55,284 nt of DNA from Alphaproteobacteria bacterium (GTDB lineage Bacteria > Pseudomonadota > Alphaproteobacteria > ATCC43930 > CGMCC-115725): NCBI GenBank assembly GCA_030041335.1, contig JASHOB010000070.1:1-55284 (forward strand). Direction: 5' to 3'. Numbering within the stretch: the first letter of the stretch is position 1; the number at the start of each line of letters is the position of its first letter. The notes below the pieces were generated by a model, which saw nothing but the letters and a program-made list of their open reading frames with translations, was not told the DNA's origin and ran no database searches. This document shows, piece by piece, positions 1 to 55,284 of this stretch. The translations under genes were made by a program, and so were the position numbers.

Positions 1-1695
1 GTCGGTATCGCCAATGCCGTGCGTGCCTATCTCGCCACCAAGACAGTGACCATCGCCGCGATGAGGAGTCTCGGCGCCTCGCGGCAAATTGTGTTCATGA
101 CCTATCTCATCCAAATTCTCATCCTGGCGATGCTCGGCACGATCGTTGGCGTGGTGCTCGGTGCCTTGATTCCGCTTCTGGCATTGCCGTTCATCCCGAG
201 CGCCCTGGTGCCAACGCGGATTGGCATCTATCCGGCGCCCTTGGCACTGGCGGCGTTGTTCGGCCTGGTCACCGCCGTCGCGTTTTCGCTATGGCCGGTC
301 GCCAGCGCCTGCGAGACCGAGCCGTCGCAATTGTTTCGCGCATCGATCGAGCCGCCGAGCGCGGCGCCGCCTTGGCCCTACCGCATTGCCACCGCCGTGG
401 CGCTGCTGCTGCTCGCCGGCCTCGCGATTGCCAGCACCGACGACCGCGACATTGCCTTGTGGTTCCTCGCCGGTGCCGCGGGTTCGCTCCTGCTGTTCCG
501 TCTCCTCGCCGTCGTGTTGATGGCGTTGGCACGGCGCATTCATCCACGCGGCACGGCGCCGAAACTCGGCCTCGGCAATCTCTATCGCCGCGGCGCGCCG
601 ACGGCGGGTATTGTCGCCTCGCTCGGCCTCGGCCTCGCGGTGCTGGTCGCGGTCGCGCTGATCGAGGCAAACGTTTTCCGCCTGCTCGAGGCCGAACTGC
701 CGGAGCGCGCGCCGAGCTTTTTCTTCATCGATTTGCAGCCGGACGAGAAGCCTGCCTTCGACAAATTGCTGGCGGCGACGCCGGGCGTCGAGCGCAGCGA
801 CGCGATGCCGAGCCTGCGCGGCCGCATCGTCAAGCTCAACGGCGTGCCGGTGGAACAAATGCGCGTCGCCGACGATGCGCGCTGGACCTTGGAGACCGAG
901 CGCGGCCTGACCTATGCAATGCGTTTGCCCCATGGTTCGCGCATTGTTGCCGGCGCATGGTGGCCCGCCGCTTATCGAGGCCCGCCGCAAGTCTCCATGG
1001 ACGCCGGCATCGCGCGCGGCCTCGGCTTGAAGCTCGGCGACCGGCTCACGGTCGATGTGCTCGGCCGCGAAATGACCGCGCGTCTCACGTCGCTCCGCGC
1101 CATCGACTGGGCCTCGCTCGGCATCAATTTCGTCATGATATTTTCGCCCGGCTCGCTCGATGGCGTGCCGCAAACCTGGATCGAGACGGCGCGCGCGACG
1201 TCGGGCGCCATGCTGCCGCTCGAACGCGCCGTAGCCGCACAATTTCCCAATGTCTCGGCGATCGCGGTGCGCGACGTCTTGAGCCAGCTTGGCGGGGTGG
1301 TCGCCGCGGTGGCAATCGCGCTGCGCCTGACGGCGGCGGTGGCACTGATCGCGGGCATGCTGGTGCTGGCCGGCGCGGTCGCGGCCGGCCAGCGTCGCCG
1401 ACGTTATCAGGCGGTGCTGTTGAAGGTGTTGGGCGCCACGCGCGGTACGGTGACGCGCGTCTTCCTCTATGAATTCGCCACCATGGGGCTGGTGACGGCG
1501 GCGATCGCTATCGTCATCGGCACCGTCGCCGCCAACTATGTGATGACCGAGGCAATGCAGGCCGATTTTGTCTTCGTGCCCGGGGTGGCGCTGGCATCGG
1601 GCTTGATCGGCACCGCCGTCACCCTGATGATCGGCTATGCCGGAACCTGGCGCGCGCTCGGCACAAAGCCCGCGCCTTATCTGGCGAACGAGTGA
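1..1695 (+). CDS. ABC transporter permease, two FtsX domains (5' partial)
   Basis: The reading frame is open from base 1, so the N-terminus lies outside the window; the GTG at 19 is only an internal codon. The visible protein starts inside one FtsX (MacB-like) permease domain (the stretch with RSLGASRQ and following membrane segments, up to about residue 100). A cytoplasmic segment, a soluble middle domain of about 230 residues and a second FtsX domain near the C-terminus (VLLKVLGATRG) follow. Duplicated FtsX domains are typical of YbbP-like permeases, which work with a YbbA-type ATPase, usually encoded just upstream; that gene is not visible here. Substrate unknown. The pirin gene begins 6 bp downstream, so the two are probably cotranscribed. 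Confidence 0.88.
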   Translation, partial: VGIANAVRAYLATKTVTIAAMRSLGASRQIVFMTYLIQILILAMLGTIVGVVLGALIPLLALPFIPSALVPTRIGIYPAPLALAALFGLVTAVAFSLWPVASACETEPSQLFRASIEPPSAAPPWPYRIATAVALLLLAGLAIASTDDRDIALWFLAGAAGSLLLFRLLAVVLMALARRIHPRGTAPKLGLGNLYRRGAPTAGIVASLGLGLAVLVAVALIEANVFRLLEAELPERAPSFFFIDLQPDEKPAFDKLLAATPGVERSDAMPSLRGRIVKLNGVPVEQMRVADDARWTLETERGLTYAMRLPHGSRIVAGAWWPAAYRGPPQVSMDAGIARGLGLKLGDRLTVDVLGREMTARLTSLRAIDWASLGINFVMIFSPGSLDGVPQTWIETARATSGAMLPLERAVAAQFPNVSAIAVRDVLSQLGGVVAAVAIALRLTAAVALIAGMLVLAGAVAAGQRRRRYQAVLLKVLGATRGTVTRVFLYEFATMGLVTAAIAIVIGTVAANYVMTEAMQADFVFVPGVALASGLIGTAVTLMIGYAGTWRALGTKPAPYLANE

Positions 1696-1701
1696 GGAAT
1701 C

Positions 1702-2535
1702 ATGGAAAGGATCATCGAGCGTATCGCAGCGGCGGGCGCCGTCAACCGACGCAGCGCCGACCATGCCAACCGCATGATCGTGGCGCCCGAGGATTTCGCG
1801 GCGATCTCGCCGTTCCTGGTACTGGTCGAGGATTGGTTCCGTGCCCCCGCCGGGTTTCCGACCCACCCCCATCGCGGCATCGAGACCGTGACCATCGTTC
1901 TCGACGGCGCGCTCGAGCACCGCGACCATACCGGCGGTCACGGCATTCTGCGCCAGAGTGATGTGCAATGGATGACGGCTGGGCATGGCGTGCTGCATAG
2001 CGAGCTGCCGCATCACGACGAAACCGCACACACGTTGCAACTTTGGCTCAACCTGCCGTCGCGGCGGAAAATGATTCCGGCCCGCTATGTCAATCAACGC
2101 GGCCCGTCGGTGCCGGTGATGACCGTGCCCGGCGCCGCGGTGCAGGTCTATGCCGGCAAACTCGGCAGCATAGAGACGCCCCATGGCAGCGATTGGCCGA
2201 TGAGCCTCTTTGATATCCGCGCCGAGGATGGCGCGAGCCTCGTGCTCGAGATGCCGGGGCGCGATCGCGGATTTCTCTACGTGCTCGCGGGTGAGGCGAC
2301 CGGCGGCGGCGGCGAGGCGCATCTCGCCACCGGCCACGTCGCTTGGTGCGAGCCGTCCGGCACGGCGGGCTACGACACGCTGCGCATGGTCGCGCGGACA
2401 CCGGTCCGCGCCCTCCTCTTCTCCGGTCCGCCCATCGACGAGCCGGTCGTGGCGCGCGGCCCCTTCGTCATGACCAGCGACGCCGAGATCGCGGCCGCCT
2501 ATGACGATTACCGCTCCGGCCGCTTCGTGGCTTAA
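1702..2535 (+). CDS. Pirin family protein
   Basis: This 277-residue protein has the two-cupin layout and length of bacterial pirins. The N-terminal cupin carries the metal ligands in FPTHPHRGIE (His55, His57) and TAGHGVLHSE (His99, Glu101). Pirins bind an iron atom; some act as quercetin 2,3-dioxygenases and others as redox-responsive regulators, so the exact role cannot be read from sequence. The ATG is preceded by GAGG a few bases upstream and lies 6 bp after the permease stop, suggesting cotranscription. The C-terminal part (FSGPPIDEPVVARGPFVM) matches the usual pirin C-domain. Confidence 0.93.
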   Translation: MERIIERIAAAGAVNRRSADHANRMIVAPEDFAAISPFLVLVEDWFRAPAGFPTHPHRGIETVTIVLDGALEHRDHTGGHGILRQSDVQWMTAGHGVLHSELPHHDETAHTLQLWLNLPSRRKMIPARYVNQRGPSVPVMTVPGAAVQVYAGKLGSIETPHGSDWPMSLFDIRAEDGASLVLEMPGRDRGFLYVLAGEATGGGGEAHLATGHVAWCEPSGTAGYDTLRMVARTPVRALLFSGPPIDEPVVARGPFVMTSDAEIAAAYDDYRSGRFVA

Positions 2536-2890
2536 GGCCGCTCGCCAGGGCCCAGCGCGGCGGAGAGTGCCACAGCCGCCTGCCCTTTCGTCGAGCCTCG
2601 AGAAGTGTTGGAGCCGCCGGCATTTGCGCCATGCCCCCGACCTGGCCGGCGGCAAGCGCGGGGGTTGCCTCGTTGTCATCGCGAGCCGCGGCGGCGTTCG
2701 GCAGCGGCTTTGATCGGGCTCCTGCCCCGGCCGTCAGCCGAAACCGCCACCGCCCGGCCCGACCCGCTATGCCGGAAAGCGTCCATCAGACGTTCATCTA
2801 AAGTTAATCCGGGGCCGAGGCCGGGTCATTGAATTCGCCGGTTTTTGCGATCATATTAGCGGCAGTTTTCCCAACCCTTCGAGGGTGACC
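2536..2890. other. Intergenic region between pirin and BI-1 genes
   Basis: About 355 bp with no convincing gene on either strand. Short open frames here lack ribosome-binding sites and family resemblance. The only supported element is a promoter-like pair at 2829-2857 just ahead of the BI-1 gene. Confidence 0.5.
2829..2857 (+). promoter_or_regulatory. Sigma70-type promoter for the BI-1 gene
   Basis: TTGAAT (2829-2834) and CATATT (2852-2857) are separated by 17 bp, each matching four of six consensus bases. The predicted start near 2864 would leave a leader of about 27 nt before the ATG at 2891. This is the most AT-rich stretch of the intergenic region. Confidence 0.45.
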
Positions 2891-3610
2891 ATGTCTTACG
2901 ATCAAGGCAACCGCTGGACCACGCGCACCACCGCGGTTCCGCAAGTCGATATCGATGTCGGCCTGCGCCAGTACATGCTGCGTGTCTACAATTACATGGC
3001 GGGTGGTCTGGCGCTGACCGGCCTCGTCGCGTTTTTCGCGGCGGCGAGCGGCATCTATGCCCAGCTCGCGCACACGCCGCTGATCTGGCTCATCGTACTG
3101 GCGCCGCTCGGGCTCGTGCTTTTCCTTCAGTTCCGGATTGCGAAGATGAGTCTCGGCGCCGCGCAGGCGACGTTCTGGATCTACGCCGGACTGGTGGGCC
3201 TGTCGCTGGGCTTCATCTTCCTGGTCTATACCAGCGCCAGCATCGCCCTCACCTTCTTCGTCTGCGCCGCGATGTTCGCCGCCATGAGCTTGTGGGGGTA
3301 TACGACCAAGCGCGATCTGACCGGCATGGGCTCGTTCCTGTTCATGGGTCTGATCGGCATTATCGTCGCCGCCTTGGTGAACATGTTTCTTGCCTCCCCC
3401 GCCCTGCAGTTCGCGATTTCCGTCATCGGCGTGATCGTGTTCACGGGCCTTACCGCCTGGGATACGCAGCAGATCAAGGAAATGTACTGGGCGGGCGACG
3501 GCTCGGTCGTTGCCGGCAAGAAGGCGGTGATGGGTGCGCTGCGGCTCTACCTCGACTTCCTCAACCTGTTCCTGATGTTGCTGCAGTTTATGGGTGCACG
3601 CCGCAGCTGA
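2891..3610 (+). CDS. Bax inhibitor-1/YccA family membrane protein
   Basis: 239 residues with about seven hydrophobic segments, matching the BI-1/YccA (TMBIM) family in length and layout. The C-terminal part FTGLTAWDTQQIKEMYW is the family hallmark, followed by ALRLYLDFLNLFLMLLQF. Bacterial members are inner-membrane proteins, some with calcium-leak activity and some (YccA) modulating FtsH; the specific role here is unknown. The start is ATG 2891 rather than the in-frame GTG at 2885 because GAGGG (2881-2885) is ideally spaced for the ATG. A strong terminator follows, so the gene is probably monocistronic. Confidence 0.94.
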   Translation: MSYDQGNRWTTRTTAVPQVDIDVGLRQYMLRVYNYMAGGLALTGLVAFFAAASGIYAQLAHTPLIWLIVLAPLGLVLFLQFRIAKMSLGAAQATFWIYAGLVGLSLGFIFLVYTSASIALTFFVCAAMFAAMSLWGYTTKRDLTGMGSFLFMGLIGIIVAALVNMFLASPALQFAISVIGVIVFTGLTAWDTQQIKEMYWAGDGSVVAGKKAVMGALRLYLDFLNLFLMLLQFMGARRS

Positions 3611-3635
3611 GGGTGCCAGTCCACCAGTTTCGATG

Positions 3636-3670
3636 CCGCCCGCGGTGCTGCCGCGGGCGGTTTCGTTTTT
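3636..3670 (+). terminator. Rho-independent terminator after BI-1 gene
   Basis: A perfect 10-bp GC stem (3636-3645 with 3651-3660, loop TGCTG) is followed by TTTCGTTTTT. It ends 26 bp after the BI-1 stop region and directly abuts the regB promoter. Confidence 0.88.
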
Positions 3671-3685
3671 GGCGCTCCATCGGCT

Positions 3686-3691
3686 TATAAT
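3686..3691 (+). promoter_or_regulatory. TATAAT -10 element ahead of regB
   Basis: A perfect TATAAT lies only 8 bp before the regB ATG at 3700. No good -35 is seen (TTCGTT at 3662-3667 is the best placed, and it lies in the T-tract of the upstream terminator). Transcription would start about at the ATG, implying a leaderless or nearly leaderless mRNA. Confidence 0.5.
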
Positions 3692-3699
3692 TCAGGCTC

Positions 3700-5049
3700 A
3701 TGACCGACACCGCAAAAACGCCGCCGCTGGCGCTCGGCACCGACGTTTCGGTCAGCCTGCGCAAGCTGGTTTTCATCCGCTGGGTTGCGATCGGCGGCCA
3801 GGTGGCGGCCGTGGTGTTCGCCGGCCTGATCATGGCTTTCCCGCTGCCGGTGTGGCCGGTGATGGCGGTGATCGCGACCTCGGCCGCGCTCAATGCCGCG
3901 ACCAGCCTGTCGCGGCACGGCGCCGCGCGCTTGGGCGATCGCGAGGCCTCGCTCTATCTCGGCTATGACATGATCCAGCTCGGCCTTCTGCTTTATTTGA
4001 CCGGCGGGCTGCAAAATCCGTTCGCGCTTCTGATGCTGGCGCCGGTGACGGTGGCTGCGACCATCTTATCGCTGCGCAGCGTTATCGGGCTTTCGGCGCT
4101 CACGGTGTTTGCCATCAGCCTTTTGGCCATCTTCCATTTGCCCCTGCCCTGGTACGAGCCCACGCCCGAGCCGAGCCTGGTTTATGTGCTTGGCGTGTGG
4201 ACCGCGCTGGTGCTGTCGACGCTGTTCGTCGCGTTTTACGTCTGGAGTGTGTCCGAGGAAGCGCGGCGCCTGCGCGACGCTTTCGCCGCGACCCAACTGG
4301 CGCTGGCGCGCGAACAGCGTGTTTCCGCCTTGGGCGGCCTCGCGGCGGCGGCGGCACATCAGCTCGGCAGCCCGCTCGCCACCATCGCCGTCATCGCCAA
4401 GGAGCTGGTGCGAGACCTGCCGAAATCGAGCCCCCATGCCGAGGATGCCGCCTTGCTGCTGAGCCAGAGCGAGCGTTGCCGCACCATCCTCACCGATCTC
4501 GCACAGCATCGCGAAAGCGAAGGCGAGCCGCCGCAGCGGCTGCCGTTTTCCGCCCTGGTCGAGATCGCAGGCGAGACTTATCGCGCCAATGCCGACCAGC
4601 GCGGCATCCAGGTCATTCAAACCAATGCCGCGGCGCGCGGACCCAATGGCGAAGCGGTGCCGGAGCCGATCGTGACGCCCAGTCCCGAAATCATGCACGG
4701 GCTCGGCAACCTTATCCAGAACGCCACCCAATTTGCGGTGCGCGAAACCAGCATCACCGTGAGCTGGAGCGACGACAGCGCCGCCATCGATATCGTCGAC
4801 GACGGACCCGGTTTTCCCCAACAGGTTCTCGCCCGCATCGGCGAACCCTATCTATCAGGTCGGACCTTCGAAACCGAATCCCATATGGGTTTGGGTATTT
4901 TTATCGCCCAGACGCTGCTGGAGCGAACCGGAGCGCATCTTACCTTCGTCAATGTCACGGAAGGCGGGGCGCAGGTCGTGGTGGAATGGCGGCGCGGCGT
5001 GCTCGAAGGCTCCGAGACGCCACCTTTGGCAATCGAGGTCGAGGCATGA
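3700..5049 (+). CDS. regB: Redox-sensing histidine kinase RegB/PrrB/ActS
   Basis: 449 residues with six N-terminal membrane segments, then dimerisation and ATPase domains. Family-specific marks are GGLQNPF (residues 102-108), the ubiquinone-site GGxxNPF motif of RegB, the H-box HQLGSPLATI with His220, and Cys260 in SERCRTIL, at the position of the redox-active cysteine of Rhodobacter RegB. The C-terminus has the N-box region (NLIQNATQFA) and a G-box (DDGPGF, GLGIFIAQTLLERTG). In characterised bacteria the kinase controls respiration, carbon and nitrogen fixation genes according to quinone/thiol redox state. The gene ends in an ATGA overlap with regA. There is no convincing Shine-Dalgarno, consistent with a leaderless start. 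Confidence 0.95.
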   Translation: MTDTAKTPPLALGTDVSVSLRKLVFIRWVAIGGQVAAVVFAGLIMAFPLPVWPVMAVIATSAALNAATSLSRHGAARLGDREASLYLGYDMIQLGLLLYLTGGLQNPFALLMLAPVTVAATILSLRSVIGLSALTVFAISLLAIFHLPLPWYEPTPEPSLVYVLGVWTALVLSTLFVAFYVWSVSEEARRLRDAFAATQLALAREQRVSALGGLAAAAAHQLGSPLATIAVIAKELVRDLPKSSPHAEDAALLLSQSERCRTILTDLAQHRESEGEPPQRLPFSALVEIAGETYRANADQRGIQVIQTNAAARGPNGEAVPEPIVTPSPEIMHGLGNLIQNATQFAVRETSITVSWSDDSAAIDIVDDGPGFPQQVLARIGEPYLSGRTFETESHMGLGIFIAQTLLERTGAHLTFVNVTEGGAQVVVEWRRGVLEGSETPPLAIEVEA

Positions 5050-5630
5050 TTGACGATATGACGCTCCCGAACAATGCCGGCGCTCTGGCCGGCCTGCCCG
5101 ACGAAGAGCGCACGCTGCTGATCGTCGACGACGACGCGCCGCTATGTCAGCGGTTGGCGCGCGCGATGGAACGCCGCGGGTTTATCGTCACCGCCGCCGA
5201 ATCACTGAACGCCGGTATTGACGCCGCGACCCGCGCCGCACCCGCTTTCGCGGTTGTCGACCTGCGCCTTGGCGACGGCAGCGGGCTTGACGTCGTCAAG
5301 GCGCTGCGCAAGGCGCGGCCCTCGGCGCGCGTCGTGATCCTGACCGGCTACGGCAATATCGCGACCGCGGTTGCCGCCGTGAAAGTCGGCGCCCTCGATT
5401 ATCTGCCGAAGCCCGCCGACGCCGATGCGGTCGAAGCGGCACTGTTGGCGACCGAGGCGTCACTGCCGCCGCCGCCCGCCGATCCGATGTCGGCCGACCG
5501 CGTGCGTTGGGAGCATATTCAGCGCGTCTTCGAGCAATGCGACCGCAACGTCTCGGAGACGGCGCGGCGACTTAAGATGCATCGCCGCACGTTGCAACGC
5601 ATCCTGGGCAAGCACGCGCCGCGCGGTTAG
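5046..5630 (+). CDS. regA: Response regulator RegA/PrrA/ActR
   Basis: 194 residues. The receiver domain has the acidic triad DDD at 28-30, phospho-acceptor Asp72 in VVDLRLGDGSG and the conserved Lys in LPKPAD. A short linker leads to a Fis-type helix-turn-helix whose end, NVSETARRLKMHRRTLQRIL, is nearly invariant in the RegA family. It acts as the DNA-binding partner of RegB. The start overlaps the regB stop (ATGA at 5046-5049), so the two are translationally coupled. An upstream open frame continuous with this one is shadow sequence inside regB; a second in-frame ATG at 5058 is possible. Confidence 0.95.
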   Translation: MIDDMTLPNNAGALAGLPDEERTLLIVDDDAPLCQRLARAMERRGFIVTAAESLNAGIDAATRAAPAFAVVDLRLGDGSGLDVVKALRKARPSARVVILTGYGNIATAVAAVKVGALDYLPKPADADAVEAALLATEASLPPPPADPMSADRVRWEHIQRVFEQCDRNVSETARRLKMHRRTLQRILGKHAPRG

Positions 5631-5647
5631 TGATGGCCGATTAGCGG

Positions 5648-6580
5648 ATGGCGCACACCTTGACCGAAGCACCGCCCCTTTGCCCTATCACGGGCGAGCC
5701 GGCGCGCTGGGTGCAATGGCTCCCGACGCGGAGCCTCAAATGGCTGTGGCGCATCGGGTTTGGTGTCGACATCGCGCGAATGGTTGTCGATCTGCCCCGG
5801 TTTGGCCTGTGGGAATCACCATCGGGATTGATGTTTTTCGATCCAGCCATCCCCGGTGATCGGCAATTTTACCAGGATCTATATGGCGCGTTCCGGATGC
5901 ATGATCGGCTATCCGGTTTGGGGGTGGCGCGGCCGGATTTTGTCTACACGGCCCGGTATCTCAAACCCGGCATGAGGGTTCTCGATGTCGGTTGCGGCGA
6001 GGGTGGTCTCGAGCGGTCGCTGCCGGGTGTCGACTATTGGGGACTCGACCTCAACTTCGGCGGACGGCGCCCCCGGATTCTGGCGGAGACGATCGAGCAG
6101 CACGCGGAGCGCCTGCCCGATCATTACGACGCGGTATGCGCCTTTCAAGTAGCCGAGCATGTCGCCGATCCGGTCGGCTTTACCGCGACCATGGTGCAGG
6201 CATTGAAGCCCGGGGGCTTGCTGATTTTGAGCATGCCCTTATGGCCGGCGCCGGTCACGGCGATTCCCAATTACCTTTTGAACGCGCCGCCACATCATTT
6301 GAGCTGGTGGAACGAGCGATCGTTGCGGGCGCTGTGCGACCGGCTGGGTCTCACCTGCCGCGAGATCTGGCCGGTGCCGGCAGGAAGCCATAACGGCGTC
6401 GTTTACTGGATGGGCCGTTTCGCACCGCAAATCGGCGGCGGCAAGTATTTCCGGTGGCGCTACCGGTGGCATTTTGCGTTGTTGTGGACTTACTTCCTGG
6501 GGTCGGTTGCCGACAGGCTATTGACGCTGCCGCGCGACAGCTGCGGTTCGGAGATCCTGCTGGTGGCCCAAAAGCGCTAG
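5648..6580 (+). CDS. Class I SAM-dependent methyltransferase
   Basis: 310 residues. The middle carries a Rossmann methyltransferase: motif I VLDVGCGEGG (about 111-120), acidic WGLDLNFGG for the second strand, and AFQVAEHVADP with ALKPGGLLIL as later motifs. The N-terminal ~90 residues include CPITGEPA, a cysteine-proline start seen in methyltransferases with a small N-terminal metal-binding module, although only one cysteine is present here. The substrate cannot be inferred. It lies 17 bp after regA and may be read from the same mRNA. Its stop codon lies in a palindrome shared with the convergent lipoprotein gene. Confidence 0.85.
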   Translation: MAHTLTEAPPLCPITGEPARWVQWLPTRSLKWLWRIGFGVDIARMVVDLPRFGLWESPSGLMFFDPAIPGDRQFYQDLYGAFRMHDRLSGLGVARPDFVYTARYLKPGMRVLDVGCGEGGLERSLPGVDYWGLDLNFGGRRPRILAETIEQHAERLPDHYDAVCAFQVAEHVADPVGFTATMVQALKPGGLLILSMPLWPAPVTAIPNYLLNAPPHHLSWWNERSLRALCDRLGLTCREIWPVPAGSHNGVVYWMGRFAPQIGGGKYFRWRYRWHFALLWTYFLGSVADRLLTLPRDSCGSEILLVAQKR

Positions 6581-6593
6581 CGCTATTGGGCCA
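6564..6593. terminator. Palindrome spanning two convergent stop codons
   Basis: TGGCCCAA (6564-6571) and TTGGGCCA (6586-6593) are exact reverse complements, and the 12 bp AGCGCTAGCGCT between them is itself a palindrome. The whole 30 bp can fold on either strand with a single A-A mismatch. It contains the stop codons of both convergent genes. No T-tract follows on either side, so a bidirectional terminator is inferred only from position. Confidence 0.45.
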
Positions 6594-7185
6594 GCTTGTT
6601 GTCGATCGGAGACTCGAAATTGTTCCTCGTCGAACCAAAGACGAACAGAATGACTTTCTTGTCGTGTTTGGCTAGGCCGGTGACCGAACCGGTGCTGCTC
6701 CTGAGCGTGCCGTCGCGCGCGCCATAGCTGGTCGCGGCGAGCTGGGCGACGCCCTTTTGTGAATCCCAGCTAAAGAGCGCGATTTCCGGGGTCTCGATGG
6801 TGCCGGCCAACGGGACCGGAAGGCCCATCGCCGGAACGCCAATGAGAATCTTGTGGGAATTGGTCGCCAACGCGCTCGAGCGCAGCGCCAGGATGACGTC
6901 GGCCGATTTGGCGTCGGGCATGATCGCCACACCCTGCAGCAACAGCCGGTCCTCGATCACGGCGGTGGCATATTTCGCGTCGTCGCCGTTGGCGGCGGTG
7001 AAATTATGCACATCGACAAAGACGCGCGTGCCGGCCGGCAGCATGAAGTGCAATTGATCGATAGCGCGGTCGGCTGCCGAAGAAATCAGCAATTGTTCGG
7101 TGGCGGTGCGCGGCGGATTGGTGACGCGGTTGAAGATACAGCCGCCGAGCGGCAGGAGGATGAGGAACAGAATCGCAACACGCAT
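6583..7185 (-). CDS. Putative lipoprotein of unknown function
   Basis: 200 residues beginning with a lipoprotein signal peptide: hydrophobic MRVAILFLILLPLGGC with the lipobox LGGC (Cys16 as lipidated residue). The mature part starts with PPRTATEQLLISSAADRAI and contains alternating strand-like segments, including a VFVDVHNF strand; it may belong to the DUF6655-type proteins, recalled but not verified. It is predicted to sit in the outer or inner membrane facing the periplasm. It lies 63 bp downstream of mmcB on the same strand and may share its transcript. Confidence 0.7.
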   Translation of the reverse strand: MRVAILFLILLPLGGCIFNRVTNPPRTATEQLLISSAADRAIDQLHFMLPAGTRVFVDVHNFTAANGDDAKYATAVIEDRLLLQGVAIMPDAKSADVILALRSSALATNSHKILIGVPAMGLPVPLAGTIETPEIALFSWDSQKGVAQLAATSYGARDGTLRSSTGSVTGLAKHDKKVILFVFGSTRNNFESPIDNKLAQ

Positions 7186-7248
7186 CTGATGCCATCCGCT
7201 TGAGGCGGGACCTGCCCTTAGAACAGGCGCCGGCTCGGGACGGTTCCA

Positions 7249-7698
7249 CTATGGCTCGACGGCGGCGTTGAACTGGGGATCGAGAAATTGGTTGAGGCGA
7301 TGGCCCGCCAACAGCGCGAACCTTAGCAGGAGGGCGCGGCGCCGCGGCGCCGGGAGTAGCAACAGCGGCGCTTCGCGCAACAATGCCGCGCCCCAGGCAT
7401 CGGCGCGGATCAAACCGCAATCGGCGGGAATGAGTGCCTCATCAAATTGGGCCGCAACCGCGAAATAGAGCCGGTCGCAGTAGTGGCGATATTCGTGCCA
7501 TTTCCGATCGGCGCGAAAATCCGCGGGCGACGATTTGATCTCGACGATGCGAATCTCGCCAGCGCCGCCGAGCGCCAAAATATCGGCGCGCCGGCCATTA
7601 CCCAGCGTCACCTCTGTCAGCGTGGCGAAGCCTTGTTGTGCCAGCAGTCGCGTGGTGCCGCGACACAAGCCTCGGGTAAAATCGCGCGCGTCCGACAT
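7249..7698 (-). CDS. mmcB: MmcB family DNA repair protein
   Basis: 149 residues from ATG 7698, preceded by GGGAAGG; an upstream in-frame TTG at 7740 would add 14 residues of no family resemblance. The sequence contains a PD-(D/E)xK-like core: EVTLGNGRRADILAL, then IRIVEIKSS with the E-x-K pair, then WHEYRHYCDRLYFAV. MmcB was described in Caulobacter as a damage-inducible nuclease-fold protein of the SOS-independent response. Putative role: mitomycin-C-type DNA lesion repair. It is first in a two-gene minus-strand unit with the lipoprotein. Confidence 0.85.
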   Translation of the reverse strand: MSDARDFTRGLCRGTTRLLAQQGFATLTEVTLGNGRRADILALGGAGEIRIVEIKSSPADFRADRKWHEYRHYCDRLYFAVAAQFDEALIPADCGLIRADAWGAALLREAPLLLLPAPRRRALLLRFALLAGHRLNQFLDPQFNAAVEP

Positions 7699-7795
7699 GG
7701 TCCTTCCCGCCGCAAATGCCGCACTGGCGCGGCGGACCAAATGGCATTATTCCCTTGGCTCGCGGCGGATGCCACAACCAACCATGGTGCCGGCC

Positions 7796-8368
7796 ATGAT
7801 GCGTTTTCTGGTCAGCGGTCTGTTCCTGCTCGTGTGCGCGGCGTCGGCGTCGGCGCAAACCATGCCCGCTCAAGTCAAACCCGGCGATCGCTGGGTCTAT
7901 GACAGTGTCAGCGGCAAGCGCAGCCTCAGGGTCGACAGCGTCTCCGGCGACGGCACCATCGACGCCACGGTCGACGCCCCTGGTCTTTCCGGTTTGGCGA
8001 TGAAATACACCCAGAATTGGAACGTCCTGATGGCGCCCGTCTTGATGCTCGGCAACGTCCGGTATCAGCGCTACAGCCCGCCTGTCTGTCTCATGCCGGC
8101 GCCGCCTTGGAACGCCGGGCAGAGCTGGTCCTGCGACTCGAGCTGGAGCGACGGCACCTACTCCGGCACGGTCCATGTCGTGGGCAAGCTCGAGTCGACG
8201 GAAAAAATTTCGGTGCCGGCCGGCACCTTCGACGCGCTTCATGTCCGTCTCAACGTCGGCGGCACCGAAGTCGATTGCTGGTACGCGCCGCAGGTCGCGA
8301 GCTGGGCGCAATGCAAATCGAAGCTCCCCGACTACAACTACACACTGACATCCTATTCGGTTCAGTGA
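7796..8368 (+). CDS. Secreted protein of unknown function
   Basis: 190 residues from ATG 7796 (7799 or 7769 are alternatives). The first 20 residues form a clean Sec signal peptide with AxA cleavage at ASAQ, so the product is periplasmic or secreted. The mature region begins VKPGDRWVYD, continues as a beta-rich sequence with KISVPAGTFDALHV, and contains a few cysteines that could pair in the periplasm. The VPAGTFDALHV pattern recalls DUF3108/TapB-like beta proteins; this is a family resemblance only. lysS starts 7 bp downstream, so they probably share an mRNA. Confidence 0.65.
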   Translation: MMRFLVSGLFLLVCAASASAQTMPAQVKPGDRWVYDSVSGKRSLRVDSVSGDGTIDATVDAPGLSGLAMKYTQNWNVLMAPVLMLGNVRYQRYSPPVCLMPAPPWNAGQSWSCDSSWSDGTYSGTVHVVGKLESTEKISVPAGTFDALHVRLNVGGTEVDCWYAPQVASWAQCKSKLPDYNYTLTSYSVQ

Positions 8369-8375
8369 CGGCAAG

Positions 8376-9851
8376 ATGGATGAGACGGAAAATCAATTTC
8401 GCGCGGCACGGCTCGAAAAGCTGACGGCGCTGCGCCGCCTCGGCATCGAACCCTATCCCTATTCCTTCCCGGTTACCGCCACGGCAGCGGCGCTCGACGA
8501 CAAATATCGGGAGCTCGCCGCCGGGGCAACGACGGAGGATATCGTTGCGATCGCAGGCCGCGTCCGTGCCATGCGCAACAACGGGATGTTCGTCGATCTG
8601 TACGACGCCACCGGCAAGATTCAAGTCTTTAACCACGCCGATTATCTCCCGGCCGAGCAGCTCCAGCTGCTGAAGCTTTTGGATATCGGCGACATTATCG
8701 GCGTCAACGGCAAGGTGCGGCGTACACCCAGAGGCGAGCTCACGGTCAATGCGACGCGGCTGACGCTGCTGACCAAATCGCTCCTGCCGCTGCCGGAGAA
8801 ATATCACGGGCTCGCCGATATTGAGACACGCTACCGCCAGCGGTATCTCGATCTGATCATGAGCGCCGCCAGCCGCGACGCGCTGCGGAACCGCGGCCGC
8901 ATCGTTGCCACGATCCGGCGCCTTTTGACCGCGCGCGGCTTTCTCGAGGTCGAGACGCCGATGCTGCAGGCGATCCCGGGCGGCGCCGCAGCCAAGCCCT
9001 TTATCACCCACCATCACACGCTCGATATCGATCTCTATTTGCGCATCTCGCCCGAACTGTACCTGAAGCGGCTCCTGGTCGGAGGCATCAGCGATCGCGT
9101 GTTCGAGATCAACCGCAATTTCCGCAACGAAGGAATATCGCCGCGCCACAATCCGGAATTCACGCTGTTGGAGCTCTATCAAGCCTATGTCGACTACTAC
9201 GCCATGATGGAGCTGACGGAGCTGCTCGTCGCCGAGACGGCCCGTGAGGTCTGCGGCGGCACGCGCATCACCTATCAGACCCAGGCCATCGACCTGACAC
9301 CACCCTGGAACCGCCGGTCCATGGCGGATCTGGTGCTGGAACATACCGGCATCGACTTCCTCGCCATCCAATCCCCCGCCACGGCGCGGAGCGAGGCGCG
9401 GCGGCTCGGCATCGAGGTTCCCGATGCCGCGACGTGGGGTCACGCCCTCTATGCCGTGTTCGAGGCGCGCGTCGAGGCGACGCTGATCCAACCGATCCAT
9501 GTCACCGGATTCCCGCGCGACATCTCGCCCCTGACCAAGGCGGACCGCAGCGATCCGCGGCTCACCGAGCGGTTCGAGACCTTCATTCATGGCGGCGAAT
9601 ACGCCAATGCGTATTCGGAGCTGAACGACCCGCTCGATCAGCTCGCGCGCTTCGAGGCGCAAATGCGCGAACGCGCGCTCGGCGACGAGGAGGCGCAGCG
9701 TCTCGACAAGGATTTCCTCACCGCGCTCGAATATGGCATGCCGCCAGCGGGTGGCTTAGGCATCGGCATTGACCGTCTGGTGATGCTGCTGACCGACAGC
9801 GCCTCGATCCGCGACGTTATCGCCTTTCCGACGCTGCGGCCGCGCAGCTAA
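8376..9851 (+). CDS. lysS: Lysine--tRNA ligase, class II
   Basis: 491 residues, the usual length of bacterial class II LysRS. The N-terminal OB-fold anticodon domain (about 50-150; IAGRVRAMRNNGMFVDLYD) precedes the class II catalytic domain with motif 1 around FLEVETPMLQ, motif 2 RNFRNEGIS (from about 247) and motif 3 GLGIGIDRL (460-468). It charges tRNA-Lys in the cytoplasm. The C-terminal FPTLRPR is characteristic of LysRS. Its last bases overlap the convergent transporter gene by 4 bp. Confidence 0.97.
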   Translation: MDETENQFRAARLEKLTALRRLGIEPYPYSFPVTATAAALDDKYRELAAGATTEDIVAIAGRVRAMRNNGMFVDLYDATGKIQVFNHADYLPAEQLQLLKLLDIGDIIGVNGKVRRTPRGELTVNATRLTLLTKSLLPLPEKYHGLADIETRYRQRYLDLIMSAASRDALRNRGRIVATIRRLLTARGFLEVETPMLQAIPGGAAAKPFITHHHTLDIDLYLRISPELYLKRLLVGGISDRVFEINRNFRNEGISPRHNPEFTLLELYQAYVDYYAMMELTELLVAETAREVCGGTRITYQTQAIDLTPPWNRRSMADLVLEHTGIDFLAIQSPATARSEARRLGIEVPDAATWGHALYAVFEARVEATLIQPIHVTGFPRDISPLTKADRSDPRLTERFETFIHGGEYANAYSELNDPLDQLARFEAQMRERALGDEEAQRLDKDFLTALEYGMPPAGGLGIGIDRLVMLLTDSASIRDVIAFPTLRPRS

Positions 9852-11032
9852 CGCCGCCGATAGATCACCAGGTGATAGGCCGCGAGCCCGCAACAGGCGA
9901 GCAGCGCGAGCATGCCGGCGAGCGGGAGCGCGGTGCCATTGTAAAGCGCGTTGACGATGTAGCCGGTGACGGCGCCCGATCCCATTTGCACGGCGCCGAG
10001 AAGCGCGGCCGCCAGTCCCGCCATGTAGGGCAGCGGCTCCATCGCGGCCGCGATGGCATTGGGCATGACCAGCCCCTGACTGAAACTATAGGCCATCACC
10101 GGCAGCATGAAGATCAGCGGGCTGGGCTCCTTGAACAACGCAAAGGCCAGCAAGAGGCAGCCTGCGCTGGCCTGCACGAACAACCCGAGGCGCAGAATGC
10201 GATCGGGTAAGAGGCGGCGTACCAGCCGGCGATTGAACGACGCACCGAAGATCAGCCCGGTCGCAGCCAGCGCAAAATAAAAGCCGAAACGGGTGGGCGG
10301 GACATGGAAGACATCGGTCATGACAAAGGGAATGCCCGAAAGGAAGGCCAGGAGGCCGCCCTGGATGAAGCCATTGATGAGCGCATAGCCGGCGCAGATG
10401 CGGTTGCCGAAGAAGGTCAGGAAATTGGTGATGAGGCGCGCCGGATGCGCCGCTTGCGGATCGGGGAGCGTCAACGATTCGGCAAAGCCCCGCCACACGA
10501 CCACGGTCAAAATCGCGCCGAACAGCGCCAGGAAGAAAAAAATCCCGCGCCAACTCGCGAACGACAGCACCAGGCTGCCGATGATCGGGGCCGCGACCAG
10601 GGCGAAGCCCATCGCGAGCTGCACCGAGGACAGCATGTGCGATGCGCGCGGGCCGCCGTGGTAGTCGCGGATAACAGCGCGGCTCATGCTCGGGCCCACC
10701 GCCGCCGAGAGGGCCTGGACGAAACGCAGCACGATCAGCGCATCGATGCCGCGGGCAAGCATGCAGCCCAGTCCCGACAAGGTGTAGACCGAGAGGCCGA
10801 TCAGCAGCATCGGCCGCCTGCCAAAGCGGTCCGACAGCGGTCCCGAGAGAATCTGGCCGAAGGCGTAGCCGAACATAAAAAGGCTCAAGGTGAGCTGCAC
10901 TTGGTCGGGGCTGGCGGCGAATTCGCGGCCAATCGAAGGCATCGCGGGCAGCGAAGTGTCGACCGCCAGTGCCGTCATCGCGTTCATGGCCGCGAGCATG
11001 AACACAAACCAACGAGAGGTGGGGGAGATCAT
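9848..11032 (-). CDS. MFS multidrug exporter, Bcr/CflA type
   Basis: 394 residues with 12 predicted membrane segments. N-terminal ALAVDTSLPAMPSIGREFA and the loop 2-3 motif GPLSDRFGRRPML are typical of the Bcr/CflA drug-resistance group (sulfonamide, bicyclomycin, chloramphenicol exporters); RFVQALSAAVGPSMSRAVIRD corresponds to motif C-like family sequence. It sits in the inner membrane as a proton antiporter by family analogy. The substrate is unknown. It stands alone on the minus strand, converging on lysS with a 4-bp overlap of stop codons. The start has no clear Shine-Dalgarno, and an internal ATG 11 codons in is possible. Confidence 0.88.
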   Translation of the reverse strand: MISPTSRWFVFMLAAMNAMTALAVDTSLPAMPSIGREFAASPDQVQLTLSLFMFGYAFGQILSGPLSDRFGRRPMLLIGLSVYTLSGLGCMLARGIDALIVLRFVQALSAAVGPSMSRAVIRDYHGGPRASHMLSSVQLAMGFALVAAPIIGSLVLSFASWRGIFFFLALFGAILTVVVWRGFAESLTLPDPQAAHPARLITNFLTFFGNRICAGYALINGFIQGGLLAFLSGIPFVMTDVFHVPPTRFGFYFALAATGLIFGASFNRRLVRRLLPDRILRLGLFVQASAGCLLLAFALFKEPSPLIFMLPVMAYSFSQGLVMPNAIAAAMEPLPYMAGLAAALLGAVQMGSGAVTGYIVNALYNGTALPLAGMLALLACCGLAAYHLVIYRRR

Positions 11033-11143
11033 CGGCGCGCGATCTTAGCGGACTTTGGCCTCGGTCGTGCAAAATGGGAAATGGCGGGCCGCGGCGCGAT
11101 CGCGCTCCCCGGCTATGGCCGGCAACGGTAAATGTCGCCCGGC

Positions 11144-12454
11144 TTACGGATTCTCGAGGCTCAGCGTGCCGCGGTCGTAGTCATAGGCAAACAATTCGGC
11201 ATAGCGGCCCCAATTGATTACCGTCTCGAGCACGCGCTGCGCCTCTTCTTCGGAGAGATGGTCTTCGAGCTCGGCGAGAAAGCGGGTTTCGGGCGCGGTG
11301 TGGCCGGGGCGCTCGTCGAGCACTTTGCGGATATGCGCGACGAGCGGAACATTTTTGACGATCTGGTCGGCGAAGATTTGCTTACGGTGCTGCAGGTCGG
11401 CCTCGGCAAAGGCCTGCCCGCATGGCGTCGCGTCGATATCGCCGCCCGAGGCGTTGCCGAATCCCAAGAGCTGCATTGCTTCGACCAGGCCGAACATATC
11501 TTCGTCGCTGATTTGCGTGTCTTCGGCGATGTGCGGGAGATCGGCGCGCCCCGAGTATGGCGGATAGCACAGCGCCTCGATCAAGCCGATGAGCTGCTGG
11601 ATCGACGCGCTCGGCAGGCGATAACCGATTCCGGCATCGGGGGCGCCGACCTCGCCGCGCGCACGGCGTCCCACCACGCCCTGCGGCGTCGTCGTCAACA
11701 GGCCATAGACCTGGTCGACGATCTGGCGGAAGCCCGGCGATGCCCAATCGCGTGGCCGCACCAGCGTATCGGGAATCTCGGCACGGATGCAGCCCGGATC
11801 GGAGCCGAAGACGACGATCCGGTCGGCCATCTCCACGGCTTCTTCGATATTGTGCGAGACCAGGATGATGCCCTTGGTCGGCACGCGCTGCTCGACCCAC
11901 AGGTCCGACAGATCGCCGCGCAGGGTTTCAGCGGTCAGCACGTCGAGCGCCGAAAACGGCTCGTCGAGCAACAGGATATCCGGATTGACGACGAGGGCGC
12001 GGGCAAAGCCGACGCGCTGGCGCATGCCGCCCGACAATTCTTTGGGATAGGCCGATTCGAAACCGTCGAGCCCGATGACATCGATGGCTTTGAGCGCACG
12101 CACGCGACGCTCGTCGCGCGAGACGCCTTGGGCTTCGAGGCCGAGCTCGACATTGCCCAACACGGTGAGCCATGGGAACAGGGCGAAGGTTTGGAACACC
12201 ATCGTGATGCCGGCGGCGGGCGCGGTTATTTCTTGCCCGCGATAGACCACTCTGCCTTCCGACGGGGGCGTCAGACCCGCCAACACCCGCAAAAAAGTCG
12301 ACTTGCCCGAACCCGACTTGCCGAGAATCGCGACGATTTCGCCTTCCTTGAGGCGAAAATCGATGCGGTCCAGCACCAGCCGCCCCGAATGGTCGGGCGT
12401 TTGATAGGTCTTGGTCACGCCTTCCGCCGCTATCAAGAAACCATTTTCAGCCAT
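11144..12454 (-). CDS. ABC transporter ATPase with AAA-associated C-terminal domain (NrtD/TauB-like)
   Basis: 436 residues. Residues 1-250 form an ABC ATPase: Walker A GKSGSGKS (45-52), signature LSGGM (140-144), Walker B ILLLDEP (160-166) and H-loop His201. The closest group is nitrate/sulfonate/taurine importers. Residues about 265-430 form the extra AAA-associated domain found in a subset of these ATPases (RLPSASIQQLIGLIE, EDTQISDEDMFGLVEAM, DHLSEEEAQRVLETVINWGR). These normally sit next to a permease and a binding protein; none is visible within the flanks here. GAAGGGA lies 9 nt before the ATG. The transported substrate is unknown. Confidence 0.9.
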   Translation of the reverse strand: MAENGFLIAAEGVTKTYQTPDHSGRLVLDRIDFRLKEGEIVAILGKSGSGKSTFLRVLAGLTPPSEGRVVYRGQEITAPAAGITMVFQTFALFPWLTVLGNVELGLEAQGVSRDERRVRALKAIDVIGLDGFESAYPKELSGGMRQRVGFARALVVNPDILLLDEPFSALDVLTAETLRGDLSDLWVEQRVPTKGIILVSHNIEEAVEMADRIVVFGSDPGCIRAEIPDTLVRPRDWASPGFRQIVDQVYGLLTTTPQGVVGRRARGEVGAPDAGIGYRLPSASIQQLIGLIEALCYPPYSGRADLPHIAEDTQISDEDMFGLVEAMQLLGFGNASGGDIDATPCGQAFAEADLQHRKQIFADQIVKNVPLVAHIRKVLDERPGHTAPETRFLAELEDHLSEEEAQRVLETVINWGRYAELFAYDYDRGTLSLENP

Positions 12455-12755
12455 GGGCGCGGATCCCTTCGTTTTTTCCAGTCAAAGCGGAGCTGTTCCG
12501 CGGCAACATCAAACCGAGCGACAGCAACATCGGTGGACAATGACGCTGAAGCCGGACGCGACACCGGCGCCGACCCGATGAACGAGCAAGCGGCGATCGG
12601 CAATCCCCATCGGTCGGCCATCGCTCCCTTCTCGACATCCTGAAAGGCCGGCGAGAAATAGCGCGATCCTCGGTCGAGCGAAAGCACCCGGTTTTGCGAC
12701 CGCGCTATTTTGTTTGTGTCATCGGATAGTTACGAGGCGGTGACAGGCCGCAGAA
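12455..12755. other. Intergenic region between two minus-strand genes
   Basis: About 300 bp. No coding signal stands out in either strand. A permease gene, expected here for the downstream ATPase, is not present even as a recognisable fragment. The leader of the ATPase gene probably lies in the left part. Confidence 0.4.
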
Positions 12756-13058
12756 TTATTGGCCGAGAACCTGCCCGATTTTCATGGCGATATCCATCGG
12801 CCCTTCGATCTTCAGCCGCCCGGTCATATAGGCCATGGTGCCATCGAGCGTGCCAGCCGCCAGCTCCTCCAGATCGGCGAGGCTAAGGATCAGCGTCACC
12901 TCGGCGTCGCCTGCCCCATTGGTGATGCTTGGTACTGTGCCGGTACCGTCCCAAAAGATGGTTCCGTCGCCGCCGAGATCGAAGCGTACGGTGTGACCCA
13001 GCGGAGCAGCCGCTGTCGCCTTGGCGCGCAGCCCTTCGGTCGCCGATTCCAGTGACAT
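12756..13058 (-). CDS. SCP2 sterol-binding domain protein
   Basis: 100 residues from ATG 13058, chosen because AGAGGGA lies 5-6 nt upstream; the frame stays open a further 12 codons but without a site. The sequence TVRFDLGGDGTIFWDG followed by VTLILSLADLEELAAGTLDGTMAYMTGRLKIEGPMDIAMKIGQ (split here into its motifs ADLEELAAG and GRLKIEGPMD) is the core of the SCP2 fold. These small proteins bind lipids or acyl-CoA in a hydrophobic cavity. Actual ligand unknown. It is probably monocistronic. Confidence 0.88.
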   Translation of the reverse strand: MSLESATEGLRAKATAAAPLGHTVRFDLGGDGTIFWDGTGTVPSITNGAGDAEVTLILSLADLEELAAGTLDGTMAYMTGRLKIEGPMDIAMKIGQVLGQ

Positions 13059-13441
13059 GAGATCCCTCTGTTGATCGAGACAGCGTTTTGCCACGCTAAC
13101 AAATCGTCCGGATTAAAGGGTTTGGCAAGCGCTTCCGTGGTGCCGGTGCCCCGGCACCACCGTTTTTTCGCCGCTCCGGAAGACGTCGGTGATGATGAGA
13201 TAGGCACCGTCCGTTTAGCGGGTCTTCAGAGGCCTATCGTTGGTGCCGGCCGCCTCGAGGCTTCCGCGCGACGCCAAGCGCGACCACGGGAAGGCCGAGC
13301 GCCCGCGGGTCGTCATGACGGGCGTTCTCCCCCTTCCGCTCCTGCGAATTGCCCGGGCTGCCACGCCTCGTTATGGTAGGTTGGTGAGGCGTCCTTGAAC
13401 ATCCCGCCACTGCCCTTCCTCAGGCCACGATTCGCGCCCCG
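13059..13441. other. Intergenic region between divergent SCP2 and recR genes
   Basis: 383 bp. It contains a plus-strand terminator at 13137-13168 that has no plus-strand gene upstream of it (see that entry). The remaining 270 bp up to recR contain no supported gene; the YbaB and dnaX genes that commonly precede recR are absent here. Confidence 0.5.
13137..13168 (+). terminator. Orphan intrinsic terminator upstream of recR
   Basis: A 10-bp perfect stem (13137-13146 with 13151-13160, loop TGCC) is followed by CG and six T residues (13163-13168). The T-run makes it directional for the plus strand. The only gene to its left runs the other way, so it would end either a short unannotated RNA or a recR leader transcript. 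Confidence 0.7.
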
Positions 13442-14035
13442 ATGAACGAGATCGAGCAGCTGATACAGCTTCTCGCGAAATTGCCGGGGCTAGGTCCGCG
13501 TTCAGCGCGCCGCGCCGTCCTCTACCTGATGAAACGACGGGAAAGCGTTTTGACCCCGCTGGCGCAGGCGCTGACGGACGCGGCGACGGCGGTGCGCGCG
13601 TGCAGCCGGTGCGGGAATTTGGATACGGCCGACCCTTGCGCTATTTGCACCGACCCGCGCCGCGACGGTACGCGTCTCTGTGTCGTCGAGGAAGTCGCCG
13701 ACCTCTGGGCAATCGAGCGCAGCGGCGCCTTTCCCGGGCGCTATCACGTTCTGGGCGGCAATCTTTCGGCGCTCGACGGCGTCGGACCTGAAGAACTTCG
13801 CATCGAGCCGATGATCGCGCGGATCGCGCGCGAGCGCGTTACCGAAGTGATTCTGGCGCTCAGTGCCACCGTTGAAGGGCAGACCACGGCGCATTATCTC
13901 GCGGACCGGCTCGCCGCCACAGGCGTTGCGGTGACGCGTCTTGCCCAGGGCGTGCCCATGGGGGGCGAGCTCGACTATCTTGACGAAGGCACGCTCTCGG
14001 CCGCCCTCGCCGCGCGCCGCCCGTTTTCGCCCTGA
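13442..14035 (+). CDS. recR: Recombination mediator RecR
   Basis: 197 residues, normal RecR length. It shows an N-terminal helix-hairpin-helix ([17 protein letters not shown]), a C4 zinc finger with Cys54, Cys57, Cys66 and Cys69 (CSRCGN, CAICTD) and a TOPRIM domain starting at [14 protein letters not shown]. The C-terminal [20 protein letters not shown] is the RecR signature. RecR works with RecF/RecO in loading RecA at gaps and in daughter-strand repair. The usual dnaX-ybaB partners are missing upstream. The ATG follows GCGCCCCG, a weak ribosome-binding site. Confidence 0.96.
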
Positions 14036-14437
14036 CATGATGGCAGGCGATGGCGAGAGCCTGAGAATGCCGGCGCGAGCGAGGGTGCCGCGGTCAAAAT
14101 TGGCGCGGGCGGCAATTATCGGTTGGGGACCATCGCGACCGCCACGGCAGTAATCCGTCCGCCTGTGAAAATGTTCGTCCGTTCCCGGCCGGGCCATTTC
14201 TCAATTCTCACCGCGATCGAAACGGGAGGGGCGACATGGCGAGCGAGCAATCGCTGGCCCGATTGCCGGTTGCAGCTTTGCCGCCAAACTCGCCTCATAC
14301 GGCATTCCTGCAGCGCGCCGCTACTCGCTCTCTGCCGCGCCGACGGTCTCGTGCCGCAAGGCGGCTACGGGATTGCTGGTGCGCGATGCAGATAGTACCG
14401 TGCGCAGCCATAGGGGCATCTAACTCCGGAATACGAC
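14036..14437. other. Intergenic region between recR and the HlyD gene
   Basis: 402 bp. A possible 83-codon frame from ATG 14236 has a good GGGAGGGG Shine-Dalgarno but an arginine-rich translation without family resemblance, and it overlaps the HlyD gene; it is not accepted. No terminator with a T-run or clear promoter was found. The region may hold the regulatory sites of the efflux genes. Confidence 0.35.
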
Positions 14438-15631
14438 ATGCGCCTCGTCGGGCGTTCCCGCGGTGGTCAAGTAGACCGCCAAGATGACTTGGCCGCACAC
14501 CACGACCCCGCCGATGCGAGCGGCGTGTCACGCGTTGCCACAGTCGCTCGACCACCAACACGCACGAGGCGTTGGCTTGGCGCGGGCCTCAGGTTGTACG
14601 TCGTGCTCCTGGCGGCCGGTCTTGTCGTGGTGGTCAGCCGAGAATGGGATCAGTGGGTTGGATCGGCGACCTACCAGACCACCGACGACGCCTACCTGCA
14701 GGCCGATAGCACACCTCTCGCGGCGGAGGTTCCGGGCTATGTCCACCGGGTCCTCGTCGAGGATTATCAGACCGTAAAGGCCGGCGATACGCTGGTTGAG
14801 ATTGAAGACGACGACTACCGGGCGCGGGTGGCGCAAGCCGAGGCGAACGTGGCAGCCGCGCGCGCTGCGATTGAAACGATCGTGCAGCAGCAGACATTGC
14901 AACAGGCCCTTATCGAGGAGGCCGAAGCGACCATCAAGGCGACCGAAGCGGACTTGACACGTTATCGTCTGGACCGCACGCGCCAGGAGGCTCTGCTGCG
15001 GTCGAACGTCAGCTCGCGCCAGATCACCGAGCAGGCGGTCGACAATGCGGAGCGAACCGAGGCCACTCTTGGTCTCAATCGCGCGCAATTGGAGGCACAG
15101 CGCCAGCAAAAAAAAGTATTGGACAGCCAGGAACAGGCGGCGCGTGCGGCCCTCGCTGCGCAAATAGCGGCGCTCGATCTGGCTGAAATCAATCTCGGCC
15201 GGACCCGGATCAGGGCGCCCGTCGACGGCATGGTTGGCAGGAGGCAGGTTCAGGTCGGCCAGTATCTCAACGTCGGCACGCAGGTGATCTCGATCGTGCC
15301 ACTGCCCAATGTTTACGTAATCGCGAACTACAAGGAAACGCAGTTGACGCGAATTCGCACCGGTCAGAGCGCAAGCGTGACCGTCGATACGTTTCCGGGT
15401 GCCGTGCTGACCGGCCACGTCGACAGCTGGTCTCCGGCATCGGGCGCGGAGTTCTCGCTATTGCCGCCCGATAACGCCACCGGGAACTTCACAAAAGTCG
15501 TGCAGCGAATACCGGTAAAAATTGTGCTCGATCGAGATCCGGCCATCAGCGGTTTGCTTCGCCCGGGAATGTCGGTGATCGCGACCATCGACACGGATTC
15601 TATACCGGCAAGTTCAGTCGATCACAAATGA
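14438..15631 (+). CDS. HlyD/EmrA-type efflux periplasmic adaptor
   Basis: 397 residues from ATG 14438; an in-frame GTG at 14525 (protein starting MSRVATVARP) is a plausible true start, since the first 29 residues have no family resemblance. A single membrane segment (about 51-66) is followed by the biotinyl-lipoyl half-motif with DDAYLQAD and PGYVHRVLVEDYQTVKAGDTL, a long coiled coil (about 105-215), and the return lipoyl/beta-barrel region (LGRTRIRAPVDGMVGRR, VYVIANYKETQL). It anchors in the inner membrane and bridges an EmrB-like pump to an outer-membrane channel. It ends in an ATGA overlap with the pump gene, giving translational coupling. No tolC-like gene is nearby. Confidence 0.9.
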   Translation: MRLVGRSRGGQVDRQDDLAAHHDPADASGVSRVATVARPPTRTRRWLGAGLRLYVVLLAAGLVVVVSREWDQWVGSATYQTTDDAYLQADSTPLAAEVPGYVHRVLVEDYQTVKAGDTLVEIEDDDYRARVAQAEANVAAARAAIETIVQQQTLQQALIEEAEATIKATEADLTRYRLDRTRQEALLRSNVSSRQITEQAVDNAERTEATLGLNRAQLEAQRQQKKVLDSQEQAARAALAAQIAALDLAEINLGRTRIRAPVDGMVGRRQVQVGQYLNVGTQVISIVPLPNVYVIANYKETQLTRIRTGQSASVTVDTFPGAVLTGHVDSWSPASGAEFSLLPPDNATGNFTKVVQRIPVKIVLDRDPAISGLLRPGMSVIATIDTDSIPASSVDHK

Positions 15632-17262
15632 TCGGGCAAGGATCGCTGACACCGTCACCGCGCTCACACTCGCTTTGCCATCCGGATGACAACGCGGCGC
15701 AGGTGCGGCCGCCGATCAGCACCAGGCCCCTTGTCGGCACGATCGCGGTACTTCTGGGTTCGGTCATATCGACACTCGACAACCGCATCACCTCATTCGG
15801 CCTCGCCGACGTGGAGGGCGCGGTTCATGCCGGCTTCGACGAGGGCGCTTGGATTACGACCGCTTTCACGGTCGGTCAAATGTTGGTGGGGCCTGCATCG
15901 GCGTGGCTGGGCGTGGTCTTCGGCCCGCGGCGAGTGCTGATGTTTGGTGCTGCCGTCTTTGCCATTTCCAACCTGCTGCTACCACTATCGCCAAACCTGC
16001 GGTTTGTTCTCGCATTCCAGCTCATCAGTGGCCTGTCGTCGGGAACCTTCATTCCCCTTACGATCGGCTTTGTGGTGCAGAACCTGCCGGCCCGACTAGT
16101 GGTCTATGGCATCAGCGCCTATGCCATGAACCTCGAACTGTCGCTCAACATCGCATCGTCGATCGAGGGGTGGTTCACCGACAACTGGTCATGGCCGTGG
16201 ATCTTCTGGGACACCGCCCTGCTCGCGCCCTTGATGCTGGTTTGTATTCATTTCGGCATGCCGCGACAGGCGTCCAATAAGGAACTCCTTAAGACCACGG
16301 ACTGGGCGGGGATTCTGTTCGCGAGCCTGGGATTGAGCCTTGTCTATGCTGCTCTCGATCAAGGCAACCGCCTCGATTGGCTGAATTCCGGCCTGATCAC
16401 CGGGCTGCTGCTGGCCGGCGTGATTCTCATCATCGCCTTTGTCGCTCACGAGCTGACGCATGATCGGCCGTGGATCAACTTGCGATTCGCAGCCAGTGGC
16501 AACATCCCTTTGTTGGGCCTCTACATCTCCTTTTTCCGCTTCATCAGCCTGTCGACCTCCTACATCATTCCTCAGTATCTGGCGACCGTTCAGAACTATC
16601 GGGCATTGGAAATCGGCAGCGTCTTGATTTGGATTGCGATGCCGCAGTTCTTGCTGGCGCCGATCATTGCGACAATCCTTCGCTTCGTTGATGCCCGGAT
16701 TACGCTGGCGCTAGGGTTCTGCCTCATCGGGCTGGCTTGTCTTCTGGGCGGCCAGCTAACCGACCAATGGGCGGTCGGCGATTTTCTCCCGTCTTTGATC
16801 ATCCAGGCGGTTGGTCAATCATTTGGGCTCACCTCGGTCGTCTGGTTTGCGATAAAGCATCTACAGCCGACCGAGGCCCTCACCTTCGGCGCGGTATTGC
16901 AAACCGGCCGGCTCTTTGGCGCAGAACTTGGCCTGGCATTTGTTCAAACGGTCGTTCGTACTCGCGAGCAGACCTATTCGAACCTGGTCGGCCTGCACGT
17001 CGTCACCGGTGCTAACTCGGTGGTGACGCGACTTGAGGAGTACGGCGCCGCGGTGTTTGGACGTTCGATCGGCGAAGCCGCCGCTCAGGCGCGCGCCATT
17101 GCGCTCCTCGCCCAGACGCTGCGCAGGCAAGCCTACGTCTTGGCCTACATCGACGCGTTTATGATCATGGGGGTTGGTGTGATTGTTGGCCTCGTTCTTA
17201 TGATTTTCCTTCGCAATCCCCCGGCCGGTCCCGCTCCCGGGGAGCAGCGGCTCAGCAGCTAA
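15628..17262 (+). CDS. DHA2-type MFS drug exporter (EmrB-like)
   Basis: 544 residues with about 14 membrane segments, coupled to the HlyD adaptor by a 4-bp overlap. It belongs to the DHA2 group, but the N-terminal membrane motif is divergent: where EmrB proteins usually carry LDTTIVNVALP, this protein has LDNRITSFGLADVEGA (Asp51 retained). The usual [21 protein letters not shown] has become a degenerate IEGWFTDNWSWPWIFWDT. Those changes hold throughout the helices, so this looks like a distinct branch rather than damage. Substrate unknown. No TetR or MarR regulator sits alongside. Confidence 0.88.
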   Translation: MIGQGSLTPSPRSHSLCHPDDNAAQVRPPISTRPLVGTIAVLLGSVISTLDNRITSFGLADVEGAVHAGFDEGAWITTAFTVGQMLVGPASAWLGVVFGPRRVLMFGAAVFAISNLLLPLSPNLRFVLAFQLISGLSSGTFIPLTIGFVVQNLPARLVVYGISAYAMNLELSLNIASSIEGWFTDNWSWPWIFWDTALLAPLMLVCIHFGMPRQASNKELLKTTDWAGILFASLGLSLVYAALDQGNRLDWLNSGLITGLLLAGVILIIAFVAHELTHDRPWINLRFAASGNIPLLGLYISFFRFISLSTSYIIPQYLATVQNYRALEIGSVLIWIAMPQFLLAPIIATILRFVDARITLALGFCLIGLACLLGGQLTDQWAVGDFLPSLIIQAVGQSFGLTSVVWFAIKHLQPTEALTFGAVLQTGRLFGAELGLAFVQTVVRTREQTYSNLVGLHVVTGANSVVTRLEEYGAAVFGRSIGEAAAQARAIALLAQTLRRQAYVLAYIDAFMIMGVGVIVGLVLMIFLRNPPAGPAPGEQRLSS

Positions 17263-17432
17263 GAGCGCCCCGTTCAAGAACGGGCTGAGGCGCACCCCGA
17301 TCGAAGAGACGGCAAGCCAAACATTAGGCCGCACCGGCGCTTCGGTGGTCGGACATCGGGGAGCCTCTCGCGGCTACCTGCTCGCGGATCCGATGACGGG
17401 CAGCCGCCCCCTCACCCATCGGCCGGCAACGC

Positions 17433-18071
17433 CTAATTCCTCGGCGAATAGGCCGCCTCGCGCAGTTCGCCGTTATCGGGAGCGGCAACGCCTTGAGGAG
17501 GCACCGCCTGCACCGACATTAGGCCGGGCGCGGGCGTCGGGGCCGGCACCGGCATTTCAGGCTGCACACCGGGTACCACATCAGTACCATTGCCGCCGCA
17601 ATCTCCGGATTGATGCTTGACCGCATGCGGCCTGCCGTTCGGCCCCGGCGAAATCGTTATACTCCGCGAGCACATGCCGTTGGGGCCAAGCACTTCCGAG
17701 AAACTGTAGCTCTGGGTCCCAGGCGGCAGGTCGCGTGTGTCGATGCGCCACATCGCATTGCCGGGCGACTGGGCCAGCATCGCCCCAGCCTGTTGCAGCA
17801 TGGCGTTCGCCTCGCGGTCCATCGCGGCTGCGATTTGTTGGAATTGGGCAAATACCGGATCACCAGCGCCCCAGAACGGCCCGAGGCCACTGTCGAGTGT
17901 GGTCACCGGCACGATCTCAACCCTCGGCGGAACATTGCCGGTATATTCAATTTGTTCGACAACCCCGTCGGGCAGCCGGATGGTCATGTGGTGGACGGTT
18001 TGTGCCGAGACCGCGCTTGCGAAAGCGAGCGAGCCGACGCCGGCAAGAAGGAGAGTAGTCAGGGAGCGCAT
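17433..18071 (-). CDS. Secreted protein of unknown function
   Basis: 212 residues. Residues 1-23 make a Sec signal peptide with cleavage after VSA. The mature protein starts QTVHHMTIRLPDGVVEQIEY, has a central stretch around FWGAGDPVFAQFQQIAAAMDREAN, and two to three cysteines (MCSRS, SGDCGGNG) that could form a disulfide. The C-terminal 50 residues are proline-rich, with PVPAPTPAPG, typical of a linker or disordered tail. No family was recognised. It is monocistronic and divergent from the PepSY-like gene. Confidence 0.6.
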   Translation of the reverse strand: MRSLTTLLLAGVGSLAFASAVSAQTVHHMTIRLPDGVVEQIEYTGNVPPRVEIVPVTTLDSGLGPFWGAGDPVFAQFQQIAAAMDREANAMLQQAGAMLAQSPGNAMWRIDTRDLPPGTQSYSFSEVLGPNGMCSRSITISPGPNGRPHAVKHQSGDCGGNGTDVVPGVQPEMPVPAPTPAPGLMSVQAVPPQGVAAPDNGELREAAYSPRN

Positions 18072-18418
18072 GACGACCTCATTCGAGCGAACCTGTCAAT
18101 TGTCTTTGGTATAGCGCGGCGCTGTCGAAAGCGCAGGTTAAAACGGCTTTATTCGTTGGCAGCCCACCGGCGGGCTGACCTGGCCGCGGACCGTCATGTC
18201 GATACGGCTGAGAGAACGGGGGTGCCCCGATTTCATGACGGAGAGCGCGGCGCAAAGCGAACCTCCGGTGCCGGCCTCGAGACCACCCGACCAAAAAGGG
18301 CGGCATTGCGGCGCCGGGATGAACGTTATTTCATATCATTGGCGAGGCGGATTCATCTTCCCGGGTGGATGATGTCGGCAATGGGCTTCTCGCGCCCGAT
18401 TGTCCTTGGAGAGGAACG
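18072..18418. other. Divergent intergenic region
   Basis: 347 bp between two secreted-protein genes. It must contain promoters for both, but no consensus pair is convincing. A CAGCCC/GGGCTG inverted repeat at 18160-18177 has no T-run and is not called a terminator. Confidence 0.35.
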
Positions 18419-18910
18419 ATGAACCGACTTCTATTGCTCGCGACTGCGGCGACCGTCGCCTTGACCGGAGCGGCCTTCGCGCAAACCAATGGCACCCCCG
18501 GCACTGCGCCAAAGCCGGCGGCAACTGCGACCGCTCCGGTGCCGACATCGCCGCCCGTCAGTCCTAGGGCTAAGGCCGCGCCCGCCCAGGCAACCATGGC
18601 CCAACCGGCGCAAAGCACGACCGTCAAGTCCGCGCCCGAGGCCACGACGGGAAAGAATACCGCCATGAGGCCGGTCAAGAGCGCGCGCACGGAACGGCGG
18701 CGCCGGCACGGCGCGATGAGGCCGACCATGGCGGCAGAACGCCTCGTCGACCGCGAGACCAGCGCCTTGAACGTGCTCGAAGCCAAGGGTTACGGCGGCA
18801 ACTACACTGATTTTCAACGCGACGGCAGCAATTATTCGGCCATGGTGACGCACAACGGCAAGCAGCAGAAAGTAATCATCGATCCGGATGCGGGCACCGT
18901 CACTCGCTGA
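18419..18910 (+). CDS. Secreted PepSY-like protein
   Basis: 163 residues from ATG 18419, chosen because GGAGAGGAACG sits just upstream and because the next 22 residues are a Sec signal peptide ending AFAQ. The middle (about 25-100) is low complexity, rich in Ala, Pro and Thr, and probably disordered. The last 60 residues (ALNVLEAKGYGGNYTDFQRD, then QQKVIIDPDAGTVTR) have the helix-strand-strand pattern of PepSY-like domains. Periplasmic location likely. Function unknown. Confidence 0.65.
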   Translation: MNRLLLLATAATVALTGAAFAQTNGTPGTAPKPAATATAPVPTSPPVSPRAKAAPAQATMAQPAQSTTVKSAPEATTGKNTAMRPVKSARTERRRRHGAMRPTMAAERLVDRETSALNVLEAKGYGGNYTDFQRDGSNYSAMVTHNGKQQKVIIDPDAGTVTR

Positions 18911-18939
18911 ACCATCTGGTGTTGGCGTCCGCACCGGCT

Positions 18940-18968
18940 TCGCGCCGCCACCCAGTGTGGCGGCGCGA
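18940..18968. terminator. Terminator-like hairpin between convergent units
   Basis: A perfect 12-bp stem (18940-18951 with 18957-18968, loop CCAGT) sits between the end of the PepSY-like gene and the 3' end of tRNA-Leu, which runs on the minus strand. It lacks a T-tract on both sides, so termination is only a positional inference. Confidence 0.4.
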
Positions 18969-19020
18969 GCCGCGACACCGGCGCCAATGCCGCAAGAATA
19001 CTTCAGCATATTCCCAAGGT

Positions 19021-19322
19021 TGGTGCCGGTGAAGGGACTCGAACCCCCACTCCCTTGCGGGAAACGGATTTTCGCACCACTTCGGCTTTCGCCGCCCCAA
19101 AGGTTCGTGGTCCGGACTGTCCCTTCACCGTGCCGGCCGAAACCGGTTTAGGTGCTGCCCGTCCAGTCTCTACGCCTTCCCGATTTCTCGGGCTTGGCTC
19201 GGGATTAGCAGCAGCCTGACTGTCAGCCTTCCCCGACTTTGGGCAGTTCTACTCCCGGCGTTTCCGCCGAGGCACTCAATTTGCTTTTGAGTCCGTCGCG
19301 TCTACCATTCCGCCACACCGGC
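19021..19322 (-). tRNA. tRNA-Leu(CAA) gene interrupted by a group I intron
   Basis: The minus strand from 19322 reads GCCGGTG for the 5' acceptor, pairing exactly with CACCGGC before A73 and an encoded CCA (19023-19021). The 5' exon covers 19322-19289 (34 nt, ending at C34); the 3' exon covers 19072-19021 (52 nt). Joined, they give an anticodon loop CTCAAAA with anticodon CAA, a five-base-pair stem ACGGA/TCCGT, a long class II variable arm and the T-loop TTCGAGT, i.e. a leucine tRNA. The gene begins 22 bp after the stop codon of the TPP enzyme gene on the same strand and may be cotranscribed with it. Confidence 0.95.
19073..19288 (-). ncRNA. Group I intron (IC3-like) in tRNA-Leu(CAA)
   Basis: 216 nt between the tRNA exons. 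It carries the conserved core: GAGCCAAGCC (complement at 19191-19200), AGAGACTGGACGG, and P7-region GACAGTCC. Pairings visible by eye are P1 (exon ACTC with intron GAGT), P3 (CTGCCC, complement 19241-19246, with GGGCAG, complement 19155-19160), P4 (TCGGG/CCCGA), P7 (GACTG/CAGTC) and P9 (ACCAC/GTGGT). It ends in G, as group I introns do. The core resembles the tRNA introns of cyanobacterial Leu(UAA) and Azoarcus Ile. No homing-endonuclease frame is inside. Because both junctions carry AAAA, the exact site is set by the terminal G. Confidence 0.92.
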
Positions 19323-19344
19323 ACGGGCCGCGTGGTTAGCACAT

Positions 19345-21033
19345 TCAGCGCGTGATCGCCACATTGAGAATTGCCGTCTTGCCGCCCGCGACGGCCGCGA
19401 GCGCTTCGGCCAGAGCTGCCGACAGCGCCTCCTGGTGTTCGACCTTGCGGCCGTACCCGCCGAACGGCTTCGCGAACTCGGCGTAGTCAGGACCGGCTAT
19501 GTCGACGCCATAGAACAAGTCTGCGTTGACCGAAACGCCCGCGGGATAGTGGTGAACATGGCCGTGCTTCATCGCCTGGTAGCGACCGTTGTTGAAGACA
19601 ACGGTCAGCAGCGGCAGCTCGTGTGCCTTGGCGGCGCCGAGCGCCTGGACGATCGGGTTGTAGAGGAAACCACCATCGCCGGTGACCAGCACCACCGGCC
19701 GGTGGCGCGCCGCGAGCTTGACTCCGAGCGCGGTGCCGAGTCCCTGGCCCAAACCACCGAAGATGCGAAAATAGCTCTGTGGCGCCGTGTAGTCGAGGTG
19801 TCGGCGCACGATCGGATGATGGGTTATGGTTTCGTCGACGATGATCGCGTCGGCGGGCAGCGCTTCGGCCAGCGCGGCGCACAGCGCGACCGGATCGATT
19901 GCGGCCGTCGCGCGCGCCGTCTCGACTTCGGCCCGCCGCGTCGCAAGATAAGTCTGGTGGGCACGGAGCCAGCGCTGGCGCCGGGCCGCATCGTCCGCTT
20001 TCGGCAGGGCGGCGGCCAACAGCGTCAACGACGCGGCGATATCGCCTTCAAGGTAATGATCGGCGTGCAGGTTTTGATAGACCATGTGGGTCTTGAGCGG
20101 ATTGTCGTGGATCGCGACGATGGCGCCTTTGGTCGGACGGCGGTGAGGCGGATACCAGGGCGCGCGTCCGCCGACGAGCAGCACGAGATCGCTCTCGCTC
20201 ACGGCGTCATATTCGCCGATGCCGAGCCAGAGCGGGTGGTTGGTCGGGAAATTGGCGAAGGAAGCATTGATGCCGCCGATGACCGGAATGATCCCCTGTT
20301 CGGCGAGGGCGACCAGCGCGGCAAAGGCGGCGGGGTCGCGCCCGGCGGTTTCGGCGACAATGACCGGATTGCGCGCTTGGCGCAGGAGGCGGGCGATCTT
20401 TGCGATCTCGTCGGCATGGGGCTGTCGCCGAGGTGCCGCCGGCACGTGCCGGGCGTCAGGCGCCGGCGTCCAGCGGTGCAGCATGTGCTCGAGCGGCACA
20501 TTGAGATAGACCGGTCCCAAAGGCGGGCGGGCCGCCAGCTCCCCGGCGCGGACGATGCTCTCATGCAAGGTGAACGGGCTGGCGACCGCACGCGCAAACT
20601 TAACCATGGGCTCGACCAGCCGCTCCGGCCCGCCGACGCTTAACCCGCCATACCATTGCGGCTCAATGGCGAGATCGGGATCTTCGCCGAGACTGACCGA
20701 TTCGCCCGACAACACCACCATCGGCACTTCGCCCTGGAAGGCGCTCAGGATCCCCATCGCGCCATGAAGCAGGCCGACCCCGGCATGAAGCAGTACGGCC
20801 TGTGGCCGTCCTGTCACCAGCGTGTATCCCGACGCCATATTGACAGCGAGATTCTCGTGCCAAGTCTCTACGAAGCACGGCCCCCGCGTGCCGCTCACTT
20901 TCTGCCGCGCCAGCGCCTCCCAGACCGGACCCCACTCCGAGCCGGGCGACGACACGATATAGTCCATGTCGAGGCGACGGAATGCTTCCACGACCGCTTC
21001 GCCGCCGTCCAGTTCGTTGCTCTGATCAGCCAT
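19345..21033 (-). CDS. Thiamine pyrophosphate-dependent enzyme, acetolactate synthase-like
   Basis: 562 residues with the three-domain build of the POX/ALS family. The N-terminal Pyr domain has Glu60 in ETWHENLA, at the cofactor-activating position. The middle domain has the ARNPVIVAE stretch; the C-terminal PP domain contains GDGGFLYNPI (from 452) and NNGRYQAM, the GDG(X)nNN TPP-Mg motif. Acetolactate synthase, oxalyl-CoA decarboxylase and benzoylformate decarboxylase relatives share this, so the 2-keto-acid substrate is undetermined. A strong AGGAGG precedes the ATG. There is no IlvN-type regulatory subunit or other pathway gene adjacent; tRNA-Leu lies 22 bp downstream. Confidence 0.88.
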   Translation of the reverse strand: MADQSNELDGGEAVVEAFRRLDMDYIVSSPGSEWGPVWEALARQKVSGTRGPCFVETWHENLAVNMASGYTLVTGRPQAVLLHAGVGLLHGAMGILSAFQGEVPMVVLSGESVSLGEDPDLAIEPQWYGGLSVGGPERLVEPMVKFARAVASPFTLHESIVRAGELAARPPLGPVYLNVPLEHMLHRWTPAPDARHVPAAPRRQPHADEIAKIARLLRQARNPVIVAETAGRDPAAFAALVALAEQGIIPVIGGINASFANFPTNHPLWLGIGEYDAVSESDLVLLVGGRAPWYPPHRRPTKGAIVAIHDNPLKTHMVYQNLHADHYLEGDIAASLTLLAAALPKADDAARRQRWLRAHQTYLATRRAEVETARATAAIDPVALCAALAEALPADAIIVDETITHHPIVRRHLDYTAPQSYFRIFGGLGQGLGTALGVKLAARHRPVVLVTGDGGFLYNPIVQALGAAKAHELPLLTVVFNNGRYQAMKHGHVHHYPAGVSVNADLFYGVDIAGPDYAEFAKPFGGYGRKVEHQEALSAALAEALAAVAGGKTAILNVAITR

Positions 21034-21212
21034 GCCCGCCTCCTGATGTGTTGCCTCGACTGCCGGCGCGCATCGCTACTTTTGGGCGGCGGCGGGCCTG
21101 AGCAAAATAGATCTTAATGGTTTGGTCGCAAACCAATCGAAATGCAACCCATCGCGACTTGCGCCGCGACCGGGCCCCGCCTATGAAAAGCGATAACGGT
21201 AGGAGTAAGGCA

Positions 21213-21665
21213 TTGCGGTATTTCGAGGATTTTGCCGTCGGCGATGTCTACGAGCTGGGCTCGCGGTCTTTGACCCAAGAGCAGATCATCGCCTTTGCCC
21301 GTGAATACGACCCTCAGCCCTTCCATGTCGATCCGGAGGCCGCGAAAAGCGGCCCGTTCGGAACATTGATTGCCAGCGGCTGGCAGACCGTCGGCGTTTT
21401 CATGTCGTTGCTGGTCAATGGCCTGGTCAACGATACCGTCAGCCTTGGCTCGCCCGGCATCGAAGGCATCCAGTGGCTCAAGCCGGTGAGGGCGGGCGAC
21501 CGGCTGACGGGGCGGGTCCGCATCTACGAGTCGACGCCATCGAAGAGCCGGAGCGACCGGGGCATCCTCAAGACCGAAGGACAATTGACCAACCAGAGCG
21601 GCGAATTGGTGATGACAATCCGCGCCGTCAATTTTTTCGGCCGCCGGCCGGCGCCAAACCGGTAG
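21213..21665 (+). CDS. MaoC family dehydratase
   Basis: About 150 residues. The start is assigned to TTG 21213 because AGGAG (21201-21205) is 7 nt upstream and because family members begin at RYFEDF; the in-frame ATG at 21183 lacks a Shine-Dalgarno and would add ten residues. The hot-dog fold is shown by YFEDFAVGDVYELG, FAREYDPQPFHVD (the hydratase Asp/His pair) and SGWQTVGVFM. MaoC enzymes hydrate or dehydrate enoyl/hydroxyacyl-CoA. The precise substrate is not known. Cotranscription with the YqaA gene is likely (4-bp gap). Confidence 0.85.
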   Translation: MRYFEDFAVGDVYELGSRSLTQEQIIAFAREYDPQPFHVDPEAAKSGPFGTLIASGWQTVGVFMSLLVNGLVNDTVSLGSPGIEGIQWLKPVRAGDRLTGRVRIYESTPSKSRSDRGILKTEGQLTNQSGELVMTIRAVNFFGRRPAPNR

Positions 21666-21669
21666 GTCG

Positions 21670-22248
21670 ATGCTGCGCCCGGTTTATGATTGGATGATGC
21701 GGCTGGCGGCGAGCAAAAACGCGGTCGTGGCCCTCGCTTGCGTCGCCTTCATTGAAAGCTCGCTATTCCCAATTCCGCCCGATCTGATGCTGATCCCGAT
21801 GGTGATGGCGGCGCGGCAACAGGCGTGGCGCTACGCCGCGATCGCCACCCTCGCCTCGGTCGCAGGAGGATTCCTGGGATATGCTATCGGCTATTATCTG
21901 TTTGCGGTGCTTGGCCGTCCGGTCCTGGAATTTTATGGCGCCATGGCGCACTACCGGGCGATGCAGGCCGCCTACGCCCATTGGGGCGCGTGGCTTATTG
22001 TCATCAAGGGTATGACGCCGATTCCATACAAGGTTGTCACGATCGCGAGCGGGGCTTTCCATTTTCCGCTGGCGACCTTCGCCGCAGCGTCGCTGGTGTC
22101 ACGGGCGATGCGGTTTTTTCTGGTGGCGGCGCTGCTTTACCTGTTCGGCGAGCCGGTCCGCAGCTTTATTGAGCGGCGCCTGACGCTGGTCACGAGCGCC
22201 TTTGCCATTTTGCTGGTCGGCGGCTTCGTCGCCGTCGCTTATCTCTGA
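21670..22248 (+). CDS. YqaA/DedA-family membrane protein (VTT domain)
   Basis: 192 residues with about five hydrophobic segments. The VTT/SNARE-associated family is shown by ESSLFPIPPDLMLIPMV, GGFLGYAIGYYLF, and KGMTPIPYKVVTIASGAF, the last being characteristic of the YqaA branch. DedA-type proteins are inner-membrane and have been linked to lipid flipping and membrane-potential maintenance; YqaA itself is uncharacterised. It overlaps no gene but lies within 4 bp of MaoC and 3 bp of the DsbB-family gene, making a tight operon. Confidence 0.9.
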   Translation: MLRPVYDWMMRLAASKNAVVALACVAFIESSLFPIPPDLMLIPMVMAARQQAWRYAAIATLASVAGGFLGYAIGYYLFAVLGRPVLEFYGAMAHYRAMQAAYAHWGAWLIVIKGMTPIPYKVVTIASGAFHFPLATFAAASLVSRAMRFFLVAALLYLFGEPVRSFIERRLTLVTSAFAILLVGGFVAVAYL

Positions 22249-22251
22249 TCC

Positions 22252-22731
22252 GTGCCGCGGACAGCGCCTCTTATTGTCTTGCTCTTGAGTGTCGCGGTGG
22301 TCGGCGCCGCGCTGCTGGCGCAGTATTGGGGCGGGCTCGTGCCTTGCGAACTTTGCCTTTATCAGCGCTGGCCCTATTACGCCGTGATCGCACTTATGGC
22401 GCTGACACTCGCCATCGGACGACGCGGCATCAGCCGCGTCGCCCTGGCGCTGGCGGCGCTGATCTTCATCGCGGGCGCCGGGCTCGCCTTCTACCATCTC
22501 GGCGTCGAGCAGCATTGGTTCGCCGGGCCGACCGCGTGCACCGGCGGCGGACTTGCGGGCGGATCGATCGACGAAATTCGCCGGCGATTGTTGGCCACGC
22601 CGGTGGTGCGCTGCGACGTCGCCCAATGGTCGGTGATGGGCGTCGACCCGCTGGTGAGCGGCAATCTGGTGGTTTCGCTCGTCCTCTTTGTGGTTTCATG
22701 GCGGTTGGCAACGCGGATGGGAACGACATGA
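22252..22731 (+). CDS. dsbB: Disulfide bond formation protein, DsbB family
   Basis: 159 residues from GTG 22252. Four membrane segments alternate with two periplasmic loops. Loop 1 has the catalytic Cys32-x-x-Cys35 (CELC) near the membrane; loop 2 has Cys96 (ACTGG) and Cys121 (RCD), the two-pair pattern of DsbB. The enzyme reoxidises DsbA and passes electrons to ubiquinone in the inner membrane. It could alternatively be a DsbI-type variant. The stop overlaps the coq7 start (ATGA), suggesting coupled expression of a quinone user and a quinone biosynthetic enzyme. Confidence 0.9.
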   Translation: MPRTAPLIVLLLSVAVVGAALLAQYWGGLVPCELCLYQRWPYYAVIALMALTLAIGRRGISRVALALAALIFIAGAGLAFYHLGVEQHWFAGPTACTGGGLAGGSIDEIRRRLLATPVVRCDVAQWSVMGVDPLVSGNLVVSLVLFVVSWRLATRMGTT

Positions 22732-23270
22732 GCACCCACAGACTCCCCGGCGACCCAAGCACGCGCATCGCCGTGGCGCGCATGATCCGCGTCGACCATG
22801 CCGGCGAATATGGCGCGCGCCGCATCTATGACGGCCAGCTCGCGGTGCTGCGGCGGTCGCGGGCCTCGCCAGTGATCCGCCACATGGCAAGGCAAGAGCA
22901 GAAGCATCTCGATACCTTTGACCGGCTTCTGGTCGAACGCCGCGTCAGGCCGACCTTGCTGTCACCGCTCTGGCATGTCGCTGGCTATGCATTGGGGGCG
23001 GCTTCGGCGCTCCTCGGCGAGCGCGCGGCCATGGCTTGCACCGCCGCGGTCGAGGAAGTGATCGATCGCCATTATCAAAACCAGCTCAATCGCCTCGGCG
23101 AGGACGAACCCGCGCTTGCCGCCACGATCGCGCAGTTCCGGGGCGACGAAAGAGAGCATCGCGACACGGCGCTCGCGCAAGGTGCCGAAGACGCGCCAGC
23201 CTATGAGCCGATGACGGCCTTCGTCAAAGCCGGAACCCGCGCCGCGATCTGGCTCTCGACCCGGCTCTAG
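22728..23270 (+). CDS. coq7: Demethoxyubiquinone hydroxylase Coq7
   Basis: 180 residues from ATG 22728, overlapping the dsbB stop. It has the carboxylate di-iron ligands: Glu27 in DHAGEYGA, Glu57 and His60 in RQEQKHLD, and later AVEEVIDRHY and DEREHRD with Glu/His. Coq7 hydroxylates C6 of the ubiquinone ring in a late biosynthetic step at the membrane surface. Length and spacing are standard. The adjacency to dsbB is consistent with a role in the same respiratory/quinone economy. Confidence 0.95.
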   Translation: MSTHRLPGDPSTRIAVARMIRVDHAGEYGARRIYDGQLAVLRRSRASPVIRHMARQEQKHLDTFDRLLVERRVRPTLLSPLWHVAGYALGAASALLGERAAMACTAAVEEVIDRHYQNQLNRLGEDEPALAATIAQFRGDEREHRDTALAQGAEDAPAYEPMTAFVKAGTRAAIWLSTRL

Positions 23271-23303
23271 CCGGCGCTGCGCCCGAATCGGGACCGGTTT
23301 TTT
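23271..23303 (+). terminator. Probable terminator after coq7
   Basis: CCCGAATCGGG (23282-23292) nested between CCGG copies (23271-23274 and 23294-23297) is followed by six T residues (23298-23303). The inner stem is only 4 bp, so the hairpin is weak, but position and T-run fit. Confidence 0.5.
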
Positions 23304-23405
23304 CCGCCTTTGCATTTTATTTGGCCGAATACCCGACAAACTGCGGCGTTCTTAAGAAGACATTTACGCCTTCACGCTGATATGGGCAGCTGAAGAGCAC
23401 CCAAA

Positions 23406-24476
23406 ATGACAAGAAACAAATCTCGACTCCTGGTCGTTACCACGCGTTCCTGGACCAGTATTGAGCCGTTCCTGCGTGCGCTCGAACGGGCCGGCTTCTC
23501 CGTCGCCCTGGTGCATGGCCAGGCCGGCGGGCACGCGCTGCACGACACCTCGGTTGCGCTCTATCTTGCGGGGCCGCTTCAGTTTCGCCCCACCATCGAA
23601 TTCGTGATGCAGGATCTCGCGCCGGACCTCGTGGTTCCGACCGACGAGACTTCGTTCCAGCATTTGCGCGCGCTCTACGCGATGCGCAGTGAAGGCGGTC
23701 GCCTGCGTTCCCCGATCGCGCGCACGATCGCAAAGTCGCTCGGTGATCCTGAGATCTGCGAACGCATTTCGTCCCAGGCCGCGCTTGCGTCTCTCGCCCG
23801 CGACCACGGGCTCCCTGTGCCCTATGCGGTCGAAGTCGAAGATGAAGCGGCGCTGCGCTCCCTGCTCCAATCGCGCCCGCTGCCTGCGATGTTGAAGAGC
23901 GATGGCGGCTGGGCTGGGGCGTGCGCCGAGATCGTGGAGAGCCGCGATGCGGGCATCGCCGCTTACCGGCGCGTCAGCGGCAAAGCCAGACGATGGCAGG
24001 AGCAGCGCGCCGGCATTTCGGACGTCATGCAACCGCGGCCATGCGCGGTGTGGTTGCAGCAACACATCGACGGCGTGGCCGTGACACGCTCGGTCGCATG
24101 TCGCGACGGCGAGGTTCTCGCCGGCATCAGTGCGGAACCGTTGAAATCTGGTCCGACGCTAGCGGCAAAAATCATCCACCATCCGGCCTTGGACGGGATC
24201 GCCGCTTGCCTCGCCAAGGTTCTTAATCTCTCGGGGATCGTCGGGTTCGAATTCATTCTGGAGCGCGCCACGGGGAAACCGTGGCTGATTGCCGTCAAGC
24301 CTTACGCGACGCCCATTGCGCAACTCGTTGCCGCGGGTGACGTCGGTCTGCCCGATGCCCTCTACGCCGGGTTTGTGGGCCTGCCCCATGGTTGCGAGCC
24401 GGTCGAGGCACCCATTGGATCGCTGTGGCAGGACAAGCGGCTCGATCGGCGCCTGCCGGTCTCGGTCTCGAACTGA
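23406..24476 (+). CDS. ATP-grasp-like protein with altered metal-binding site
   Basis: 356 residues. An N-terminal Rossmann-like stretch (SRLLVVTTRSWTSIEPFLRA) and PDLVVPTDETSFQHLRALY resemble carbamoyl-phosphate-synthase/carnosine-synthase type ATP-grasp proteins; LPAMLKSDGGWAGA has the ATP-binding Lys, and GFEFILE (280-286) aligns with the metal-ligand strand. At the position of the canonical EIN motif it has IAVKPY (295-300), so the second Glu and the Asn ligand are replaced by Ala296 and Lys298. It may be a catalytically altered or inactive member. A perfect 10-bp palindrome TTCTTAAGAA (23349-23358) lies 50 bp upstream. No obvious partner gene. Confidence 0.6.
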   Translation: MTRNKSRLLVVTTRSWTSIEPFLRALERAGFSVALVHGQAGGHALHDTSVALYLAGPLQFRPTIEFVMQDLAPDLVVPTDETSFQHLRALYAMRSEGGRLRSPIARTIAKSLGDPEICERISSQAALASLARDHGLPVPYAVEVEDEAALRSLLQSRPLPAMLKSDGGWAGACAEIVESRDAGIAAYRRVSGKARRWQEQRAGISDVMQPRPCAVWLQQHIDGVAVTRSVACRDGEVLAGISAEPLKSGPTLAAKIIHHPALDGIAACLAKVLNLSGIVGFEFILERATGKPWLIAVKPYATPIAQLVAAGDVGLPDALYAGFVGLPHGCEPVEAPIGSLWQDKRLDRRLPVSVSN

Positions 24477-24608
24477 GGCCCTGCCGCCGGGTTTGACGAG
24501 CGCCGGCGATCAGGCCGGACCGAGATCAATCGGTCACACGCACAAAAGCGCGAGGCCGGCGGTTGCCGGTCTCGCCAAAAGTGTCAGCGGCCGATCCGCG
24601 GCCTCGAC

Positions 24609-25517
24609 CTAGACGAAGCGCGTTGTCAGCTTGCCGATCTTGGTGATTTCGCAGACAGTGACATCGCCGGGCTTCAGGAATTGCGGCGGGTTCATGGCGA
24701 AGCCGACGCCCGACGGCGTGCCGGTGGCGATCACGTCGCCTGCTTCCAGCGTCAGGCCGGCCGACAGCGATTGGATGATCGTCGGCACGTCGAAAATCAT
24801 CATGTCGACCTTGGCTCTCTGGCGCTGCTCACCGTTGACGGTAAGCGTCAGTTCGAGATCCCGCTCGTTTGGAATTTCGTCGCGGGTGACAATGCACGGG
24901 CCCATGGGACAGGAGCGGTCGAGCCCTTTGCCCTTGAACCATTGATCGTGCTTGCGCTGCAGATCGCGCGCGGTGACATCGTTGACGATCGTGTAGCCAA
25001 ACACATGGTCGTAGGCCTTGGCGGCCGCGATGTCGGTGCCGCCGGGGCCGATGACCACGCCAAGCTCGACCTCGTAATCAATGTTGTTGGAGACGCTGGG
25101 ATTGATGCGGAACTCGTCGTTGGGCCCGATAACGGCGGTCGGGGGCTTGGTGAAGATTTGCGGATATTCCGGCAGCTTAATTTCCGCGCCGCGCGCACGA
25201 TAGCCCTCAGCGACATGCTCTTTGTAGTTGCGGCCGATGCAAAACACGTTCTTGGCCGGGCGCGGGATCGGGGCGGTGAGCTTGATTGCCGAGGCATCGG
25301 AAATCGCGGGAGCAAGCTTGGCATTGCCGGCATCGTCCTCGAGCCGTCGCGCGGTCTGGGAGGCGCTGCCGCCACCAGCGATGAAGGCGATCATGTTGGC
25401 ACCGGGCGAGCCCATCCCCGCCAGGCTCGCCGCCTGCGGCAGGTCGAGGATCCGTCCGTCTTTCAGGATCAGGCCGTAGGACGCGGTTCCGCCGCGCGTA
25501 AAGCTTACCAGTCTCAT
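24609..25517 (-). CDS. Fumarylacetoacetate hydrolase family protein
   Basis: 302 residues from ATG 25517, with GGGAGA upstream; the frame continues open beyond but is shadow. An N-terminal domain (MRLVSFTRGG) precedes the FAH fold: VFCIGRNYKEHVAE, YEVELGVVIG (metal-binding Glu residues) and IVNDVTARDLQ (Asp). Substrates of this family include fumarylpyruvate, acylpyruvates and 2-hydroxyhepta-2,4-diene-1,7-dioate, so the true reaction is undetermined. It is divergent from the MetE-like gene, sharing 171 bp of regulatory sequence. Confidence 0.92.
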   Translation of the reverse strand: MRLVSFTRGGTASYGLILKDGRILDLPQAASLAGMGSPGANMIAFIAGGGSASQTARRLEDDAGNAKLAPAISDASAIKLTAPIPRPAKNVFCIGRNYKEHVAEGYRARGAEIKLPEYPQIFTKPPTAVIGPNDEFRINPSVSNNIDYEVELGVVIGPGGTDIAAAKAYDHVFGYTIVNDVTARDLQRKHDQWFKGKGLDRSCPMGPCIVTRDEIPNERDLELTLTVNGEQRQRAKVDMMIFDVPTIIQSLSAGLTLEAGDVIATGTPSGVGFAMNPPQFLKPGDVTVCEITKIGKLTTRFV

Positions 25518-25688
25518 GTCGCTCTCCCGTGTTGCGCCTGGGGAACCCGTACCGAAGCGTGGTGATGTCGGGTCCGAGGCAGCTTGCGATAGCCGTGCCA
25601 AGCGTTTAGCTTGGCCGGCCGGGCGAAGCAAGATGGCAATGCGCTCGAGCGACATGCACGCGCCCCAGACAGAGGAGCCGCGATCAAG

Positions 25689-26726
25689 ATGGTGTCTTCC
25701 TTGCCGCTCATTCCCACCACCATTGTCGGCAGCTATCCGCAGCCGAGCTGGCTTGTCGACCATGATGCGGCCAAGGGCATTCCCCGGATCAGCGCGCCGC
25801 AAATGTGGCGCATCCCCGAACCGTTCCTCGAGGCCGCCCAGGACGACGCCACGCGTCTGGCGATTCGCGATCTCGAGCGCGCCGGCATCGACGTCATCAC
25901 CGACGGAGAGATTCGCCGCGAAAGCTACTCCAACCGCTTCGCGTTGGCGCTCGACGGCATCGATCTGGCCCATCCCGGCGCTGCGGCCGGTCGTTCCGGG
26001 TCGCGAACCATGCCCGTGCCCCGGGTCGCCGGCAAAATCAAATGGCGCGGGCCGGTAGAGGCGCGCGATGCGGCTTTCCTCGTCGCCGAAGCGACCCATG
26101 CCACCAAGATCACGCTGCCCGGTCCCTTTACCCTGGCGCAGCAGGCACAAAACGATTTCTACAAAGACGATGAAGAAATGGCGATGGATTACGCCGTCGC
26201 CGTGAACCAGGAATTGAAAGCGATCAAGGCCACCGGCATCAACATCGTGCAACTCGACGAGCCGTGGCTGCAGGCGCGGCCGGAAAGGGCCAACCGCTAC
26301 GGCGTCAAGGTCATCAACCGCGCGCTCGAAGGCATCGCCGGCCCGACGGCGATTCATCTCTGCATGGGCTATGCTCATGTCGTGAAAGAAAAGCCGGACC
26401 ACTACTCGTTCCTGACGCAGCTCGCCGATGCCGCCGTCGATCAGATTTCGATCGAGGCGGCGCAGCCGAAGATGGACTTGGGCGTGCTGCGCGATCTCGG
26501 CCGCAAGACCATCATCCTCGGCGTCATCGACCTGGCAACGCACGAGGTTGAGACCGCTGCGGAAGTGGCAAAGCGGATCGAGCGTGCGCTGCCCCACGTC
26601 GCGGCCGACCGCCTGATGCCGGCGCCCGATTGCGGCATGAAATACCTGCCGCGCGCGGCGGCCTTCGGCAAACTGGAGGCGCTGGCCGACGGCGCCGCGC
26701 TGGTGCGCAAGAAACTCGCAGGCTGA
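25689..26726 (+). CDS. Cobalamin-independent methionine synthase-like methyltransferase (MetE C-domain type)
   Basis: 345 residues from ATG 25689. It equals the catalytic C-terminal half of MetE: zinc ligands in AIHLCMGYAH (His and Cys), ISIEAAQPK (Glu) and PDCGMKY (Cys); TTIVGSYPQP at the N-terminus and LDEPWLQ are also typical. The N-terminal MetE repeat is absent, so the folate-polyglutamate requirement may differ; proteins of this short type transfer methyl groups to homocysteine or related thiols. The FMN reductase follows directly, with its start just past this gene's stop. AGGAG is 11-12 nt upstream of the ATG, a rather long spacing. Confidence 0.85.
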   Translation: MVSSLPLIPTTIVGSYPQPSWLVDHDAAKGIPRISAPQMWRIPEPFLEAAQDDATRLAIRDLERAGIDVITDGEIRRESYSNRFALALDGIDLAHPGAAAGRSGSRTMPVPRVAGKIKWRGPVEARDAAFLVAEATHATKITLPGPFTLAQQAQNDFYKDDEEMAMDYAVAVNQELKAIKATGINIVQLDEPWLQARPERANRYGVKVINRALEGIAGPTAIHLCMGYAHVVKEKPDHYSFLTQLADAAVDQISIEAAQPKMDLGVLRDLGRKTIILGVIDLATHEVETAAEVAKRIERALPHVAADRLMPAPDCGMKYLPRAAAFGKLEALADGAALVRKKLAG

Positions 26727-26730
26727 CGCC

Positions 26731-27252
26731 ATCGAATTTCTCGCCATTTCGGGCAGTCTGCGTCGAGGCTCGTCGAACACGGCGGCGCTCGAGGCGTTGC
26801 GACTTCTTGCACCGTCGGGTCTATCGATCCGATCCTATGAGGGGCTGGCGACGCTGCCCGCCTTCAATCCCGATCGTGAGGACGATCCGCCTGCGCCGGT
26901 CAAGGAACTACGCGCGCTGGTCGGCGCCGCCGACGCGCTGATCATTGCCTCGCCCGAGTACGCACGAGGCCTCGCCGGCTCGCTCAAGAACCTGCTCGAC
27001 TGGCTGGTCGGCGGTCCCGAATTCGCCGGCAAGCCGGTCGTCCTCATCAACACCTCGCCGCGAGCCGAGCAGGCCCAGGCGCAGCTTCGCCAGATCGTGG
27101 GCACCATGGCGGGTCAGATCGTTGAGGAGGCGTGCGTGACGCTGCCGTTGCTGGGCCGAGCGCTTGCGGCGGCCGCGATCGCGGCCGATCCGGCCTTGGC
27201 CGAGCCGTTGCGGCAGGCGTTGGCGGCGACGATCAGGGCGGTCGAGGCGTAG
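26731..27252 (+). CDS. NADPH-dependent FMN reductase with AUC start
   Basis: About 173 residues, a flavodoxin-fold FMN reductase: [14 protein letters not shown] is the FMN-phosphate loop and [21 protein letters not shown] the second FMN region. No ATG, GTG or TTG precedes the FMN loop in this frame after the upstream stop at 26638-26640; the first TTG is at 26797, which would delete the loop. The likely initiator is ATC at 26731, 5 bases past the end of the preceding stop codon, with AGG weakly in front. It could be translated by reinitiation from the MetE-like gene. A sequencing error is the main alternative. Confidence 0.7.
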
Positions 27253-27262
27253 TGCTTCGCCC

Positions 27263-27291
27263 TTGTCTTTGCCCACCCTTGCCTCTATAAC
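27263..27291 (+). promoter_or_regulatory. Sigma70 promoter for rpmI-rplT
   Basis: TTGTCT (27263-27268) and TATAAC (27286-27291), with a 17-bp spacer, precede rpmI. The predicted start near 27298 gives a 5' leader of about 70 nt, room for autoregulatory structure. No infC is upstream, so the L35-L20 genes have their own promoter here. Confidence 0.6.
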
Positions 27292-27370
27292 CCCCCGCTT
27301 CCGGCGGCGTCGGGCTCGACAGGGCATGCCTCGCGCCCCATACGGCAACTCCCTGATTGAAAGGACGAAA

Positions 27371-27574
27371 ATGCCCAAGCTGAAGACCAAGAGCGGGGCC
27401 AAGAAGCGCTTCGGCCGCACCGGCTCGGGTAAGATCAAGGCGGCGAACGCGCACAAGCGCCATCGCCTCATCTCCAAATCGAAGCGCGCCAAGCGCAATG
27501 CCAAGGGCACGGTGACGCTGCAGCCCGGCGACGCCGGGCTGGTCCTCACCTACATGCCTTATCTCCGGGGCTAG
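27371..27574 (+). CDS. rpmI: Ribosomal protein bL35
   Basis: 67 residues from ATG 27371, preceded by AAGGACGAAA. The sequence begins [14 protein letters not shown] and continues with [22 protein letters not shown], the invariant bL35 core. It is a component of the 50S subunit. The longer open frame upstream is non-coding leader. It forms a unit with rplT (3-bp gap). Confidence 0.98.
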
Positions 27575-27577
27575 ACG

Positions 27578-27937
27578 ATGGCGCGCGTCAAACGGGGCGT
27601 GACCGCCCACGCCCGGCACAAAAAAGTGCTGAAACTGGCGAAGGGCTACCGCGGCCGCGCCAGCACCAATTATCGGGTCGCGCTCGAAAAGGTCGAGAAA
27701 GGGCTCCGCTACGCCTATCGCGACCGCCGCGCCAAGAAGCGCAATTTCCGGGCACTCTGGATTCAGCGCATCAATGCGGGCGTGCGCGAACTGGGCATGA
27801 CCTATTCGCAGTTCATTGCCGGCGTCGCCAAAGCGGGCATCGAGCTCGACCGGAAGATCCTGGCCGATCTCGCGGTGCGCGAACCGGAAGCCTTCAAGGC
27901 CATCGTCGCGCAGGCTCAAGCCGCGCTGGGGAAATAA
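27578..27937 (+). CDS. rplT: Ribosomal protein bL20
   Basis: 119 residues. [20 protein letters not shown] and AKGYRGRAS are the N-terminal, RNA-binding signature; the C-terminal half ([20 protein letters not shown]) is the globular domain. It binds 23S rRNA early in 50S assembly and is a translational repressor of its own operon in some bacteria. A hairpin region and then pheS follow. Confidence 0.98.
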
Positions 27938-28019
27938 TGGAGCGAGCGTCGGCAGGTGACCGGCGCCCCGCGTCTCGGGGGCGATTTAGAAGCTGGACCT
28001 CCCGCTAGGCTCCGCGTCG

Positions 28020-28083
28020 CGGCGCATGCCATACTGGGACGCAAGTCCCGATGCGACGGAAGGGGCCGACCAGGCCCCTTTTT
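28020..28083 (+). promoter_or_regulatory. Structured leader/terminator between rplT and pheS
   Basis: A stem-loop with outer arms CGCAT (28023-28027) and ATGCG (28051-28055) and an inner GGGAC-GCAA-GTCCC hairpin (28036-28049) precedes an intrinsic terminator: AAGGGGCC (28060-28067) with GGCCCCTT (28073-28080) and T residues to 28083, only 12 bp before the pheS ATG. This may attenuate readthrough from rplT into pheS. No phenylalanine-rich leader peptide was found. Confidence 0.55.
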
Positions 28084-28095
28084 CGTGAGCGAACC

Positions 28096-29178
28096 ATGAG
28101 CGAAGACCCGAATACGGAAGCATATGGACAGGAAATCGCGGCAGCCATCGAAGCGGCGGCGAGCCTCGACGACATCGCAAGGATTCGCGTTGCCGCGCTC
28201 GGCCGCAACGGTGTCGTCACCCAATGGATGAGGTCGCTCGGCACGCTGCCGAAGGACGAACGCGCCGCGGCGGGCGCGCGCTTCAATCAACTCCGCGCCG
28301 GCATCGAGGAAAAGCTCGCGGCCGCCGCCGGGCGGTTCGAGGCCGCGGCGCTCGAAGCGCGGCTCAAGACGGAGCGCGTCGACATCACCCTGCCGGTCAA
28401 GGCCGAAATCGGAGGCCGGCTCCATCCGATCAGCCAGACCATTGCCGAAGTGGTGGCGATCTTCGGCGAGATGGGATTCCACGTCGCCGAAGGCCCGCAC
28501 ATCGAGGACGATTTCTATAATTTTACCGCGCTCAACATTCCGCCCGAGCATCCGGCGCGGCAAGAACACGACACCTTCTATTTACCGGACATTGCCGGCC
28601 GCGGCGAACGCAAGCTGTTGCGTACCCATACGTCGCCGGTGCAAATCCGCGCCATGCTCAAGGACAAGGCGCCGATCCGGATTATCGTGCCCGGCCGCAC
28701 CTTTCGCAGCGACCACGACGCGACGCATTCACCGATGTTCCACCAGGTCGAAGGTCTGCTGATCGACGAGACCACGCATATGGGCCACCTCAAGGGGTGC
28801 CTCATTGATTTCTGCCGCGCCTTCTTCGCCCTCGACCATCTGCCGGTGCGGTTCCGCGCCAGTTATTTTCCTTTCACCGAGCCGTCGGCCGAGGTCGATA
28901 TCGGCTGCAGTCGCGCCGGCGGCGAGTTGAAGATCGGCGCCGGCGGCGAGTGGCTCGAAATTCTCGGCTGCGGCATGGTCAATCCCAAGGTCCTCGAATA
29001 CGGCGGCATCGATCCGGCGCGCTACCAGGGCTTCGCCTTCGGCATGGGGATCGAGCGCATCGCCATGCTCAAATACGGCATTCCCGATCTGCGCACCTTC
29101 TACGAGAGCGACCTCCGGTGGCTCCGGCATTACGGCTTCCTGCCGCTCGACATTCCGTCCATGGTCACGGGGCTCTGA
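28096..29178 (+). CDS. pheS: Phenylalanine--tRNA ligase alpha subunit
   Basis: 360 residues from ATG 28096. The N-terminal coiled-coil is followed by class II motifs: [29 protein letters not shown] (with motif 2 Arg/His), [10 protein letters not shown] and SAEVDIGC. It forms the alpha2beta2 enzyme with PheT, which starts 3 bp later. The frame is open 15 codons upstream without a usable start; there is no strong Shine-Dalgarno for the chosen ATG, which lies just past the leader terminator. Confidence 0.97.
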
Positions 29179-29181
29179 GCA

Positions 29182-31575
29182 ATGAAAACGACGCTCGGCT
29201 GGCTCGCGACCCATATCGAACTCACAGTGCCGCTGGATGACCTGGTGTCGGCATTGGCGATGCGCGGCCTCGAGGTCGACAGCATCGAGGACCGCGCCAA
29301 GGATCTGCAGCCCTTCACCATCGCCCGCGTGGTGTCGGCGGAACCACATCCCAACGCCGACAAGCTCAAACTCTGCCGCGTCGACACCGGGCGCAGCCAA
29401 GTGCAGGTCGTGTGCGGTGCCCCCAATGCGCATGCCGGCATGCTCGGCGTGTTCGCGCCGGTGGGCTCGGTCATTCCGCGCACCGGCGCGGTGCTGAAGG
29501 CAAGCCAGATCCGCGGTGTCGAATCGCAGGGCATGCTGTGTTCCGGCTATGAGCTTGGTCTCAATGACGACCACACCGGTATTATCGAATTGCCGGCGGG
29601 GTTGCCGGTCGGCGCGCGCTTTGCCGCCGCGGTCGGACTCGACGATCCGGTGCTCGACATCAAGATCACCGCCAACCGCGCCGATTGCCTTGGCGTCCAT
29701 GGTCTCGCCCGCGATCTTGCCGCAGCCGAGCTCGGCACGTTGAAGCCGTTTGCGATCGAGCCGGTCGCGGGCCGGTTCCCGTCGCCGATCGCCGTCCATC
29801 TTGCCGGTCCGGACGACCAGGCCTGCCCTTTATTCCTCGGCCGTTTGGTGCGCGGCGTCCGCAACGGCCCGTCGCCGCAATGGCTACAGGATCGTCTGAC
29901 CGCGATCGGGTTGCGGCCGTTATCGACGCTGGTCGACATCACCAATTTCCTAACCTTCGATTTGTGCCGGCCGCTTCACGTCTTCGATGCCGCCAAAATC
30001 GCGGGCGACCTTGCGCTGCGCGGCGCGCGGCCGCACGAAAGGCTCAAGGCGCTCGACGGCCGCGAATATGCGCTCGACGAGGAAATGACGGTGATTGCCG
30101 ACGACAGCGGCGCCATCAGTCTGGGCGGCGTCATCGGCGGCGAAAGCACCGGGTGTTCCGAGGCAACGCGCGACGTCTTCATCGAGGCGGCGTTGTTCGA
30201 TCCGGTACGCACCGCGGCGACCGGACGCAAGCTCGGGATTCAAAGCGATGCGCGCTACCGCTTCGAGCGCGGCCTCGATCCCGAATTCGTGCGCCCGGGT
30301 CTGGAGCGCGCAACCCGATTGGTGCTCGAGCTGTGCGGCGGCGAGCCGAGCGAAATCGTGACCGCGGGCGCCGTGCCGGAATGGCGACGTCTCATTCCGT
30401 TTCGTCCCGCGCGCAGCTGGTCGCTCGGCGGACTCGATCTCGACGCTCCGGTGCAGCGCCGCATTCTTGAAGCGCTCGGCTGCAAGATCGCGGGACGGGG
30501 CGAGACCTTGTCGGTGGAGCCGCCTTCCTGGCGTGCCGATATCGTCGGCGAGGCCGATCTGGTCGAGGAGGTGGTGCGTATCCACGGCTACGACAAGATC
30601 CCGGCGGCGCCGCTTGCCCGCGATGGGGTATTGCCGAAGCCGGCGCTCGATCCGGCACGGCAACGCGCCGATCGGGTGCGCCGGGCGTTGGCCTTGCGCG
30701 ACTTGGTGGAGGCGATCACTTTTTCCTTCCTGCCGACCGAGCAGGCGGAACTGTTCGGCGGCGCCCCCGAGGCGTTGCGGCTGGTCAATCCGATCGCCGC
30801 CGGGCTCGACCAGATGCGGCCGTCGATCCTGCCCAATCTCTTGACCGCGGCGCAGCGCAACGCCGACCGGTTCGAGCCCAATGCCGCGCTCTTCGAGATT
30901 GGACCGCAATATCTCGACGACACGCCTTCGGGCCAGGTGGAAGTGGCCGTTGGCGTGCGCGTCGGTGCAACGGGCCTGAAGCGCTGGGACGACGCCGGGC
31001 GGCCGGTCGACGCCTTTATCGCCAAAGCCGACGCGCTGGCGGCGATTGCGGCCGCGGGCGTCGCCGTCGAGAACATAGAGGCGAGCGCCGATCCGCCCGC
31101 CTGGTATCATCCCGGCCGCGGCGGCACGCTGCGGCTTGGGCCCAAAAAGCTCGGCTATTTCGGCGAGATTCATCCAGGCACGCTGGCGAAGCTCGGTGTC
31201 GATGGGCCGGCAGTCGGGTTCGAGCTCTTCCTCGATGTCTTGCCGCCGCCGCGCGCCAAGGGCCGGGCGCGGCCGCTGTTGCGCGCGTCACCATTCCAGC
31301 CGGTAGAGCGCGATTTCGCGTTTATCGTGCCGGCCGACCTCGCGTCCGAGAGCCTGCTGCGCGCGGCCCGGGGCGTCGATAAGAAGCTGATTGCCGAGGT
31401 GCGTCTGTTCGACGTCTATCAGGGAAGAGGCATCGAGGAAGGCAAGAAGTCGCTCGCCATCACCGTGCGCCTGCAACCGACAGACGCAACCCTGACCGAC
31501 GCCCAAATCGACGGCTTTTCCCGAAAGCTGATCCTGACCGTGGAAAAGGTGACAGGTGGAAGCCTGAGGCGATAG
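29182..31575 (+). CDS. pheT: Phenylalanine--tRNA ligase beta subunit
   Basis: 797 residues, standard bacterial length. An N-terminal tRNA-binding (EMAP-like) domain (about 40-150; VVCGAPNAHAGM) leads to B3/4 editing, B5 and catalytic-like domains and ends with the FDX-ACB domain (FQPVERDFAF, GKKSLAITVRLQP). It supplies the tRNA-binding and editing parts of PheRS. It is the last gene of the rpmI-rplT-pheS-pheT unit; a CGCGCC/GGCGCG hairpin follows 20 bp on but lacks a T-run. Confidence 0.97.
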   Translation: MKTTLGWLATHIELTVPLDDLVSALAMRGLEVDSIEDRAKDLQPFTIARVVSAEPHPNADKLKLCRVDTGRSQVQVVCGAPNAHAGMLGVFAPVGSVIPRTGAVLKASQIRGVESQGMLCSGYELGLNDDHTGIIELPAGLPVGARFAAAVGLDDPVLDIKITANRADCLGVHGLARDLAAAELGTLKPFAIEPVAGRFPSPIAVHLAGPDDQACPLFLGRLVRGVRNGPSPQWLQDRLTAIGLRPLSTLVDITNFLTFDLCRPLHVFDAAKIAGDLALRGARPHERLKALDGREYALDEEMTVIADDSGAISLGGVIGGESTGCSEATRDVFIEAALFDPVRTAATGRKLGIQSDARYRFERGLDPEFVRPGLERATRLVLELCGGEPSEIVTAGAVPEWRRLIPFRPARSWSLGGLDLDAPVQRRILEALGCKIAGRGETLSVEPPSWRADIVGEADLVEEVVRIHGYDKIPAAPLARDGVLPKPALDPARQRADRVRRALALRDLVEAITFSFLPTEQAELFGGAPEALRLVNPIAAGLDQMRPSILPNLLTAAQRNADRFEPNAALFEIGPQYLDDTPSGQVEVAVGVRVGATGLKRWDDAGRPVDAFIAKADALAAIAAAGVAVENIEASADPPAWYHPGRGGTLRLGPKKLGYFGEIHPGTLAKLGVDGPAVGFELFLDVLPPPRAKGRARPLLRASPFQPVERDFAFIVPADLASESLLRAARGVDKKLIAEVRLFDVYQGRGIEEGKKSLAITVRLQPTDATLTDAQIDGFSRKLILTVEKVTGGSLRR

Positions 31576-31700
31576 TGTCCCGCCTGTTCAGCGCGCCGGA
31601 TTGAGGCGCGACGCGAGCTACAATATTTTAGGCCGGAACGCGGGAGACACGTGCGTTTGCACATCCTGCGGGCATCGGGGGCATCGGCGGCGGGGCGGCG

Positions 31701-32378
31701 ATGGTTGCGTTTGCGAAGATCGAAAAGGCAGCGGTGAAGCGCATCGGTGAAGCGGCGCTCAAGGAGCGCTTCGCGCACCGCATCCCCAAGATCAAGAGCG
31801 CCGCCGAACTGAGGAAGGTCGGGGACGACCGCTATCTTTCGCTCATGGCCTTGCGGATTTTCCGCGCCGGGCTGAAGCACGACATGGTCGATGCCAAATG
31901 GCCGGCCTTTGAAAAGGCGTTTCATGGCTTCGATCCGCACCGCGTCGGCGCCATGAGCGACGAAGCCGTCGAGGCGCTGATGAAAGACAAGCACCTCATC
32001 CGTCATCTCGGCAAACTGCAAGCCGTCCATGCCAACGGCGCCGCGGTGGTGGCGCTGGCGCGGGAAAAGGGCAGTGTCGGCGCCTATCTCGCCGATTGGC
32101 CCGGCGCCAACATTGTCGGCCTCTGGGATGATCTAGCCAAGCGCTTCGCGCATCTGGGCGGCGGGTCCGGCCCGCAATTTTTGCGCATGGCGGGCAAGGA
32201 CACGTTCGTTCTGAGCGAATGGGTGGTGAAGGCGCTCGAGGAATGGGGCGTGGTCCAAGGTCGGCCTTCAGGCAAGGGCGACCGTGCCAAAGTCCAGGGC
32301 GCGTTCAACGGCTGGGCCGAAGAGACTGGCCGGCCGCTCGCCTATCTCAGCATGACCCTTGCCGCTTCGGTCGACTGA
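31701..32378 (+). CDS. DNA-3-methyladenine glycosylase I-like protein
   Basis: 225 residues. The middle (MALRIFRAGLKHDMVDAKWPAFEKAF...FDPHRVGAMSDEAVEALM) has the helical pattern of Tag: a hydrophobic core followed by the helix that reads out the base (IIR/HLGKLQAV). Canonical Tag carries zinc ligands in an N-terminal C-x-W and a C-terminal H-x3-C; those are not visible here, and the N-terminus begins with a Lys-rich FAKIEKAAVKRI. It might thus be a divergent, zinc-less glycosylase or have lost that activity. It is followed by guaD in the same direction. Confidence 0.7.
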   Translation: MVAFAKIEKAAVKRIGEAALKERFAHRIPKIKSAAELRKVGDDRYLSLMALRIFRAGLKHDMVDAKWPAFEKAFHGFDPHRVGAMSDEAVEALMKDKHLIRHLGKLQAVHANGAAVVALAREKGSVGAYLADWPGANIVGLWDDLAKRFAHLGGGSGPQFLRMAGKDTFVLSEWVVKALEEWGVVQGRPSGKGDRAKVQGAFNGWAEETGRPLAYLSMTLAASVD

Positions 32379-32480
32379 TCGGCGACCGGACAAGATGGGC
32401 ATCTCTCCGCCGGCGCCAATCATGCTTCCGTCACCGAAAACCGGAGCGAACTCCGGCGCCATGCGGCAAACGAGGTGATG

Positions 32481-33797
32481 ATGACGCGGCGGGCCGTGCG
32501 CGGCAGGCTCTTGACCTTCTTGCGGGCGCCCGCCGGGGCGGGAGACGAGGCGAGCTACCGCTATTTCGAAGACGGCATCATCGCGGTGGAAGACGGCCGC
32601 ATCGGGGCGATCGGGCGCGCGGCGGACTTGTCGGCGCGCTGCAGCGACGCGGCGATCGACCATTACCCCGATGCGCTGATCCTGCCGGGGCTGATCGACA
32701 CACATATTCATTTTCCGCAAACACAGGTGATCGCGTCTTACGGCGCACAGCTCCTTGAGTGGCTGGAGAAATACACGTTCGTCGAGGAGCGGAAATACGC
32801 CGACGCGGAATTTGCCGCACGCCAAGCGGAATTTTTTCTCGACGAGCTGGCGCGCAATGGCACCACCACCGCGTGCTGCTACGGTTCGGTGCATCCGCAA
32901 GCGGCCGAGGCGCTGTTTGCCGCCGCCCAATCACGGGGCGCCGGCATCATCGCCGGCGCGGCAATCATGGACCGCAACGGGCCGCAGCCGCTCCTCGACG
33001 GTGCCAAGGATGCGATTGCGGCGACCCGCGATCTGATTCGCCGCTGGCACGGGAAGGGGCGGCAGCGCTATGCGGTGACCCCGCGCTTTGCCGTGACCTC
33101 CACCGACGCGCAATTGGCGGCGGCGGGCGCGCTCCTCGCGGAGTTTCCCGGTGTTTACATGCAGACCCATCTCGCCGAAAACGACGACGAGATCGCGACT
33201 GTCCGGCGTCTCTTCCCCAACGATCCCAATTACACCTCTGTCTATCAGCGCGCGGGCCTCCTCGGGCCGCGCTCGCTTCTGGGGCACTGCCTGCACCTCG
33301 ACGATGCCGAAGTGGCGCTGCTGCGCGACGCCGGCGCCGTGGCGGTATTCTGCCCGACCTCGAATTTGTTCATCGGCAGCGGCTTGTTCGACCATGACCG
33401 GCTCGCGCGCGCCGGCGTGCGCATCGCGCTCGCGACCGATGTCGGCGGCGGCACCTCCTATTCCATGCTCTCGACCGCGGCCGAGGCCTACAAGGTCATG
33501 CAGTTGCAGGGCCAGAACCTATCGGCGCTCGCGGCGTTCGACTTGATGACCCGAGGCAACGCGGCAGCGCTCGGCCTCGAGCGTGAGATCGGCGTGCTCG
33601 CGCCCGGGGCCTATGCCGATCTCGTTGTGCTCGACGGGCGCGCGACGCCGGCGATGGCCCACCGCATGGCGATCGTGGGCGGGCTCGAGGAAGAGTTGTT
33701 CGTGCTGATGACCGTGGGTGACGATCGCGCGGTGAGGCAGACCTATATCAAAGGCGAGCCCGCACTCACTCATCGCCCGGCGCCGCCCATTCCTTGA
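32481..33797 (+). CDS. guaD: Guanine deaminase
   Basis: 438 residues from ATG 32481, because CGAGG (32471-32475) is 5 nt upstream; ATG 32478 and GTG 32475 are less well spaced. It is an amidohydrolase-fold enzyme: DTHIHFPQ (HxH metal ligands), MQTHLAEN, GHCLHL and TDVGGGTSYSM (Asp). YGAQLLEWLEKYTFVEE is characteristic of guanine deaminase, which converts guanine to xanthine in purine salvage. Its last 32 bp overlap the convergent addB gene. Confidence 0.94.
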   Translation: MTRRAVRGRLLTFLRAPAGAGDEASYRYFEDGIIAVEDGRIGAIGRAADLSARCSDAAIDHYPDALILPGLIDTHIHFPQTQVIASYGAQLLEWLEKYTFVEERKYADAEFAARQAEFFLDELARNGTTTACCYGSVHPQAAEALFAAAQSRGAGIIAGAAIMDRNGPQPLLDGAKDAIAATRDLIRRWHGKGRQRYAVTPRFAVTSTDAQLAAAGALLAEFPGVYMQTHLAENDDEIATVRRLFPNDPNYTSVYQRAGLLGPRSLLGHCLHLDDAEVALLRDAGAVAVFCPTSNLFIGSGLFDHDRLARAGVRIALATDVGGGTSYSMLSTAAEAYKVMQLQGQNLSALAAFDLMTRGNAAALGLEREIGVLAPGAYADLVVLDGRATPAMAHRMAIVGGLEEELFVLMTVGDDRAVRQTYIKGEPALTHRPAPPIP

Positions 33798-36702
33798 CCC
33801 GCGCCAGATGGGCGTAATCGTTGTAGCGCGGCGCGAATTCCCGGCGCGGCACCGCGGCATAGGGCGTCGCCGGATCATCGTATTTGGCGATAAGGCTGCG
33901 CAAGCCCGGCAGCGCCGCGTCAATCAGCATGCGTAGCTGAGCCGCGGTGCGCGCGAGCGGTCGGATTTCGCCGGGGGGATCGCCGCCGGAGAGGCGCCAG
34001 AATTCGAGCGCCGCCACCGTGCCGTCGAGCTCCGCGAAAGCCCCTCGCTCCGCCATCGCGGCTTCGAGCGGCAATTGTGGCGCATAACCCAAATCCCAAT
34101 CCGACGCGCGCGGCAGGCTGCCGGTCTTGTAGTCGAGAATGGCAAGGGTGCCGTCAAGCCCGCGGTCGATCCGATCGGCTTTGGCAACGAGCGTGAAGGC
34201 GCCCGCTGGTGTGGCGAATTCCATTTCCCCGGAGATCTCGCTCCAGGTTTGCGCCAGCCTTTGGCGGCGCTCGGCCTCGGCTCGGACCAACCAGCGGGCG
34301 ATGCGCTCGAAACGCGGCCACCAGAAGGCGCGCAGGCCCGGCCGATCCTGCCAGGGCGCGAAGTGCGCGGCGCCGATCGCCAGGAGACGCCGCTCGGCAT
34401 CGCGCGGCAAGGCGTGGGGATGGGCCTTCAGAAACTCTTCGAGCGCCGCATGGATGAAGCTGCCGCGCGCCGCCGCGTCCGGCGTCTCGTCGATCGGGTC
34501 GAGCGGCCGCAGGCCGAGGATGTACCGCGCATAGACGGCGTAGGGATCGCGGATCAGCGTCTCGATCTGGGTTACCGACAAGCGGCGCGGGCGGACGGCG
34601 ACCGGCGGACGCGGACGCGGCTGCTCGGCGCGGCGCCATTCTCGCCGCGGCGGCGTGTCGAGCATCCGCCGCCACGCGAGGGGCGCGCTCACGGTCGCGA
34701 GTTCCCCTTCGATCCCGGCGGCGCGCAGCACGGTTTCGAGCCGTAGCAGCCAGCGCGACGGCACGGTGGGCGCCCCTTCGACCCGCGCGGCGCGGGTCAG
34801 CCATACCACCGGAGCGGCCAGTCCCTGGGCGAAATCGTGCGCGGCGATGCCGATGCGCTCTTCGAGCGGCGGCAGGCCGAAGGCGTGACGCATCGGCCGC
34901 GACAGAAACGCGTCGCTCTCGGTCTGTGGCGGCCAGACGCCCTCGTTGAGGCCGCCGAGAATCATCACGTCGGCGCGCTGGAGCCGCGCTTCGAGCAGAC
35001 CCCAAATGGCCAGCCGGGGATGCTGGCCATAGCGCGGCCTGACCACGGTGCCGGCCATCAATGCCTCGAACAACGCCGGATAGTCGGCACCGGCGATTTC
35101 CGGAAAACCAGCGGCGGCGGCGTCAAGCTCGGCGATGAATTGCGTCGCGGTCTCGCCCGCCGCCTCGCGCCACATTCGATCGGCGCCGTTTTCGTCGTGG
35201 CTGCGTGCCAATCGTTCGGCGCTCGCGACGTGGGCCGCGACCAGATCGGCAAGTCCGGTCTTGCGTGCGCCAAGGCGCGCGATGAGCGGCCGCAGCACGG
35301 TGTCGAGCTCCGATGCGAGATCGGCGAGTTCGCGGTCGGCGACAGGCAAGCTGCCGCGGAGACCGTCGAGGCCGGGCGCCGGCCTCTGGCCGCGCAGGCA
35401 TGTCTCCTCGAGCCGGCGTACCGCGGCACGGAATTTCTCAGGCGCTTGGCCGCCCGCCGCCAAGGGATGTTTGAGCAGGGCCAACAACGGCAGCGGCGCC
35501 AGTTCTGCGACCGCGGCATCAAGCACGAGGCGCAAAAATACCGCCGGCGGCGTCTGCTCGAGCGGCACCCCGGCCGAATCGTCGATTTCGATGTTCCAGC
35601 GCTTGAGCTCGGCAGCGACGCGGCGCGCCAAGGCACGGTCGGGCGTCACAAGCGCTGCGGTCTGGGCCTCGACCTCCAACGCCTGACGCATCAAGAGTGC
35701 GACCACTTCCGCCTCTTCTTGGGCGCCGGCGCAATCGAGCCGGTGGAGATCGGCGGTCGCGGCTCTGTCGATCATGGCGGCGCTTCCCCAGCGATCGGTC
35801 TCGCTGGCGGGCGCGAGCGCGGCGCGGATGAGTGCGCGCCGCGGCGACGGACCCCGGGAGCCGCAGCCGGGCCAAGGCGCAATCCCTTCGGGCGTCAGGC
35901 CGAACCGCGCCAGGAGGCGCGCGTGAAGATGCTGCGGATGGGCGGGATCGGCCGCAATCGCCGCCACGCCAGCGGCGTCGAGATCGAGCCCCGCGAGGAC
36001 GATCGCGCCTTGCGGCAGGGAGGCAATGGCGGCGATCAGATCGCCTACCGCGGGGATGCCGCCCGAGAGACCCGCTGCGATCAGGGGGCCCGTGGGGGTC
36101 GCCTTTGCCCAGGCAGCGATACGTGCCGCCACGACGCGGTTGCGGCGTTCGGCCGGATCGAGCGCCCCTAGCTCGGCCAGCATTGCCGGCCAATGCTGGG
36201 TGACGATCCTGAGAAATTGGAGCACCTCCTGCCAGTGCGCGGCGAATCGCTCGGGCGCGAGTTTTTCGAGCGCACCGACCTGGCATCGCGCAGTCTCGAC
36301 CGCGTCGAGGAAATCGGCAAGCGCACGCGCCAGCGGCGCCGCCTGCCCCGGCGTCAGCCGGGTGACAGCAGCGCCTTCGCTCCATTTGAGGATGAGCTGC
36401 GCCAGGCGAAGCTGGCGCTGCAACGGCGGCAACGGCGGCGGAATCTCGATATCGGCATCATCGTCCGAGACCGCCCATTCCTCGGCGTCGACGTCGGAGA
36501 CCGGTATGAGACGCGGCAGCAGCAGGGCCCGCCCGGTGCTGGCGCGGAGAAAGGCGTCGCTGAGACTCCTGACGGCGCGCCGGGTCGGCAGAAAAACGGT
36601 GGTGCGCGTGAGCGCCAGCGGGTCGCCGGTCGCCGAGGGCAGAATGCCGCTGACCAGCGTGTCGAGAAACGGGAGCTCGGAGGGAATGGTGTAGAACGCC
36701 AT
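33766..36702 (-). CDS. addB: AddB subunit of the AddAB double-strand-break repair nuclease
   Basis: 978 residues, typical of the alphaproteobacterial AddB group. The N-terminus (TTVFLPTRRAVRSLSDAFL) is the degenerate helicase-like half; the C-terminus is a RecB-like nuclease with LAILDYKTG (Asp857, Lys859), GSFIHAALEEFL and the terminal YNDYAHLARVKEW. AddAB processes DNA ends for RecA loading. In related genomes addA usually follows directly; here convergent guaD occupies that position and addA is not in the window. It starts 3 bp from murU. Confidence 0.93.
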   Translation of the reverse strand: MAFYTIPSELPFLDTLVSGILPSATGDPLALTRTTVFLPTRRAVRSLSDAFLRASTGRALLLPRLIPVSDVDAEEWAVSDDDADIEIPPPLPPLQRQLRLAQLILKWSEGAAVTRLTPGQAAPLARALADFLDAVETARCQVGALEKLAPERFAAHWQEVLQFLRIVTQHWPAMLAELGALDPAERRNRVVAARIAAWAKATPTGPLIAAGLSGGIPAVGDLIAAIASLPQGAIVLAGLDLDAAGVAAIAADPAHPQHLHARLLARFGLTPEGIAPWPGCGSRGPSPRRALIRAALAPASETDRWGSAAMIDRAATADLHRLDCAGAQEEAEVVALLMRQALEVEAQTAALVTPDRALARRVAAELKRWNIEIDDSAGVPLEQTPPAVFLRLVLDAAVAELAPLPLLALLKHPLAAGGQAPEKFRAAVRRLEETCLRGQRPAPGLDGLRGSLPVADRELADLASELDTVLRPLIARLGARKTGLADLVAAHVASAERLARSHDENGADRMWREAAGETATQFIAELDAAAAGFPEIAGADYPALFEALMAGTVVRPRYGQHPRLAIWGLLEARLQRADVMILGGLNEGVWPPQTESDAFLSRPMRHAFGLPPLEERIGIAAHDFAQGLAAPVVWLTRAARVEGAPTVPSRWLLRLETVLRAAGIEGELATVSAPLAWRRMLDTPPRREWRRAEQPRPRPPVAVRPRRLSVTQIETLIRDPYAVYARYILGLRPLDPIDETPDAAARGSFIHAALEEFLKAHPHALPRDAERRLLAIGAAHFAPWQDRPGLRAFWWPRFERIARWLVRAEAERRQRLAQTWSEISGEMEFATPAGAFTLVAKADRIDRGLDGTLAILDYKTGSLPRASDWDLGYAPQLPLEAAMAERGAFAELDGTVAALEFWRLSGGDPPGEIRPLARTAAQLRMLIDAALPGLRSLIAKYDDPATPYAAVPRREFAPRYNDYAHLARVKEWAAPGDE

Positions 36703-36705
36703 CGC

Positions 36706-37425
36706 TCACCGCTCGATGCGTCGCGAGCCCAGCCGCCTTTCCACTTGTGCCAGCCCTTTCGGCGTATCGAGATGGTACCATTCGCTGTCGTGGACGATGC
36801 CGAAGAGGCGACCCTTTTCGATGGCGCGGTTCCAGTAGGGATGAAGCGGGAATCGACCACCCGGCGCGCCTTCGAACAGGCGGTGGTGCAGCAGTTGGAT
36901 CGACGTGAAGCAATAAGGGGCGATCTCGGTCTCTCCGCGCCAGCGCAGTTGGCCAATCGGGTTGAGCATGAAGTCGCCCGGTCCGTCGAGCCCGACCGCG
37001 GTGACGGTGCGCTGCAGCAGCAAGAGCCCGTCCATTGACCGCGGGTCGAAGGCGCGCGCCAATCGAACGAGCGCGGCCACGGTGCCGTCGAGCCAGAAGA
37101 CGTCGGCGTTTACGACGTAGAAGATTGGGCCCAGAAGCGGCAATGCCTGGAAGATGCCGCCGCCGCTATCGAGCAATTCCGGCTCGGGCGACAGGACGAT
37201 CTCGACATCGCGGCGTCCGGCGAGGTGATCGGCCAGCATCGGGCCCTTGTAATGCAGGTTGACGACGATCCGCTTGACGCCGGCAGCCGCCAGCCGGTCG
37301 ATGGCATGGTCAATGACCGGCTTGCCGCCGAGGCTAATCAGCGCCTTCGGCATGGTATCGGTGATCGGCCGCATGCGGGTGGCGAGCCCCGCGGCCTTGA
37401 TCATCGCGGTCTCGGGGACGTTCAT
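36706..37425 (-). CDS. murU: N-acetylmuramate-1-phosphate uridylyltransferase-like nucleotidyltransferase
   Basis: 239 residues from ATG 37425; longer in-frame starts are shadow sequence inside amgK. The nucleotidyltransferase fold shows AAGLATRMRP-TDTMPKALI-GGKPVIDH, NADVFWLDG and WYHLDTPKGL. The signature Gly of GxGTRMRP is an Ala here (LATRMRP), an uncommon but tolerable change. MurU makes UDP-MurNAc in the cell-wall sugar recycling route that bypasses de novo synthesis. Its ATG overlaps the amgK stop by 4 bp, so the pair are coupled. Confidence 0.88.
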   Translation of the reverse strand: MNVPETAMIKAAGLATRMRPITDTMPKALISLGGKPVIDHAIDRLAAAGVKRIVVNLHYKGPMLADHLAGRRDVEIVLSPEPELLDSGGGIFQALPLLGPIFYVVNADVFWLDGTVAALVRLARAFDPRSMDGLLLLQRTVTAVGLDGPGDFMLNPIGQLRWRGETEIAPYCFTSIQLLHHRLFEGAPGGRFPLHPYWNRAIEKGRLFGIVHDSEWYHLDTPKGLAQVERRLGSRRIER

Positions 37426-38429
37426 GCCGGCACCCGGTCGGGAAGACGGCGCCACTCCGGCGGTACGGTCGCCTCGAACCAGTGCCGCACCGGCGCCAGA
37501 CCGGGATGGGCCAGATCCTCGAGCAAGAGCCCCCACATATGCGGAATGTGCCTCAGGTAGTGGGGCTTGCCGTCGCGCAGCAGAAGCCGGGCGAACTGGC
37601 CAATATTCTTGGTGTGACGCTGGGCCCCGATCACGGCGCAGGAGCAGGCGAAGGCGTCGCGGTCGATGCCGGGAAAGGCGGCGAGATAGCGGGCAATCAT
37701 CCGCTGTCGCAAGGAGCGCTTGACCTCGCGGCGTTCATCTTCGAGAAGCGAGACCAGATCGTAGGTCGCGGGGCCAAGCAACGCGTCCTGAAAATCGAGC
37801 AGGCCACAGGCCGCGATGCCGGCGCGATCGCCGAGCCGCATCAGATTGTCGACGTGATAATCGCGCAGCACCAAGGTCGGCGGCATGGCGTGAACCAGGG
37901 GCAGCACCGCGCGCCAACGCTCGAGATAATCCGCGCGGCGGTCCGGCGCCACGGCTTGGCCCGCCACCAGGCGCAGATACCAATCGACGAAACGCACCAC
38001 CTCGTCGAGCAAGAGCTCGTCGTCGTAGCGGCGGAGCCCCGGCGCTCGCTCCCGATCGAAGCGCCGATGGAGCGCGATCAGAACGTCGACCGCGAGCCGA
38101 TAGAGGGGTTCTGCCTTCTCGCCGGCTGCCAGTAGCCGCGTGTAGGTGCTGTCGCCGAAATCCTCGAGCAGGAGCAGCCCCGCTTCGACCTGCGCCGCGA
38201 AAATCTGCGGCACGCTCAGCTTCAAATCGCTGAGCAAGCGCGCAACCGCGATGAAGGGTCGGACATCCTCCTGCGGCGGCGGCGCATCCATCAGGATGGC
38301 GCGGCGCGCACCTTTCTCCAGCCGCTCGTAGCGGCGGAACGAAGCATCGCCGGCAAGCGGGCGGCGCGTTGCCTCTTGCCAGCCCTGCGCCGCCAGAAAT
38401 TGCGCGATCAGCGCGGCGCGGTCAGTCAT
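37422..38429 (-). CDS. amgK: Anomeric N-acetylmuramate/N-acetylglucosamine kinase (AmgK)
   Basis: 335 residues of the aminoglycoside-phosphotransferase (APH) fold: catalytic loop LRDYHVDNLM, then LLDFQDALLGP with the Mg-binding Asp. This variant and its position between tsaE and murU identify the AmgK group that phosphorylates MurNAc at the anomeric carbon for MurU. The neighbour order tsaE-amgK-murU-addB is recurrent in alphaproteobacteria. It overlaps tsaE by 8 bp. Confidence 0.9.
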   Translation of the reverse strand: MTDRAALIAQFLAAQGWQEATRRPLAGDASFRRYERLEKGARRAILMDAPPPQEDVRPFIAVARLLSDLKLSVPQIFAAQVEAGLLLLEDFGDSTYTRLLAAGEKAEPLYRLAVDVLIALHRRFDRERAPGLRRYDDELLLDEVVRFVDWYLRLVAGQAVAPDRRADYLERWRAVLPLVHAMPPTLVLRDYHVDNLMRLGDRAGIAACGLLDFQDALLGPATYDLVSLLEDERREVKRSLRQRMIARYLAAFPGIDRDAFACSCAVIGAQRHTKNIGQFARLLLRDGKPHYLRHIPHMWGLLLEDLAHPGLAPVRHWFEATVPPEWRRLPDRVPA

Positions 38430-38880
38430 GGAGGCTGCCGTGCCAGCGTGCCGAACCAGCGACCGTGGCGCGGCGCGCCGATTGGACGGCGCCCGGTTCG
38501 AGGGCGATATCGAGCCGCTCCGGCGGCAACAGCGCGGCGATGCGCTCCGGCCATTCGATCAGGGAGACGCCCTCGCTCCAGGCCTCCTCGATGCCCAGCT
38601 CATACACATCATCGGCCGCCGCCAGGCGATAGAGGTCGAAATGCCAGATCGGGGGTCGGCCGGCGAAGTGATAGGTCTCGACCAGCGTGAAAGTCGGGCT
38701 CGGCACCTCCTCGGCGCCGGTGCCGAGCGTGCGGATGAAGGCGCGTGCGAAGCTGGTTTTGCCGCTGCCGAGGGGACCCCGGAGCGCAATGGTATCGCGC
38801 GCCCGGACGAGGCCGGCAATGCGCGCCGCCAGCCGCGCGGTGGCCGCCTCATCGGCCAGATCGAGAACGAGCTGCGCCAT
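38422..38880 (-). CDS. tsaE: tRNA threonylcarbamoyladenosine biosynthesis ATPase TsaE
   Basis: 152 residues. Walker A GPLGSGKT (35-42), PSPTFTLVETYHF and HFDLYRL are the TsaE family marks, with EWPERI at the C-terminal side. TsaE stimulates the TsaBD/TsaC complex making t6A in ANN-reading tRNAs, in the cytoplasm. It is first in the four-gene minus-strand operon; the ATG of amgK lies within its last codons. Confidence 0.95.
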   Translation of the reverse strand: MAQLVLDLADEAATARLAARIAGLVRARDTIALRGPLGSGKTSFARAFIRTLGTGAEEVPSPTFTLVETYHFAGRPPIWHFDLYRLAAADDVYELGIEEAWSEGVSLIEWPERIAALLPPERLDIALEPGAVQSARRATVAGSARWHGSLHD

Positions 38881-38978
38881 GACTTCTCTTATGCCGTTTC
38901 GGCGCGGCTCGGCAACTAATGCGATCCGGCATTGCGCCCGGAGCTTGGCGCGGCCATGCTCCGCCGGTGGAGAACAGC

Positions 38979-39986
38979 ATGCAGCGCCGGGATGTGGCAG
39001 TGATCGGGGCCGGGCCGGTCGGGCTCTTTGCGGTGTTCGAATGCGGCATGCTCGGCCTCACTTGCCATGTGCTCGATGCGCTCGACATGCCGGGTGGACA
39101 ATGCGCGGCGCTCTATCCGGAAAAGCCGATTTACGACATTCCCGGCTACCCGATGATCGCCGCGCAGCAGTTGATTGCACAACTTCTCGAGCAGGCGCGG
39201 CCATTTGAACCGCTTTATCATCTGGGCTATCGCATCGACCGGCTGGAGGCGCTGAACGGCGGCGGCTTCCGCCTCGGCACCGAGGATGGCCGCAGCGTTG
39301 TCGCCGATGCCGTGATCATCGCCGCGGGTGTCGGCGCCTTCGGCCCAAATCGGCCGCCGCTCGACCGCATCGATGAATTCGAAGGCAAGAGCGTGTTCTA
39401 CCTGGTGCAGCGCCGCGACGACTATCGCGGCCGCCGCGTCGTCGTCGCAGGCGGTGGCGATTCGGCGCTCGACTGGACCTTGTCGCTGGCGGAGGTCGCG
39501 GCGCACGTGATGCTGGTGCATCGCCGCGACAAATTCCGTGCCGCGCCCGAGTCGCTGGCCCGGCTCAAGCGGCTGGCCGAGAGCGGCAAGATCGAACTGG
39601 TGACGCCCTATCAGCTGCACGCGCTCGAGGGTGAAGACGGGGTGCTGGAGGCCGTAATCGTCGCCGATCTCGACGGCAATGAACGCCGGCTCGACGCCGA
39701 CCGGCTGCTGCCATTCTTCGGGCTGTCGATGGATCTGGGTGCGATCGCGCACTGGGGTTTGGCGTTCGATCAGCACCATATCGCGGTCGATCCCGCCACC
39801 TGCGCCACGTCAGTGGCGGGGATATTTGCCATCGGCGACGTCGCGACCTATCGCGCCAAGCTCAAATTGATTCTCACAGGTTTTGCCGAAGCGGCACAGG
39901 CAGCACGCGCCATCTTCGCGCTGGTGCGGCCGGGCGCCGCCCTGCACTTCGAGTATTCGACCATGACCGGGGTGCCCGGACGATAA
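38979..39986 (+). CDS. Ferredoxin/flavodoxin-NADP+ reductase, thioredoxin-reductase-like
   Basis: 335 residues from ATG 38979, with GGAG 6 nt upstream. FAD site GAGPVGLFA at the N-terminus, DMPGGQCAALYPEKPIYDIPG (split as GGQC and PEKPIYDIPG), and the NADPH site VVVAGGGDSALDW identify the TrxR-like FNR group. The redox-active CxxC of true thioredoxin reductase is absent, consistent with single-electron transfer to ferredoxin or flavodoxin. The C-terminal half carries IGDVATY. It is divergent from tsaE. Confidence 0.93.
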   Translation: MQRRDVAVIGAGPVGLFAVFECGMLGLTCHVLDALDMPGGQCAALYPEKPIYDIPGYPMIAAQQLIAQLLEQARPFEPLYHLGYRIDRLEALNGGGFRLGTEDGRSVVADAVIIAAGVGAFGPNRPPLDRIDEFEGKSVFYLVQRRDDYRGRRVVVAGGGDSALDWTLSLAEVAAHVMLVHRRDKFRAAPESLARLKRLAESGKIELVTPYQLHALEGEDGVLEAVIVADLDGNERRLDADRLLPFFGLSMDLGAIAHWGLAFDQHHIAVDPATCATSVAGIFAIGDVATYRAKLKLILTGFAEAAQAARAIFALVRPGAALHFEYSTMTGVPGR

Positions 39987-40211
39987 GGTGGGCTCGACAG
40001 GCCCTGCCGTTACGGGCGGCACGGAAATCGAAAGATTGGCTCCAGGCGCAACGCAGTTTGCCGCCGAGGTCTGATTGCCCGCGAAACAAAGCACAGACGC
40101 CGCGATCACAAGACACGAGATGTCCGCGCCGCGCGCCTTCGCCGCTTCTCGGGTGAGCGACCGTCAAGATTGGACTTCGTATGGGGAATGGTTTGTCGGG
40201 GGGAATCGTCG

Positions 40212-41021
40212 ATGATGACACTTGCAAGAATCGCCGTCTGGAGCGTCGTGGCTTTCGGCGCTCTATTGTTCGTAGCACAATTGGCGGCACACGAGGTCGG
40301 TTTCTGGGCCGGCCGCCGATATGCTTTGCGAAGCAAGGCTCCCGGGGAAGGCGTGGGAGTTCTGGTCGGAAGCGTGCTCGCGCTCCTGGCCTTTGTCCTG
40401 GCCCTCACTCTCTCCTTCGCGAGCGACCGCTTCAATGAACGGCGTTCGGCGACGATTGCCGCAGCCAATGCCATCGGCACGGCCTGGCTGAGAGCCAAAG
40501 CTATCGGGCAAGCTCCTGGAGATCAGATCGCGCACTTGCTGGAAGAGTACACGACATTGAGAATTTCTTTTGTTCAGGCGCCTCCCGATCAGGCCGTTCT
40601 CGATAGGATCAATGATCGCACCGAGGCGCTGCAAACGGCGATCTGGGCACAATTGTCTGCGATCGTTCAAGCGCAGCCCAATCCTGTATCCGCGTCGTTG
40701 ATGGCGTCCCTGAACGAGGTCTTTGACGCGACGACGGCCGAGCGCATGGCTTTCGAAATTCGCATGCCGCCGCAGATCTTCTGGCTCCTGCTTGGACTAT
40801 CGCTGCTGGGCATGGCCGTGCTGGGCTATCAATTGGGTGTCCGCGGACCGCGCATCCTGGTGTTGGCAGCGCTTCTCTCTTTGACGTGGACGTTGGTTAT
40901 CGTCGACATCCTCGATTTGGCAGCAGCGCGGATCGGCAACCTGCGCACCAGCACGGCCGCCTATGATTATACGTTGCAGGGGTTTGGCGCCGGGAAGGTG
41001 AGGCCTCCTCAGCTCCAATGA
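40212..41021 (+). CDS. DUF4239-like membrane protein
   Basis: 269 residues from ATG 40212 (40215 is the alternative). Two N-terminal and two C-terminal hydrophobic segments flank a 110-residue soluble region. The stretch FALALTLSFASDRFNERR, then AANAIGTAWLRAKAIG, matches the bestrophin-like DUF4239 pattern. Those proteins are integral inner-membrane proteins of unknown role. GGGGGGAA lies 7-9 nt upstream of the start. It is alone on this strand between divergently and convergently placed genes. Confidence 0.78.
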   Translation: MMTLARIAVWSVVAFGALLFVAQLAAHEVGFWAGRRYALRSKAPGEGVGVLVGSVLALLAFVLALTLSFASDRFNERRSATIAAANAIGTAWLRAKAIGQAPGDQIAHLLEEYTTLRISFVQAPPDQAVLDRINDRTEALQTAIWAQLSAIVQAQPNPVSASLMASLNEVFDATTAERMAFEIRMPPQIFWLLLGLSLLGMAVLGYQLGVRGPRILVLAALLSLTWTLVIVDILDLAAARIGNLRTSTAAYDYTLQGFGAGKVRPPQLQ

Positions 41022-41220
41022 GGCCGGTCCTCGGCACTTCCGGGTGGCCCGGGTCCGGATCGGCAAGATGCATCCGACCGGCCCTTCCACTCCGCCGGCG
41101 ATTCGCGTCGAACGACCACGGGGATGTCCCAAAGGCGACGCCGTCGGGACGAGACGCTCAACCGGAATCGGAGCCTTGCCGCCCGACCTCTTGGCGCCCC
41201 ATCCGCTCGCTTCACCCAAA

Positions 41221-42990
41221 TCAGGCGCCATGCATTTCATTAAAGTCGTCGACGAGGCTCGCGATTCGCGCATCATCGATCTGGTCCATCACTTGCCTGG
41301 CACGCTGAGTGGCGGCGCGCAGATCGAGGGTGCGAATCCGTTCCTTGACCCGGCCGATATTGCTGGGCGCCATCGACAGATTCCGCAAACCGAGGCCGAG
41401 CAGCAGGGCGGTAAAGCGCGCATCGCCTGCCATCTCGCCGCAGAGATTGACCGGGATCCGCGCCCGCATGGCCGCTTCGACCGCAAACTGGATCAGCCGC
41501 AAAACCGCCGGATGAAGCGGATTGTACAGGTAGGCCACCTGTTCATCGCCGCGGTCGATCGCCAGGGTGTATTGGATGAGATCGTTGGTGCCGATCGAGA
41601 AGAATTCCGCCTCGTCGGCCAAGGCGTCGGCGGCGAGGGCGGCGCCGGGAATTTCGATCATGGCGCCCAATGGCGGCAGCGGATCCGGAAGTGCAATGCC
41701 GCGCCGCTTGAGGCGCCGTGCCGCCTGGTGCATCGCGGCCCGCACGGTGCGCAGCTCGCCGGCATTGGCGATCATCGGCACCAGGATACGTACCTTGCCG
41801 ATGGCGCTGGCGCGCAGCATTGCGGCCAGCTGCACATCGAGGAGGCGGCGCTCTTTCAAGGCAAGGCGCACCGCGCGGAGTCCGAGGGCGGGGTTGGGGC
41901 TGTCGGTCGCGATCGAGCCCGCGAGCTTGTCGCCGCCGATATCGAGCGTGCGCAGGGTGACCGGTTTGCCGTCCATGCCCCGCACCAGAGCGGCATAGGC
42001 GGCATATTGATCGTCTTCGTCGGGCAGATCGTGACGGTTCATGTAAAGGAATTCGGTGCGCACCAGGCCGAGGCCTTGGGCACCGGCCGCCAGCGCCAGT
42101 TCGCGCTCGCGCGGCAATTCGACATTGGCCTCGAGCGTAATCTCGACCCCGTCCCGCGTTACCGCCGGCAGACGCCGGAAGCGGCCGAGCCGCCGGCGCT
42201 CCTGCTCCAATTCCTCGCGCTGGCGCTCATAACTGGCGCGGGTCGCGGTCGTGGGATTGACCACGATTCGGCCCAGGCCGCCGTCGACAATGACCGTGTC
42301 GCCCGGCTCGACCCGGCGCAGGAGATCGGCGACGCCAAGCACCGCCGGCAGGCCAAGGGCGCGGGCCATGATCGCGGTATGCCCTTCGGCACCGCCAAGC
42401 TCGGTCGCGAGTGCCGCGACCCGGCTCGGATCGATGAGCGCCGTGTCGGCCGGGGTCAGCTCTTCGGCGACGACAATGGTGCCGGGCGCGAGCCGCTGCA
42501 ATGCGGCGTAAGGCGTTTTGGTCAGGTTGCGGATCAGCCTTGCGCCGACGACCCGGATATCGTCGCCGCGGGCGGCCAGATAGGCGTCGTCCATCGCGGC
42601 GAAACTGGAACCGATTTGGCCGAGTTCGACCTGCACCGCGCGCTCGGCATTGAGCCGCTCCTCGCCGATGCGCCGGTCGGCGCCCCTGACCAGGCGTGAA
42701 TTGGTCAACATCGCGACATGGGCATCGAGCAGATAGCCGGCTTCCTCGGCGGCGGCTCCTGGTAGCGCCGCCGCCTTGACCTTGAGTTTGGCGAGCTGTT
42801 TCAGCGACAGCGCCACGGCGTCGGCGAGACGTTTTCTTTCGGCCGCGATATCGTCGTGGGCGATGTGGTAGTCCGGCACCTGGATGGCACCGTCGTCGCT
42901 GATAAAGGCGGGGCCGATGGCGATGCCCGGCGAAATTGCCAGGCCCGTCAACGTCCGCTCGCCCCGATCAGTCTTCATCGAAGCCGCCAT
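41221..42990 (-). CDS. Phosphoenolpyruvate--protein phosphotransferase (enzyme I)
   Basis: 589 residues; ATG 42990 gives the longest form, ATG 42978 (MKTDRGERT) is equally possible. The active-site histidine His204 sits in GGAEGHTAIMARALG; PEP-binding marks such as LRTLDIGGDK and the Cys of NLCGEMAGD are conserved. It lacks the N-terminal GAF domain that distinguishes the nitrogen PTS EI (PtsP). It transfers phosphate from PEP to HPr, whose gene lies immediately upstream and overlaps by 23 bp. It is the last gene of the chvI-to-EI minus-strand cluster. Confidence 0.93.
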   Translation of the reverse strand: MAASMKTDRGERTLTGLAISPGIAIGPAFISDDGAIQVPDYHIAHDDIAAERKRLADAVALSLKQLAKLKVKAAALPGAAAEEAGYLLDAHVAMLTNSRLVRGADRRIGEERLNAERAVQVELGQIGSSFAAMDDAYLAARGDDIRVVGARLIRNLTKTPYAALQRLAPGTIVVAEELTPADTALIDPSRVAALATELGGAEGHTAIMARALGLPAVLGVADLLRRVEPGDTVIVDGGLGRIVVNPTTATRASYERQREELEQERRRLGRFRRLPAVTRDGVEITLEANVELPRERELALAAGAQGLGLVRTEFLYMNRHDLPDEDDQYAAYAALVRGMDGKPVTLRTLDIGGDKLAGSIATDSPNPALGLRAVRLALKERRLLDVQLAAMLRASAIGKVRILVPMIANAGELRTVRAAMHQAARRLKRRGIALPDPLPPLGAMIEIPGAALAADALADEAEFFSIGTNDLIQYTLAIDRGDEQVAYLYNPLHPAVLRLIQFAVEAAMRARIPVNLCGEMAGDARFTALLLGLGLRNLSMAPSNIGRVKERIRTLDLRAATQRARQVMDQIDDARIASLVDDFNEMHGA

Positions 42991-43264
42991 CGATCAGTGT
43001 CGCCAGGGCTTCGAGGGCGACCGCCGCCTGCGGTCCGCTGGCGCGCAGCTCGATCTCGGTACCGGGTCCCGCCGCCAGCATCATCAGACCCATGATCGAA
43101 CGTCCCGACACTTCGGCGCCGTTCTTGGCTACCGTCACCTCGGCATCGTATTCCCAAGCCAGTTTGACAAAGCGGGCGGCGGCCCGGGCGTGCAGCCCGC
43201 GCCGATTGCGAATCGTCGCCAAACGCCGCAATTCGGGCTCGGCGCCGTCCGCGCCAGCGATCAT
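42968..43264 (-). CDS. Phosphocarrier protein HPr
   Basis: 98 residues. NRRGLHARAAARF has the phospho-acceptor His25, and VSGRSIMGL has Ser56, the residue phosphorylated by HPr kinase. HPr accepts phosphate from EI and passes it to EIIA(Man). It overlaps the EIIA stop (ATGA) and the EI start, so all three are translated as a unit. The presence of the regulatory serine beside hprK suggests a signalling rather than sugar-uptake role. Confidence 0.96.
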   Translation of the reverse strand: MIAGADGAEPELRRLATIRNRRGLHARAAARFVKLAWEYDAEVTVAKNGAEVSGRSIMGLMMLAAGPGTEIELRASGPQAAVALEALATLIDGGFDED

Positions 43265-43665
43265 TTCACGTCGGCCAGGAGCTGCGAGGCGACGTTGATA
43301 TATTTGCGGCCGGCTTCCTGGGCGCCGCGGACGGCATTGGCCAGTGTTTCGGTCTGGCGCAGCCCGGCGAGCTTGATCAGCATCGGCAGGTTGACGCCGG
43401 CAATCACCTCGATCTTGCCCTTGTCCATGATCGAAATGGCGAGGTTGGAGGGGGTGCCGCCGAACATATCGGTCAGCAGCACGACGCCGCTGCCGTCATC
43501 GACCTCCGCCACCGCCGCCAAGATATCGTGGCGGCGCTTTTCCATGTCGTCCTCGGGGCCGATGCAGACGGCAGCGATCGAGCTTTGTCCGCCGACCACA
43601 TGCTCCAGCGCCGCAATGAATTCGGCAGCAAGCCGGCCATGCGTGACAAGAACCATTCCGATCAT
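43261..43665 (-). CDS. PTS EIIA component, mannose family
   Basis: 134 residues from ATG 43665, with AAGGGG 7 nt upstream; a TTG two codons earlier lies too close to the Shine-Dalgarno. The phospho-histidine is His9 in VLVTHGRLAAEF; LTDMFGGTPSNLA is the second family motif. No EIIB, EIIC or EIID is found in the window, so this is a regulatory EIIA. It is 2 bp downstream of rapZ and overlaps HPr. Confidence 0.95.
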   Translation of the reverse strand: MIGMVLVTHGRLAAEFIAALEHVVGGQSSIAAVCIGPEDDMEKRRHDILAAVAEVDDGSGVVLLTDMFGGTPSNLAISIMDKGKIEVIAGVNLPMLIKLAGLRQTETLANAVRGAQEAGRKYINVASQLLADVK

Positions 43666-43667
43666 GT

Positions 43668-44576
43668 TCAACCCCTTAAAGCGAACGACCTGCCGCCGCG
43701 TTCCAGGTCGCGGTGGTCAACGGCAACGCGAAACCCGAGTTCGGCCAGTCTGGCCGCGAGCCGCGCCGCAACGTAGGGCGCGCGGTGGCGACCGCCGGTG
43801 CAGCCGATGGCGATGGTGAAATAACTCTTACCCTCGCTCTCATAGCGCGGCAGCAAAGGCCCGAGCCAGGCGCATAAGCCGTTAAAAAAGCCGGCGAAAT
43901 CAGGATCGGCCTCGATCGCCGCCGCGACCTCCGGGTCGAGGCCGGTAAGCGGCGCGAGCGCCGTAACGTAATGGGGATTGCGCAGGAAACGGACGTCGAG
44001 AACCAGATCGGCATCGCGGGGCAAGCCATGGCGGTAGGAAAACGAAGTTACGAAGATGGCGATGCCCGGGGCGGAATCAATGGCGAAATGACCACGGAGC
44101 AATCGTTTCAAATCGCCGGGGCTGAGCGCGGTGGTGTCGATAGCGAGATCGGCGCGCGCACGCAAGGGTTTGGCCAGCCGCCGCTCCAGCGCGATACCGT
44201 CCGCGAGCTGCCGGTCGCCGGCCGCCGGGTGACGGTGCCGGGTCTCGGTATAACGCCGGATCAGTCGATCGTCGTCGCAATCGAGAAACACCAGCGTCAG
44301 CCGATCCTTGGTCTCGGGATCGAGCCGGTCAAGCGCGGCGATGGCGGCTTCGACGCCGAAATCGCGGTCGAGCGGCGAAATGCCAAGCGCCACGGGGCGG
44401 CCTGAGGGCGTTGAACCAAGGAGCGCCGGCAACAGTGACAGGGGCAGTTGGTCCGCGGTGTCGTAGCCCAAATCTTCGAGCGCTTTGAGGGCGGTCGAGC
44501 GCCCGGCGCCCGACAGGCCCGTCACGACCACCAAGCGCGGTGGCGGGAGCGTCAGCGCTTCACCGGTCGCCGACAT
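43668..44576 (-). CDS. rapZ: RNase adapter RapZ/YvcJ family
   Basis: 302 residues. The P-loop is VVTGLSGAGRS (19-27) with Arg in place of the usual Lys, a feature often seen in alphaproteobacterial members. Later blocks FVTSFSYRHGLPRDADLVLDV(R) (first 20 residues) and IGCTGGRHRAPYV are the RapZ hallmark. RapZ binds nucleotides/GlcN6P and, in Escherichia coli, tunes glmS via sRNA decay. It overlaps hprK by 17 bp and precedes EIIA, the standard alphaproteobacterial order. Confidence 0.94.
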   Translation of the reverse strand: MSATGEALTLPPPRLVVVTGLSGAGRSTALKALEDLGYDTADQLPLSLLPALLGSTPSGRPVALGISPLDRDFGVEAAIAALDRLDPETKDRLTLVFLDCDDDRLIRRYTETRHRHPAAGDRQLADGIALERRLAKPLRARADLAIDTTALSPGDLKRLLRGHFAIDSAPGIAIFVTSFSYRHGLPRDADLVLDVRFLRNPHYVTALAPLTGLDPEVAAAIEADPDFAGFFNGLCAWLGPLLPRYESEGKSYFTIAIGCTGGRHRAPYVAARLAARLAELGFRVAVDHRDLERGGRSFALRG

Positions 44577-45000
44577 GGGCGATGACCGGGGAAACGGCCC
44601 CGAGTGCCGCGCGCAGCTTGGCTGGCGCCGAGGCCTCGAACGGTGCCAGCAAGAGCCGCGGAATGTCGCAGCTGAAAAAACGGCAAACGAGTGGCTCCGG
44701 CAGCCGCTCGATTGCTTCGGGCGGCACCAGATCGACCACTAGCCGTAATGGCGCCGAGGCTTGCTGCGCTACTCTTACGATACCGAGGCCGCGAATCTCC
44801 ATCTGGCCGGCGATGCTGGCGGGGGCGGAAAGGCGCACCCCTCCGCCGATATCCCACAATTCGGTCTGATCGTCGGCGATCAGGCGGGCGCCGCCCTCGA
44901 TCAGTCGCAACGCCAGATCGGATTTGCCGCTGCCAGAGGGCCCGCGCAACAAAACACCTTCCTCCCCCAGGGCAATGGCGGTGCCGTGAATGCGGATCAT
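44560..45000 (-). CDS. hprK: Short HPr kinase/phosphorylase
   Basis: 146 residues, containing only the catalytic C-terminal domain; the N-terminal domain of the Gram-positive enzyme is absent, as in other alphaproteobacteria. IHGTAIAL has the catalytic His5, GPSGSGKSD the Walker A (20-27), LIADDQ the acidic residues, and MEIRGLGIV the signature. It phosphorylates HPr at Ser56. It follows chvG and is followed by rapZ, with which it overlaps. Confidence 0.94.
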   Translation of the reverse strand: MIRIHGTAIALGEEGVLLRGPSGSGKSDLALRLIEGGARLIADDQTELWDIGGGVRLSAPASIAGQMEIRGLGIVRVAQQASAPLRLVVDLVPPEAIERLPEPLVCRFFSCDIPRLLLAPFEASAPAKLRAALGAVSPVIAHVGDR

Positions 45001-45048
45001 GAGGCGCTGTGGTGCGCCGCCACCGGGCCAAAGTCAATGGCGGCAGAC

Positions 45049-46761
45049 TTAAGCGGCGGGCAACCGGATGATAAACCGCGCGCCAAGGACCTTGCCGCTG
45101 CGGTCGGTCCGGTTTTCGGCGCGAATCGTGCCGTGGTGGCTTTCCACGATCTGCTTCGAGATCGAGAGGCCAAGCCCGGAATGGGTTCCGAATTTCTCGC
45201 CTTCCGGGCGCTCGGAATAGAATCGGCCAAAGATCGCGTCGAGCTTGCCCTCCGGAATACCCGGCCCATCGTCCTCGATGCTGACCACGACATAGCCCGA
45301 TTGGCGCAAGGCAACGATGCGGATCGTGCTGTCGGGCGGGCTAAAGGACAGGGCGTTGGTGATGATGTTGCGGAACACCTGCACCAGCCGGTCCTCGTGG
45401 CCCCAGACCGCGAGTTCCGCGGCAGCGGTGTTGCGCGGGCTCGAACGGACCAGTTCGAGGCGCGGCATCTTCTTGTCCAGGCTCGTGGCCTGATGGACCT
45501 CGACCACCGCTTCGAGCACGCGCCCGATCGAGACTTTTTCCATCGAATCGCGGCTGAGCTCGGCATCGAGCCGCGACGCGTCGGAAATATCGTTGATCAG
45601 CCGCGTCAGCCGCTCGATATCGTCGAGCACCATGAGCAGCAATTGCTGACGCTTTTGCGGATCCGTCATGCGCACCGCGGTCTCGATCGCGCTCCTGACC
45701 GAGCTCAGCGGATTTTTGATTTCATGCGCCACGTCGGCCGCGAAGCGCTCGGTGGCGTCCATGCGCTGCCACAGCGCGCCTGTCATGTCACGGAGCGCTC
45801 TTGCAAGGTCGCCGATCTCGTCATGGCGCTTGGTGAAGGCCGGGATCGGTTCGTGCCGGCCATGGCCGCGCCGGATCCGCTCCGCGGCGTCGGCGAGACG
45901 CCGCAGGGGCCGGGCGATGGTCTGCGCCAGGTAGAGGGACAACAAGACGGTAATGACGAACGCGATCGCGAATGCCTCGAGGATGGTGAACCGGACGCCG
46001 CGCACCGCCTGCTCGACCTCGCCGTTGTCCGCGGTGAGCAACAGGGCGCCCAGCACTTTGCGATAATGCTGGATCGGCACGGCGACGGACAATATCAAGC
46101 CGCCATCGGCGCGGCGCCTGACGGCGTCGGCAATATCGCCATTGATGGCGAGCCGCACCTCGGGGTAGTTGCCGGGGCTTTCGACCGGCAGGCTCGATTC
46201 GTTGGGGTAGGGTGTCGGCAGGATCTCGGCGAGGAACTCATTGACCTGGTTGAAGGTGCGTTCGATCACACCGCCTTCATCGGGCGGCGGCAGCTCGCTG
46301 ACCTGAACGCCGCCGTAGCTCGACAGCGCCCGCGTATCGACCAGCATCCGGCCTTCGGTATCGAACACGCGCGCGCGGCGCTTGGTCGGTTCGACCAGAC
46401 GCCGCGTCATCTGGTTCACGAGCTCCGGCGCCAATTCTTCGTTGCCGCCGGACGCTTCGGTCACCGCGCCCTCGCCGAGGGCCGCCGCAAACAGCTGGGC
46501 GCGGGTCTTTAGGGCCGCGATCTCGGTTTCGACCAGGCTTTGCTGATAACCGCCGAGCTGGAACAGGGCGATGCCGAGCACGATCAGTGCAATGACATTG
46601 ACGCCGAGGATTCGTTTGGTGAGCGGAGAGACACCGGTGGGACGCCGCAAGGCATCCCGATATTCGACCGCCTCGTCCGCGATCTCGACGAAGCGCGGCT
46701 CGGCGGCATGATCCGTCGCGGTGGCGGTATTATCCGTCGCGGTAGCGATATCCGACGCCAT
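45049..46761 (-). CDS. chvG: Sensor histidine kinase ChvG (ExoS-like)
   Basis: 570 residues. TM1 (about 50-70), a periplasmic stimulus-sensing domain (about 75-260), TM2, a HAMP domain ([20 protein letters not shown]) and the kinase core with H-box [20 protein letters not shown] follow. ChvG senses acidity or envelope stress in rhizobia and Agrobacterium. Its ATG lies inside chvI, a 32-bp overlap. The first 20 residues have the repeat (D/N)-x-ATATD, produced by a 21-bp DNA repeat. Confidence 0.94.
46711..46752. repeat. 21-bp tandem duplication at chvI/chvG overlap
   Basis: Two adjacent 21-bp copies (46711-46731 and 46732-46752) share ATCCGTCGCGGT and differ at a few later bases. One copy is the last seven codons of chvI; the other lies beyond its stop. 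In the chvG frame they encode two copies of a seven-residue unit ending ATATD. Confidence 0.85.
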
Positions 46762-47422
46762 ACAACGTTTCGATCTGCGCGAAATCCGGGTCGATCATCT
46801 TGAACTTCTTGCGCAGCCGCTTGATGTGGCTGTCGATAGTCCTGTCGTCGACATAGATATGCTCGCCGTAGGCGCCGTCCATTAATTGGTCGCGGCTTTT
46901 GACGTGACCAGGCCGCAGCGCCAGCGACTTTAGGATAAGGAACTCGGTTACGGTTAAATCGACATTCTGGCCCTTCCACCCGCATTGATGGCGGCCCGGA
47001 TCCAGTGTCAGGTCGCCGCGCTGGATCACCGGCTCGGCATCGCTGCTCTCATGCTGCAGCTCGCCGCGACGGAGCAGCGCCCGGATGCGCTCGACCAGAA
47101 GGCGCTGCGAGAACGGCTTGCGGATGTAATCGTCCGCGCCCATGCGCAAGCCCAGCACCTCGTCCACCTCGTCATCCTTCGAGGTCAGGAAGATGACCGG
47201 CATGGCACTCTGCTTGCGCAGTTGCGCGAGCAGCTCCATGCCGTCCATGCGCGGCATTTTGATGTCGAGAATGGCGAGATCGGCAGGCCGTTGCGTCAGG
47301 TTTTTGAGCGCTTCCGCGCCGTCGGAATAGGCCCGGACCTGAAACCCCTCGGCCTCAAGTGCCATCGTCACCGAGGTCAGGATGTTACGGTCATCATCGA
47401 CAATTGCAATCGAATTGGCCAA
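46730..47422 (-). CDS. chvI: Response regulator ChvI
   Basis: 230 residues. The OmpR-type receiver has the phospho-Asp53 in [13 protein letters not shown]; the winged-helix output ends [25 protein letters not shown] (first 20: [20 protein letters not shown]). The family resemblance to ChvI/ExoR-pathway regulators is strong throughout. It should be the transcription factor for chvG signalling. It heads the minus-strand cluster; the divergent HugZ-like gene and pckA lie on the other side. Confidence 0.96.
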
Positions 47423-47581
47423 GCCTCGCTCCCCTTGCCCCTCACTGATCTTGACCCGCCCTTATAGTATGAAAGAGGAACCCGGCGAACCCGGGGCGGT
47501 TCCCGCTGTTGACTTCACATTGTGGCAAGATCGGACCATGACAATAGATTTGCGTCAATCCATTCCTATGACGGCACGACC

Positions 47582-48034
47582 ATGACCGTCCCCGCCGAAA
47601 TCCTGGCGGACGCCCGGGCGCTTGCTGCTGGCGACCGCGGGGCGCTCGCAACCCTGGACCGCCAAGGCTGGCCTTACGTCTCCCTCGTGCTGGTGGCGCA
47701 GGACGAGCGCGGCCTGCCACTGCTGCTGCTTTCCGATTTGGCGGAACACACCAAGAATATCCGGCATGACAGCCGCGTTTCCCTGCTATTCGACGGCACC
47801 GTCGGATTGACGGAGCCGTTGGCAGGCCCGCGGTTGACCCTAATGGGGCGGGTCGAGCGGGCGCCCGAACCGGAGGCACTCGAGCGCTATCTTGGGCGCC
47901 ATCCTTCCGCTCAGTCCTGGGCGGCGATGCGCGACTTCCAGCTCTACCGGCTAAGGCCCAATGGCGCGCATCTGGTCGCGGGATTCGGTCGCATTGCCTG
48001 GATTGATGCGAGCACGCTATGGTCTCTCCGTTGA
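47582..48034 (+). CDS. HugZ/pyridoxamine 5'-phosphate oxidase-like split-barrel protein
   Basis: 150 residues from ATG 47582 (a GTG at 47522 would extend it by 20). GALATLDRQGWPYVSLVLVA and LPLLLLSDLAEHTKNIRHD are the split-barrel FMN/heme region; RLTLMGRVER and FQLYRLRPNGAHLVAGFG follow. The C-terminal DUF2470-like domain of full HugZ is absent. The ligand may be FMN, F420 or heme; the specific role is unknown. It lies between divergent chvI and pckA. Confidence 0.82.
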   Translation: MTVPAEILADARALAAGDRGALATLDRQGWPYVSLVLVAQDERGLPLLLLSDLAEHTKNIRHDSRVSLLFDGTVGLTEPLAGPRLTLMGRVERAPEPEALERYLGRHPSAQSWAAMRDFQLYRLRPNGAHLVAGFGRIAWIDASTLWSLR

Positions 48035-48094
48035 TTAACCGGCCCTTCCTGCCCTTGACTTCGCGGGCGGGAGGCGTCAATCGGATGCGACTGG

Positions 48095-48116
48095 ATGCTG
48101 AATTTAAATTTAGCAT
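48095..48116. promoter_or_regulatory. 22-bp AT-rich palindrome upstream of pckA
   Basis: ATGCTGAATTT (48095-48105) and AAATTTAGCAT (48106-48116) are reverse complements except for one pair (48100/48111). This AT-rich dyad in GC-rich sequence, 34 bp before the preferred pckA start, is a candidate operator for a dimeric regulator. Confidence 0.55.
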
Positions 48117-48149
48117 GTTATGTTATTAAATGAAAAGAAAGGGGACGCC

Positions 48150-49769
48150 TTGACGAACGCAACCCAGGCCGTGGTGGGTACGGCCAGCGATTACGGGCTC
48201 GACAAGGAGGGCGTTCATCGCGCCGCCGCGCAATATTGGAATCTGACGGCGCCGGTGCTCTACGAGCACGCGATCCGCCGGCACGAAGGTGAAATCGCCG
48301 CTGGCGGCGCCTTCGTCGCCCGCACCGGCAGATTTACCGGCCGGACGCCGCGCGACAAGTATTTTGTGGAAGAAGCATCGAGCAAACACGACATCTGGTG
48401 GGGCGGCTTCAACAAACCGGTGAGCGAAACGGTGTTCGAGCGCATGCTCGAGCGCGTGCGCGCCTATTTCCAAGGCAAGGAATTGTTTGTCCAGGATTTG
48501 TATGGCGGCGCCGATCCGGTCTATCGGCTTAACGTGCGGATCGTGACCGACAGCGCCTGGCATTCGCTTTTCGTTCGCAACATGTTCATCCGGCCGACGC
48601 TCGAGGCGTTGCCGACCTTTGTGCCCGACTTCACGATCTTGCATGCGCCCCAATTCTTCGGCGACGCGGCGGCCGACGGCACCGCGTCCGACACCTTCAT
48701 CTTTGTCAATTTCGGCCGCCGGCTGGTGCTCATCGGCGGCACCGGCTACGCCGGCGAAATCAAGAAATGCGTATTCGGGTATCTCAACTTCATGCTGCCG
48801 GCCAAGGGCGTGCTGCCAATGCATTGCTCGGTCAATGTCGGCCCGCACGGCGACAGCGCCGTGTTCTTCGGCCTTTCCGGCACCGGCAAGACGACGCTTT
48901 CCGCCGACGGCTCGCGCACCCTGATCGGCGACGACGAGCATGGCTGGAGCGATCGCGGCCTGTTTAATTTCGAGGGCGGCTGTTACGCCAAGGCGATCAA
49001 TCTCTCCGCCATCCACGAACCCGAGATTTATGCCGCGACGCATCGCTTCGGCACGGTGCTCGAGAATGTCGTGCTCGATCCGCTGACCCGAGTGCCCCGG
49101 CTCGCCGACGCCAGTCTGACGGAGAACACGCGAGCCTGTTATCCGCTCGAGTTCATCCCCAACGCCGACGTCAATGGCCTGGCGCCGCAGCCTGACAACG
49201 TCATCATGCTGACGGCCGACGCATTCGGCGTGTTGCCGCCGATCGCGCGCATGTCGCCCGAGCAGGCCATGTACCATTTCTTGTCGGGCTATACCGCCCA
49301 GGTCGCCGGCACCGAGCTCGGCGTCACCGAGCCCAGAGCAACCTTCTCGACCTGTTTTGGCGCGCCTTTCATGCCGCGTCATCCCTCGGTCTACGCCAAG
49401 ATGCTGGGCGAGCGGATCGAAAGGACCGGCGCCTCTTGCTGGCTGGTCAACACCGGCTGGTCCGGTGGCGCCTACGGCGTCGGCAGTCGCATGAAGATCG
49501 CCCACACCCGCGCCTTGGTCCGGGCCGCGCTTGCCGGCAAGCTCAAGGATGTGCCAGCGCGACGGGAGCCGTTCTTCGGCCTGATGGTTCCGGAAAGCTG
49601 TCCCGAAGTACCAGCCGACGTGCTGCTGGCGCGCAACACCTGGTCGGACAAGGGTGCCTACGATCAGACGGCGCGCGACCTCACCAAGCGCTTCGAAACC
49701 AACTTCAAAAAGTTCGAGGATTATGTCGGCCCCGAGGTGAAAAAGGCGGCGATTTACGCCGTGGCCTAG
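48150..49769 (+). CDS. pckA: Phosphoenolpyruvate carboxykinase (ATP)
   Basis: 539 residues from TTG 48150, chosen because AAAGGGG sits 5 nt upstream; ATG 48120 would add 10 residues but has no Shine-Dalgarno and overlaps the presumed promoter. Kinase-1a P-loop GLSGTGKT (241-248), GGTGYAGEIKK and TARFTGRSP-like ARTGRFTGRTPRDKY are the PEPCK-ATP marks; the substrate-binding Arg-rich motif is intact. It converts oxaloacetate and ATP to PEP in gluconeogenesis. A 22-bp palindrome lies upstream. Adjacency to chvI and the PTS cluster suggests regulation by carbon/stress state. Confidence 0.95.
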   Translation: MTNATQAVVGTASDYGLDKEGVHRAAAQYWNLTAPVLYEHAIRRHEGEIAAGGAFVARTGRFTGRTPRDKYFVEEASSKHDIWWGGFNKPVSETVFERMLERVRAYFQGKELFVQDLYGGADPVYRLNVRIVTDSAWHSLFVRNMFIRPTLEALPTFVPDFTILHAPQFFGDAAADGTASDTFIFVNFGRRLVLIGGTGYAGEIKKCVFGYLNFMLPAKGVLPMHCSVNVGPHGDSAVFFGLSGTGKTTLSADGSRTLIGDDEHGWSDRGLFNFEGGCYAKAINLSAIHEPEIYAATHRFGTVLENVVLDPLTRVPRLADASLTENTRACYPLEFIPNADVNGLAPQPDNVIMLTADAFGVLPPIARMSPEQAMYHFLSGYTAQVAGTELGVTEPRATFSTCFGAPFMPRHPSVYAKMLGERIERTGASCWLVNTGWSGGAYGVGSRMKIAHTRALVRAALAGKLKDVPARREPFFGLMVPESCPEVPADVLLARNTWSDKGAYDQTARDLTKRFETNFKKFEDYVGPEVKKAAIYAVA

Positions 49770-49899
49770 GGCCTCGGACACTTCCGCCGGCCTCGCCACG
49801 AGAGCCGGCCACCGCTGTCTCGCCGAAAGCCCCGGGCGCGGTGCTGCGCCGTGCCAGTCGACCTCAATGGCCGCCCATGCGGCGCAAGAGAAGTAAAGG

Positions 49900-50901
49900 T
49901 CAGGCGACCTTTACCACCAGCTTGCCGAAGTTCTTGCCCTGAAGCAGGCCGAAGAAGGCTTCGGGTGCCCGCTCGAGCCCCTCGACCACGTCCTCGCGGT
50001 ATTTGATCTTGCCCTCGTGGTACCAGGCCGCGAGCTCGGCATGGGCGTTCGGGTATTTGGGCGCAAGATCGGTGACAATGAAGCCACGCACGGTCATCCG
50101 TTTTGTCAGCACCGAACGCAGATCGGGGCCGGGTAGCGGATTGGGATCGTTGTAGGCCGCGATCATCCCGCACACCGGGACGCGCGCGAAATTGTTGAGG
50201 AGTGGCCATACCGCCTGCTGCGTCGCGCCGCCGACATTCTCGAAATAGACGTCGACCCCCTTGGGACAGGCGGCGGCGAGGCGCTCCCTGAGATTGTCGC
50301 CGCGATGATCGACACAAGCATCGAAGCCGAGCGTCGCCACGACATAGCGGCACTTTTCCGGGCCCCCGGCGACGCCGACGGCGCGGCAGCCTCTGATCCT
50401 GGCCAGCTGTCCGACCACGGAGCCGACCGCACCCGACGCCGCCGACACGACCACGGTCTCGCCCTGCTTCGGCTGGCCGATCTCGGTGAGGCCGGCATAG
50501 GCCGTCATGCCGGGCATGCCGAGCAAGCCCAGCGCCAGCGACGGCGGCTTCACGACCTCGATGTCGAGCTTCTGGAGATTGCCGCCGTTCGCCACGGCAT
50601 ACTCCTGCCAGCCGTTGTCGCTCAAGACGATGTCGCCGGTGGCGAAGCGCGGATGGCGCGACACCGCAACTTCGGCCACGGTACGCCCGACCATCGGCTT
50701 GCCGATTTCCGCCGGTGCCGCATAGGACGGGCCGGCGTTCATGCGCCCGCGCATGTAAGGATCGAGCGAGAGAAAAAGCGTGCGCAGCAGCACCTCGCCG
50801 TCCCCGGGCTCCGACGCCGGGGTGCGCACCATTTCAAAATTCTCTGCGCTCGGTGTCCCGGTCGGCCGGCTTTTCAATAGGATCTGTCGATTGGTCGGCA
50901 T
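49900..50901 (-). CDS. NADP-dependent oxidoreductase, MDR superfamily (leukotriene-B4-dehydrogenase-like)
   Basis: 333 residues from ATG 50901 with AGGAGA upstream; the frame's upstream extension is shadow. The zinc-less MDR build shows PYMRGRMN, LGLLGMPGMTAYAGL, NADP loop VVVSAASGAVGSVVGQLA and ENVGG. Homologues (CurA, PTGR) reduce enones. Substrate unknown. Divergent from the SDR gene. Confidence 0.9.
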   Translation of the reverse strand: MPTNRQILLKSRPTGTPSAENFEMVRTPASEPGDGEVLLRTLFLSLDPYMRGRMNAGPSYAAPAEIGKPMVGRTVAEVAVSRHPRFATGDIVLSDNGWQEYAVANGGNLQKLDIEVVKPPSLALGLLGMPGMTAYAGLTEIGQPKQGETVVVSAASGAVGSVVGQLARIRGCRAVGVAGGPEKCRYVVATLGFDACVDHRGDNLRERLAAACPKGVDVYFENVGGATQQAVWPLLNNFARVPVCGMIAAYNDPNPLPGPDLRSVLTKRMTVRGFIVTDLAPKYPNAHAELAAWYHEGKIKYREDVVEGLERAPEAFFGLLQGKNFGKLVVKVA

Positions 50902-50973
50902 CGCCGTCTCCTGCTCGATTGGAGCCGGTATCCGTGCCACTATTGTCCGCTCGGCGCAACGAGGGAGGTCAAC

Positions 50974-51744
50974 ATGGCGGCGCTCATCCGTAGCGATTTT
51001 TCCGGCAAGAATGCGCTGGTGATCGGCGCCACCACCGGGATCGGGCGCGCCACGGCGCTGGCCTTTGCCGACGCCGGCGCCAATGTCGCGATCGCCGGCC
51101 TCGGACCGGAGCAGGGGCGCGAGGTCGAGGCCGAAATCAAGAAGCGCGGCCGCGACGCCATCTTTCTCGAAACCGACGTGCGCGAAGAGTCGGAGGTCGC
51201 ACGCATCGTGTCGAGCGCGATTGCGCGGTTCGATCGGATTCACGCGGCCATCAACAATGCCGGTACCGAAGGCCGCTTTGCGCCGCTCATCGAACTCTCG
51301 GGAGATGATTTCGACCGCATCGTCACCACCAATTTGCGCGGCGTGTTCTTCGGCATGAAATACGAGATTCCGCACCTGGCGGCCAAGGGCGGCGGCGCGA
51401 TCGTCAACACTTCGTCGATCGCCGGCGTCAAGGGCATGGCCAATATCTCGGTCTATTCGGCGTCGAAGCACGGCATCGTCGGCCTCACCAAGTCGGCGGC
51501 GCTCGAAGTGTCGCGCAAGAATATCCGCATCAATGCGGTGGCCCCGGGCGCGGTCGAGACGGGTTTGCTCCGCCGCATGGTCGACGGCCATGTGCCGGTC
51601 TCGGCGATTGCCGAGGCCAATCCGATGGGCCGCATCTCGAAGCCCGACGAGATTGCGAGCGCGATCTTATGGCTGGCCTCGGACGCCGCCTCCTATGTCA
51701 ACGGTCATGTGCTTGTTGTCGACGGCGGCGGCCTGGCGGGATAG
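50974..51744 (+). CDS. Short-chain dehydrogenase/reductase
   Basis: 256 residues. Classical SDR marks are GATTGIGRA, NNAG, the active-site Ser in NTSSIAG, YSASK and the C-terminal VVDGGG. Likely NAD(P)-dependent; the second-strand NAD/NADP specificity residue is not clear. Substrate unknown. It begins 72 bp from the divergent MDR gene and precedes the convergent SnoaL-like gene. Confidence 0.93.
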   Translation: MAALIRSDFSGKNALVIGATTGIGRATALAFADAGANVAIAGLGPEQGREVEAEIKKRGRDAIFLETDVREESEVARIVSSAIARFDRIHAAINNAGTEGRFAPLIELSGDDFDRIVTTNLRGVFFGMKYEIPHLAAKGGGAIVNTSSIAGVKGMANISVYSASKHGIVGLTKSAALEVSRKNIRINAVAPGAVETGLLRRMVDGHVPVSAIAEANPMGRISKPDEIASAILWLASDAASYVNGHVLVVDGGGLAG

Positions 51745-51766
51745 GCAGTCGCTCGTCGCGCTTCTC

Positions 51767-52171
51767 TTATTTCCACTCCCGTTCCGGCGGCGCCTTGCCG
51801 AGCGCATCCCAGGTCGCTTGCGCCTTGGCCGTGTCCATATACTCCTTGAGGTGGGCGATTTTCCCGTTCTTGAACTCGAACAGGAAGTGATACTCGTTGT
51901 CGTAGCGCACGCCCTTTTGCATGTTGGCGCCGCCGGTGACCTCGACCGCCACCTTGTCGCCTTCGGCGACCGCACCCGTCACCTTGAGCGTCATGTCGCC
52001 GACCACGAGGCTGCGGAACTCGCGAACCACTTTGGCGAAATCGCCGACCGAGCTGGTGCGGCCCATCACCGAGACTTTGCCGTCGGCCGCGAACTTGCCG
52101 AAAGCCGCATCGAAATCGCCCTTCTCCAAGAGCCGCAAATAATCGAGCGCCAACGCCTTGGTGTCCGCCAT
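51767..52171 (-). CDS. SnoaL-like/NTF2-fold protein
   Basis: 134 residues. ALDYLRLLEKGDFDAAFGKF at the N-terminus and YHFLFEFKNGKIAHLKEYMDT at the C-terminus (first 20: YHFLFEFKNGKIAHLKEYMD) give the SnoaL/NTF2 cone fold. GAGGAGAC precedes the ATG. Ligand-binding or small catalytic role; nothing more can be inferred. Confidence 0.88.
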   Translation of the reverse strand: MADTKALALDYLRLLEKGDFDAAFGKFAADGKVSVMGRTSSVGDFAKVVREFRSLVVGDMTLKVTGAVAEGDKVAVEVTGGANMQKGVRYDNEYHFLFEFKNGKIAHLKEYMDTAKAQATWDALGKAPPEREWK

Positions 52172-52395
52172 TACCGTCTCCTCGCAGGTTTTGGGGCCGT
52201 TCGGAGAAAATTATCATGGCGGCGCGGCCGCGCCAATTTATCGCCGCAGCGACATGGTTGGCATGGTCGCACCTCGATCGCCGCCGGTGCCGGCGTGTCC
52301 GCAGAGGCAGCGCAAAATCGCAATGACAAAGGCGCAGAATTGACCTCTATCTTTGTGCCGAAAAGAGCGGAAGCTAACCCGCGAGGAGGACCATC

Positions 52396-53154
52396 ATGGC
52401 GAAGCGTTTCGAAGGAAAATCCGTTTTGGTCACAGGTGGCGCGTCGGGCATCGGACGCGCAACCGCGCTCGCCTTTGGCGCCGAGGGGGGCCGCGTCACC
52501 GTGGTCGATCGCAGCGCAACGGATGGCCAAGCCACGGCAAAAGCGATTCGCGACGCGGGCGGTGCCGCGATCTTTGTCACGGCCGACGTCAGCAAGGCGG
52601 CCGACTGCCGCGCCATGGTCGAAGCCGCGGTCAAGGCCCACGGCGGCCTCGACGTGGCGTTCAACAATGCCGGCATCGAGCGCCATGGTTTCCTCACTGC
52701 CGATGTCGAGGAAGCGTCCTGGAACGAAGTGATCGCCGTCAATCTCAACGGCGTCTTCCTGTCGATGAAACACGAGATTCCGGCGATTTTGAAAAATGGC
52801 GGCGGCGCCATCGTCAACACCGCGTCGGTCGGCGGCGTCGTCGGCAATCCCGGCCTCGCCGCCTATTGCGCCGCCAAGCACGGCGTCATCGGGCTGACCA
52901 AGGTGGCGGCGCTCGAATATGTGTCCCAAGGCATTCGCATCAACGCGCTTTGTCCGGGGGGCACCGCCACGCCGATGCTCAAGAACTGGTTCCAGGAACC
53001 CGGCGTCGAGGAGCACGTCAAGGCGCTCCATCCGATCGGGCGGTGGGCCGATCCCGCGGAGCAGGCCAAAGCGGTGCTGTTTTTGTGCTCCGAGGATGCC
53101 TCCTATATGGCCGGCCATTCCCTCATTGTTGACGGCGCGATGACGGCGCAGTAA
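52396..53154 (+). CDS. Short-chain dehydrogenase/reductase
   Basis: 252 residues. TGGASGIGRA, NNAG, NTASVGG, YCAAK and IVDGAMTAQ are all present. GAGGAGG lies 6-8 nt upstream of the ATG. The Asp in VVDRSAT after the second strand suggests NAD preference. Substrate unknown. It is unlike the other SDR, so it is not a recent duplicate. Confidence 0.93.
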   Translation: MAKRFEGKSVLVTGGASGIGRATALAFGAEGGRVTVVDRSATDGQATAKAIRDAGGAAIFVTADVSKAADCRAMVEAAVKAHGGLDVAFNNAGIERHGFLTADVEEASWNEVIAVNLNGVFLSMKHEIPAILKNGGGAIVNTASVGGVVGNPGLAAYCAAKHGVIGLTKVAALEYVSQGIRINALCPGGTATPMLKNWFQEPGVEEHVKALHPIGRWADPAEQAKAVLFLCSEDASYMAGHSLIVDGAMTAQ

Positions 53155-53224
53155 TTGCGGCGCAACGCCGCGTCGCGAAAACAGGCGGTGTCGGGGCCCG
53201 GGTTCGTTCCTAGATTAAGGCGCA

Positions 53225-54784
53225 ATGCCGGACGCCAGCGCCACCGCCACCGCGACGACCTCCGTCTTACCGGCCAAGGCAGCTGCCTCGGGCAGCCGCG
53301 GGCTGCTGACCGTCTCGTTGATGGCGGCAACCTTTATGCAGGCGCTCGACACCACCATTGCCAATGTCGCGCTGCCGCATATGGAAGGCAGCCTTTCGGC
53401 CACGCAGGATCAAATTACCTGGATCCTGACCTCTTACATTGTCGCCGCCGCGATCATGACGCCTTTGACCGGTTGGCTTGCCGGGCGATTCGGGCGTAAA
53501 CGGGTGATCCTGATCTCGGTCGCGGGTTTTGTCGTGTCGTCGGCGCTGTGCGGCGTCGCCACCTCGCTTGGCCAGATGGTGGTGTATCGGCTGTTGCAGG
53601 GCATTTCCGGTGCGGCCCTGGTGCCGATTTCCCAGGCGGTGCTGCTCGACGCTTATCCAACGCACAAGCACGGCCAGGCGATGGCGATGTGGGGCCTCGG
53701 CGTCACCCTGGCGCCGGTCGTTGGACCGGTCCTCGGCGGCTGGCTGACCGATGACTATTCATGGCGCTGGGTGTTCTATATCAACGTGCCGATCGGCATC
53801 CTCGCTTTCCTCGGCCTGCTGGCCCGGCTGAAGGACACACAACGGTCGGTCCATCGCGGCTTCGACTTTTTCGGCTTCGCCATGCTGTCGCTCGGCGTCG
53901 GCGCGCTGCAGATGATGCTTGATCGGGGCGAGCTCAAGGATTGGTTCAGTTCAGGCGAGATCGTGATCGAAGCGATCCTGGCCGCCTCCGGCTTCTATTT
54001 CTTCATCGTGCGCATGATCACGGCCGAGCGGCCGTTTCTCAGCCTCGCGCTGTTCAAGGACCGCAACTTCGTTACCGGCAACATCTTCATTTTCGTGGTC
54101 GGCATCATTCTGTTCGCGACGCTGGTGCTGTTGCCGCCGCTGTTCCAGGGATTGATGAACTATCCGGTGATCACGACCGGCTTGATCATGGCGCCGCGCG
54201 GCATCGGCACCATGCTGTCGATGATCTTCGTTGGCCGGGTGTCGGGGAAGATCGATCCCCGCATCCTGATCGCCTTCGGCTTTGCCCTGAGCGCCCTGTC
54301 GTTGTGGCAGATGATGAATTTCGATTTGCAGATGGATCAGTGGCCGGTGATCTGGTCCGGCCTGACCCAGGGATTCGGCGTCGGCTTCGCCTATGTCTCG
54401 CTGACCAGCGTGTCGTTCGCGACCTTGCCGCCGCAATATCGCGCCGAAGGCACCGCGTTGTTCAACCTGATGCGCAATCTCGGTTCGAGCATCGGGATCT
54501 CCGCGGTGCAAGCGCTGCTCACCGAGAACACACAGACCATGCACCAGAGCCTGGCGACGCAGATTTCGCCTTACAATCCGTGGCTCCACAATTTCGATCT
54601 TCACTCGACCCAGACGCTGGCTCAGCTCAACACCATGGTGACGAGCCAGGCGGCGATGGTCGCCTATAATGACGACTTCAAGATCATGATGGTGCTGTCG
54701 CTGCTGACGATTCCGTTCCTTTTGTTCATGCGGGTAGGCAAGCCCCGGCCTGGCGAGCGGCCCGAGATGATGGCGATGGATTAG
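53225..54784 (+). CDS. DHA2-type MFS drug exporter (EmrB/QacA)
   Basis: 519 residues, 14 membrane segments. TM1 motif LDTTIANVALPHMEG, motif A GWLAGRFGRKRVI and motif C LGVTLAPVVGPVLGGWLTD are canonical, unlike the other DHA2 gene at 15.6 kb. It has an Ala/Thr-rich 25-residue cytoplasmic N-terminus. No HlyD adaptor gene is adjacent. Substrate unknown. Confidence 0.92.
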   Translation: MPDASATATATTSVLPAKAAASGSRGLLTVSLMAATFMQALDTTIANVALPHMEGSLSATQDQITWILTSYIVAAAIMTPLTGWLAGRFGRKRVILISVAGFVVSSALCGVATSLGQMVVYRLLQGISGAALVPISQAVLLDAYPTHKHGQAMAMWGLGVTLAPVVGPVLGGWLTDDYSWRWVFYINVPIGILAFLGLLARLKDTQRSVHRGFDFFGFAMLSLGVGALQMMLDRGELKDWFSSGEIVIEAILAASGFYFFIVRMITAERPFLSLALFKDRNFVTGNIFIFVVGIILFATLVLLPPLFQGLMNYPVITTGLIMAPRGIGTMLSMIFVGRVSGKIDPRILIAFGFALSALSLWQMMNFDLQMDQWPVIWSGLTQGFGVGFAYVSLTSVSFATLPPQYRAEGTALFNLMRNLGSSIGISAVQALLTENTQTMHQSLATQISPYNPWLHNFDLHSTQTLAQLNTMVTSQAAMVAYNDDFKIMMVLSLLTIPFLLFMRVGKPRPGERPEMMAMD

Positions 54785-54804
54785 CGGCCTGTCCGCGCCG
54801 CCGA

Positions 54805-55284
54805 TCAGGCAAAAAACGAAATCGTTCGGATCTCGAGACTTTGGCGCGGTGGGGCGCCGGCGGCGCTGGTCGGATCGTCGAAGGCCGTATGCGCCGTCAG
54901 CTGCGGCAAGGCCCGATCGGAATCACACAATTTGAACACCAGCAACTCTTGCGGCCGCATCCGCGGATAATAGTACCAACGATGCGCCGGGCTGTAGGCG
55001 ACATTGAAGCCTTCGAGAAAATCGCCCGGATCTTCCGGTCGTGTGCCAATCAACCCCAGAACCAGATGTTGGTCGCTGACCGTCCGCGCGTCGCAAACCG
55101 CAAGCGGCTTGCGCTCAACCGTCTCGATGCCGCGCCACAGATTGATCAGCGCCACCCGCTTTTTGGCATAGCGATCGGCCTCGGGGCCTAGCATGCCGGC
55201 GGCTAGCCGACGTACGGTTTTCTCGTTGAAATCGATATGCGGATTGTTAGCGGTCTCGTGGACTTGCATCGCCGGCACCTGGCG
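54805..55284 (-). CDS. CmcJ/NvfI-type oxidoreductase (5' partial)
   Basis: The open frame runs off the right end; about 160 C-terminal residues are visible and the GTG at 55278 is not necessarily the start. RVALINLWRGIETVERKPLAV, YSPAHRWYYYPRMRPQELLVFK, CDSD and HTAFDDP (first 20 residues of each) are hallmarks of the CmcJ/GA4-desaturase-like family of putative non-haem iron oxygenases. The His of HTAFDDP and the Arg near QSLEIRTI are consistent with that fold. Substrate unknown. Confidence 0.85.
   Translation of the reverse strand, partial: RQVPAMQVHETANNPHIDFNEKTVRRLAAGMLGPEADRYAKKRVALINLWRGIETVERKPLAVCDARTVSDQHLVLGLIGTRPEDPGDFLEGFNVAYSPAHRWYYYPRMRPQELLVFKLCDSDRALPQLTAHTAFDDPTSAAGAPPRQSLEIRTISFFA

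Follow-up and report, generated by a model that had tools for sequence, protein, structure and literature searches.

A group I intron in an alphaproteobacterial tRNA-Leu(CAA) gene with a predicted C-G pair at the 5′ splice site

In excerpts of the published literature, bacterial group I introns are described in the Leu(UAA) and fMet tRNA genes of cyanobacteria (PMC4033280) and in the Arg(CCU) tRNA genes of alphaproteobacteria, where splicing has been shown in Bartonella (PMC7717549), and introns in fMet or Ile2 genes lie behind 36 genomes with a missing tRNA gene (PMC8450103). Excerpts of this literature also state that the 5′ exon of a group I intron ends in U and that this base forms a U-G pair (PMC11835236, PMC6155759), and that a 2025 database discarded 16,427 candidate introns because they lacked the initial U (PMC11835236). 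Natural C-G introns with intact cores would suggest that such filters on U may hide real introns. Nothing on a group I intron in Leu(CAA), or on a natural C at the 5′ splice site, was found in the open-licence PMC literature, and exceptions may be in print. In older work on Tetrahymena, a C-G pair at the splice site reportedly weakened the first step, and a Coxiella intron is said to carry an unusual terminal A.

The window, which is the whole stretch of 55,284 nucleotides analysed here (contig JASHOB010000070.1 of assembly GCA_030041335.1), carries on the minus strand at 19021-19322 a class II tRNA-Leu(CAA) gene with an encoded CCA, the anticodon loop of which is interrupted by 216 nt. An earlier note made from the letters alone had recognised in this segment a group I intron of 216 nt within a tRNA-Leu(CAA) gene, and its coordinates and strand are upheld by ARAGORN, by a relaxed search with the Rfam model RF00028, and by covariation. 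With introns allowed, as the note had advised for the tRNA search, ARAGORN calls tRNA-Leu(caa) of 86 bases with a 216-nt intron at 34/35, and the joined exons alone give an intact 86-nt Leu(CAA) tRNA. The 5′ exon (19289-19322, minus strand, 34 nt) ends in GGACTC, its last base being C34, and is identical in the intronless Leu(CAA) gene of a genome of the same genus (G003). The intron (19073-19288, minus strand, 216 nt), supported by RF00028, ARAGORN, covariation, and the covariance model R1, has its terminal G at 19073, and the 3′ exon (19021-19072, minus strand, 52 nt), read from the sequence and by ARAGORN, starts with AAAATCC, encodes the CCA, and is 98% identical to that of G003.

This gene is easily passed over by default searches. 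A tRNA search without introns called no tRNA in the window, and Rfam at the gathering score gave no match there. When 18950-19400 was searched with RF00028 (Intron_gpI) at a relaxed threshold, the full model matched 19096-19298 on the minus strand with 28.9 bits and an E-value of 1.5e-5, a score seen only at that setting because the gathering score is 50 bits. The note had proposed Rfam as a check and the absence of a hit as a refutation; the check is thus negative at the gathering score and positive when relaxed, and the refuting test is too strict here, as it would be satisfied at the default threshold. The tRNA tool and default Rfam thus both miss the sole gene found here for the tRNA cognate to the UUG codon.

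Upstream of the tRNA lies a gene for a thiamine pyrophosphate (TPP) enzyme (19345-21033, minus strand), and the same stretch adjoins the empty site in G003. Its stop is separated from the tRNA by just 22 bases (19323-19344), and a scan of 18850-19700 for promoters and terminators returned 0 and 0. Given this short gap and the lack of a promoter-like site in 18850-19700, the split tRNA may be co-transcribed with the TPP enzyme gene.

The insert has the layout of a small group I intron, with all of its elements on the minus strand. The internal guide sequence GAGT (19274-19277) pairs with the exon ACTC to form P1, as read from the P1 table, the fold, and the P10 check, and P10 could form between the two T that immediately precede it and the two A with which the 3′ exon opens. 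P2 (19252-19271), placed by sequence and minimum free energy fold, and P9 (19077-19110), placed by covariation, each carry a GAAA tetraloop. P3 is formed by CTGCCC (19241-19246) and GGGCAG (19155-19160), with four of its six pairs changing on both sides and all cells paired. Alignment and covariation place P4, J4/5, P5, and J5/4 at 19199-19236, where a G-U pair (19228 with 19207) closes P5, P6 and P6a at 19174-19198, and the guanosine-binding helix P7 between GACTG (19164-19168) and CAGTC (19115-19119), while P8 (19126-19154) follows from covariation. The intron therefore has the conserved P3-P9 core with its P3/P7 pseudoknot, a P1 between the 5′ exon and the internal guide, and a terminal G at the 3′ splice site. 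The small periphery, the GAAA loops of P2 and P9, and the anticodon-loop host are also present, features said to belong to group IC3. No homing endonuclease gene lies inside the intron, as the earlier note had remarked: the insert is 216 nt long, and the sole overlapping open reading frame of at least 80 codons (18888-19151) is antisense and runs out of the intron.

Support for this core comes from an alignment of the window core with ten homologues, in which 98.4% of 385 cells were paired and 16 of 35 pairs had changed on both sides, compared with a shuffled mean of 6.5. None of 500 shuffles was as high on any of the five measures. When partners were slid, 28-45% of cells paired, a control in which the structure is favoured by having been drawn by hand on the window. 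The intron RNA folded alone was more stable than 100 shuffles (z -3.41), and R1 scored 168.7 bits at 19075-19250, the window being one of the 11 sequences in the model. The core helices named in the earlier note are thus backed by covariation, and the encoded CCA, the terminal G, and the GAAA loops that it listed are visible in the sequence. Chance resemblance to a group I intron is ruled out by the covariation. What departs from the family is the 5′ splice site, where the U at the exon end and the U-G pair are replaced by C and C-G. Since the core, the guide, the terminal G, and the nearest relatives are all of the group I family, the predicted C-G intron is treated here as a variant of that family and not excluded from it.

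Related introns were sought with R1 in genome samples that overlap. At E-values up to 0.001, matches, a few of them weak, occurred in 5 of 43 genomes of the window's order and 52 of 385 of its class, and at the same limit in 28 of 299 genomes of the phylum; centred on another genome of the phylum (G425), the search matched 23 of 194 genomes of its order and 60 of 321 of its class. The suggestion of the earlier note that such an intron is uncommon in an alphaproteobacterium was half right overall: matches are frequent in the class, and six further Leu(CAA) introns were found. For the tree, 117 cores were kept, and a host was assigned to 116 of them, L188 being without one. These hosts were Leu(UAA) (51), Arg(CCU) (20), Lys(UUU) (10), Leu(CAA) (9), Arg(UCU) (7), Met/Ile(CAU) (6), Thr(GGU) (5), Lys(CUU) (4), Thr(CGU) (2), Ser(UGA) (1), and a UGU tRNA that is probably Thr (1). 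On these survey frequencies and this range of hosts, tRNA group I introns are ordinary as a kind in this phylum.

The count of 116 was made after the omission of loci that were weak, were truncated at contig ends, had no tRNA that could be recognised, or were simply not taken forward (L119, L121, L123, L125, L127-L131, L153, L154, L166-L174, L177, L178, L197, L216, and L219-L233); some of these were later given a host, and U preceded the cut where the tRNA fit was good. It also excludes the unscored L175, L176, and L179-L184 and further weak matches, and it predates L255. The scan pattern applied to named genomes was narrow, matching neither L145 nor L255 and reaching L132 only through an upstream AAGTG.

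Several further observations concern the related introns themselves. Introns in Lys(UUU), Lys(CUU), Thr(GGU), Thr(CGU), Arg(UCU), and Ser(UGA) hosts were inserted after base 33, 34, 35, or 36, and Lys, Thr, Arg(UCU), and Ser(UGA) hosts are not met in the excerpts of the literature cited here. G425 carries two tRNA group I introns, L145 in Leu(CAA) after C34 and L155 in a CAU tRNA after U33. Eight Leu(UAA) introns of about 690-740 nt (L166, L167, L168, L169, L226, L227, L228, and L127) have two core matches hundreds of nucleotides apart, and each has an open frame of at least 157 codons opposite the tRNA strand. The frame of L127 matches HNH endonucleases in PHROGs (E 2.5e-47), and that of L169 has no Pfam match at 0.001. 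In G1311, a 221-nt intron-like insert (L256) lies in a tRNA to which ARAGORN gives a stop anticodon, which is probably a border error.

The earlier note overlooked the most unusual feature of the locus, namely that its 5′ splice site has a C. On the rule that the intron ends in G, the borders fall at 19289|19288 and 19073|19072, and C34 (19289, minus strand) would form a C-G pair with the guide G at 19277, as read from the sequence and the P1 table. Among the 116 classified tRNA introns, the last base of the 5′ exon is U in 113 and C in 3, with borders sought only where a G precedes the 3′ cut and the loop contains U33, and with the exon ends of 17 rows, all ending in U, set by hand from the known anticodon loop. 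The terminal G found in 116 of 116 is no independent test, as only 3′ cuts after G were considered. The guide partner was picked with a preference for G, under which one row (L191) still shows U-A; without that preference, 114 introns gave U-G 91, U-U 11, U-A 6, C-G 3, and U-C 3. The three C cases are the window, L132 from a gammaproteobacterial metagenome-assembled genome (MAG), and L145 from G425, which is of the same phylum and another class, and all three are in Leu(CAA) at 34/35. A fourth C34 intron (L255), found after the count, is in a second species of the genus of G425, and in a third species of the genus the Leu(CAA) gene (L259) lacks an intron. The other six Leu(CAA) introns (L010, L011, L111, L113, L124, and L126) are cut after U33 with a U-G pair, and all are in genomes of the window's class, two of them in the window's family.

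The C-G pair would be an artefact of border assignment if the cut lay after another base, namely U33, A35, or beyond. Because up to four A occur at both borders of the window intron, the product by itself does not determine the cut, and P1 can be extended through A-U pairs, so P1 alone is compatible with a cut at A35 or A36. A cut after U33 would, however, require a 3′ exon starting with C, which is present in all six U33 introns and absent in the window, and in none of the three C-G introns would a cut at A35 or further on keep the terminal G. The cut register of these introns agrees with that of their Leu(UAA) relatives. In the window, L145, and L132, the 3′ exon AAAATCC is preceded by G instead of C, and C34 therefore belongs to the 5′ exon; no cut other than that after C34 gives a 7-nt loop together with a terminal G. 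In these three introns, as in 84 of the 116, the guide G lies 27 nt before the core, and the C-G introns can form P10 pairs. A misplaced border is thus regarded as very unlikely, and the cut after C34 is used in what follows.

The host gene is a genuine Leu(CAA) gene, as judged from sequence identity. It is class II, it has a CAA anticodon after splicing, and it resembles intronless Leu(CAA) genes: its spliced exons are identical at 85 of 86 positions to the intronless gene of G003, as opposed to 65 of 86 for the Leu(UAA) gene of its own genome, which excludes a Leu(UAA) gene mutated to a CAA anticodon. G003, which is 61% complete, offers an empty orthologous site, with an upstream flank that matches over 1.5 kb at 77%, and a second genome of the genus (G001) also has an intronless Leu(CAA) gene. 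The simplest reading is that the intron was gained in the window's lineage, with loss in the other genomes as the alternative. In the window's own genome (G000, a 262-contig draft of 100% estimated completeness), no second Leu(CAA) gene was found. Its 38 matches to RF00005, 37 of them called as tRNAs, include intact Leu(UAG), Leu(UAA), Leu(CAG), and Leu(GAG) genes and none with CAA, and a DNA search with the whole gene found itself and one other place, the Leu(UAG) gene. An intact Leu(CAA) gene elsewhere, which according to the earlier note would refute its reading if this locus were also shown not to be transcribed, was accordingly absent from the tRNA calls and the DNA search of this genome. 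In G425, no other Leu(CAA) gene occurs among nine class II tRNAs taken from its 38 tRNA matches. Elsewhere in the window's own genome (L060, 806-1242, minus strand), ARAGORN with introns calls a Glu(UUC) gene with a 342-nt intron; this is probably a chance call, since an ordinary Glu(UUC) gene (L057) exists and R1 matches the genome once, at the window.

It could be argued that such a gene is dead or dying. An intron without a U-G pair, a pair that is described as required, would then splice poorly or not at all, and since Leu(UAA) tRNA could read UUG by wobble, and the genome's own Leu(UAA) gene is intact, an unspliced Leu(CAA) might be tolerated. The sequences argue against decay. L145 and L132 each form the full set of 35 core pairs that were checked, as the window does by construction, the pairs having been drawn on it. 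Between L145 and L132, 148 of 190 positions are identical and none of the 35 pairs has changed in spite of 42 differences; between the window and its nearest relative in the tree, the Leu(UAA) intron L077, 134 of 160 aligned positions are identical, two pairs differ on both sides, and no pair is lost. This pattern is consistent with purifying selection acting on the ribozyme since the splice site became C-G, provided that L145 and L132 descend from a common C-G ancestor. The near-identity of the exons to an intact gene, the recurrence of the C-G form in a gammaproteobacterial MAG and two species of another genus, and codon usage in ten genes of the window (UUG 52 of 326 leucine codons, UUA 1), by which the cognate tRNA looks useful, also speak against a dying gene, which is therefore considered unlikely. 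A further alternative holds that C34 is edited to U in the precursor, restoring the U-G pair and giving a UAA anticodon. Editing would explain the retained Leu(UAA) guide, and both CAA and UAA anticodons read leucine; C34-to-U editing of this sort is not known from these bacteria, and this alternative seems the most far-fetched of those considered.

The ancestry of the C-G introns was assessed with a maximum likelihood tree of the 117 cores, which has many open forks. The window intron pairs with L077, from another family of the class (support 94/91), and L145 and L132 group with five Leu(UAA) introns of genomes in the same phylum outside the window's class (97/90), while the U33-type Leu(CAA) introns lie on other branches. 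Topology tests reject the grouping of all nine Leu(CAA) introns in one clade (p-AU 0.0007). They also reject the monophyly of the three C-G introns when every column is used (p-AU 0.007), but no longer do so without the P5 columns (p-AU 0.09). The two C-G sets differ in their guides (GAGUGC vs. GAGCCC), and P7 differs between the window and L132. Two origins of the C-G form are thus favoured, not proven, with mixed support. As the three C-G introns fall in two places among Leu(UAA) introns, the tree suggests transfer between isoacceptors. L145 and L132 share the intron start AGACACAA, which suggests a common C-G ancestor for these two; the reading of L255, from the genus of L145, as AGACCTAA at the intron start counts against it.

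A second feature is common to the C-G introns. J4/5 is the part of the ribozyme that contacts the splice-site U-G pair, and the window, L145, and L132 have G and U at core positions 23/44, which form the P5 pair next to J4/5. In the remaining 114 cores, these positions hold G-U in 4, A-C in 65, and C-C in 37. The association of G-U with C-G (3 of 3 vs. 4 of 114) has a P of 1.3e-4 when kinship is ignored, for a column found by scanning all columns; with the two independent pairs available, a sign test gives p 0.5. The four U-G introns with G-U include L002, from the window's own family, and L194, beside the L145/L132 clade. Because there are two independent comparisons, the column came from scanning, and L002 belongs to the window's family, a G-U pair adapted to the C-G splice site is a lead only. 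That the C-G introns represent a natural, repeated re-tuning of splice-site recognition is a tentative and doubtful proposal.

Taken as a whole, the locus is probably explained by a Leu(UAA)-type group I intron that entered Leu(CAA) at the homologous site and splices in the ordinary way with a C-G splice pair. A small ribozyme of the Leu(UAA) 34/35 kind would have entered the Leu(CAA) gene of this lineage. The Leu(UAA) and Leu(CAA) anticodon loops differ only at base 34, and for this reason the guide GAGU could pair with ACUC as it does with ACUU, the splice-site pair becoming a Watson-Crick C-G instead of U-G. An external guanosine bound in P7 would then attack after C34, and the free C34 end would attack after the terminal G to yield an intact Leu(CAA) tRNA. 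We infer splicing in the cell, the direction of transfer, and the acceptance of C-G from sequence comparison. The C-G splice site may bend the U-G rule; if true, natural C-G introns with intact cores would mean that the rule is breakable, and they would offer a convenient system in which to test splice-site recognition by the ribozyme. They also illustrate a possible passage between isoacceptor tRNA genes that differ by one anticodon-loop base.

As a tRNA group I intron, the window intron is a member of a common kind, and the predicted C-G splice site is the new part. The closest described systems are the Leu(UAA) introns of cyanobacteria and plastids (PMC4033280, in excerpt), represented by 51 of the 116 introns here, which have the same core and terminal G and are inserted at 34/35 in 50 of 51. 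Those near the C-G introns carry the guide GAGU or GAGC and stand closest to them in the tree. Leu(UAA) introns have U34 with a U-G pair, whereas the window has C34, a C-G pair, and the CAA isoacceptor as host. The Arg(CCU) introns of alphaproteobacteria such as Agrobacterium and Bartonella (PMC7717549, in excerpt) belong to the same model family, but unlike the window intron they are inserted after U36, with a U-G pair and in another tRNA. Among the introns surveyed, L151 is a 212-nt intron in a CAU tRNA, inserted after base 36 and placed on a long branch of the tree. The Ile(CAU) intron of Azoarcus, said to be of group IC3, resembles the window intron in its small size and core layout and differs in its insertion after U36 and its U-G pair. 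The U33 introns share both the host tRNA, Leu(CAA), and the model family with the window, and differ from it in a cut after U33, a U-G pair, and their position on other branches.
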